Source: an uncultured Prevotellaceae bacterium (GTDB taxonomy: Bacteria > Bacteroidota > Bacteroidia > Bacteroidales > Muribaculaceae). Taken from it: a DNA stretch of 39,031 nt. A program made the position numbers and the translations under genes. Below the pieces are notes generated by a model, which was not told the origin of the DNA, did not search any database, and was given only the letters and a program-made list of their open reading frames with translations. Positions 1 through 39,031 of the stretch are shown here, one piece after another. Numbering within the stretch: position 1 is the first letter of the stretch; every line of letters starts with the position of its first letter. The stretch is from contig OMUK01000132.1 of the NCBI GenBank assembly GCA_900314215.1, positions 1-39,031 on the forward strand. The letters are read 5' to 3'.

Positions 1-42
1 ACTGAATTTCAATAATTTCAAAGAACGATTGGTCCACTTTAA

Positions 43-960
43 CGGGACAGTAGTGTCATAGAAAATAAAGTCTGTGATGCTGGCGATCAAGAAAAACAAT
101 TAGAGCGATATGTAAACAAAGTAATTGATGAGAGCGTAAATCCAAATAGAATAATAGTCGTATATCTAACGAAAGATGGTCAAAAAGAAGTTTCTGAAAT
201 TAGTCTTACAGAATCTGTCAAGACCATTTTAGGCTATAACGAAGAAAGCGAGGGCAGATACATTAAACTGAACTACAAACATCATATCATACCATGGCTT
301 GAACAAATTATACCTGAAATGCCGATAAAAGAGGAACTTCTTATAGCCGCATTACGGCAATATTTAGATTATCTTAAAGGCATGTGTGGAGAAAGAGAAA
401 GTGAAGAACCAATATATCAGAAAGTAAGAGAAAAAATGATAGATATGATGAATTTACAAACAACAGAGGATTATTTGCAAGCATTCAAAGATGTAGGTCT
501 ATTAAGTGACCAAATCAAGGAAGCTATGCAAGAAAGAATGAACGAACTATTAGAAAAACACTTCTATGAGCCGTTAAAGCTGATATTAAACGAACTATTC
601 CCTGGAGCTTATATTAAGGAGAAGTCTTGCACGGTGCCAGTTTTCTATTGTAGAATTGCGGTGCCAAGTTGGCAAAAAACAGAATTAATTATAAACCCTG
701 AAGGTAATCTGCTTTTCGGCATTGTTAGAAAATACGAGGATATCCAAGTCTCTGAAAGTATACGAGATAAATTAAAAAATAATTTGTCTCATAAGGGTAA
801 TAATTCTCCATGGTGGCCATGGTGGAAAAAACTATATATGGTAATTCCAAGTGCCGATTCGTTTGATTTTCTCTTAGATATAGAAAACGGAACTCTGTTT
901 GATGTCTATTCTAGATGGCTTAAAGAAGTCGCTATACAAACAAAAGATTTAGATATGTAA
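43..960 (+). pseudogene. PD-(D/E)XK nuclease-superfamily protein, 5' end broken
   Basis: The frame ending at the TAA at 958-960 is open back to position 43, just after a TAA at 40-42. The first ATG in frame is at 319, but the recognisable catalytic part lies upstream of it: an I-E-N-K motif at about 58-69, then G-D-Q and Q-L-E-R-Y at about 82-111. These match the ExK and QxxxY core of PD-(D/E)XK family proteins (PDDEXK_4-like). A protein started at 319 (213 aa) would lack the active site. Frame 2 is open over 2-58, which fits a frameshift, a small deletion or a contig-edge artefact near 40-60, although that peptide does not itself resemble the expected upstream strand. The remaining C-terminal part is helical with no motif I recognise. 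Base composition is AT-rich, unlike the following gene, which suggests separate acquisition. Confidence 0.6.
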
Positions 961-974
961 AAGCCTATTCGTCT

Positions 975-1005
975 TTTACAGCCATAGGCGGTTGAGTTAA
1001 CTTTG
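975..1005 (+). promoter_or_regulatory. Candidate promoter of the tail-like gene
   Basis: TAACTTTG at 998-1005 fits the Bacteroidota -7 box TAnnTTTG. The -33 region 19 bp upstream reads TTTA, one base off TTTG. The next start codon is at 1028. Confidence 0.5.
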
Positions 1006-1020
1006 CAGTAAATCAACCGC
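988..1020. promoter_or_regulatory. 8-bp inverted repeat straddling the -7 box
   Basis: GCGGTTGA at 988-995 is the exact reverse complement of TCAACCGC at 1013-1020. The 17-nt spacer contains the TAACTTTG box. This could be an operator for an element-encoded repressor or a hairpin in the transcript. A further 6-bp inverted repeat (GCCTAT 963-968 / ATAGGC 984-989) sits just before it and may be the end of the nuclease transcript, but it has no T-run. Confidence 0.4.
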
Positions 1021-1027
1021 TTTACTT

Positions 1028-3049
1028 ATGGCCATATCATTACAAATCGACGGCAAGGAAGCCGCACTGAAGAAAGGCTCATCAATAGAGTATGTCTCCG
1101 AGAATCGCGCGTTCACTGACGCTGACGATTACTCGATGGAGATAGAACTGCCGCTTGCCGACTGTCCGCAGAACATTGCCATCTTCGGACTGATAACGCG
1201 CAAGGACATCGACACAGAAGAAATCTTCTTTGACGCTGTGTTGCAGGACACCAACTTCTACAAGCGTGGTGCCGTGGTGATTACGGGAATCACCCATGAA
1301 TCCGTCAAGGTGCAGTTCTTGGAGAAACGCTCCTACCAGAACTTCTACCCGGAGTTTGATGAGACATACATCGACGAGCTGGACTTGGGAGAATGGCCGC
1401 ACATCTTTCCCGACAACATCAGCAGTGGCGGGATGAGCGGCAATCCTCGCCCAGGGTGGGAAGATGCGGTCTATATGACACCTGCCCAAATGTGGGCAAA
1501 GTGGCAGGACTTTACGGCGCTGCCGTGGGTGAACAACTATAGCGGAAACTTGCAGAACTGCGCCCGATGGAACGCTTCTGCCAACAAGTATGAGTGGAAA
1601 GTCAATCCCGACAACGACGAGGACACCGACTTCACCAAAGGCTTCTCGTTCCAACCCAATCTTCTCTGGCTCACCAAGAAGATCTGTGACGCGCTCGGCT
1701 ATGCCTACGACTTCGCCACATGGGAGAACAGCGATTACAAGTACCTGCTGGTCGCCAACACCTTGCCTTATGCCTGGAGCAACCGCAAGTGGGCTGCCGC
1801 GCTGCCGCACTGGACGGTCAACGAGTTTTTCAGGGAACTGGAAAAACTCTTGCTTTGTGAGTTTGACATCGACCACGCAAAGGCGCTCGTTTCCTGCTCG
1901 GTCGCGAGTGAGAACGTGGTGGATGCCGGCACGGTCTGCATCGACAAGGTGATAGACTCTTTCTCGGTGGAAGTGACCACCGACGAGGACAAGAGCGGCT
2001 ACAAGCCCATGCTCAATCAAGGTTTCGCAGCGGGCGGTCATAGGCTAGATAACATCTACAACGCCCAATGGTACATCGACATGATGACAAAGCCCGACGG
2101 AACGGTCAGGTGTACCGTGTGGCCCAACCTGCAAGCCCTTTTCGACAGCGACCTGCCGGGGGATTCCGTCAGCGACACAGGCGGCGGTCGTAGCGACTAC
2201 GCCGAGTACGCAGGGGGAAAGTGGGGCTTGCATTATGTGCAGGACATTGACACTTACTTCGTACTCGAGGTGATGAAGCGCGTGGAGTACCGCACCACGC
2301 CCTTCACGATTCACGCCGAGCACATGAAGTGGGGGAATGTGTGTAGGCTGGTACCAGTGAACCGCTTCGGCTCACTGATTCTTGACAAGGAGCATAGCGA
2401 TGAAATAGAGGAGATGGGCATCATACCTGCGTGGATTGACGAGACAGACGAAACCTACGGCAACGTCGTGTTCCTCGACTGCGGAGAGTCGGGCGACGAT
2501 GACGGCTCCAACTCGTCACATCAGACCCATCAGTATATGGGTGGCAGCAGCCACTGGGAGTACGTTGACCCCGATGTGCCTATCCAGTTCGGAGCCTTCT
2601 CCGCAGTGAGCGGCGGGGAGAAAGAGAAGTCAGGTGCCGTGTTCGACAAGCTCTTTGTCGCCTTTTGGTGGGGCGACTACACCAAGTGCAAGCCCCGGTT
2701 GCCCCATCCGTGGACGGACACCTTCGACATGACTTACTCCTATGTCGAGCCGCCAGTGCTGACCGACACAAGCCAGCTCACCATCATTTGGGGAGTGATT
2801 TACAGCGGACGCAACTACTCGCTGCGAATCAACAACAACGCCTACGGACAAGGGAGCGAGCGGTCAACCTACATCGAAGTTGACCAGAAGAAGAAGTACT
2901 CCTTCTCCTTCCTCGCCGATGAAATCCCCAATGTCCGAAGCCTGTTCTTCATCGAGGGCAAGAAATACTTGTGCGCCAAGATCACTGCCCAGTTTGACGA
3001 GAACAGCATGAGCCATCTCCTCAAAGCCGACTTCTACAAGGTGGTATGA
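1028..3049 (+). CDS. Phage tail-like structural protein (tail tip/baseplate type), putative
   Basis: This 673-residue protein has no signal peptide. Its N-terminus (LQIDGKEAALKKGSSIEY, then DYSMEIELPL and the NIAIFGLITRKD segment) and its C-terminus (DQKKKYSFSFLADEIP, KYLCAKITAQF, LLKADFYKVV) resemble, from memory, large proteins in tail modules of Bacteroidales prophages. I cannot run a profile search, so the assignment is tentative. The middle is rich in Trp and Asp with no catalytic motif I recognise. It stands alone here: other morphogenesis genes would have to lie left of the window, or this is a remnant. Its stop codon overlaps a hairpin shared with the convergent integrase gene. GC content is far higher than in the nuclease gene upstream. 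Confidence 0.5.
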   Translation: MAISLQIDGKEAALKKGSSIEYVSENRAFTDADDYSMEIELPLADCPQNIAIFGLITRKDIDTEEIFFDAVLQDTNFYKRGAVVITGITHESVKVQFLEKRSYQNFYPEFDETYIDELDLGEWPHIFPDNISSGGMSGNPRPGWEDAVYMTPAQMWAKWQDFTALPWVNNYSGNLQNCARWNASANKYEWKVNPDNDEDTDFTKGFSFQPNLLWLTKKICDALGYAYDFATWENSDYKYLLVANTLPYAWSNRKWAAALPHWTVNEFFRELEKLLLCEFDIDHAKALVSCSVASENVVDAGTVCIDKVIDSFSVEVTTDEDKSGYKPMLNQGFAAGGHRLDNIYNAQWYIDMMTKPDGTVRCTVWPNLQALFDSDLPGDSVSDTGGGRSDYAEYAGGKWGLHYVQDIDTYFVLEVMKRVEYRTTPFTIHAEHMKWGNVCRLVPVNRFGSLILDKEHSDEIEEMGIIPAWIDETDETYGNVVFLDCGESGDDDGSNSSHQTHQYMGGSSHWEYVDPDVPIQFGAFSAVSGGEKEKSGAVFDKLFVAFWWGDYTKCKPRLPHPWTDTFDMTYSYVEPPVLTDTSQLTIIWGVIYSGRNYSLRINNNAYGQGSERSTYIEVDQKKKYSFSFLADEIPNVRSLFFIEGKKYLCAKITAQFDENSMSHLLKADFYKVV

Positions 3050-3075
3050 AGAAGTGGCTAACTCGCCACTTCTTC
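3048..3075. terminator. Perfect 11-bp hairpin between convergent genes
   Basis: GAAGAAGTGGC at 3048-3058 is the exact reverse complement of GCCACTTCTTC at 3065-3075, with a 6-nt loop. It overlaps the stop codons of both the tail-like gene (3047-3049) and the integrase gene (3058-3060 on the complement). No T-run follows on either strand, so it may act as a bidirectional RNA-end stabiliser rather than a classical intrinsic terminator. Confidence 0.5.
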
Positions 3076-4254
3076 GGCACCTTCTGTCTCTTGCACCTCG
3101 TCATCGTCAAGTGCGCCCTTGAACTGTTTGACCTCGCTGTGCACAAGCATACTGTTTTCTTGAATATAGCGGTTGGTTGTACTGACATCGCTATGCCTTG
3201 CTTGGTCACGTGCCACAACCACGCCTTGCTCATTGGCGAGGTCACGAATACCGCTATCTTTCAGTGAGTAGAACTGATACTCATCGCTCCAGCCTAAGGC
3301 TTCACGCATCTTCTTCCAACGGCGGTTGTATTGGTCTGCATTGCATCGGTCTGGCGACGGCTTGAAGTTCTTTCCAAAAAGGAAATAACTGGAGGGAGCT
3401 GAAAGCACCCCAAGTTCAACCATCAGCTTCAGCACAGTGTCATTCAATGCCACCTTTGCGCTTTTCTTGTTCTTGCTGAAGTCCTCGCTCACAAAGATAG
3501 TCTTATCTTTGAGCGATATGTCGCCCACTTTAAGATAGGAAAGCTCTGTAGGGCGAATAAAAGTAAAGTACTCCATGTAACAAGCGAGCAGGAAGTACTT
3601 GTCTTCACGCTTCAAATACTGACGCATTTGTTTGAGTTTTGTGGGCGACAAGTCCTTGCGGAACTTCTTCTTCTCGTCAAGGGCTGGAATGTGGTCAACA
3701 GGATTGCTGTCAATGTACTTGCGAGAGACCATGAACTCGGCAAAGCTGTAGCACCAGCCTCGATAGTTGTTTCGTGTTCGTTCGGTCACTCCACGGTCAA
3801 GGTACAGCCAATCCAAGTAGTCGTTGACAAACGCGCTGTCAAACTGATAGGCGTACTTGATTGGCAGCACACATGAGGATAGATACTGGTTGAGGATGTT
3901 CACCCGTGACTGATACGAATGCTTGGTTTTGGTTCTTGACTTTCGCTCAATATACTCCATATATCTAGATAAGACATCTGATAATAAAGTAAAACCTCGC
4001 GACTCTTGTGTATTGACCCAAGGATTCCAGCCGGCGCGCAGTTGGCGAGTCACAGTCTCTATAATCTCGGCTGCTTTGCGTCTCTTTTCGGATTTTTTCT
4101 TGATGTTGTCAAGCATGAATTTTTTCCGGCGCATTTCGCCCGTAACTGGATCGAAAGCGAAAAAATCCACATACCAACATTTGCCTTCATGGAGCCTTGG
4201 ATAGGTAAATCCAAGAGTTTCTGATGCAGTGTTTCTTTTTGTTTGATACGACAT
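3058..4254 (-). CDS. Tyrosine recombinase / phage-type integrase
   Basis: The 398-residue protein has the three-part layout of Bacteroidota element integrases: an arm-binding N-terminal region (about 1-85), a SAM-like core-binding domain (about 88-185) and a catalytic domain (about 200-375). Catalytic residues visible are Arg234 in FIRPTEL, His354 in ARHSDVSTTNRY and the nucleophile Tyr363. The usual HxxR box appears as YSLKDSGIRD (about 329-338), a variant I associate with many integrases of this phylum. The start is the ATG at 4254, preceded by an A-rich stretch. It would carry out excision and integration of the element. Its position next to tRNA-Ser suggests that the tRNA or its downstream flank is the target. 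Confidence 0.9.
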   Translation of the reverse strand: MSYQTKRNTASETLGFTYPRLHEGKCWYVDFFAFDPVTGEMRRKKFMLDNIKKKSEKRRKAAEIIETVTRQLRAGWNPWVNTQESRGFTLLSDVLSRYMEYIERKSRTKTKHSYQSRVNILNQYLSSCVLPIKYAYQFDSAFVNDYLDWLYLDRGVTERTRNNYRGWCYSFAEFMVSRKYIDSNPVDHIPALDEKKKFRKDLSPTKLKQMRQYLKREDKYFLLACYMEYFTFIRPTELSYLKVGDISLKDKTIFVSEDFSKNKKSAKVALNDTVLKLMVELGVLSAPSSYFLFGKNFKPSPDRCNADQYNRRWKKMREALGWSDEYQFYSLKDSGIRDLANEQGVVVARDQARHSDVSTTNRYIQENSMLVHSEVKQFKGALDDDEVQETEGAEEVAS

Positions 4255-4350
4255 TTTTTTAACATTTTTTGTCAGAAGCAGGGTCCATCGAAAAAATGTT
4301 GCCGTTGAACTATTAAAAAATTACTGTCCCTATGGTGTCCGAGTAATTTT

Positions 4351-4393
4351 AAAAAATTAGGGCTAACAATCTGATTTTGCGATTGTTAACCCT
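4351..4393 (-). terminator. Intrinsic terminator of tRNA-Ser
   Basis: On the minus strand a 13-bp stem (4381-4393 pairing with 4359-4371, one G-T wobble) encloses a 9-nt loop and is followed by a run of Ts (A-rich 4351-4357 on the plus strand). It lies 8 bp beyond the tRNA 3' end, so tRNA transcription should stop before the integrase gene. Confidence 0.85.
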
Positions 4394-4400
4394 GATTATG

Positions 4401-4487
4401 CGGAGAGGACAAGATTCGAACTTGCGGTAGGGTTACCCCTACGGCAGTTTAGCAAACTGCTGGTTTCAGCCACTCACCCACCTCTCC
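4401..4487 (-). tRNA. tRNA-Ser (anticodon GCU)
   Basis: The reverse complement folds as an 87-nt type II tRNA. The acceptor stem is GGAGAGG/CCTCTCC with discriminator G at 4401. The anticodon arm GCAGT-TTGCTAA-ACTGC carries GCU, followed by a long variable arm and a T arm containing GTTCGAATC. CCA is not encoded. It reads AGC/AGU codons. It is flanked by its own promoter (4524-4554) and terminator (4351-4393) and is the likely landmark for the integrated element on its 3' side. Confidence 0.95.
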
Positions 4488-4523
4488 AGTGCTTTGTGCT
4501 GAATTGCTTCGATTAAGCGAGTG

Positions 4524-4554
4524 CAAAGATATAGCTTTTTTTGCTACTTGCAAA
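4524..4554 (-). promoter_or_regulatory. Promoter of tRNA-Ser
   Basis: On the minus strand TTTG (4551-4554) and TATCTTTG (4524-4531) are separated by exactly 19 bp, matching the Bacteroidota sigma-ABfr consensus. The tRNA 5' end is 36 bp downstream. Confidence 0.85.
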
Positions 4555-4634
4555 AGAAAAATCGATTTTTCTTGAAATATTTTTGTCAAAACCGCCTCAA
4601 GTGGCTGTGGATGGAGGCTTGAGGAGGATGGAAT

Positions 4635-4665
4635 TTTGCCGTTTCGGGGGAAATGGCTATATTTG
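4635..4665 (+). promoter_or_regulatory. Promoter of the small exported protein
   Basis: TTTG (4635-4638) and TATATTTG (4658-4665) lie exactly 19 bp apart. Transcription would start about 5-7 bp later, giving a leader of about 25 nt to the ATG at 4698. Confidence 0.8.
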
Positions 4666-4697
4666 GAGTGTAATTAGGCCAAAAAATGCGACACACG

Positions 4698-5183
4698 ATG
4701 AAAAAGACAATCATAACGCTGGTGCTGGCTCTCATGGCAACCGTGATGCAGGCCGACTTGTGGAGCGAGAAGGACCCGCAACCACGCGACTTCATGGGCT
4801 GCGAGATGGGCGTGAGCACCTCGACCCAGGCTGCTGCCACGATAGGCAAGGAGGGCGTGGCCCACGATGTAGACTCGACATCGGGCACCATCACGATGCT
4901 GAAGCCCATGTATGCCGGCATGCAATACGACTACGGCATGATGAGTTTTGACGCCCAGGGACGCCTCGCCCTGGTGCAACTCTACCGCCACGTGGGCAAC
5001 TTGCAGGATGCCAACGATGTGGCCCGCGAGCTGGTCAAGGACCTGGAGCGGCGCTACAACACCCGCCTCGAGGCGAGCGGCAATTGCTACCGAGCCCAAG
5101 CCGCCGGCATGACCATAAGCCTTGCCCTGATGGAGGACAACCAAGACTCGTGGATGGTGGGGCTTTCCTTCCAATACCAGTGA
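4698..5183 (+). CDS. Small exported protein of unknown function
   Basis: The protein has 161 residues from the ATG at 4698. That start gives a normal signal peptide: MKK, a hydrophobic stretch, and probable cleavage after about residue 19 in MQADLW. An ATG 12 bp upstream (4686) is also open but would put RHT before the basic start. The mature part of about 140 residues has no motif I recognise. It looks like a compact alpha/beta domain with two Cys (CEMG and GNCY). It is monocistronic, has its own near-perfect promoter and is convergent with porQ. No function is assigned. Confidence 0.7.
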   Translation: MKKTIITLVLALMATVMQADLWSEKDPQPRDFMGCEMGVSTSTQAAATIGKEGVAHDVDSTSGTITMLKPMYAGMQYDYGMMSFDAQGRLALVQLYRHVGNLQDANDVARELVKDLERRYNTRLEASGNCYRAQAAGMTISLALMEDNQDSWMVGLSFQYQ

Positions 5184-5206
5184 ATCAATAAAGGGCGACG
5201 CTTTGG

Positions 5207-5218
5207 CGAAATCGCCGC
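5207..5218 (+). other. Short hairpin in the convergent intergenic region
   Basis: GGCG-AAAT-CGCC forms a small stem 24 bp after the stop of the exported-protein gene; a T-rich stretch follows only 12-20 bp later. The rest of 5184-5386, between the two convergent genes, shows no gene or clear site. Confidence 0.25.
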
Positions 5219-5386
5219 CATGGTAAAACCTATTTTATTAATTATCAGGAGGAAAAAAATCTTGCTTGTGCTTTGACGCGTTGAGGGTGTCGATGTTGAA
5301 AAACAATCGATATTATTCACTGCCACCGGGCGTCCACTAGGGTTGCGCCCCGCCACTTGCATTCACCCCCGGCAACGAGCAGGTGT

Positions 5387-6415
5387 TTACTTCAGGAGAT
5401 CGCCTAGCGAGGCGGTGATGTTGAGCATGAAGGTGGTGGCACCGGTGTGGGGCTGTGCCAGCGCGATGCCGAAGCCGAAGGTCTTCACCTTGAGCCCCGC
5501 ACCTGCCGAGAAGCCCGAGAGGATGTTGCGGTGATAGGTGCTCATGTCGGTGCGCACCTTGTAGTTGTAGCCCACACCTATATACATATTTTCTTGCGGC
5601 ACAAATTCCAGGCCAAACACCAGGTGGCGGAAAAGGTTGCTGCCAAACTTGTCCTTCTTCACCAGGTCGCTACTGGCATTGTTCTTGTCGGCGGGCTCGT
5701 AGTAGGGCAAGTGCCACTTGCGCAGGTTCCAGGCCGTGATCGACAGGCGGAAGGGCGAGGTGCCCATAAACTGGGAGTAGCCCAACTGGACGTCCCAGGG
5801 CAAGTTGTCCTTGCGGTCGTTGAATTTCTTCACCTGGCCGCCCAGGTTCTTGGCCACGAGCGAGAGCGAGAGGTCGTTGTCGGGGTTGTAGTAGTTGATG
5901 CCCAGGTCGGCAGCCACGGCGCCGGCCGTGTAGTCCTCATATTTTGAGTAAAGATACTTCAGGGTGATGCCGCCGCGCAGACGCTCGGTGATGTCGTGCG
6001 AGTAGGTGAGCGAGAAATTGATGTCGCTGGCGCTGAATTTGCCGGTAGGGGCGCCCGTCTCGTCGTAGCCCTCGAGGTCGCCGTAGCCGTAATACTGGAT
6101 GCTGGCGGCAAAGGCGCTGTGCTCGGTGAGGCCTTGCCCGTAGCGGGCTCCCATGAAATTGGTCGAACCGATGTATTTCATGTAGTTCAGGCCCACCTGG
6201 TGGTCATATTCCGGGCCCAGCAGAGCGGGGTTTTGCTCCACCAGGTTGATGTCGTCGTCGACAAGCGAGATGTTGTGGCCGCCCAAGCCGTAGACGTGGC
6301 TTGAGGGAGTGACGTTAAGGAAGTCGTAGGCAGTAGTCGTGCCCGACTCGGCGGTGGCTGCGATAGCCACTGCCAGCAGGGCAGGTGCCAATGTGCGACG
6401 TGTGATAATTCTCAT
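5387..6415 (-). CDS. porQ: PorQ-like protein of the type IX secretion system
   Basis: The protein has 342 residues from the ATG at 6415. An upstream ATG at 6451 is in frame but would push the signal peptide 12 residues inward. A signal peptide of about 22 residues is followed by YDFLNVTPSSHVYGLGG and ISLVDDDINLVEQNPALL, the N-terminal signature of PorQ/PorV-type outer-membrane beta-barrels. Repeated amphipathic, aromatic-rich strands run to the C-terminus. In type IX systems PorQ works with the PorU/PorZ/PorV attachment machinery that processes cargo carrying C-terminal sorting domains. Two proteins later in the window (31746-34097 and 36058-37035) have C-termini of that sort. No other por genes are adjacent. 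Confidence 0.8.
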   Translation of the reverse strand: MRIITRRTLAPALLAVAIAATAESGTTTAYDFLNVTPSSHVYGLGGHNISLVDDDINLVEQNPALLGPEYDHQVGLNYMKYIGSTNFMGARYGQGLTEHSAFAASIQYYGYGDLEGYDETGAPTGKFSASDINFSLTYSHDITERLRGGITLKYLYSKYEDYTAGAVAADLGINYYNPDNDLSLSLVAKNLGGQVKKFNDRKDNLPWDVQLGYSQFMGTSPFRLSITAWNLRKWHLPYYEPADKNNASSDLVKKDKFGSNLFRHLVFGLEFVPQENMYIGVGYNYKVRTDMSTYHRNILSGFSAGAGLKVKTFGFGIALAQPHTGATTFMLNITASLGDLLK

Positions 6416-6529
6416 TATATAACCTTCTCTTTCTAAAATTTTATAACGCAAAAGGGACTGCTATAGTATGAATGTTTAAAATTTTTTTACAAGAAATGCT
6501 TTGGGCGGCGCAATCTGTAAAAATTAATG

Positions 6530-6547
6530 AAATGATATTAATCATTT
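6530..6547. promoter_or_regulatory. Candidate operator between porQ and the TonB-like gene
   Basis: A perfect 7-bp inverted repeat (AAATGAT-ATTA-ATCATTT) overlaps a perfect palindrome ATTTGCAAAT at 6544-6553. A related ATGCAAAT follows at 6576-6583. All lie in the divergent region just upstream of the TATATTTG box at 6591. A regulator binding here could affect both genes; this is inference from symmetry alone. Confidence 0.35.
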
Positions 6548-6567
6548 GCAAATTACGGCCGCATTTC

Positions 6568-6598
6568 ATTGACAAATGCAAATTCCCACTTATATTTG
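6568..6598 (+). promoter_or_regulatory. Promoter of the TonB-domain gene
   Basis: TATATTTG at 6591-6598 is an exact -7 box. The position 19 bp upstream reads ATTG, one mismatch to TTTG. Confidence 0.65.
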
Positions 6599-6667
6599 TA
6601 ACCGATTTTGGCTTCTTTTATACTCATAAAGGACAAAATCGAGTTGAAGAGAAAGAAGGCGATATAT

Positions 6668-7126
6668 ATGGAAAAAGCGCTACGCATCAATCTGTTAATA
6701 TTCCTCATAGTGCTCTTGATGGTGCCCGTTGCAGCCAACGGGCAACGCAATGCAAGGCGTGTGGGGCAGGTCAACCCCATGTCGCCCGAGCATCTGCAAT
6801 ACATAGAGTTTTACGAGTTTGAGCAAGTCGACGTTCAGCCCGAGTTTCCGGGTGGCGAGCGTGGGCTGGTCAATTATATCAACAACACCCGCGAGTATCC
6901 CTACAACGAGTATGTGCGCCACCAGCAAGGCCGCGTGCTGTGCAGCTTCATCATAGGCTCCGACGGCCGAGTGAGCCACATCCAGGTGATACGCAGTTCG
7001 GGCTACTCGGCTATGGACCAGGAAGCCGTGCGCGTGATCAAGAAGATGCCGCGTTGGGAGGCAGGCCGCGTGCACAACAGCAAGGTCAACGTGCGATGCA
7101 TCTTGCCCATCGCCTTCCGCTTGTAG
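6668..7126 (+). CDS. TonB C-terminal-domain protein
   Basis: The protein has 152 residues from the ATG at 6668, which places one hydrophobic segment (about residues 8-22) at the N-terminus; the frame is open further upstream without a better start. After a short linker comes a TonB C-terminal domain: PEFPGGERGLVNYI, then EYPYNEYVRHQQGRV, IIGSDGRVSHIQVIRSSG, LDQEAV-like MDQEAVRVIKKMPRW and a closing beta strand. It lacks the long Pro-rich periplasmic spacer of classical TonB, so it may be a short TonB-like partner or a periplasmic binding module rather than a full energy transducer. It is divergent from porQ and monocistronic. Confidence 0.8.
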   Translation: MEKALRINLLIFLIVLLMVPVAANGQRNARRVGQVNPMSPEHLQYIEFYEFEQVDVQPEFPGGERGLVNYINNTREYPYNEYVRHQQGRVLCSFIIGSDGRVSHIQVIRSSGYSAMDQEAVRVIKKMPRWEAGRVHNSKVNVRCILPIAFRL

Positions 7127-7165
7127 CGATACACATCACAAAATTGTAAATTGAGGCCAAGCCGC

Positions 7166-7196
7166 TTGCACGGGTGAAAAATTGTGCTTACCTTTG
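7166..7196 (+). promoter_or_regulatory. Promoter of the his leader and operon
   Basis: TACCTTTG at 7189-7196 is an exact -7 box. The -33 region carries TTG at 7166-7168 (CTTG at 7165-7168 gives 20-bp spacing). Transcription would begin near 7203, leaving a leader of about 240 nt before hisG. Confidence 0.7.
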
Positions 7197-7220
7197 CAGG
7201 CGAAATAGGTATTTATAACA

Positions 7221-7268
7221 ATGAGTATTGGTTACCGTCATCATCACCATCATCACCGCTCTCTGTAA
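7221..7268 (+). CDS. His operon leader peptide with six consecutive His codons
   Basis: ATG at 7221 opens a 15-codon frame, MSIGYRHHHHHHRSL, ending in TAA at 7266-7268. Codons 7-12 are CAT CAT CAC CAT CAT CAC. It sits about 18 nt after the predicted transcription start and 173 nt before hisG, and is followed by an intrinsic terminator. A run of the end-product amino acid's codons ahead of its biosynthetic operon is the hallmark of ribosome-mediated attenuation: uncharged tRNA-His would stall the ribosome on these codons. It was too short for ordinary gene calling. The peptide itself probably has no function after synthesis. Confidence 0.93.
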   Translation: MSIGYRHHHHHHRSL

Positions 7269-7389
7269 AAAGGAAAGCCCGATGACGCGTGCCACGACGA
7301 CGACGACAAAGACTCATTGAAGCGTTGAAACAAAAACGAGTGAAGCCGACTTTCCTGAAATTGCTCAGGTGAGTCGGTTGATTTTTTTA
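7236..7389 (+). promoter_or_regulatory. His attenuator (pause, antiterminator and terminator segments)
   Basis: Segment 1, CGTCATC (7236-7242), overlaps the His codons and pairs exactly with GATGACG (7281-7287). Segment 2 also contains AGGAAAG (7271-7277), which pairs exactly with CTTTCCT (7350-7356), the 5' arm of the terminator. GACTCA (7311-7316) can likewise pair with TGAGTC (7370-7375) in the 3' arm. If the ribosome stalls on His codons, segment 1 is masked, segment 2 is free to invade the terminator and hisG is transcribed. If it does not stall, the 1:2 hairpin and the terminator form. The pairings are read by eye; I did not compute energies. Confidence 0.75.
7346..7389 (+). terminator. 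Attenuator terminator upstream of hisG
   Basis: CCGACT (7346-7351) pairs with AGTCGG (7372-7377), and the inner CCTGA/TCAGG extends the stem through one mismatch and a wobble to a 6-nt loop. A seven-T run follows at 7382-7388. It lies between the leader peptide and hisG, so it acts inside the operon leader and not at a gene end. Confidence 0.9.
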
Positions 7390-7441
7390 TAAGCACATCA
7401 TCACAACAAAAATACAATCAAAAAAAAACAGAGAAAAAGAC

Positions 7442-8296
7442 ATGTTACGTATCGCTGTACAATCCAAGGGCCGTCTCTACGACGAGACGATGGAACTGCT
7501 CAAGGCCGCCGGCATCAAGCTCGTGGCGGTGAAACGCACGCTGCTGGTGCCCTCACGAAACTTCCCGGTAGAACTGCTGTTTCTGCGCGACGACGACATT
7601 CCCGACTCGGTGGCCACCGGCACTGCCGACATAGGCATCGTGGGCCTCAACGAGGTGCTCGAGAAGCACCAGGAGGTGAACGTGCTGCGCCACCTGGGCT
7701 TCAGCAAGTGCCGCCTCTCGCTGGCCATACCCAAGGAGACCAGCTACACGGGGCTGGAGTGGTTCAACGGCAAGAAGATAGCCACCAGCTATCCCAAGAT
7801 ACTGAGCGACTTCCTGAAGGAAAAGCACATCGATGCCGACATACACGTGATAAGCGGCTCGGTAGAGATTGCGCCCGGCATAGGGCTGAGCGACGCCATC
7901 TTCGACATCGTGTCGAGCGGCGGCACCCTGGTGAGCAACAACCTCAAGGAGGTGGAGGTGGTGCTGCCCAGCGAGGCCGTGCTCATAGGCAGCGACCGCG
8001 AGCTCGACGACGACAAGCGCAACGCCCTCAACGAGCTGCTCTTCCGCATCGAGGCCGTGAAGACCGCCGAGACCAAGAAATATGTGCTCATGAATGTGCC
8101 CAAGAGCAAGCTCCAGGCCGTGCTCGCCATTCTGCCTGGCATCAAGAGCCCCACTGTGCTGCCCCTGGCCGACGACAACTGGTGCTCGGTGCACTCGGTG
8201 ATCGACGAGAAAAACCTGTGGACCAGCATCAATGCCCTCAAGGCCGTGGGCGCCGAGGGCATACTGGTGCTCAATATCGAGGAAATGGTGCTGTAA
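7442..8296 (+). CDS. hisG: ATP phosphoribosyltransferase, long form
   Basis: This enzyme catalyses the first committed step of histidine synthesis, condensing ATP with PRPP to give phosphoribosyl-ATP. The 284 residues match the long HisG form. The two-lobed catalytic part covers about 1-208 (start LRIAVQSKGRL; RDDDIP; GTADIGIVG; PRPP loop around APGIGLSDAIFDIVSSGGT, residues 144-162). The C-terminal ACT-like regulatory domain covers about 209-284 and normally binds histidine for feedback inhibition, so HisZ is not needed. It is the first gene of hisGDCB and follows the His-codon attenuator, so control is expected at both transcription and enzyme level. Confidence 0.97.
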   Translation: MLRIAVQSKGRLYDETMELLKAAGIKLVAVKRTLLVPSRNFPVELLFLRDDDIPDSVATGTADIGIVGLNEVLEKHQEVNVLRHLGFSKCRLSLAIPKETSYTGLEWFNGKKIATSYPKILSDFLKEKHIDADIHVISGSVEIAPGIGLSDAIFDIVSSGGTLVSNNLKEVEVVLPSEAVLIGSDRELDDDKRNALNELLFRIEAVKTAETKKYVLMNVPKSKLQAVLAILPGIKSPTVLPLADDNWCSVHSVIDEKNLWTSINALKAVGAEGILVLNIEEMVL

Positions 8297-8339
8297 AGCC
8301 GATATTACATCTCTCTAAATATATAAAACACAAGAAATC

Positions 8340-9623
8340 ATGACAGTTGAAACAATCAAATATCCCGCGCGCGAGCAGTGGCCGCAGCTCATGCAGCGCG
8401 CAGTGGCCGAGACCCGAGAGCTGCACGACACCGTGGCGCACATCATGGCCAATGTGAAGCAGCACGGCGACCAGGCCCTGCGCGACTATGCGGCAAAATT
8501 CGACCACGTCGACCTTGGCGACCTCGCCGTGAGCCAGGCCGAGATCGACGAGGCCAGCGCCTCGCTCGACAGCGAGCTCAAGGCAGCTATCGACCAGGCA
8601 GCCAGCAACATCGCCAAGTTTCACGAGGCACAACGCATGCAGCCCATCGAGGTGGAGACCTCGCCCGGCGTGACATGCAGCCAGCGCGCCGTGCCCATCA
8701 CCGATGTGGGCCTGTATATACCCGGCGGCAACTCGCCCCTGTTCTCCACCGTGCTCATGCTGGGCATGCCTGCCCGCATAGCCGGCTGCCGCAACGTGGA
8801 GATGTGCACCCCCTGCGGCCCCCACGGCAAGGTGCACCCAGCCATCCTCTACGCCGCCCAGCGCTGCGGCATCGACCGCATCTACAAGAGCGGCGGCGCA
8901 CAAGCCATTGCTGCCATGACCTATGGCACCGAGACCATTGCACGGGTGAGCAAAATCTTCGGCCCAGGCAACCGCTTTGTGATGGAGGCCAAGATGCAGG
9001 CGCAATACGACAATGTGGCCATCGACATGCCTGCCGGCCCCAGCGAGGTGATGGTGGTGGCCGACGACAGTGCCAATCCCCGCTATGTGGCCAGCGACTT
9101 CCTCTCGCAGGCCGAGCATGGCCCCGACAGCCAGTCGACCCTGCTCACCACCAGCGAGGACTTTGCCCAGCAGTTGCCTCAAGTGATCGACGAGCTGCTC
9201 TCCAGCCTGCCCCGGCAGGAAATGATGAAGAAATCGCTCAGCCACAGCCACATCATCGTGATGCACAGCATCGACGAGGTGATGGACTATGTGAACGCCT
9301 ACGCTCCCGAGCACCTCATCTTGAACTGCGCCGATGCCCTCGCCCTCGCCAGCCGCGTGGTGAACGCCGGCTCGGTATTTCTGGGTCCCTACTCGCCCGA
9401 GAGTGCCGGCGACTATGCCAGCGGCACCAATCACACCCTGCCCACCAGCGGCTACGCCCACGCCTATAGCGGCGTGAACCTCGACAGCTTCACCAAGAAG
9501 ATCACCTTCCAGCGCCTCTCGCAGGCAGGCCTCGAGGGCATAGGCCGCACCGTTGAGCTCATGGCCGAGGCCGAGGACCTCATGGCCCACCGCCTGGCAG
9601 TGGCCGTGCGCCTCGGCCAATAA
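8340..9623 (+). CDS. hisD: Histidinol dehydrogenase
   Basis: This NAD-dependent, zinc-containing enzyme performs the last two oxidations, from L-histidinol to L-histidine. At 427 residues it has the family's usual length. Visible motifs are GPGNRFV (about 208), DMPAGPSEVM, the zinc-ligand region QAEHGPDSQS (Gln257, His260), the catalytic pair APEHL (Glu324, His325), the zinc Asp in ESAGDYASGTNH (about 358) and the C-terminal zinc His near 417 in LMAHRLAV. It starts 43 bp after hisG with no terminator between, and 29 bp separate it from hisC. Confidence 0.97.
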   Translation: MTVETIKYPAREQWPQLMQRAVAETRELHDTVAHIMANVKQHGDQALRDYAAKFDHVDLGDLAVSQAEIDEASASLDSELKAAIDQAASNIAKFHEAQRMQPIEVETSPGVTCSQRAVPITDVGLYIPGGNSPLFSTVLMLGMPARIAGCRNVEMCTPCGPHGKVHPAILYAAQRCGIDRIYKSGGAQAIAAMTYGTETIARVSKIFGPGNRFVMEAKMQAQYDNVAIDMPAGPSEVMVVADDSANPRYVASDFLSQAEHGPDSQSTLLTTSEDFAQQLPQVIDELLSSLPRQEMMKKSLSHSHIIVMHSIDEVMDYVNAYAPEHLILNCADALALASRVVNAGSVFLGPYSPESAGDYASGTNHTLPTSGYAHAYSGVNLDSFTKKITFQRLSQAGLEGIGRTVELMAEAEDLMAHRLAVAVRLGQ

Positions 9624-9652
9624 AATCAACCACAAAACTCCAAACGACGACA

Positions 9653-10696
9653 ATGAAAGCATCATTTGACATAACCCGCCTGGTGAGGCCCAATATCCTG
9701 GCCCTCGAGCCCTACAGCTGCGCCCGCAACGAGTTTCACGGCCAGGCAAGCGTGTGGCTCGACGCCAACGAGAGCCCCTACAACGCCCCCTACAACCGCT
9801 ACCCCGACCCCTTGCAGCTGCGGGTGAAAGCCGCGCTGAGCCGGGTGAAAGGCGTGCCCAGCGAGTGCATCTTTCTGGGCAACGGCAGCGACGAGTGCAT
9901 CGACCTGGTGTACCGCGTGTTTTGCGAGCCCGGCCGCGACAATGTGGTGGCCATGGCACCCAGCTACGGCATGTATGAGGTGTGCGCCCACATCAACGAC
10001 GTGGCCTACCGCAAGGTGCCCCTGCGCGACGACTACACCCTCGACGTCGACGCCATGCTGGCAGCCGTCACGCCCAGCACCAAGGCCATATTCCTGTGCT
10101 CGCCCAACAATCCCACCGGCAACGCCATCGACGTGGCCCTCATCGAGCGCCTGCTCATCGACTTTGACGGCATCGTGGTCGTCGACGAGGCCTATGGCGA
10201 CTTCTCGTCGAAGCCATCGATGCGATTCAAGTTGCGCGACTACCCCAACCTGCTCGTGATGCAGACCTTCTCCAAGGCCTGGGGCAGCGCCGGCGTGCGC
10301 CTGGGCATGGCATTTGCCTCAAAGCAGATCATCGACCTATTTAATAAGGTGAAATACCCCTACAACGTGAACCTGCTCACCCAGCGCTACGCCCTCGAGC
10401 ACCTGGAGAAAATCGAGCAAACCAAGGCGTGGACAAGCACCATACTTGCCGAGCGCAGCCGTCTCATCGCCGCACTCGAGCAGTTGCCGCAAGTGGTGAC
10501 CACCTATCCCACCGACGCCAACTTTGTGCTGGTGAAAACCATCGACGCCGACGGCATCTACAACTACCTGCGCGACCACGGCATCATCGTGCGCAACCGC
10601 AGCCGGGTGGAGAAGTGCCTGGGCTGCCTGCGCATCACCGTGGGCACCAGCCAGGAAAACGACGCAGTAATCAACGCAATCAAGCAATATGGATAA
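9653..10696 (+). CDS. hisC: Histidinol-phosphate aminotransferase
   Basis: This PLP-dependent class I/II aminotransferase makes histidinol phosphate from imidazole acetol phosphate and glutamate. The 347 residues show the expected landmarks: NESPYNAP near the N-terminus, [17 protein letters not shown] (about 149-156), VVDEAYGDF, the PLP lysine Lys208 in [14 protein letters not shown], and RNRS near the C-terminus. Its last codons overlap the start of hisB by 8 bp, so the two are probably translationally coupled. Confidence 0.97.
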
Positions 10697-11828
10697 TAAG
10701 AAAAGAGCCCTGTTTATCGACCGCGACGGCACCATCGTGGTCGAGCCTGTGGTCGACGAGCAAGTCGACTCGTTTGAGAAACTGGAATTTCTGCCCGGCG
10801 CCATCACCAGCCTGGCCTTCATCGCCCGCACCCTCGACTTTGAGCTGGTGATGGTGACCAACCAGGACGGCCTGGGCACGCCCTCGTTTCCCACCGAGCA
10901 ATTCATAGGCCCACACAACCTCATTCTCAAGACTCTGGAGGGCGAGGGCGTGAAATTCAGCGACATCATCATCGACACCACCCTGGAGCGCGACCACCAG
11001 CCCACCCGCAAGCCCGGCATCGCCCTGCTGGGCAAGTACACCGGCGGCAACTACGACCTGGCCCGCAGCTACGTGATAGGCGACCGCCTCACCGACGTGC
11101 AGCTGGCCCAGAACCTGGGAGCCAAGGCCATCTTGCTTGCACCCGACATTGCCCAGGCCAAGCAAGCCGTGCACGAGGCCGCGCTCGACGACGCCCTGGC
11201 CATTGTGGCCCCCGGCTGGCACCGCGTGAGCGACTACCTGCGCGGCGGCGAGCGCACGGCCCACATCGTGCGCAACACCCGCGAGACCCGCATCGACATC
11301 GTCATCGACCTCGACGGCACCGGCAATTGCGAGATCTCGACCGGCATAGGCTTCTTTGACCACATGCTCGACCAGATAGGGCGCCACAGCGGCATCGACC
11401 TGAAAATCAAGTGCGACGGCGACCTCTACGTCGACGAGCACCACACCATCGAGGACACCGGCATCGCCCTGGGCGAAGCCCTCGGCCAGGCCCTGGGCGA
11501 CAAGCGCGGCATCGACCGCTACGGCTTTGTGCTGCCCATGGACGACAGCCATTGCACCGTGGCACTCGACTTCGGCGGCCGCAGCTGGCTCGTGTGGGAC
11601 GCCGAGTTTCACCGCGAGAAGATAGGCGAGATGCCCACCGAGATGTTTCCCCACTTCTTCAAGAGCCTGTGCGACGGCGCGCGCATGAACCTCTACGTGA
11701 GCGCCCGCGGCGCCAACGAGCACCACAAGATTGAGTGCATATTCAAGGGGCTGGCCCGCGCCCTCAAGCAAGCCGTGAGGCGCGACGTGTTCAACTACCG
11801 TCTGCCCAGCACCAAGGGCATGCTGTAG
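10689..11828 (+). CDS. hisB: Bifunctional histidinol-phosphatase / imidazoleglycerol-phosphate dehydratase
   Basis: The protein has 379 residues. The N-terminal HAD phosphatase (about 1-175) carries the DxDGT motif at Asp11-Asp13 and RKPG further on. It hydrolyses histidinol phosphate. The C-terminal dehydratase (about 192-379) carries [16 protein letters not shown] and GANEHHKIE, whose His and Glu residues bind the metals, and it makes imidazole acetol phosphate. Where the E. coli enzyme has a zinc-binding Cys cluster before RKP, this one reads [13 protein letters not shown] and has no cysteine, so that zinc site is absent. I believe this is shared by related Bacteroidota enzymes but cannot verify it here. 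It is the last gene of the cluster; hisH, hisA, hisF and hisI are not in the window. Confidence 0.96.
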
Positions 11829-12214
11829 CCCGCCCGCGGCCAGAGTAGCCCGCCCACCACCGGCAACACCCGCATCAAGCCATGATTACGCCCTGCCACA
11901 CCCTGCCCGCAGGGCTGCCGCAACCCACTCGCCCACAAGCGCCTGCGCCACGGGCCATGTGGTGGCGCGGCAGCCCAGGCCAGCCAATGCCAGCAATGGG
12001 GCTAACTTGTTAATTAACTAAATTATTGTTTTCAAACTGAAAAAGATGTGAAATAACGGAAATTATCACGGCGCATCATAAAAAAAATCGAAAAAAAAGT
12101 CTTTACTTTGTAAGGTGTTTTGGGGTCATCTTTCCTATCCTGGAGCAGATGATTTTAAAGTCACGACGATAAGCTATTAACATAAAATACATAACAACTA
12201 AATAATTCATTTTT
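11829..12214. other. Intergenic region between hisB and the SusC-like gene
   Basis: The first 170 bp are GC-rich and non-coding. They contain two hairpins, CCCTG-CCCG-CAGGG (11901-11914) and GCGCCAC/GTGGCGC (11945-11968, 10-nt loop). Neither is followed by a T-run, so they are weak candidates for the end of the his transcript. The rest is AT-rich, with TTTACTTTG at 12102-12110, one base off a -7 box and about 105 bp before the SusC start. The same TTTACTTTG occurs upstream of the gene at 22890. No small gene is evident. Confidence 0.5.
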
Positions 12215-15200
12215 ATGAGAAAACAGCTATTGCTTCTGTTATTTTCCCTCTTAGCGGTGATGGGTTATGCCCGCACGGTGACGGGAGTTGTAACATCGGC
12301 TGCCGACAAACAAGGCGTGATAGGCGCCTCGGTACGCGTGCATGGCACAACCCGCGGCGTGACAACCGACATTGACGGAAAATTCACGATTGATGCGAGC
12401 GACAACGATGTGCTCGACATCACATTTGTGGGTATGAAACCCATCTCGGTGAAAGTGGGCAACCAATCGAACCTGAACATCGTGATGGAAGACAACGCCC
12501 AGACTCTGGGAGAAGTTGTGGTAACGGCCATGGGGCAGACTCAGGAGAAGAAGAAACTGAACTTCGCAGTCCAGTCGCTTAACTCCGATGAGGTGACCGC
12601 AGGCGGAAACACCAACTTTGCCAACTCACTGCAAGGTAAAATCGCCGGCCTGCAGGTGTCGACTGGCGGCGGCTCGCCAAACTCGTCGACGCAGGTGATC
12701 ATACGTGCAATCTCCTCGATCAACAACGCTCAGAACAACGAGCCCCTGGTGATTGTCGACGGCGTGCCCGTGCGTGGCCACGGCAGCTCGCTGGGCGATA
12801 TCAACCCCGACGATATTGAGAACATGACCGTGCTCAAGGGCGCAGCAGCAAGTGCCCTCTACGGCCAGGAGGCTGCCAACGGCGTGATCATGATCACCAC
12901 CAAGAGCGGTTCGCGCGACGGCAGCGTGACGGTGAACGGCAACGTGAGCGTCGAGGTGAGCACCCCCATGCGCGTGCCTGGCATCCAGACCATGTTCACT
13001 CCCGGTGTGAGAGGCATGTATAAAGAGAATACCGGCAGCGGTGGCTGGGGCCCCTACTTGCAGAGTGGCGAGCAGCGCTACGACAACGTGGGCAACTTCC
13101 TGGGCACTGGCTTCCAGCAGAAATACGACATGAGCATCTCGGGCGGCACCGAGAAATTCAACTCCTATGCCTCGGTGTCCTACACCAATAGCGACGGCAT
13201 TGTGCCCAAGGACTACAAGGACCAGCTCACCGTGTTTCTCAAGGGCATGTACAAGCCCAGCGAGCAAGTCACCTTCAACCTGAGCACCAACTATGTGCAC
13301 AGCAAGTCGCGCGGCTTCGGCAACTCGATGTCGACCATCTACAACTGGGGCATCAACCACGACATGAGCGACTATCAGACCAAAGAAGGCCACGTGAACT
13401 GGGCCAACTACTACGACGCCTGGGACGAGCTGCTCGACACGCAGCGCATAGGCGCAGCCGTGTCGCCCTACTACGGCCGCAACCGCGACAAGAGCGAGAC
13501 CCAGAGCGACCGTATCGTGATCAACGGCCAGGTGAGCTACGAGCCCATCAAGGACCTCGTGCTCACGGGCAAGATTGGCTACGACAAGGGCTACAGCACC
13601 TATGAGAGCTACACCGTACCCCGCCTCTACGACGGCGACCTGGTTGACCCCGAGAACACCGACGTGAAGTCGATTCTGGCCAGCCGCCAGTCGCTCTACG
13701 GCAGCTACAGCTTCGACCCCTCGCGCAGCGAGCAATTCACGTTGCAAGGCCTGGCAACCTATAAGAAGACGATTGCCGAAGACTTCAACATCAACGTGCT
13801 GCTGGGTGCCGAGTACAAGAAGAACACGAGCTACGAGGCCACCATCTATGGCGAGCACTTCCAGCTGGGCGGTGACTACTACAGCTTCATGAACACCGAC
13901 TTCACCAATGGCGACCTGCTCATGGACAACCACCCCACGCTGTACCACACCAAGTATAACAAGTATGGCTACTTCGGCGAGCTGCGCTTCGACTACAAGG
14001 GCATCGCCCAATTGAGCGTGACAGGCCGCTACGACGGCACCTCGCGCCTCAAGCAAGTCGACTACGACTACTTCTACCCATCGGTAACCGCCGGTGTCAT
14101 CTTCAGCGAACTCTTCCACATGACCAACAGCTGGTTCTCCTATGGCAAGATACGCGGCAACTGGGCTAAGGTGGGTAAAGACTGCCCCGCCTACCTCTTC
14201 ACCGACACCTACAAGCAATGGACCATATTCCCCGACGGCGGTTATGGTGTGGACCCAACCACCTCGCGCGCCATCACGCTTGAGCCTGAGATGGACAGCT
14301 CGTGGGAGATTGGCGCCGACCTGCGCTTCTTCAACAGCCGCACCCGCCTGGATATAGCCTACTACTCGACTACGGCCGACAACCAGATCGTGAGCGTGCG
14401 TGTGTCGCCTGCATCGGGCACCATCCTGCAAACCCGCAACGAGGGTACTGTAAAGAACCACGGTATGGAAATAAGCCTGGCACAAGACATCGTCAAGACC
14501 GACGATATCACCTGGACGGCCAACTTGAACTACTCGTTCAACCGCGGCAAGGTGACCAAGCTGCCCGAGGGCGTGACCGAGATTCAGGGCACCCAGTATG
14601 GCGACATCTTCCCAGTGGCACGCCTCAACGGCTCGTCGACCGGTCTCTCGGGCAAGGACTACTTGCGCGACCCCGACGGCAACGTGATATGCGACGCCAA
14701 TGGTTATCCCACCATCAACCCGGCCAAGGGCATCTACATCGGCAACCGTGAGCCCGACTTCCTGATAGGCTTGGGCAGCAGCTTCCGCTACAAGCACGCC
14801 ACCCTGTCGTTCCTGCTCGACGGGCGCTGCGGCGGCGACGTGGCCAACGTCACGGGTCGCAGCCTGCTCACCAACGGCATGGCCAAGATATGGGAGAAAT
14901 ACCGCAACCGCGAGTATATCGTAGATGGCGTTCAGGCTGTGACCAACGCCGACGGCACCACGAGCTATGTGAAGAACACCACTCCTGTGGTGCTCGACCA
15001 GAACTATGTGAGCAAGTACTACAGCACCGTCTCGAGCAACTTTATCGAGGACGGCAGCTACCTGCGACTGAGCTATGTGACGCTGAGCTACGACTTCTCG
15101 TCGATGCTCAAGAAGGGATGGGCTGTGAAGAACCTGAGCTTGAGCGCTACAGGCCGCAACCTCTTCATCCTCACCAAGTACACCGGCAACGATCCTGCTG

Positions 15201-15301
15201 TGCTGGCCTCTACATCGGGCGGTACTGGCGGTTCGGGTATCGACTACTACCAAGTGCCAGTTTCTCGCAGTTTCAATTTCACGCTTAAAGCAACATTCTA
15301 A
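12215..15301 (+). CDS. SusC/RagA-family TonB-linked outer-membrane transporter
   Basis: The protein has 1028 residues. A signal peptide (about 1-19) is followed by a carboxypeptidase-D regulatory-like beta-sandwich (about 22-90), a TonB-box-like LGEVVVTAMG (98-107) and a plug domain. The plug contains LQGKIAGLQV, PLVIVDGVPV and DIENMTVLKGAAASALYG, the standard SusC signature. The long beta-barrel ends in the aromatic NFTLKATF. SusC proteins import glycans or peptides through the outer membrane using TonB energy, with SusD as an extracellular lid. SusD follows 19 bp downstream, so the pair is co-transcribed with the next two lipoprotein genes. There is no N-terminal extension for an anti-sigma factor. 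Confidence 0.95.
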   Translation: MRKQLLLLLFSLLAVMGYARTVTGVVTSAADKQGVIGASVRVHGTTRGVTTDIDGKFTIDASDNDVLDITFVGMKPISVKVGNQSNLNIVMEDNAQTLGEVVVTAMGQTQEKKKLNFAVQSLNSDEVTAGGNTNFANSLQGKIAGLQVSTGGGSPNSSTQVIIRAISSINNAQNNEPLVIVDGVPVRGHGSSLGDINPDDIENMTVLKGAAASALYGQEAANGVIMITTKSGSRDGSVTVNGNVSVEVSTPMRVPGIQTMFTPGVRGMYKENTGSGGWGPYLQSGEQRYDNVGNFLGTGFQQKYDMSISGGTEKFNSYASVSYTNSDGIVPKDYKDQLTVFLKGMYKPSEQVTFNLSTNYVHSKSRGFGNSMSTIYNWGINHDMSDYQTKEGHVNWANYYDAWDELLDTQRIGAAVSPYYGRNRDKSETQSDRIVINGQVSYEPIKDLVLTGKIGYDKGYSTYESYTVPRLYDGDLVDPENTDVKSILASRQSLYGSYSFDPSRSEQFTLQGLATYKKTIAEDFNINVLLGAEYKKNTSYEATIYGEHFQLGGDYYSFMNTDFTNGDLLMDNHPTLYHTKYNKYGYFGELRFDYKGIAQLSVTGRYDGTSRLKQVDYDYFYPSVTAGVIFSELFHMTNSWFSYGKIRGNWAKVGKDCPAYLFTDTYKQWTIFPDGGYGVDPTTSRAITLEPEMDSSWEIGADLRFFNSRTRLDIAYYSTTADNQIVSVRVSPASGTILQTRNEGTVKNHGMEISLAQDIVKTDDITWTANLNYSFNRGKVTKLPEGVTEIQGTQYGDIFPVARLNGSSTGLSGKDYLRDPDGNVICDANGYPTINPAKGIYIGNREPDFLIGLGSSFRYKHATLSFLLDGRCGGDVANVTGRSLLTNGMAKIWEKYRNREYIVDGVQAVTNADGTTSYVKNTTPVVLDQNYVSKYYSTVSSNFIEDGSYLRLSYVTLSYDFSSMLKKGWAVKNLSLSATGRNLFILTKYTGNDPAVLASTSGGTGGSGIDYYQVPVSRSFNFTLKATF

Positions 15302-15320
15302 ACCACAGAATAAGAAAACA

Positions 15321-17228
15321 ATGAAGAAAATCAATATATTTGCGTTATTGCTACTGACATGCCTGGGCATGGTGAGCTGTGGGGACACGCTCGATGACAA
15401 CATCAACCCCGACAGGGCCCATACCATCGATGCCAAAAACGGTCTGCCGGTAGTCATCTACTACGCACAGCAAATCGTCTATGACCACGCCGAATACAAC
15501 GCCTACTTCTCGCAGATGCTCACCACGGGCGGCAAGAGCTCGATAGGCTCCTACAGCTACAAGTGCGAGTGGGAGATGCTCACGATGAACCGCCACCCCA
15601 TGTGGCGCCGCCACTTCTACGACATAGGCGTGAATGCCAACAACGTGATTGCCAATGCCGAGGCCATAGGCTCGCCCAACTACGAGCTCATAGCCCGCAC
15701 CATCAAGCTGATGTCGACCCAGCTCACCACCGACGCCTTTGGCGACATGCCGCTGAGCGAGGCCTACAAGTCGAATGCTCCAAAATACGACACCCAGGAG
15801 CAAGTGTATGCCTGGATGATGCAAGAGTGCGACGACCTGATCAAGGACTTCGACGACACCAGCATCACCAATAACCCCAACAACCAGACCATAGGCGCCG
15901 ACATCGACCGTGTATACAAGGGCGACCTGAGCCGCTGGAAAGGCCTGGTGCTCGCCATCAAGGCCCGCCTGCTGCTGCGCAACCTGCCCAACATCGACCG
16001 CAGCGCAGCCATGTGCCAGAAGATCGTGGATGCAGCCGATGCCGCCATCACACAATGGCGCTCGGGCTCGCTGCTCTATGGCAGCTGGTTTGGCAACGAG
16101 CCACGCTACTACTGGGACGGCGGCACTGGCACTCAGAATGCCGTGTGGAGCATCGCACAACCCACAATCAACACTTGGGAGTCGCGTGCCAACCTGCTCT
16201 CGTCGGCCATACCGAGCAAATTCTTCATGGTCGACCTGCTGGGTCTCTCCAACCCCGACAATGAGGCACTGAGCGGCCTCTTCGCCTGGACTGGCCACCA
16301 GCACGACGGCTATGCCAACGACCCGCGCTGCAACCTGCTCATGGTGGCACGCACAGGCCCAACTACCGCAAGCAACGAGTCGCCATCGATCAAGATGCGC
16401 TACTTGGAGAACAACATAGGCATGGGCAGCAGCTACAAGATTGCCAATTACCCCTACCTCTACATGGGCGCCTATGCCGGCGCAATCACGGCCTACAACC
16501 CCATCTTCACCATGGAGGAGCTCTACTTCATCAAGGCCGAGGCCGAGTACTGGCTGGGCAACAAGGCCGAGGCTTGCGCTCTGGCCAAGGAGGCCACCGA
16601 GCACAACATCGAGCGTCACCTCGAGGCCTTTGAGCTCTATCATCCCAACCCCAGCTACGACAGCAAGACCGACAACAAGTATCCTGGCAAGACTACAGTG
16701 AGCGGCGAGGCCGCCTTTGAGTCGAAGGAGTACTGGGATGCCCAAGTCAACGCCTTCCTCAACAACCAGGACTACTACCGCGGCAGCAGCAAGAAGCCTA
16801 GTGTGTACAAGGTCACCGACCGCGGCAACGAGCACTGGTTCTTCAACCCCAGCAACTACACGCTGAGCGACCTCATGGAGCAGAAGTACATCGCCATGTA
16901 CCTCCAGCCCGAGCAGTGGACCGACATGCGCCGCTACCACTACAGCAACAACCGCAACAAGTACGGCATAGGCGACAACCAGGAGATCATCTATCCCACG
17001 CTGCGTCGCCCCTACAACCTCTATGCCGCCTACTGGATCGACGGCCTCACCGAGGAGCAGAAGGAGAACACTTGGATACAACGCCTCAACTACGATCCCG
17101 AGACCGAGGAGAAGTACAACAAGAAGGAGCTCGAACGCCTTGGCGCCTACAAGAACTACAAGTGGCTGCAGAAGCCTATGATATGGGCCGAGGACTATGG
17201 CAAAGTCACCTCGTTGACTGGCAAGTGA
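15321..17228 (+). CDS. SusD/RagB-family surface lipoprotein
   Basis: The 635-residue lipoprotein has lipobox LGMVSC with Cys20 as the modified residue, followed by acidic residues (GDTLDDN) that fit surface export. It has the SusD-like helical repeat layout: an N-terminal segment with MWRRHFYDIGVNANNVIANA, TQLTTDAFGDMPLSEAY, a middle MEELYFIKAEAEYWLGNKAEA and a C-terminal YIAMYLQPEQWTDMRRY. These fit the SusD-like_2 type, longer than BT SusD. It binds the substrate and caps the SusC barrel, and directly follows the SusC gene. Confidence 0.93.
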   Translation: MKKINIFALLLLTCLGMVSCGDTLDDNINPDRAHTIDAKNGLPVVIYYAQQIVYDHAEYNAYFSQMLTTGGKSSIGSYSYKCEWEMLTMNRHPMWRRHFYDIGVNANNVIANAEAIGSPNYELIARTIKLMSTQLTTDAFGDMPLSEAYKSNAPKYDTQEQVYAWMMQECDDLIKDFDDTSITNNPNNQTIGADIDRVYKGDLSRWKGLVLAIKARLLLRNLPNIDRSAAMCQKIVDAADAAITQWRSGSLLYGSWFGNEPRYYWDGGTGTQNAVWSIAQPTINTWESRANLLSSAIPSKFFMVDLLGLSNPDNEALSGLFAWTGHQHDGYANDPRCNLLMVARTGPTTASNESPSIKMRYLENNIGMGSSYKIANYPYLYMGAYAGAITAYNPIFTMEELYFIKAEAEYWLGNKAEACALAKEATEHNIERHLEAFELYHPNPSYDSKTDNKYPGKTTVSGEAAFESKEYWDAQVNAFLNNQDYYRGSSKKPSVYKVTDRGNEHWFFNPSNYTLSDLMEQKYIAMYLQPEQWTDMRRYHYSNNRNKYGIGDNQEIIYPTLRRPYNLYAAYWIDGLTEEQKENTWIQRLNYDPETEEKYNKKELERLGAYKNYKWLQKPMIWAEDYGKVTSLTGK

Positions 17229-17284
17229 GCACAGGGCTCGTGAATTTTTTTAAATCAAAAAAAACAGATTCTACACAAGAGATT

Positions 17285-18325
17285 ATGAAAACAGTTAACA
17301 TATTAGGTTCCATAGCACTGTCGATGCTGGTGATGACCTCATGCGCCATTCACGACCCCTTCGACGACAATGGCGAGATAGGCCAAATACTGCCCACCGT
17401 CGACTGGGAGCAGAACACGACAGTGAAGGCAGGCAGCTATGCGACCTTCAAAGCTAAATATTACACGACAAGCGACAAGCAAATCGACCACAGCGAGGTG
17501 TGGGCACTGGTGAAGCGCGAGCAGACCGCCACGGCCAAGAGCATGCTCACCACGTCGCTGGCCTACACCAAGACCTACACGCTGAGCGACACCGTGCGCA
17601 GCGCTCAGAGCATGGCCAAGTATCCCCACAGCCAAGCTGTGTGGGACGGCCACGAGTATGTGCTCAACGACTCCTTCCCCACCTCACGCACCTTGAGTCC
17701 ACTCACGTGGGCAAGCCCCAAAGTGTGGGAGCAGGACAAGTTTGAGAGCTACTACCCCAGCACGTTTGCAAGCGAGTTTGTCGACCACATGGTCGAGGCC
17801 CTCACCAAGGACAGCACCTACTACAACGACCTGCGCAACGTCTACATCAACTACAGCTTCCCCATCGAGGCCTTCGAGTCGCTCAACGCCAAGTATGGCG
17901 TGAGCTTCCCCACCGACACTGCCAGCGACAAGAAGAGCGACGACTGGTACACCACCGACGAGGTCGACCACTACTACTTCACGACCCTGGTCGACAGCGT
18001 GAAAGCATATCACGAGATTGCCAGCCAGAGCGAGGCTCCCGAGGGCGTGAGCGTGTATCCCGTCTACAAGTCGAGCGTGTGGCTCTTCAGCCGCTACAGC
18101 GACGACACGGGCGGCAAGATCACCACAGTGCGCCGTCAGTATATGCCCTACTGGAAGGAGCTCATCAGCACCATTCCCTTCACGGCTTGGATCTACAACA
18201 CCTCCAACAAGACCTACAACGTGGAGTACAACCGCCAGTATTTCCTCGACCCGTCGTTCCGCGTGTATGACACCGACGGCAAGGTGGGTATCACCAACGA
18301 CAACAAGATAATTACTCTTAACTAA
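17285..18325 (+). CDS. SusE-position surface lipoprotein, unknown fold
   Basis: The protein has 346 residues from the ATG at 17285. The frame stays open far upstream into the SusD gene, but that part is a shadow. Signal peptide with lipobox MLVMTSC (Cys20), then IHDPFDD. The mature protein is rich in Tyr, Ser and Asp, with no domain I recognise. It occupies the slot of SusE/SusF-type glycan-binding lipoproteins, 56 bp after susD and 21 bp before the PKD lipoprotein gene. A glycan-binding role is inferred from position only. Confidence 0.75.
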   Translation: MKTVNILGSIALSMLVMTSCAIHDPFDDNGEIGQILPTVDWEQNTTVKAGSYATFKAKYYTTSDKQIDHSEVWALVKREQTATAKSMLTTSLAYTKTYTLSDTVRSAQSMAKYPHSQAVWDGHEYVLNDSFPTSRTLSPLTWASPKVWEQDKFESYYPSTFASEFVDHMVEALTKDSTYYNDLRNVYINYSFPIEAFESLNAKYGVSFPTDTASDKKSDDWYTTDEVDHYYFTTLVDSVKAYHEIASQSEAPEGVSVYPVYKSSVWLFSRYSDDTGGKITTVRRQYMPYWKELISTIPFTAWIYNTSNKTYNVEYNRQYFLDPSFRVYDTDGKVGITNDNKIITLN

Positions 18326-18346
18326 TTAAATATACAACAAGCGACT

Positions 18347-20071
18347 ATGAAATTTTTCAAGACAATAGGACTCTTAACGCTGTTGATGCTTATCATGACG
18401 GGTTGCGTGAGCAAGGACCCCGACTATGGCAACTTCGGCGGCAAAGATGTTGACTTCACTTATGCAGTTGAGGGTAACGAATATACGCTCGACTTCTATG
18501 TGGTGTCGACCATCCAATTCACCAACACCTCGGCCAAGACCGGCAACGTGACTTGGGACTTTGGCGACGGCACCACCTCGACCGAGGCCAACCCTACCCA
18601 CAAGTATGCCAAGGCCGGCACCTACAAAGTGACACTCACCGTCGACGGCGTGGGCAGCCGCACCTATCCCCTGCTCATCTACGATATCGCTCCCATGCTG
18701 AGCGTGACCAGCCAGTCGGCTCCCACTATCGTTATCAACGACGTGAGCGTGAACCTGGGCGTCGAGCTGCCTAACCCCGAGAACCTGGAGTGCAAATATG
18801 TGTGGAACTTCCCCGACGGCACCAAGACTGCCGACGGCAAGACCATCAGCACCTTCACCGGCTACTCGCACGCCGACGGCTCTATCGACAACCCCGGCCC
18901 CCTCACCTTCAGCAACATCGGTTCGCAGCGCGTGACGCTGCAGACGTGGTTTGACATCAACGGCGAGAACCGCCGCCTCGAGGATAGCTATGTGAACGTG
19001 CAAGTGGGCTCGAGCGTGCCAGCTCCCACGCTGTATTACGCAGCACTGGGCGGCAACATCAAGGCCTACAAGCTCATCGACATGAGCAAGCTGCCCGCCG
19101 GCACCAAGAATATGCCCTTCGACATGGGCGTGAGCAGTGGCAACATGCCCACCAACCTGGTGTTTGCGACCGAGAAGACGGTGACCGACTCGGCCACCAT
19201 CGAGCAAGACAACGTCTACATCCTCGACTGCGGCAAGCAATACTACTACATCAACGATGAGAACGGCACCCTGGGCGACGGCAAAATCACAGTGATGAGC
19301 GCCGACGGCTCGAGCGCCAACGTGATGGTGACCAACGTGGGCCAGCAGGCCTTCAACGACCCCTACCAGGGTTGCACCGACGGCACCTACCTCTACTACA
19401 CCGACCGCAACACCGGCATACGCCGCTTGCCCCTGAGCACCCGCGACCAGACCGAGAGCACCGTCTACACCAGCACCGACGGCTACTTTGTGGTCAACAA
19501 CCAGCTGGCCTACTACAACAAGGGCATCGCCTACGGCGCCATCAGCACAGGCCTCTATATCGACAAGAACAACGTGTTCTGGTGGGGCAAGAACTACTCG
19601 GGCTACGGCATATACCGCTTCACGACCAACGACATCAACAAGACCAGCGGCGACATCCCCTATCCCATCGTGCTGCAAAACACGCAGCCTCGTGGTTTCA
19701 CCATCGACGAGGACCTGGGCCGCCTCTACGTGTGGATGACCAAGGGCTCAACGCCTAACCCGGGCTTCGGCGACTACAACCTGCCCAATGCAAGCTCCAC
19801 TGTTGACTACAACAGCTACAACGCATTTGTCAACATGGAGGCCGACCCCATCAACACCACCGACGCCGAGGGCGTGTATGTGACGCAGATGGCAGTCGAC
19901 CACGCCACCCACTATGTGTACTTCGGCTTCAACGCCTCTACTGGCGAGAAGACCTACACCACAGGATTGAAATACTACGACCCCACGACCCACAAGGTGA
20001 ACAGCTTCCATGGCAACACCGACAAGATTCTGGGCGTGTGCATCAACCCGCGTGCAACTTACCTGTTCTGA
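18347..20071 (+). CDS. PKD-domain surface lipoprotein
   Basis: The 574-residue lipoprotein (lipobox LIMTGC, Cys20) has a clear PKD domain at about 50-110: VTWDFGDGTTSTEANPTHKY, then AGTYKVTLTV. A second Ig-like segment (about 120-220) contains YVWNFPDGT. The C-terminal half (about 230-574) consists of repeats such as YLYYTDRNTGIRRLPL and GIAYGAISTGLYIDKNNVFWWG that suggest a beta-propeller. It is the last gene of the SusCD operon before a strong terminator. PKD and propeller modules here probably bind glycan or protein at the cell surface; no enzyme motif is seen. Confidence 0.8.
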   Translation: MKFFKTIGLLTLLMLIMTGCVSKDPDYGNFGGKDVDFTYAVEGNEYTLDFYVVSTIQFTNTSAKTGNVTWDFGDGTTSTEANPTHKYAKAGTYKVTLTVDGVGSRTYPLLIYDIAPMLSVTSQSAPTIVINDVSVNLGVELPNPENLECKYVWNFPDGTKTADGKTISTFTGYSHADGSIDNPGPLTFSNIGSQRVTLQTWFDINGENRRLEDSYVNVQVGSSVPAPTLYYAALGGNIKAYKLIDMSKLPAGTKNMPFDMGVSSGNMPTNLVFATEKTVTDSATIEQDNVYILDCGKQYYYINDENGTLGDGKITVMSADGSSANVMVTNVGQQAFNDPYQGCTDGTYLYYTDRNTGIRRLPLSTRDQTESTVYTSTDGYFVVNNQLAYYNKGIAYGAISTGLYIDKNNVFWWGKNYSGYGIYRFTTNDINKTSGDIPYPIVLQNTQPRGFTIDEDLGRLYVWMTKGSTPNPGFGDYNLPNASSTVDYNSYNAFVNMEADPINTTDAEGVYVTQMAVDHATHYVYFGFNASTGEKTYTTGLKYYDPTTHKVNSFHGNTDKILGVCINPRATYLF

Positions 20072-20080
20072 TCGTGAGCG

Positions 20081-20097
20081 GCCTGCCGCCGGCAGGC
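20081..20097 (+). other. Perfect 7-bp hairpin after the PKD gene
   Basis: GCCTGCC-GCC-GGCAGGC lies 10 bp after the stop codon. It has no T-run. It may protect the 3' end of the Sus transcript. Confidence 0.45.
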
Positions 20098-20137
20098 TGC
20101 AACGAGATCACGGCACTATAAGGATTACATAGATATT

Positions 20138-20185
20138 ACAGGGGGCGCTCAAGTGTATCGACTATGACTGCCCCCTGTTTTTTTT
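20138..20185 (+). terminator. Strong intrinsic terminator 12 bp before the GHL10 start codon
   Basis: ACAGGGGGC (20138-20146) is the exact reverse complement of GCCCCCTGT (20170-20178), followed by eight Ts (20178-20185). The next gene starts at 20198. No -7 box is visible between the PKD gene and this hairpin, nor in the 12 bp after it. Confidence 0.88.
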
Positions 20186-20197
20186 CACCAAGAAGAG

Positions 20198-22756
20198 ATG
20201 AAAACAAAAATTACACTTCTATTACTGTTTTTTGCACTCATCCTGCCCGCCACAGCGCAGGTGAAGCGCGAGCAGCGTGGCGTGTGGATGAGCGCCTATG
20301 TGAGCGACTGGCCCTCGACACCCATCACCACCGCCAACCAGAAGGTGATGAAAGCAGCCTGCCAGAAAATGCTCGACAGCCTGGCCGCCAACAACATGAA
20401 CACCGTGTACTACCACGTGCGCGCCATGTGCGACGCTATGTATAACTCGGCCTACGAGCCGTGGTCGAGCTACGTGTCGGGCACCCGCGGCGTGGCGCCG
20501 GCCTTCGACCCGCTCGAGTGGATTGTGCAAGAGGGCCACAAGCGCGGCATCGAGATCTACGCCTGGGTCAACCCCTACCGCTACTCGCCCAAGACCACAA
20601 AGTGGGGAGAGAGCGACCTCGACTACATCAACACCCACCCCAATTGGCTCATGACCACCGACTATGAGACCTGCCTCAACCCGGGCATCGACTCGGTGCG
20701 GCAGCGCGTGGTCGACGTGTGCCGCGACATCATCACCAAGTACGATGTCGACGGCCTGGTCTTCGACGACTACTTCTACAACCAGGACGGCAGCCCCTTT
20801 GACCTCGACTCGGCCCAGTACAATGCCTACAAGCGCACTGGCGGCACCCTGAGCCAGGGCGACTGGCGCCGTGAGAACGTGAACAAGATGGTGCACGACG
20901 TCAACGCCATGGTCAAGCAAGTGAAACCCTGGGTGCGCTTCGGCATAGGGCCGGCCGGCGTGGTCTGCTCATCGCCCGAGGTGGCCGCCAAGTATGGTGT
21001 CGACCCCAGCCCTGGCAACGACTGGCAGTATGACCAAATCTACAGCGACCCTATGGCTTGGATGACCCGCGGCACCATCGATTTCATGTCGCCGCAGGTG
21101 TACTGGAACACCGCGGACAAATACGACGAGGTCACCTCCTGGTGGGGACGCATAGGCAAAAAATTCAACCGCCACGTCTACATCAGCCAGACGTGCTCGA
21201 GCGTGGGCAAGACCGGCTGGGACTTTGACGAGATGTGCAAGCAGATCGATGTGGCTCGGCAAGCAGGTTGCCAGGGCATGATATACTTCAAGTACACCAC
21301 CTGGCGCAACAACAATGAGACCATCGACGGTACGGTGTGGAGCCTGCGCGAGTACTTGAAGAAAAACTGCTTCAGCACTCCGGCCATCAGCCCCGCAGTG
21401 TCGTGGGTGAAGCCCAGCCAGAGCTACGGCACCGTGACGGGTTGCAAACAAGACGGCAACACCCTGAGCTGGGACTCGATACCCAACGTGCGCTATGTGG
21501 TATATGCCATCCCCGACAGCGTGCCCGACGCGCAATTCAGTTGCCAGCCACAATACATGCTCGGCATCAGCTACAGCCCCAGCTACACCATCAAGAGCGC
21601 TTATGGCAGCGGCTACCGCTATGCCGTGACGGTGCTCGACCGCTGGGAAAACGAGTACACCCCCGTGGTGGCAGGCGCCACCGTGACCCAGGCCCAGAAG
21701 CCCGTGCTCACCGCTCCCGCCAGCGGCGCCACCGTGACCGCCCTGAGCCACCTCAAGTGGCAGAGCAACGGCACCATGTTTAAGTTGAAGATTTATAGCG
21801 ACGCAAGTCTCGCAAGCCTGGTGAAAGAAATCGACACCAACGCCACCAGCTACCCGCTGGCCAAGATTTCGGGCCTGGAGCAAGGCCACACCTACTACTG
21901 GCAAGTGACGGCAAGCGGACTGAACTTGACCGAGAACACCAGCGACGCAAGCTCGTTCACCATCGCGCCCATGCAGGTGACCTCGCCCGCGAGCGGCGCC
22001 ACCGGCGTGTCGCTCACGCCCACCATCACGTGGAGCGCAGCCGGCGATAGCACCACATTCACGCTCAAGGTGAGCACCGAGGCCGACCTCTCGAGCCCGG
22101 TGATATCGATCTCGACCACCGCCGACACCAGCTACGCCGTGCCCGCCTACACGCTTGCTGGCGGCACCACCTATTATGCACAAGTGGTGGCACGCGAGGG
22201 CGACGACTCCATCGCCACGGCAGCCACGCCCTTCACCACCCTCGACGTGGTGCCCGCAGTGCCCGCCTTCACCACCCCCGAGGCCGATGGCGTGACGCTC
22301 TACAGCAACAGCAAGATTGCCGTTGAGCCACAAGCCGGCGCGCAATCGCTGCGCATCGAGATGAGCTCATCCACCTCGTTCACCCCGCGCTCGAGCTACA
22401 GGCCCACCATCGCTCAGGGCTTTGAGACCGTGCCGCTGGGCGATATCACGGGAGTGGGCAAGCCCACCGACGGCAAGACCTACTATGTGCGCGCCCGCTA
22501 TGCCTATCTCACCACCGCTACTGGCAGCACAGTGCAATACACCGACTACAGCCCCGTGCGCTCATTCACCTATTGCGCCCAGCTGCGCGGCGATGTCAAC
22601 AAGGACGGCGTGGTCAACGTGACCGACGCCACCACCATCATCAACATGATACTGGGCACCATCGAGGCCGATACCACAGTAGCCGACCTCAACGGCGACT
22701 CAACAATCAATGTGAGCGACGTTACTACCCTCATCAATATCATCTTAGCCAACTAA
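20198..22756 (+). CDS. GHL10-family glycosidase with fibronectin-like domains and dockerin-like tail
   Basis: The protein has 852 residues. After a signal peptide (about 1-20) comes a GHL10 (DUF187) TIM-barrel over about 24-390: EQRGVWMSAYVSDWP, MNTVYYHVRA, DPLEWIVQEGHKRGIEIYAW, VDGLVFDDYFYN with the acidic pair near 194-195, and DFMSPQVYWN. The E. coli relative DigH (YddW) acts on denuded peptidoglycan glycan strands, which suggests cell-wall-type glycans but does not prove them. Two or three fibronectin III-like domains follow (about 400-790). The C-terminus has two Ca-binding dockerin-like repeats (DVNKDGVVNVTDA and DLNGDSTINVSDV) in the last 58 residues. It lies 12 bp after a terminator, so expression probably needs read-through. 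Confidence 0.88.
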   Translation: MKTKITLLLLFFALILPATAQVKREQRGVWMSAYVSDWPSTPITTANQKVMKAACQKMLDSLAANNMNTVYYHVRAMCDAMYNSAYEPWSSYVSGTRGVAPAFDPLEWIVQEGHKRGIEIYAWVNPYRYSPKTTKWGESDLDYINTHPNWLMTTDYETCLNPGIDSVRQRVVDVCRDIITKYDVDGLVFDDYFYNQDGSPFDLDSAQYNAYKRTGGTLSQGDWRRENVNKMVHDVNAMVKQVKPWVRFGIGPAGVVCSSPEVAAKYGVDPSPGNDWQYDQIYSDPMAWMTRGTIDFMSPQVYWNTADKYDEVTSWWGRIGKKFNRHVYISQTCSSVGKTGWDFDEMCKQIDVARQAGCQGMIYFKYTTWRNNNETIDGTVWSLREYLKKNCFSTPAISPAVSWVKPSQSYGTVTGCKQDGNTLSWDSIPNVRYVVYAIPDSVPDAQFSCQPQYMLGISYSPSYTIKSAYGSGYRYAVTVLDRWENEYTPVVAGATVTQAQKPVLTAPASGATVTALSHLKWQSNGTMFKLKIYSDASLASLVKEIDTNATSYPLAKISGLEQGHTYYWQVTASGLNLTENTSDASSFTIAPMQVTSPASGATGVSLTPTITWSAAGDSTTFTLKVSTEADLSSPVISISTTADTSYAVPAYTLAGGTTYYAQVVAREGDDSIATAATPFTTLDVVPAVPAFTTPEADGVTLYSNSKIAVEPQAGAQSLRIEMSSSTSFTPRSSYRPTIAQGFETVPLGDITGVGKPTDGKTYYVRARYAYLTTATGSTVQYTDYSPVRSFTYCAQLRGDVNKDGVVNVTDATTIINMILGTIEADTTVADLNGDSTINVSDVTTLINIILAN

Positions 22757-22889
22757 ACGCAGCATTATGATTTAAAAAAACCATTAAAAGTGCTTAAAAC
22801 TCTTTTTTATCTCATAATAAATCGTTTACTTTGCTTAGAAATTTATGCTAATTAACAACCAACTAATTAATAATTTAACAACACTTAAA
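22757..22889. promoter_or_regulatory. AT-rich upstream region of the next gene with promoter-like box
   Basis: TTTACTTTG at 22825-22833 matches the box upstream of the SusC gene exactly and differs from TAnnTTTG by one base. The start codon is about 57 bp further on. No terminator hairpin for the GHL10 gene is evident here, only A- and T-runs. Confidence 0.4.
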
Positions 22890-24269
22890 ATGAAGAAATT
22901 TTTACTATTAGCCGCAATGGGTCTGCTGGCCTGCACGAGTGCGCTGGCCGTCACCGACAATCAGACCTATGAGGCTGTCAACGGCATCAAGGCCGTGAAT
23001 GTTTGGACCATCGACCGTGTGCACAATTCCGACGCCTACAATGCGCTGCCCATCTGCAGCAACTATGCACGCACCGCAACGCTCTACAACGACACCGTGT
23101 ATGTTTCGCGCTCCGACGCCCAATCGGTCATCATCGGCACCGACACCCTCTCGCAAAGTGTGATTTATTGCTTCGACGCCAAGACGGGCAACCAAGTGGG
23201 AAGCCTGCCTCTCACGCTCGACGGCAAGCCCTATGGAGGTCTGCTCTCGGCCAACAGCATAGGCGTTGACAACTTTGGCCACATGTGGATTATGCCATAC
23301 TGCAGCGGCGCAGCAGGCGCTACTCAGGCCCACCTGTATCAAGTGAACCGCCAGACTGGCGCCCTCACCCTGATTGCCGACCTGCCACTGGGCGACGTTG
23401 TGGCACGCATCGACTACTTCGACGTGATTGGCGATATCACCCGCGTCAATGCTCCTTGCAACATCAAGGCTCCAGGCTCGCAGGTGGCTACCATCTATGC
23501 ATGGACCAGCGAGAAGGGCAGCAGCTCGTGGAGCGGCGGCTTCGACGGCGACACCTACATGGACATCACCGAGTTCTATCCCGAGACCGTGACACAATGG
23601 AGCTATGCTCCCATGATCAAGCAAATCCTGGGTGAGAGCGACGACGCCAAGTATGCCGGCGAGCTCTTCTACATCGACGGCTTCCAGTCGATGCCAGCCA
23701 TCTACGACAACACGGGCAGCAAGATCGACGACTTTGAGAAAGTCGACGCATCGCTGTGGCCCGAGGTGGGCACCAACGGCGTGACCGAGTTCTCGCTCGA
23801 CGGCCGCAGCTTCATGGCCTACTCCAAGGCACAGTACAGCGGCGACGGCCACGGCTGCCAAGTGAATGTGGTTGAGCTTGGCGAGGGCCAATCGCTCACG
23901 GGCATGACCAAATACTGGCAACTGCCTGCCGACTCGCTCGGCAAGATGTCGGATAGCGGCACCCGCATCCACTCCATCAGCGTGCAATATGGCACCGAGG
24001 GCGGCCAGCCCTGCGTGACTCTGCTCACCTTCAAGTGCTACAATGGCATGGCCGTGTACAAGATTGGCAAGGGCGTGAGCGGCCAGGAGACCCTCAAGGG
24101 CGACATTAACGGCGACGGCGTGGTCAATGTGACCGACGCTACCTCGCTGGTCAACAAGGTGCTCGGCACCGGCAACTACGACGACAGCATTTGCGATATG
24201 AATGGCGACGGCGTGATCAACGTGACCGACGTCACCGCCCTGGTCAACCTCATACTTAGCGGAAAATAA
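22890..24269 (+). CDS. Exported protein of unknown function with dockerin-like tail
   Basis: The protein has 459 residues from the ATG at 22890, which gives a clean signal peptide (MKKFLLLAAMGLLACTSALA). The upstream in-frame start at 22845 would add 15 residues before it. The body (about 30-395) shows propeller-like repeats such as TATLYNDTVYVSRSD, SVIYCFDAKTGNQVGSLPL and HLYQVNRQTGALTLIADLPLG, ending in CYNGMAVYKIGKG. I do not recognise a named family. The last 60 residues are two dockerin-like repeats (DINGDGVVNVTDATSLVNK and DMNGDGVINVTDVTALVN), nearly the same as those of the phosphodiester glycosidases that follow. It may be a binding partner rather than an enzyme. Confidence 0.75.
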   Translation: MKKFLLLAAMGLLACTSALAVTDNQTYEAVNGIKAVNVWTIDRVHNSDAYNALPICSNYARTATLYNDTVYVSRSDAQSVIIGTDTLSQSVIYCFDAKTGNQVGSLPLTLDGKPYGGLLSANSIGVDNFGHMWIMPYCSGAAGATQAHLYQVNRQTGALTLIADLPLGDVVARIDYFDVIGDITRVNAPCNIKAPGSQVATIYAWTSEKGSSSWSGGFDGDTYMDITEFYPETVTQWSYAPMIKQILGESDDAKYAGELFYIDGFQSMPAIYDNTGSKIDDFEKVDASLWPEVGTNGVTEFSLDGRSFMAYSKAQYSGDGHGCQVNVVELGEGQSLTGMTKYWQLPADSLGKMSDSGTRIHSISVQYGTEGGQPCVTLLTFKCYNGMAVYKIGKGVSGQETLKGDINGDGVVNVTDATSLVNKVLGTGNYDDSICDMNGDGVINVTDVTALVNLILSGK

Positions 24270-24318
24270 ACCGAGAGTTAAGGAGAAATAACTCAACTTA
24301 ATACACTCACCACTTTTT

Positions 24319-24357
24319 CAGAGCACCCTGAGTCCTCCGAGACTTCGGAGTGCTCTG
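24319..24357 (+). terminator. Hairpin after the 22890 gene, probable terminator
   Basis: An outer 7-bp stem (CAGAGCA 24319-24325 / TGCTCTG 24351-24357) encloses a second perfect 6-bp stem (CTCCGA-GACT-TCGGAG, 24335-24350). It is followed by AAATCTTTT. A second small hairpin (AAATCG/CGATTT, 24384-24405) lies nearer the next gene in its probable leader. Confidence 0.6.
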
Positions 24358-24432
24358 AAATCTTTTAAGACACAACATGAGTGAAATCGCGGAAATCCAC
24401 GATTTTGCCTTCCTATCAAAAAAACGACTAAG

Positions 24433-26847
24433 ATGAAACCTATCATAACACTTTTATTGGCAACTATCACCGCCACGAGCGCTATGGCCTCGGCCACTTG
24501 GAATGTAATAGGCACCGACTACACCGTCGACACTCTATTTCACAACCAGGTGGGACCTGGCACAACGCAGACCTCACTCAAGTTTACCAGCGCGGCTGGC
24601 AACCAGCTGCGCGTGTTCTACGCCACCGTCGACATGACCAACCCCTACTTGTCGCTGCACGGCGTGTGCGCCACCGACAAGCTGGCGGGCAATGAGCAAA
24701 TCTCGGCCATGGCACAGCGCAAGTCGGGACCAGGCCACCGCTACTTCCTGGGCGTCAACGCCGACTTCTTCATGACAAGCGGCACGGCCAGCAATGGCAC
24801 CAGCAAGGTGGGCTCGCCCGTGGGCTCGACAGTGGTCGACGGCGTCGTGTATCGTGCTCGCAACAACGCCACCAATTATAAGCAAGTCATCGTCGACCCA
24901 CAAGGGCAAATCTACATCAATCCCTTCCACTTCGCCGGCACCATCACCGGTCCCGACGGCACCAGCGCCACACTGGGCGGCATCAACACCTATGCCAACG
25001 AGGGCGCAGCCGGCAATGCCAACATGGTGGTCATCTACAACGACCGATATTGGGGCTCGACCAACGCCAAGGGCACCTGCAACGAGGTGACTGCCGTGGC
25101 CATCGACACATTCAAGACCGCCGGCGAGTTTAAGATGCTGGTCACGAGCGCTCCCAGCTCGGCGGGCGACATGACCATCCCCGAGGGCGGCTATGTGCTG
25201 CACGGCGACGGCACCAGCGCCGCGCTCATAGGCAGCCTGCAAGTGGGCGACACCGTGACGGTGAATCCCAGCTGGACCTACAATGGCGTCTCGGTCACGC
25301 CCTACAACGTGATTTCGGGCAATCCCAAGATACTGGCCGACGGCGTGACCCTCAACAGCGAGGCCGACCGCGGCGATGCCAACACCCAGCAGCCTCGCGC
25401 GGCTGTGGGCTACAGCGACGGCGGCAAGAAGGTGTACTTCTTTGTGGTCGACGGCCGATCTACCATATCGAGCGGTGTGCGCACGACAGCCCTGGCCGAT
25501 ATCATGCGCTATGCCGGCGTGACCGATGCCGTGAATGAGGACGGCGGCGGCTCGGCAATACTCTACACCAGCACCCTGGGCGTGCGCAACGTGCCCAGCG
25601 ACGGCCGTGAGCGTGCCGACGGCAACGGATTCTACTGCGTGAGCAGCGCCCCCGACGACAGCACGATTGCCTCGATACGCTACATCGACTTCAGCCTGCA
25701 AGCTCCGCACTATGGCATGTACACGCCCAAGTTCTACGGCTACAACAAGTATGGCATGCTGGTGAGCCAGGATGTGAAGGGCGTGAAGCTCACTTGCGAC
25801 CCGGCACTGGGCAGCATCATAGGCGACACCACCTTCTATGCCAACACCGACGCCAGCAATGGCACGCTCGTGGCACACTACGGCGACATCACTTGCTCGA
25901 TGCCCATCACCATCACTGGCAGCGTCGATGCCATCAAGATTGCTTGCGACAGCGTGATCAACGACGGCTACCGCACCTATACCGTTGAGGTGCAAAGCAC
26001 CGTGGGCAACAAGACCATGGCCATCAATCCCGCCGCCCTCACCTGGAAGAGCACCGACGAGAGCGTGGTGAAGATTGACGCCGCCACCGGCGTGCTGCAA
26101 GGCGTGACCGACGGCACCGCCAGCGTGATTGGCACGCTGGGCAACGTGACCGATACCCTCAAGGTGATTGTGGAGCGGCCCACTGCCCACGTGATGGCTA
26201 TCGACCCCAACCTCGACGTCACCACCTGGAAGTTTACCCAAAGCGGCGGCAAGAACGCCACCGAGACTGCCAACGGCAACGGCGGCATCACCTATAGCTA
26301 CACCGGCTCGAGCAGCCGTGCTCCCAAGATTGTGCTCAGCAAGGAGTTGCGCCTGTGGAGCTTGCCCGACACCGTGCGTCTGCGCATCAACCCCGGCGAG
26401 GCTTCGTTCAAGAACGTGGTGTTTGGCCTGCGCGCTGCCGGTCAGAACCTGAGCTACCAGACCATCACCCCCGACACCATCATCGCCGGCAAGGAGATGA
26501 CTATCGACGTGCCCACCAGCTCGTGGATCGATGCCGATGACATGGCCAACTACCCCATCACGCTCACCAGCATCCAACTCAACATGAATGCCGCCAAGAG
26601 CGGACAGCAATACACCATCGAGTTTGCTGGCTTCGAGACCGTGTACAACGCCATCGAGCCCTCACCAAGCACCAAGGGCGACATCAACGGCGACGGCATT
26701 GTGAACGTGACCGACGCCACCTCGCTGGTCAACAAGATACTGGGCACTGCCACCTATAGCGACGCTGTGTGCGACATGAATGGCGACGGCGTGATCAATG
26801 TGACCGACGTCACCGCCCTGGTCAACCTCATCTTGGGCAGCAAGTAG
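24433..26847 (+). CDS. Phosphodiester glycosidase (NAGPA/DUF2233), subfamily A copy 1, dockerin-tailed
   Basis: The 804-residue exported protein has a signal peptide of about 19 residues. The NAGPA/DUF2233 domain (PF09992) covers about 35-420: FLGVNADFF, VYFFVVDGRS (about 334-343), NEDGGGSA (about 368-375) and NVPSDGRERADGNGF. This family includes the human enzyme that removes GlcNAc from GlcNAc-phosphomannose, and bacterial phosphodiester glycosidases. Next come a bacterial Ig-like (BIG2-type) domain (about 500-585) and a jelly-roll or CBM-like domain (about 590-745). The tail is two dockerin-like repeats (about 752-804). Its 3' third is nearly identical to that of the next two genes. Intergenic hairpins on both sides suggest a separate transcript. 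Confidence 0.88.
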   Translation: MKPIITLLLATITATSAMASATWNVIGTDYTVDTLFHNQVGPGTTQTSLKFTSAAGNQLRVFYATVDMTNPYLSLHGVCATDKLAGNEQISAMAQRKSGPGHRYFLGVNADFFMTSGTASNGTSKVGSPVGSTVVDGVVYRARNNATNYKQVIVDPQGQIYINPFHFAGTITGPDGTSATLGGINTYANEGAAGNANMVVIYNDRYWGSTNAKGTCNEVTAVAIDTFKTAGEFKMLVTSAPSSAGDMTIPEGGYVLHGDGTSAALIGSLQVGDTVTVNPSWTYNGVSVTPYNVISGNPKILADGVTLNSEADRGDANTQQPRAAVGYSDGGKKVYFFVVDGRSTISSGVRTTALADIMRYAGVTDAVNEDGGGSAILYTSTLGVRNVPSDGRERADGNGFYCVSSAPDDSTIASIRYIDFSLQAPHYGMYTPKFYGYNKYGMLVSQDVKGVKLTCDPALGSIIGDTTFYANTDASNGTLVAHYGDITCSMPITITGSVDAIKIACDSVINDGYRTYTVEVQSTVGNKTMAINPAALTWKSTDESVVKIDAATGVLQGVTDGTASVIGTLGNVTDTLKVIVERPTAHVMAIDPNLDVTTWKFTQSGGKNATETANGNGGITYSYTGSSSRAPKIVLSKELRLWSLPDTVRLRINPGEASFKNVVFGLRAAGQNLSYQTITPDTIIAGKEMTIDVPTSSWIDADDMANYPITLTSIQLNMNAAKSGQQYTIEFAGFETVYNAIEPSPSTKGDINGDGIVNVTDATSLVNKILGTATYSDAVCDMNGDGVINVTDVTALVNLILGSK
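26050..26663 (+). repeat. 614-bp near-identical module, copy 1
   Basis: It encodes the end of the Ig-like domain and the CBM-like domain. It aligns without gaps to 28529-29142 (offset 2479) and 30939-31552 (offset 4889). By eye it differs from the other two at scattered, often synonymous positions. Similarity to copy 2 continues through the dockerin. Confidence 0.85.
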
Positions 26848-26870
26848 CACGCGCTACACTCAACATATAT

Positions 26871-26910
26871 GGGGGAATTCTGGCTACCTCCAGAATTTCC
26901 CCATTGTTTT
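26871..26910 (+). terminator. Hairpin between phosphodiester glycosidase copies 1 and 2
   Basis: GGGGAATTCTGG (26872-26883) pairs with CCAGAATTTCCCC (26890-26902) with one bulged base, and is followed by ATTGTTTTA. It fits an intrinsic terminator of copy 1, only 20 bp before the copy 2 start codon at 26930. No -7 box is visible after it. Confidence 0.7.
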
Positions 26911-26929
26911 ACTAAAACAACCATATAAA

Positions 26930-29323
26930 ATGAAAAATTTACTATCAGTCTTATTGTGCGGCACATTAGCCTTAAGTTCCATGGCCTCGACCGTCTACAA
27001 CATCAGAGGCACCGAATTTGAGACCGATACGCTTTTTCACGCCATGATAGGCCCTGGCACGTCGCAGACCTCGCTATTCATGAAGAGTGCCACAGGCCGA
27101 CAAATGTATGTGTACTACTCCATTATCGACTTCACCAACCCCTACCTCACCCTGCATGCCGTGATGGGACAAGACAAGTATAATGAAGGCGAGACCGTGT
27201 CGTCGATGGCACAGCGCAAGTCGAGCAACGGCAACCGCTACTTCATGGGCACCAATGGCGACTTCTTTGTGACCGGCGGCACCACCCATCGCGGCGAGAG
27301 CAAAGTGGGTGTGCCCATAGGGCCCTGCATCGCCGACGGCGAGATCTACCGGGGCTACACGGGCACCTGGTTTACCCAGTTTGCCCTCGGCACCGACAAG
27401 TCGACCCACATGGGTTACAGCACCTTCAGCGGCACCGTCACCACCAGCACGGGCGCGCAAGCCACGCTCACCGGCGTGAACACCGATGCCACCGACGGCC
27501 AGCTCACCCTCTACAACAGCCATTACTTTGCCGGCACCGACCAGACGGGCACATGCGCCGAGGTGCAGCTGCGGCTTGCCAGCGGCGAGGCTTTTGCCGT
27601 GGGCAGCCCCGTGCACATGGTGGCGATTGCTGGTCCCAGCACTGCCGGTGACCTCGACATTCCCGCTGGCGGCTACGTGCTGCATGGCCAAGGAAGCACC
27701 TACGACTTCATCAACAACATGAAGCAGGGCGACACCATCACAGTAGACTTGCACGTCTACGTCGACGGCACCGAGCTCCACCCGCAAGAGATGATCTCGA
27801 GCTTCCCCCGCAGCCTGCAAGACGGCAAGGTGACCGACACCGAGTATATGCTCGAGGAATTTGGCACCTTCCAGCCTGTGACCGCCATGGCACTGGGCGA
27901 CGGTGGCAAAAAAATATATTTCCTCACCATCGACGGCCGCTCAACCAAGTCGAGCGGTGCCCGCACCACCGAAATCGCCGACTTGCTGCGCCAGCTGGGC
28001 GCCACCGACGCCTTGAGCTTCGACAGCGGCGGGTCGTCGACCTTCTGGACCAGCGCATTTGGCGTGCGCAACGTGCCCAGCGACGGCCGCGAGCGTGCCG
28101 ACGCCAATGGCATCTTTGCCGTGTGCACAGCACCCGACGACAGCACGATAGCCTCAATCGCATTTGCCGACTGGGTGGCCAAGGTGCCTAAATATGGCAT
28201 CTACACGCCCGTGATCTACGGCTACAACCAGTATGGCATGCTCATCGACACCAACTTGAAAGGCGCCACCATCAGCTGCCCCGCTTCGGTGGGCCATGTG
28301 AAGGACGGCACCACCTTCTTTGGCGACGGTGCCGGGTCGGCTACACTCACCGCCCACTATGGCAACTTGACCGCCACCGTGCCTGTCACCATCGAGGGCA
28401 CGGCCAGCAGCATCGCGATTGCCCACGACAGCATCATCAACGACAGCTATCGCACCTATGCCGTAGAAGTGCAAAACTCGGCCGACGGGAAGACGCTGAG
28501 CGTTGACCCCAGCATCATGTCGTGGACGAGCACCGACGAGAGCGTGGTGAAGGTTGACCCCGCCACCGGCGTGCTGCAAGGCGTGGCCGACGGCACCGCC
28601 AGCGTGATTGGAAAGCTTGGCGACCTCGCCGACACCCTCAAGGTGATTGTGGAGCGACCCACTGCCCACGTGATGGCTATCGACCCCAACCTCGACGTCA
28701 CCACCTGGAAGTTTACCCAAAGCGGCGGCAAGAACGCCACCGAGACTGCCAACGGCAACGGCGGCATCACCTATAGCTACACTGGCTCGAGTAGCCGTGC
28801 TCCCAAGATTGTACTCACCAAGGAGTTGCGCTTGTGGAGCCTGCCCGACACCGTGCGCCTGCGCATCAACCCCGGCGAGGCCACGTTTAAGAACGTGGTG
28901 CTCGGCCTGCGCGCTGCCGGTCAGAACCTGAGCTACCAGACCGTGACCCCCGACACCATCATCGCCGGCAAGGAGATGACCATCGACGTGCCCACCAGCT
29001 CGTGGATCGATGCCAGCGACATGGCCAACTACCCCATCACCCTGGCCAGCATCCAGCTCAACATGAACGCCGCCAAGAGCGGGCAGCAATACACCATCGA
29101 GTTTGCCGGCTTCGAGACCGTGTACAACGCCATCGAGCCCTCGGCAGGCACCAAGGGCGACATCAACGGCGACGGCATTGTGAACGTGACCGACGCCACC
29201 TCGCTGGTCAACAAGATACTGGGCACCGCCGCCTATAGCGACGCCGTGTGCGACATCAATGGCGACGGCATCGTCAATGTGACCGATGTCACCGCCCTAG
29301 TTAACCTCATACTCAGAAAATAA
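26930..29323 (+). CDS. Phosphodiester glycosidase (NAGPA/DUF2233), subfamily A copy 2, dockerin-tailed
   Basis: The protein has 797 residues with the same layout as copy 1: signal peptide, NAGPA domain (FMGTNGDFF, YFLTIDGRS at about 330-337), BIG2-type Ig domain, CBM-like domain and two dockerin-like repeats (about 743-797). The glycine-rich catalytic motif is altered: it reads SFDSGGSS (about 364-371), where the other copies have N-x-DGGGS. The protein may therefore differ in activity or substrate, or act as a binding protein. The last 800 bp are nearly the same as in copy 1, dockerin included. Copy 3 starts 28 bp downstream with no terminator, so copies 2, 3 and 4 are probably one transcript. 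Confidence 0.87.
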   Translation: MKNLLSVLLCGTLALSSMASTVYNIRGTEFETDTLFHAMIGPGTSQTSLFMKSATGRQMYVYYSIIDFTNPYLTLHAVMGQDKYNEGETVSSMAQRKSSNGNRYFMGTNGDFFVTGGTTHRGESKVGVPIGPCIADGEIYRGYTGTWFTQFALGTDKSTHMGYSTFSGTVTTSTGAQATLTGVNTDATDGQLTLYNSHYFAGTDQTGTCAEVQLRLASGEAFAVGSPVHMVAIAGPSTAGDLDIPAGGYVLHGQGSTYDFINNMKQGDTITVDLHVYVDGTELHPQEMISSFPRSLQDGKVTDTEYMLEEFGTFQPVTAMALGDGGKKIYFLTIDGRSTKSSGARTTEIADLLRQLGATDALSFDSGGSSTFWTSAFGVRNVPSDGRERADANGIFAVCTAPDDSTIASIAFADWVAKVPKYGIYTPVIYGYNQYGMLIDTNLKGATISCPASVGHVKDGTTFFGDGAGSATLTAHYGNLTATVPVTIEGTASSIAIAHDSIINDSYRTYAVEVQNSADGKTLSVDPSIMSWTSTDESVVKVDPATGVLQGVADGTASVIGKLGDLADTLKVIVERPTAHVMAIDPNLDVTTWKFTQSGGKNATETANGNGGITYSYTGSSSRAPKIVLTKELRLWSLPDTVRLRINPGEATFKNVVLGLRAAGQNLSYQTVTPDTIIAGKEMTIDVPTSSWIDASDMANYPITLASIQLNMNAAKSGQQYTIEFAGFETVYNAIEPSAGTKGDINGDGIVNVTDATSLVNKILGTAAYSDAVCDINGDGIVNVTDVTALVNLILRK
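28529..29142 (+). repeat. 614-bp near-identical module, copy 2
   Basis: It differs from copy 3 at about 27 of 614 positions by my count. The 285-bp core 28721-29005 is identical to 31131-31415, synonymous sites included, which points to recent gene conversion. Confidence 0.88.
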
Positions 29324-29351
29324 AAAACAAAAAAGAAATACAGAATTGACA

Positions 29352-31730
29352 ATGAAAAGACTATTCATCCTGGGCCTGGCGGCATTAAGCCTGGCGCTTG
29401 CCGCCCAAGCCACCGGCACCATCGACGTGCTGGGCACCGTGTACAACGTCGACACGCTATTCTACTCCTATGTGGGCCCTGGCACCACACAGACGTCGCT
29501 CATGCTCACCAGCGGCAGCAAGCAGTTGCGCGTGTTCTACACCGACGTCGACATCACCAACCCCTATGTGAGCATCAAGGCCGTGAGCGCCAAGGACAAG
29601 TTTGCCGGCAGCGAGACCGTGTCGCAGATGGCTAAGCGCAAGGATGCGCCCGGAGCCCGCTACTACATAGGCGTGAACGGCGACTTCTGGTATACCGACG
29701 GCACCACCAAGCGTGGCGAGAGCTACGTGGGCGGCAGCATCTCGTCGTGCATCGCCGAGGGCACCGTATATCGCGCCCAAAGCAACGACGGCGAGTACCA
29801 GTTCACCATCGACGCGCAGCAACATCCCAGCATGGGCAGCGTGCAATTTGGCGGCACCATCGCCAATGCCTCGGGTGCCAGTATGGCCATAAGCGGCGTG
29901 AACCGCGATGCCGTGAACAATGCCATCACCATCTACAATCCCACCTATTTCGCCGGAACCAACACCGCCAGCGGCTGCGCCGAGGTGCAAGTGCGCTATG
30001 TGGACGGCGACGACTCCTTTGCCTGGGGCAAGAACTGCAAGCTTGTGGTGGTGAACTCCCCCAGCACCAGTGGCGACATGGACGTGCCCAGCGAGGGCCT
30101 CGTGCTCACCGGCTTGGGCACAGGAGCCACCTTCATCTCGGCACTGAGCCAGGGCGACACCCTGACGATGTGCATGACAGCCAGCCTGGGCGGCATCGCA
30201 CTCAACCCGATGCAAGTGATCTCGGGACAACCCTGGGTGCTTCAAAATGGTAAAATCTACAACAACGGCGACGCCTCGGTGCACCCGCGCACCGTGCTCG
30301 GTTATAGCCAAGACGGCAAAACGGTGATCTTCATGGTAGTCGACGGCCGCTCTACCATAAGCGACGGCATCACCACCGCCGGGCTGGGTGCCCTCATGCA
30401 ATATGCCGGCGCCTACAATGCCCTCAACGTCGACGGCGGCGGCTCGTCGTGCCTCTACTCGAGCGCTTTGGGTGTGCGCAACGTGCCCAGCGACGGCCGT
30501 GAGCGCGCCGATGCCAACGGCATCTTTGCCGTGAGCAATGCCCCCGACGACAGTGTGGTGAGCCAAATACGCTTTGTAGACTGGGCACTCAATATTCCCA
30601 AGTATGGCACCTACACGCCCAAGTTCTACGGCTACAACCAGTATGGCATGCTCGTCGACACCGACCTGCAAGGCGTCACCATCGCTTGCTCGAGCAACGT
30701 GGGCACCATCAAGAATGGCAACACCTTCTTCGCCCAGGGCGAGGGCACTGGCACAATCACTGCCACCTATCAAGGCCACACCGCCACCCTGCCGGTGAGC
30801 GTGCTGCAGTCGGCTGGCGGCATCCAGCTCGTGAACGACAGCGTGATTACCGACACCTATCGCACCTATAAAGTGCAACTGCAAAGCACCGTGCTCGACA
30901 AGACCATGGCCATCGACCCCGCCGCCCTCACCTGGAAGAGCACCAATGAGAGCGTGGTGAAGGTTGACCCCGCCACTGGCGTGCTGCAAGGCGTGGCCGA
31001 CGGCACCGCCAGCGTGATAGGCACGCTGGGCGACATCGCCGACACCCTCAAGGTGATTGTGGAGCGACCCACCGCCCACGTGATGGCTATCGACCCCAAC
31101 CTCGACGTCACCACCTGGAAGTTCTCGCAAAGCGGCGGCAAGAACGCCACCGAGACTGCCAACGGCAACGGCGGCATCACCTATAGCTACACTGGCTCGA
31201 GTAGCCGTGCTCCCAAGATTGTACTCACCAAGGAGTTGCGCTTGTGGAGCCTGCCCGACACCGTGCGCCTGCGCATCAACCCCGGCGAGGCCACGTTTAA
31301 GAACGTGGTGCTCGGCCTGCGCGCTGCCGGTCAGAACCTGAGCTACCAGACCGTGACCCCCGACACCATCATCGCCGGCAAGGAGATGACCATCGACGTG
31401 CCCACCAGCTCGTGGCTCGATGCCAGCGACATGGCCAACTACCCCATCACCCTGCAAAGCATCCAGCTCAACATGAACTCCAGCACTAGCGGCAAGCAAT
31501 ACACCATCGAGTTTGCCGGCTTCGAGACCGTGTATAACGCCGTTGAGCCCTCGGCCAAGCGTGGTGACTTGAACCACGATGGAGCTGTCAACACCAGCGA
31601 CGTGACCACACTCATCAACATGGTGCTGGGCACCAGCGTGGCCGACATGGCAACCGCCGACCTCAACAGCGACGGCGCAGTCAACACCAGCGATGTGACC
31701 TCGCTCATCAACATCATACTCAACCACTAA
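29352..31730 (+). CDS. Phosphodiester glycosidase (NAGPA/DUF2233), subfamily A copy 3, second dockerin type
   Basis: The protein has 792 residues from the ATG at 29352; a TTG 6 bp upstream is less likely. A signal peptide of about 20 residues (LALAAQATG) precedes a NAGPA domain with YIGVNGDFW, IFMVVDGRS (about 325-333), NVDGGGSS (about 358-366) and NVPSDGRERADANG. The Ig-like and CBM-like domains follow and are almost identical to copy 2. The dockerin tail (about 735-792) is different: DLNHDGAVNTSDVTTLINM and DLNSDGAVNTSDVTSLINI, closer to the GHL10 protein's tail than to copies 1 and 2. This looks like a tail swap. Confidence 0.88.
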   Translation: MKRLFILGLAALSLALAAQATGTIDVLGTVYNVDTLFYSYVGPGTTQTSLMLTSGSKQLRVFYTDVDITNPYVSIKAVSAKDKFAGSETVSQMAKRKDAPGARYYIGVNGDFWYTDGTTKRGESYVGGSISSCIAEGTVYRAQSNDGEYQFTIDAQQHPSMGSVQFGGTIANASGASMAISGVNRDAVNNAITIYNPTYFAGTNTASGCAEVQVRYVDGDDSFAWGKNCKLVVVNSPSTSGDMDVPSEGLVLTGLGTGATFISALSQGDTLTMCMTASLGGIALNPMQVISGQPWVLQNGKIYNNGDASVHPRTVLGYSQDGKTVIFMVVDGRSTISDGITTAGLGALMQYAGAYNALNVDGGGSSCLYSSALGVRNVPSDGRERADANGIFAVSNAPDDSVVSQIRFVDWALNIPKYGTYTPKFYGYNQYGMLVDTDLQGVTIACSSNVGTIKNGNTFFAQGEGTGTITATYQGHTATLPVSVLQSAGGIQLVNDSVITDTYRTYKVQLQSTVLDKTMAIDPAALTWKSTNESVVKVDPATGVLQGVADGTASVIGTLGDIADTLKVIVERPTAHVMAIDPNLDVTTWKFSQSGGKNATETANGNGGITYSYTGSSSRAPKIVLTKELRLWSLPDTVRLRINPGEATFKNVVLGLRAAGQNLSYQTVTPDTIIAGKEMTIDVPTSSWLDASDMANYPITLQSIQLNMNSSTSGKQYTIEFAGFETVYNAVEPSAKRGDLNHDGAVNTSDVTTLINMVLGTSVADMATADLNSDGAVNTSDVTSLINIILNH
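30939..31552 (+). repeat. 614-bp near-identical module, copy 3
   Basis: It is closest to copy 2. Similarity stops abruptly at about 31555, where the dockerin changes to the other subtype. Confidence 0.88.
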
Positions 31731-31745
31731 CTGAGGCACCGCAAC

Positions 31746-34097
31746 ATGAGAAAACTGAGCGCAATCATTCTGTTGCTGTTGCTGCTGTCGACCCCGATGG
31801 CAGCCAAAAACCAGTGGACGCTTGCCGGCACGGCCTACGACGTCGACACGCTCATCTTTCCACATCCCGTGGGACCTGGCGTGACATTTGCCAAATACAA
31901 CCTGCCCAGCTTCCCGCTGCTGGTGAGCGTGATGACGATGGACTTGACCAACCCCTACATCGACTTTGAGACCTGCAAGGGAGGCGACAAGGGCGTGGCC
32001 GAGGAGAACCCCTTGAGCATGGCACAACGCAACGACCGCCCCGGCCACGAGGTGGTGGGCGCCACCAATGGCGACTTCTATTTCTACACCAATCCTGTGG
32101 AGAACGGCATACCCCGCAGCGGGCAGTTTCGCCGCGACGAGTGCGTGACCAATCCTGTGGGGCGCGCCTGCTTTGTGCTCGACGACAACCGTCACCCCTA
32201 TATCGACCGCGTTGACTTCGCCGGCTCGATTGCCTACAAGGGCAACACGTTCAGACTGCACACCGTGAACATGCAACGCCTGGAGTGGGAAGACACCCAA
32301 GGCAACCAAATCAACCTCTACACCACCAGCTACGGCACCGAGACCGAGAATTGCTCGGGCGGTGTGAAGGTGCTCATTCACCCTGCCGCCGGCAACTTCT
32401 TGTGGCACGCCAATGCTACTGAGCGCTGCGTGGTCGACTCCACCTTCGACGGCAACGGCGTGACAGCCATACCTGCCGGCCACGCCATCTTGTGGGCGCG
32501 GGGCACGTGCATCGACCAGGTGAAGGGCATGGCCAGTGGCGACACACTTGCCATCAACCTGGGCGTGAACCTGCGCAGCCAGCCTGGGCTGCTCGGCAAC
32601 TTCAAGGAGCTCATGGGCGGCAGCGACCACATCATCCTCAAGAATGGCCAGCTCGTCGACGAGTGGGCCGACCGACACCCGCGCACCTGCATAGGCTTCA
32701 ACGCCGATAGCACCAAGGTGTACTTTGTGGTCATCGACGGCCGCAGCACCGTGTCGTCGGGCGTGTCGATGGCCGAGGCAGGAGGTGTGTTTCTGGGCCT
32801 GGGCGCAGTGAATGCCGTGAACCTCGACGGCGGCGGCTCGAGTTGCATGGTGGTGAACGGCGAGGTGGTCAACACCCCGAGCGACGGCTCGCTGCGCCCA
32901 GTGGGCAACGGGTGCCTGCTCATCAGCAACGCCCCTGCGCTCGACAGCATAGGCATGCTCAACTTTGAGCCGCGCAGCTGGAATATTTCCATTTCGGCCA
33001 AAATGAACCCCAAGGTGTGGGGCTACAACAAGTATGGCGTGCTCAAGACCCGCGACCTGCAAGGCTGCACCCTCACTTGCGACGAGCAGGTGGGCCACTT
33101 CACCAGCGACGGCACCTTTATCGCTGCGCCACGTCCGGCACAAGGCAATATCTATGCCACCTACGGCGAGGGCATCACCGCCACGCAACCCATCAGCATC
33201 GTGAATGCCGCGAAGCGGCTGGCTGCCGACAGCGTGGTGATAGACCGCACCCACAGCTACGAGATAAAAGTGTGGGGCGAGAGCGGACTGGGCCGCGACA
33301 TCGTCGACCCCTCGATTATCTCCTGGACCTCGGGCGATGAGCAAGTGGCCAGCGTGGGTGCCGACGGCATCGTGAGCGCCGTGGCCGACGGCAAAACCCT
33401 GGTGACGGGTGTGGGCGAGAACTTTGCCGACACCCTCACCGTGAGGGTAGAAAATCCCAAAGCCCACGTCACCACCATCGAGAATGCGCCCATCGACCCA
33501 TCGACCTGGACGATTACCCAAAGCGGCGGCAAGAACCGCACCGTGACAGCACTCGACAACGGCATGAGTATCACCTTCACCGGCACGAGCAGCCGCAATC
33601 CCTATATCAGGCTCACCAAGCGCATGCAACTGTGGGGCATCCCCGACACGCTCAGGGTGCGCTTCAACCCGGGCGGCCTGCAAGTGAAGCGCGTGAGCAT
33701 CTCCACCGCCACGCCCGCAAGCGCCCAAGTGGTGAGCCAGTGCGACACTCTGCCCGACACCATTTCGGGCGAATATGTCGTGAATCTGCCCACAGCGCAA
33801 TGGTGCGACGCGGCCGACTTGAGCAACTACCCACTGCAATTTGTCTACATCAACTTTGCCCTCTCCACGCCTGTCACTGGCCAAAGCTACACCTTCGGCA
33901 TTCCAGGCATCGAGCTCATCTATGGCTCAATGCCCAGCGCCGTGAAGAGCGTCGGCGGCGACGACAATGCGCCAGTGGTGAGCGAGACCTGGTATGACCT
34001 GGCAGGCCGCGAGGTGACACGGCCTGGCAAGGGCATCTTCCTGCGCCGCGTGCGCCTGGCCAACGGCGCCACCCGCACCTTCAAGGTGCTCAAGTAG
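31746..34097 (+). CDS. Phosphodiester glycosidase (NAGPA/DUF2233), subfamily B copy 4, type IX-like tail
   Basis: The protein has 783 residues with a signal peptide of about 20 residues (LSTPMAAKN). The NAGPA domain shows VGATNGDFYFY, PRSGQFRRDE, NPVGRACFVLDD, VYFVVIDGRSTVSSGV (about 325-340) and NLDGGGSSCMVV (about 358-369). Its closest relative in the window is the minimal gene on the minus strand. The Ig-like and CBM-like domains keep the subfamily A architecture (WTITQSGGKN, SSRNPYIRLTK, LWGIPDTLRVRFNPG) but are well diverged. There is no dockerin. The last 45 residues (ETWYDLAGREVTRPGKGIFL ending KVLK) resemble a type IX sorting domain, so a different surface attachment is likely. It is 15 bp after copy 3. 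Confidence 0.87.
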   Translation: MRKLSAIILLLLLLSTPMAAKNQWTLAGTAYDVDTLIFPHPVGPGVTFAKYNLPSFPLLVSVMTMDLTNPYIDFETCKGGDKGVAEENPLSMAQRNDRPGHEVVGATNGDFYFYTNPVENGIPRSGQFRRDECVTNPVGRACFVLDDNRHPYIDRVDFAGSIAYKGNTFRLHTVNMQRLEWEDTQGNQINLYTTSYGTETENCSGGVKVLIHPAAGNFLWHANATERCVVDSTFDGNGVTAIPAGHAILWARGTCIDQVKGMASGDTLAINLGVNLRSQPGLLGNFKELMGGSDHIILKNGQLVDEWADRHPRTCIGFNADSTKVYFVVIDGRSTVSSGVSMAEAGGVFLGLGAVNAVNLDGGGSSCMVVNGEVVNTPSDGSLRPVGNGCLLISNAPALDSIGMLNFEPRSWNISISAKMNPKVWGYNKYGVLKTRDLQGCTLTCDEQVGHFTSDGTFIAAPRPAQGNIYATYGEGITATQPISIVNAAKRLAADSVVIDRTHSYEIKVWGESGLGRDIVDPSIISWTSGDEQVASVGADGIVSAVADGKTLVTGVGENFADTLTVRVENPKAHVTTIENAPIDPSTWTITQSGGKNRTVTALDNGMSITFTGTSSRNPYIRLTKRMQLWGIPDTLRVRFNPGGLQVKRVSISTATPASAQVVSQCDTLPDTISGEYVVNLPTAQWCDAADLSNYPLQFVYINFALSTPVTGQSYTFGIPGIELIYGSMPSAVKSVGGDDNAPVVSETWYDLAGREVTRPGKGIFLRRVRLANGATRTFKVLK

Positions 34098-34120
34098 CCG
34101 CCAGCCCACCTCATAACAAC

Positions 34121-34169
34121 ATTGCTGCCCCATGCACAGTTTCCCTGCATGAGGCAGCAATTGTTTTTT
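34121..34169 (+). terminator. Strong intrinsic terminator after copy 4
   Basis: ATTGCTGCC (34121-34129) pairs with GGCAGCAAT (34153-34161), and CATGCA (34131-34136) with TGCATG (34146-34151), separated by one mismatch, with a 9-nt loop. TGTTTTTT follows. It closes the plus-strand cluster and may also slow the convergent yjbQ transcript. Confidence 0.92.
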
Positions 34170-34188
34170 CCCCTGCTTATGGCCCAAA

Positions 34189-34599
34189 TCAGCTCACGAT
34201 GGTGGCCACGAGGTGGCGGGGGCCGCCATGGTCGCGAAACTCGCACAGGTAGATGCCCTGCCAGGTGCCCAGGTTGAGCTGGCCGCCGGTGATGGGGATG
34301 GTGAGCGAGGCGCCCACCAGGGCGCTCTTGGCGTGGGCGGGCATGTCGTCACTGCCCTCGAGGGTGTGGCGGTAGTAGGGCTCATCCTCGGGCACAAGGT
34401 GGTCGAGGATGCTGGCCAGGTCAAGGCGCACGTCGGGGTCCCAGTTCTCATTCAGGCACAAGCCTGCCGAGGTGTGCTTGAGCAAGAGGTGCAGCAGTCC
34501 CTGGGCTGGCAACGCTCCCAAGTGGCTCAGCACCTCGCTGGTGACCAGGTGCATGCCCCGCTGCCGTGGCCGCAATGAGAATTCAACTTGCTGTATCAT
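34189..34599 (-). CDS. YjbQ / UPF0047 family protein
   Basis: The 136-residue cytoplasmic protein matches the UPF0047/YjbQ family in length and motifs: LLHLLLKHTSAGLCLNEN (about 36-51), HTLEGSDDMPAHAKSALVG (about 78-96) and GTWQGIYLCEFRDHGG (about 111-126). The conserved His, Asp and Glu residues form the likely active-site or metal site. Family members are sometimes named secondary thiamine-phosphate synthase because they can show that activity in vitro; the real role is unclear. It starts 13 bp after the stop of the phosphodiester glycosidase upstream on the same strand and is probably co-transcribed. Confidence 0.88.
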   Translation of the reverse strand: MIQQVEFSLRPRQRGMHLVTSEVLSHLGALPAQGLLHLLLKHTSAGLCLNENWDPDVRLDLASILDHLVPEDEPYYRHTLEGSDDMPAHAKSALVGASLTIPITGGQLNLGTWQGIYLCEFRDHGGPRHLVATIVS

Positions 34600-34612
34600 A
34601 GGCGCGTCACAA

Positions 34613-35812
34613 TCATCGGTTCTTCACAATCAGCAAGCCGTTGCCCACGGCACGCACGTGGCCGTCGCTCGGGGTATTGACCACGTGGCCGTCGACCACC
34701 ATGCAACTTGAGCCGCCGCCATCCAGGTTCACGGCATCGGTGGCTCCCAGAGCCTTGAGTATGCCGCAGGCCTCCTTCAGGGTCACGCCCGTAGAGGCCT
34801 TGCTGCGGCCGTCGATCACCACGAGATAGAGGCGGTCGCCCTTGGCATTGATGCCGGCGCAAGTGCGTGGGTGGCGGGCATCCCAGTCGTCCTGAAGCTC
34901 GCCGCCGCGCATGATGATGTGGTCGCTGCCGCCCACGAGCTCCTTGATGGCAACGGCCTGCTTGGGATTGGAACGCAAGGTGGTGGCAAAGTTGATGCTG
35001 AACTTGTGTGCCCGGGCAAGCGCGCGGGCGTGTATCGTGTCGGTGCCTTGAAACCACAGTATGGCCTTGCCAGGGGGTATCATCGTGGTGCCGTCGGCAT
35101 TGTAGACGGTATCGGCCACACAATCCTGAGTGCCCGTGGGCATCCAGTTGAAGGCGCCGCTGGCCGCGCTGATTTGCATCTTCAAGCCCGCCGGGCAATC
35201 ATAGGTGACAGGCCCGTAACTGGGCGTGAACAGAAACGTCTGGTTGCCGCCCGTGTTTTCCTTCTCGAGGCGCAACATGTTGACCGTGTGCAGGCGATAG
35301 GTGCTGTCGGCGCAGGTGATAGTGCCCGCCCAGTCGACGCGGTCTACGCAAGCCTTGTTGTTGTCGTCGATCACCAGGCAGGCGCGCCCCACGGGGTTCT
35401 CCACAAGCTGGTCGCGGCTCACTTGCCCGCTGCGGGGCATGCCTTTCTCCTCCTTAGGCTTGGTCATGTAGAAGTCGCCATTCACGGCAGCCACCACCTG
35501 GTGCCCCGGCTTGGTGTTGCGCAAGGCCATGTCGGTCACCGTCTCGCGGCCCACAATCTGATTGGCGCCCAGGCAGGTTTCCACGCTCAGGCCCGGGGTG
35601 TTGAGGTCGACGGTGAGCACACTCACCGTGAGCGGCATCGAGGGCACGCTGTACTGGGCAAGCGACACGCCGCGCGTCACATGCTTGGGGCCTGCCACAC
35701 GCTCAACGTTGCGGTATTCAGTGCCTATGAGCCATTGCCGGCCCTTGGGCTTGGCTGCAACTGTGGCCACGGCGAGCAAGCCGAGCAGCCACACAACGAT
35801 AAATTTATTCAT
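34613..35812 (-). CDS. Minimal phosphodiester glycosidase (NAGPA/DUF2233), subfamily B copy 5
   Basis: The protein has 399 residues from the ATG at 35812. A GTG 6 bp upstream is also in frame, but ATG gives the normal signal peptide MNKFIVVWLLGLLAVATVAA. The whole mature protein is one NAGPA domain: VAAVNGDFYMTKP, MPRSGQVSRDQL, NPVGRACLVIDD, RLYLVVIDGRSKASTGV, NLDGGGSSCMVVDGHVVN and TPSDGHVRAVGNGLLIVKN at the very end. It shares many of these with copy 4. It has no Ig-like, CBM-like, dockerin or sorting domain, so it is probably periplasmic. It points toward copy 4, with yjbQ between them. Confidence 0.9.
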   Translation of the reverse strand: MNKFIVVWLLGLLAVATVAAKPKGRQWLIGTEYRNVERVAGPKHVTRGVSLAQYSVPSMPLTVSVLTVDLNTPGLSVETCLGANQIVGRETVTDMALRNTKPGHQVVAAVNGDFYMTKPKEEKGMPRSGQVSRDQLVENPVGRACLVIDDNNKACVDRVDWAGTITCADSTYRLHTVNMLRLEKENTGGNQTFLFTPSYGPVTYDCPAGLKMQISAASGAFNWMPTGTQDCVADTVYNADGTTMIPPGKAILWFQGTDTIHARALARAHKFSINFATTLRSNPKQAVAIKELVGGSDHIIMRGGELQDDWDARHPRTCAGINAKGDRLYLVVIDGRSKASTGVTLKEACGILKALGATDAVNLDGGGSSCMVVDGHVVNTPSDGHVRAVGNGLLIVKNR

Positions 35813-35850
35813 TTTCACCTTGGTTAGTTTGTGATTTTGTAAACTTGATT

Positions 35851-35858
35851 CAAAGGTA
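35851..35858 (-). promoter_or_regulatory. -7 box of the copy 5 / yjbQ transcript
   Basis: TACCTTTG on the minus strand is an exact TAnnTTTG, about 39 bp upstream of the ATG at 35812. No clear TTTG is seen at the expected -33 position. Confidence 0.6.
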
Positions 35859-35996
35859 GCAATTTAATTGCACAATTCCATCACTTGTTGCCATTTTGGG
35901 CGCACAACGAGCCAAATTGCGAATCTCTCGAAAAAAAGCAACTTTCAAAACAAAAATTTTACGCTCATTTCACATTCACTTCTTACATTTATTTAG

Positions 35997-36004
35997 TAAA
36001 TTTG
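35997..36004 (+). promoter_or_regulatory. -7 box upstream of the 36058 gene
   Basis: TAAATTTG is an exact -7 box. The -33 position is poor (ATTC). The start codon is 54 bp downstream, leaving a leader of about 47 nt. Confidence 0.6.
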
Positions 36005-36057
36005 TAGTCAGAAATCTTTTAGGAAACAACTTTTGTTAAACTTCAAAACGATTGATT

Positions 36058-37035
36058 ATGAAAAAAATTCTACTTTCTTTAGTTGCATTACTGGGTGTCG
36101 CTGGAGTTGCCAGCGCCATCAACACGGGCGACGTCGTGCTCAGCGAGAACTGGGACAAGCTCTACAACGCTGTCGACGCCAATGGTAAGAACGTGTTCTC
36201 GATGAACCCATGGACCGGTGCTGATGTGAACGGCGTGACCTATCAGCCCAACTACAAAACAATCTCCACGACCGATTACCTGTCGCTGCTCGACGGCTGG
36301 TCGTCGCGCAGCACCTACATGTATGCTTGCCGCGGCTTCGTGCGCATCAGCAAGACCAAATACGGCGGCGACCTGCTCTCGCCAGCTCTCACCGCACTGG
36401 GCAACGACACGGCCGACCTGGTGCTCAACTACCAGGGCATAGGCTACACGAGCACCATCACGCTCACCGATAGCGGCACTTACTCAAAAGGTGGCGTGCA
36501 CGACTATCAGGCCTACTACGTGATCGTGCTGGGCGACGGCGAGATCACCAGCGGTGCCACCAAGATGCAAGACAAGATTCTCTATGCCGACGCCGACGGC
36601 AATGCCACCTACTACAAGGGCGCACAAATCGAGATTCCAACCGATGCCTTCATCAACCCGCTCGACACCACCGAGGCTTGGAGCAATGCCAACACCAAGG
36701 TGAGCCTGAAGATCAAGGGCGCTACGGCCAAGACTCAAATCGCCTTTGTGGCCTCGGAATACAAGACCACTCCCAAGAAGAGCGACCCCGAGATTGACCC
36801 CAACGCTCCTCATGGAACCAACGCCAATGTGTGCCGCGTGATACTCGACAACATCAGCGTGAGTGTCGACAACGTTGCAACCGCTGTCAACGACGTGAAC
36901 GCCGCCAAGAGCGTGAAGGCCGTGAGCTACTGCAACCTGCAAGGCATGGAGAGCGCCACTCCCTTTGAGGGCGTCAACATCGTGAAGACCACCTACAGCG
37001 ACGGCAGCACCCAGGTGACCAAGGTGCTAAAATAA
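36058..37035 (+). CDS. Exported protein of unknown function with type IX-like C-terminus
   Basis: The protein has 325 residues from the ATG at 36058; a TTG 6 bp earlier is in frame but unlikely. Signal peptide MKKILLSLVALLGVAGVASA. The body reads like a beta-sandwich domain: VLSENWDKLYNAVD, GWSSRSTYMYACRGFVRISK, LVLNYQGIGYTSTITL and VCRVILDNISVSVD. I associate this pattern with carbohydrate- or surface-binding domains but recognise no named family. The last 40 residues (VSYCNLQGMESATPFEGVN, then ending KVLK) resemble a type IX sorting tail and share the terminal KVLK with copy 4. It has its own promoter and terminator. Confidence 0.72.
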   Translation: MKKILLSLVALLGVAGVASAINTGDVVLSENWDKLYNAVDANGKNVFSMNPWTGADVNGVTYQPNYKTISTTDYLSLLDGWSSRSTYMYACRGFVRISKTKYGGDLLSPALTALGNDTADLVLNYQGIGYTSTITLTDSGTYSKGGVHDYQAYYVIVLGDGEITSGATKMQDKILYADADGNATYYKGAQIEIPTDAFINPLDTTEAWSNANTKVSLKIKGATAKTQIAFVASEYKTTPKKSDPEIDPNAPHGTNANVCRVILDNISVSVDNVATAVNDVNAAKSVKAVSYCNLQGMESATPFEGVNIVKTTYSDGSTQVTKVLK

Positions 37036-37073
37036 AGTGAAACGGGCAGCGATCCAGTCGCCCCCAACCCATC

Positions 37074-37108
37074 AATCCCGGCAGTCGACATCGATTGCCG
37101 GGATTTTT
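37074..37108 (+). terminator. Intrinsic terminator after the 36058 gene
   Basis: AATCCCGGCA (37074-37083) is the exact reverse complement of TGCCGGGATT (37096-37105), with a 12-nt loop and T-run 37104-37108. Confidence 0.93.
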
Positions 37109-37114
37109 CATTGG

Positions 37115-37132
37115 TTAGCCCCTGGGGGCTAA
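37115..37132. other. Perfect 8-bp inverted repeat downstream of the terminator
   Basis: TTAGCCCC-TG-GGGGCTAA. No T-run follows. The function is unknown; it could be a protein-binding site or an RNA-end structure. Confidence 0.4.
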
Positions 37133-37237
37133 ATTGCTTGGGCGTGGGAGATTGGGAAAATGTGCGCAAAATTTAACTCGATATTTTTTCATAGTTGCGT
37201 GGAATTGCAGTACTGTTGGATAAATTGCGCTGCGCCT

Positions 37238-37280
37238 CGGAAATGCAAAAATAAAAACGAGTTTTTTATTTTGCATTCCG
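37238..37280. repeat. Long imperfect inverted repeat overlapping the GSCFA promoter
   Basis: CGGAAATGCAAAAATAAAAA and TTTTTTATTTTGCATTCCG are near reverse complements (two single-base length differences) around a loop of about 5 nt. The 3' arm contains the -33 TTTG of the next promoter. It is bracketed by two copies of TTGCAGTACT-n-TTG (37205-37218 and 37287-37300). Confidence 0.6.
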
Positions 37281-37300
37281 CTCGACTTGCAGTACTTTTG
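37270..37300 (+). promoter_or_regulatory. Promoter of the GSCFA-murF operon
   Basis: TTTG (37270-37273) and TACTTTTG (37293-37300) are separated by exactly 19 bp, matching the Bacteroidota consensus. The ATG at 37325 is about 18 bp after the probable transcription start. Confidence 0.88.
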
Positions 37301-37324
37301 TAGTTAGCAAAAGAAGGAAGCACA

Positions 37325-38308
37325 ATGGACTTTCGCACGACAATACACACCCCCGACAACCTGGGCATCATGCATCACAGCGACGCGATGATGATGCTGG
37401 GCTCATGCTTCAGCGACAACATAGGCAACAAGCTGCGCGGGGCGATGATTAATGTCGACATCAACCCGTTTGGCACGATCTACAACCCCTATAGCATCGC
37501 CTCGAGCGTGGAGCGCATCATCGCCGGCACCCCCGAGCGCGGCATCGACCTCTTCAGCGGCAGCGGCGTGTGGAACAGCTACAACTTTCACTCCCGCTTC
37601 TCGTTGCCCGACAAGGAGGCTACCTTGCAGAAGATGAACGCCCGCATCGCTGCCGCCCACGAGCGGCTGGCCACCTGCCAGACGCTCATCGTCACCCTGG
37701 GCACCGCCGTGGTATACCGCCTCAAGAGCACGGGCCAGGTAGTGGCCAACTGCCACAAGGTGCCGCAGCACAACTTCACCCGCAAGATGGCCAGCGCCAG
37801 CGAGATGGCTCAGGTGCTGAGCACCATGGTCGAGCACCTGCACCGCTACAACCCGGGGTTGCGCATCATCTTCACCGTGAGCCCGATACGCCACATCGCC
37901 GACGGTCTCGAGGTGAACTCGCTGAGCAAGGCCTCGCTGCGGGTGGCAGTGGCCAGCGTCAACAAGGCCTACCGCGACTTCACGGGATACTTCCCCGCCT
38001 TTGAAATCATGATCGACGACTTGCGCGACTACCGCTTCTATGCGCCCGACATGGTGCACCCCAGCGAGGTCGCCATCGAATACATCTGGCAGACGTTCCA
38101 GGCCACCTACTTCGACGACGCCTCGTGCCAGGCCATAGCGCGGTGCGAGCGCGTGATGAAGCGCCTGGGCCACCGCCCCATGAGCCCCAACCGCGAGGTG
38201 GTGGAGCGCTTCAACGCCGACACCCGCAGCGTGGTGCGCAACCTGGCCAAGGAGTACCCCTATATCAAGAGAATAAAGGAAATACAAAACATACTCTCAG
38301 TACAATGA
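37325..38308 (+). CDS. GSCFA-domain protein
   Basis: The 327-residue cytoplasmic protein belongs to the GSCFA family (PF08885), SGNH-hydrolase-like proteins common in Bacteroidota. The name motif appears as MLGSCFSDNIG (about 24-34), followed by VDINPFGTIYNPYS, TLIVTLGTAVVY, IIFTVSPIRHI and a C-terminal DMVHPSEVAIEYIW (about 241-254) where the catalytic Asp/His would sit. The Ser in GSCF is the likely nucleophile; the substrate is not established. Its stop overlaps the murF start (ATGA), so translation is coupled. In my experience this gene often precedes murF in Bacteroidales. Confidence 0.92.
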   Translation: MDFRTTIHTPDNLGIMHHSDAMMMLGSCFSDNIGNKLRGAMINVDINPFGTIYNPYSIASSVERIIAGTPERGIDLFSGSGVWNSYNFHSRFSLPDKEATLQKMNARIAAAHERLATCQTLIVTLGTAVVYRLKSTGQVVANCHKVPQHNFTRKMASASEMAQVLSTMVEHLHRYNPGLRIIFTVSPIRHIADGLEVNSLSKASLRVAVASVNKAYRDFTGYFPAFEIMIDDLRDYRFYAPDMVHPSEVAIEYIWQTFQATYFDDASCQAIARCERVMKRLGHRPMSPNREVVERFNADTRSVVRNLAKEYPYIKRIKEIQNILSVQ

Positions 38309-39031
38309 AGTATTCAATCACCGAAATTGCCGACATTCTTCACATCAAGGAAGACCGGCTAAATGACCAAGAGGCCGTGGTGAGCCAGCTGCTCACCGAC
38401 TCACGCTCGCTCAACTACCCCAAAGAGACCCTGTTTTTTGCCCTCAAGACCAAGAACAACGACGGGCACAACTATATCGCGCAGCTCTACAAGCAGGGCG
38501 TGCGCAACTTTGTGGTCGACCACGAGATGCACGAGGCCCGCGAGCTGCGCGACGCCAACTTCCTGGTAGTCGACAGCCCGCTCGAGGCACTGCAGCAAAT
38601 CGCGATGAACCACCGCCGCAAGTTCGACATCCCCGTCATAGGCATCACCGGCAGCCGCGGCAAGACCACCGTGAAGGAGTGGCTCAACCAGCTGCTCAAG
38701 GACGACTACCGCATCGTGCGCTCGCCCCGCAGCTACAACTCGCAGATAGGCGTGCCGCTCTCGCTGTGGGACATCGACGACAACACCCAGCTGGCCATCA
38801 TCGAGGCCGGTATCTCGACCACCGGCGAGATGGGCAACTTGCAGGCCATGATACGCCCCACGATAGGCATCATCACCAATATAGGCGTGGAGCACAACGA
38901 CGGCTTCGCCTCGATGCAGGAGAAGGCCCAGGAGAAGTGCAAGATACTCAGCAGCTGCGAGTGTGTGGTGTATTGCGCCGACGACCAGCTGGTGACCGAC
39001 ACCATCAAGCCCCTGCTCGACGTCGACGTGG
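38305..39031 (+). CDS. murF: MurF-type ligase, probably bifunctional with alanine racemase (partial)
   Basis: The gene starts at the ATG at 38305 and runs off the window; 242 codons are visible. The N-terminal Mur-ligase domain (MKYSITEIADIL, LLTDSRSLNYPKETLFFAL) leads to the ATP-binding loop GITGSRGKTTVKEW (about 113-126), then RSPRSYNSQIGVPLSLW, IIEAGISTTGEM and IITNIGVEHNDGF. MurF adds D-Ala-D-Ala to the UDP-MurNAc-tripeptide in the cytoplasm. In Bacteroidota this sequence type is usually the first half of a fusion with alanine racemase, which would lie beyond the window. The ATGA overlap links it to the GSCFA gene. Confidence 0.93.
   Translation, partial: MKYSITEIADILHIKEDRLNDQEAVVSQLLTDSRSLNYPKETLFFALKTKNNDGHNYIAQLYKQGVRNFVVDHEMHEARELRDANFLVVDSPLEALQQIAMNHRRKFDIPVIGITGSRGKTTVKEWLNQLLKDDYRIVRSPRSYNSQIGVPLSLWDIDDNTQLAIIEAGISTTGEMGNLQAMIRPTIGIITNIGVEHNDGFASMQEKAQEKCKILSSCECVVYCADDQLVTDTIKPLLDVDV

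Follow-up and report, generated by a model that had tools for sequence, protein, structure and literature searches.

A predicted His-codon attenuator ahead of hisGDCB and related leaders in Bacteroidota

The genes hisG, hisD, hisC and hisB span 7442-11828 of the window, the whole stretch of 39,031 nucleotides of DNA that was analysed. The region upstream of them raises the question of whether this operon of a Bacteroidota gut bacterium is governed by a ribosome translating a run of histidine codons and, if so, whether the arrangement is peculiar to one genome. An earlier note had claimed classical His-codon attenuation here, and the claim is supported by the anatomy of the region, by its conservation and by folds in which the ribosome masks part of the RNA. 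Sequence and modelling together make it highly probable that the region is a ribosome-mediated transcription attenuator of hisGDCB, for which we infer transcription-translation coupling, termination and a response of termination to histidine. As far as sequence comparison can tell, the arrangement recurs across much of Bacteroidota and is no isolated case.

Leader, promoter and terminator ahead of hisG

The features of the region are collected in Table 1. A short ORF rich in codons of the operon's own amino acid was read directly from the sequence, with the 15 codons and the six consecutive His codons that the earlier note had described, and when both strands of the 2.88 Mb genome were scanned, no second run of six CAY codons was found. 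The stretch GACGACGACGACAAA at 7296-7310 spells an enterokinase-like DDDDK near the six-His run. A cloning His-tag was considered and rejected, as the DDDDK-like stretch lies past the stop codon in another frame and the His runs of relatives stand in different sequence; the proximity of the two is taken as coincidence.

Table 1. Coordinates of the predicted attenuator and its neighbours in the window
Feature	Position	Strand	Details
TonB-like gene	6608-7126	+	upstream neighbour on the same strand as the leader
Bacteroidota-type promoter motif	7166-7196	+	TTG 7166-7168, 20-nt spacer, TACCTTTG 7189-7196; from sequence
Leader start region	7219-7226	+	exact complement of 7312-7319; includes the start codon
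Leader ORF	7221-7268	+	48 nt including stop, 15 codons, peptide MSIGYRHHHHHHRSL then stop; read from sequence
Segment 1	7236-7242	+	exact complement of 7281-7287
Six consecutive His codons	7239-7256	+	putative sensor; read from sequence
Segment 2, putative antiterminator 5' arm	7271-7277	+	AGGAAAG; exact complement of 7350-7356; would lie under a ribosome that has reached the stop codon
Segment 1 partner	7281-7287	+	exact complement of 7236-7242; from fold
Complement of leader start	7312-7319	+	exact complement of 7219-7226; from fold
Predicted terminator hairpin	7345-7378	+	5' arm 7345-7358 (holds segment 3, 7350-7356); 3' arm 7365-7378 (segment 4)
Seven-T run	7382-7388	+	3' of the hairpin, which is followed by TGATTTTTTT; from sequence
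hisG	7442-8296	+	TIGR00070, TIGR03455
hisD	8340-9623	+	NCBIfam TIGR00069 / TIGR01141 / NF003937 set for hisD, hisC and hisB
hisC	9653-10696	+	NCBIfam, same set as hisD and hisB
hisB	10689-11828	+	NCBIfam, same set as hisD and hisC

In the promoter motif, TTG and TACCTTTG stand in the arrangement of the Bacteroidota promoter form, and transcription is expected to start near 7203. A sigma-70 scanner did not call a promoter at 7166-7196, as expected for a promoter of the Bacteroidota type. Of 110 loci with a His leader, 85 have TAnnTTTG within 70 nt 5' of the leader, and in 70 it is preceded by TTG at 17-23 nt; for TAnnTTTG, mononucleotide shuffles gave 6.15 and a pair of control windows gave 1 and 4. 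Shine-Dalgarno-like 5-mers were present at 3 of the same 110 leaders. The latter count supports the earlier note's statement that there is no strong Shine-Dalgarno.

An intrinsic terminator comprising the hairpin and its T run (7345-7388) is predicted by sequence and fold between the leader and the first gene, where the earlier note had placed one. The helix 7345-7358:7365-7378 has 13 pairs with one internal mismatch (-20.0 kcal/mol), and 7203-7441 as a whole folds better than its dinucleotide shuffles (z -4.05, 0/200). In eight same-genus sequences, two-sided changes were observed in 7 of the 13 pairs, a level reached in 0/500 shuffles. An automatic terminator scan missed 7345-7388 and reported 7168-7187 in its stead, weakly and at a level that shuffles also produce. 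Between leader and hisG, a hairpin with a T-rich tail was found at 101 of the 110 His-leader loci; as 26 of 50 hisG loci without a His leader also have one, the hairpin alone is not specific.

The leader might instead act on translation, with ribosomes that have translated it re-initiating at hisG or unmasking it. Passages of PMC4833913 propose that leader ORFs near genes raise translation through re-initiation, and the same passages report a re-initiation peak at short distances, 11-14 bp in Bacteroidetes, whereas distances in attenuation are usually relatively long. In the window, 173 nt separate the leader stop from hisG and include a strong predicted terminator, and terminator-like hairpins follow nearly all His leaders (above). 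We consider translational control very improbable and attenuation of transcription the better account.

Alternative folds and the position of the ribosome

In the proposed mechanism, a ribosome supplied with plentiful charged His-tRNA would reach the stop codon (7266) and cover segment 2, so that the terminator would form and transcription would stop before hisG. When charged His-tRNA is short, the ribosome would stall within the His run and leave segment 2 free to pair with 7350-7356 as soon as that stretch is made, before the 3' arm of the terminator exists. RNA polymerase would then read into hisG. With no ribosome on the RNA, the leader start would be paired with 7312-7319 and the terminator would form.

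Transcripts of increasing length were folded with a ribosome simulated on the first or sixth His codon, at the stop codon, or absent. At transcript ends 7356, 7358, 7362 and 7366, a stall at the first His codon with the 5' end masked, or at the sixth, gave the pairing AGGAAAG:CUUUCCU a probability of 0.91-0.99. The first-His stall modelled with a narrower footprint gave 0.74-0.95, and a ribosome at the stop codon or absent gave 0.00. At ends 7370-7374, values of 0.59-0.65 were retained for the masked first-His stall only, with 0.17-0.24 for the narrower footprint and at most 0.01 for the sixth-His stall; from 7378 on, the terminator won in all ribosome states. Because the terminator wins every state once the transcript is at its longest, the model depends on the order of events during transcription, and the same is true of E. 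coli his. Within the window, the modelled antiterminator is thus exclusive with the terminator, and a ribosome that has reached the stop codon covers the 5' arm of the former; this layout is also supported across families (see below).

The E. coli his leader, folded as a control, gave a pattern equal to that of the window in both cut and full-length transcripts. The cut transcript of the window gave a switch value of 0.98 when stalled and 0.00 at the stop codon (shuffled mean 0.03). The arm was paired upstream at 0.60, 0.30 and 0.29 in the stalled, stop and free states, with the terminator at 0.91 at full length; the corresponding values for E. coli were 0.64, 0.32 and 0.29, with the terminator at 1.0. 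The equilibrium result is therefore no argument against the model.

Three pairs of segments had been put forward in the earlier note as the mutually exclusive 1:2, 2:3 and 3:4 structures. All three are exact complements, and 7271-7277:7350-7356 holds as the predicted antiterminator, but 7311-7316:7370-7375 fails as the 3:4 structure. Wherever a transcript was long enough to include both arms, its probability was 0.00 in all five states, and it was rejected as the terminator in favour of the helix 7345-7358:7365-7378. The stretch 7312-7319 pairs instead with the leader start, 7219-7226. The helix 7236-7242:7281-7287 reached 0.99 with the ribosome at the stop codon and 0.00 otherwise; we give it little weight because it would have to enclose the ribosome.

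The folds brought out a further helix, 7219-7226:7312-7319, which pairs at 0.99 in modelled ribosome-free RNA and would hide the leader start codon. Over 92 loci, own pairs scored higher for leader-start pairing than swapped pairs by a small margin (11.5 vs 10.7, 0/1000 permutations), and among nine near loci the own score was reached in 23/5000 permutations. We suggest that, through this helix, an untranslated leader may lead to termination by default. Similar complements to the leader start were seen in near relatives, for example one of 10 bp in L157.

Leaders ahead of hisG and trpE in other genomes

A His leader was defined as an ATG-initiated ORF no longer than 50 codons, with four or more His in eight codons, within 700 nt upstream of hisG. 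The main sample of 152 loci was drawn from 55 of 58 matching genomes in the family (G068 and G085, both fragments, and G093 were omitted), 68 of 73 order genomes outside the family (omitting G135, G140 and G245, which are fragments or partial, and G164 and G263) and 29 of 127 phylum genomes, a number that excludes the window's own genome; 58 matching genomes of the phylum search lie outside the examined samples. His leaders were found at 102/152 of these loci, at all eight other hisG loci of the same genus, and at 21 of 40 extra phylum loci of 400 nt each. Among the extra loci, the distant HisG forms (28-34% identity) accounted for 0/10 and one other family, f140, for 3/10. Pooled, 131 of 200 Bacteroidota hisG loci have a short His-rich ORF upstream and 69 have none by the ORF criterion. 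The earlier note's proposal to look for conserved His runs upstream of hisG in related genomes thus brought no refutation.

In 350-nt windows, 109/160 loci were positive, against 0.26/160 expected from dinucleotide shuffles and 1/160 on the reverse strand. These numbers bear on a simpler account, in which 7345-7388 merely terminates the TonB-like gene, encoded upstream on the same strand, and the His run is there by chance. The promoter motif separates that gene from the leader, conserved leaders are followed by terminators, and the leader is kept ahead of hisG in relatives at a rate far from the chance one. We regard this account as hardly credible, the least probable of those considered, and retain attenuation.

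Named records with a His leader include Bacteroides salyersiae, Phocaeicola plebeius, P. coprophilus and Heminiphilus faecis, and one leader of the phylum sample (L148) reads MTFIQLHHHHHHICTQAN. Candidatus Sodaliphilus limicaballi (L164; Muribaculaceae, Bacteroidales) has a leader peptide identical to that of the same-genus locus L160, and the HisG proteins of the two loci are equally identical to that of the window, which suggests that the window comes from Sodaliphilus. Records of Segatella, Prevotella and Xylanibacter (L183, L198, L210, L217 and L219) had a His leader in 0/5. Of 88 loci (80 named plus eight same-genus) that overlap the other samples, 86 had at least 150 nt upstream; 36 of these were positive, and many of the negatives carry Prevotella titles. 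The missing leader in the named Prevotella group could reflect loss or another kind of control.

Within the window's genus, hisG was present in 9 of 101 genomes, the window's own included, and in 2 of the 48 better ones; histidine synthesis therefore looks patchy in the genus. All nine hisG-bearing genomes carry the His leader. A misbinned contig was considered as an explanation and rejected, as the closest HisG (90%) belongs to a same-genus genome assembled as one contig and the other same-genus loci all have the leader.

To compare the antiterminator across loci, each locus was scored for its best gapless pairing of the sequence surrounding the leader stop with the terminator 5' arm plus loop. 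Own pairs scored a mean of 16.3 vs 12.8 for swapped pairs (0/2000 permutations, n=101). By sample, the own score was reached in 5/2000 permutations for the family (n=27) and in none for the order (n=51) or the phylum (n=15). Permutations do not remove relatedness, and taking one locus per family, which only lessens it, gave 16.8 vs 12.9 (n=47; 0/10,000 permutations, 0/100 dinucleotide shuffles). Examples of complementarity include GGTAAGC:GCTTACC (L061), CTCAGGCG:CGTCTGAG (L118) and a 13-bp match (L097). Within the genus the comparison was not significant (124/2000, n=8; 882/5000 for nine near loci), and in the eight same-genus sequences, where 81.0% of cells were paired, no antiterminator covariation above that of shuffles was found. 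The window's own 7-bp match, taken alone, is weak and was reached by 66/2000 shuffles. Conservation of the competing hairpins, which the earlier note had made a test of its proposal, is accordingly seen across families, but covariation of the antiterminator is not seen inside the genus; comparison of sequences supports the putative pairing 7271-7277:7350-7356 at the former level and not at the latter.

A fold-switch test applied to the relatives was passed by 59/101 loci and by 1014/3030 shuffled copies, a modest difference. L154, the closest relative, whose leader is longer, does not pass (0.10/0.26). The test has a partner window fixed for the Bacteroidota layout, and the real his leader of E. 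coli does not pass it either. It discriminates poorly. The probable reason is frequent overlap of segment 2 with the end of the leader, a part that the shuffle keeps.

Upstream of trpE, a short ORF with at least three Trp in four codons was found at 16 of 30 Bacteroidales loci (L273-L302), where shuffles expect 0.01; the example in L283 reads MTNRTWWWWISDSRFP. The window's own genome (L284) has no Trp-run ORF ahead of trpE. Trp-rich short ORFs were found upstream of hisG at 0/160 loci and His leaders upstream of trpE at 0/30. With His runs at hisG, Trp runs at trpE and no crossover, the leader amino acid follows the pathway. This specificity speaks against the idea that the His-rich peptide senses a metal, or translation slowed by an antibiotic, in place of charged His-tRNA. 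A ribosome stalled for whatever reason would leave segment 2 free, and poly-His peptides bind metals; the matching of each run to its own pathway nonetheless makes such sensing a very unlikely substitute for sensing of charged His-tRNA by the attenuator.

Relation to known attenuators

The Rfam model for His leaders (RF00514, His_leader) matched neither the window nor any of 19 Bacteroidota loci, the window's included, at its gathering score, and the E. coli his control matched it at 131.6 bits. A scan of 7100-7500 against Rfam gave six sub-threshold matches only; T-boxes and riboswitches were not among them, and Thr_leader (18.2 bits vs a threshold of 55) was the only leader family. The E. 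coli his attenuator (hisL) resembles the element of the window in having a short leader with a His run, competing hairpins and a terminator before hisG. It uses more helices. The Bacteroidota element differs from it in the place of the antiterminator 5' arm, which occupies positions 5-11 nt beyond the first nucleotide of the stop codon, in the Bacteroidota-type promoter of the window and in the scarcity of Shine-Dalgarno-like motifs.

For Flavobacterium psychrophilum, passages of PMC9723704 report strong indications that amino acid operons are preceded by leader-peptide attenuators, together with a structured 5' element at hisG that is conserved in other Flavobacteriaceae and has no Rfam hits. 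That element shares its phylum and its gene with the leader of the window; the passages give no His run or helices, and their scope is Flavobacteriaceae only. According to parts of PMC2965389 (2010), a His leader peptide lies upstream of hisZ and of a hisS paralogue in Bacilli, and leader peptides are otherwise known only in Proteobacteria and Actinobacteria. The Bacilli leader is thus alike in being a His-codon leader outside Proteobacteria and differs in phylum and genes. The attenuators of amino acid operons in Actinobacteria, as presented in part of PMC1262725, are likewise RNA elements found by comparison outside Proteobacteria, in another phylum. A gamma-proteobacterial origin of leader-peptide attenuators was suggested from Rfam models in a passage of PMC3766115 (2013). 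Small ORFs in long 5' UTRs of B. thetaiotaomicron are called reminiscent of leader peptides in a passage of PMC7366714, and the parts seen of PMC8305728, which treats his genes in the superphylum, mention attenuation once, in the general introduction.

The mechanism is already known, and the passages of PMC9723704 foreshadow it in flavobacteria. Judged by the literature searched, what is new is the phylum-wide extent and the detail of the helices; the attenuation survey of Lopatovskaya (2010) may hold a prediction. The interesting part is the phylum-wide spread together with the Trp leaders ahead of trpE. Tentatively, with slightly less than even confidence, we propose that Bacteroidota own phylum-wide leader-peptide attenuators (His at hisG, Trp at trpE), of which the His ones fall outside the Rfam His_leader family, that these work without Shine-Dalgarno initiation and therefore need tight transcription-translation coupling, and that a start-hiding helix makes termination the default in some genera.

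The spread of a His attenuator through much of Bacteroidota suggests that the picture centred on Proteobacteria and Actinobacteria partly reflects the models used, and the Bacteroidota element could become a family model of its own. The proposal predicts a histidine response of his operons in gut bacteria, and the element would be a ready reporter for ribosome-RNA polymerase coupling in Bacteroidota.

Elsewhere in the window, a tyrosine-recombinase-like gene at 3058-4254 on the minus strand has weak matches to XerC/XerD, below the curated cut-offs. A tRNA gene lies beside it (4401-4487, minus strand), as at an integration site. The his genes are followed by a gene for a SusC/RagA-type outer membrane protein at 12215-15301.
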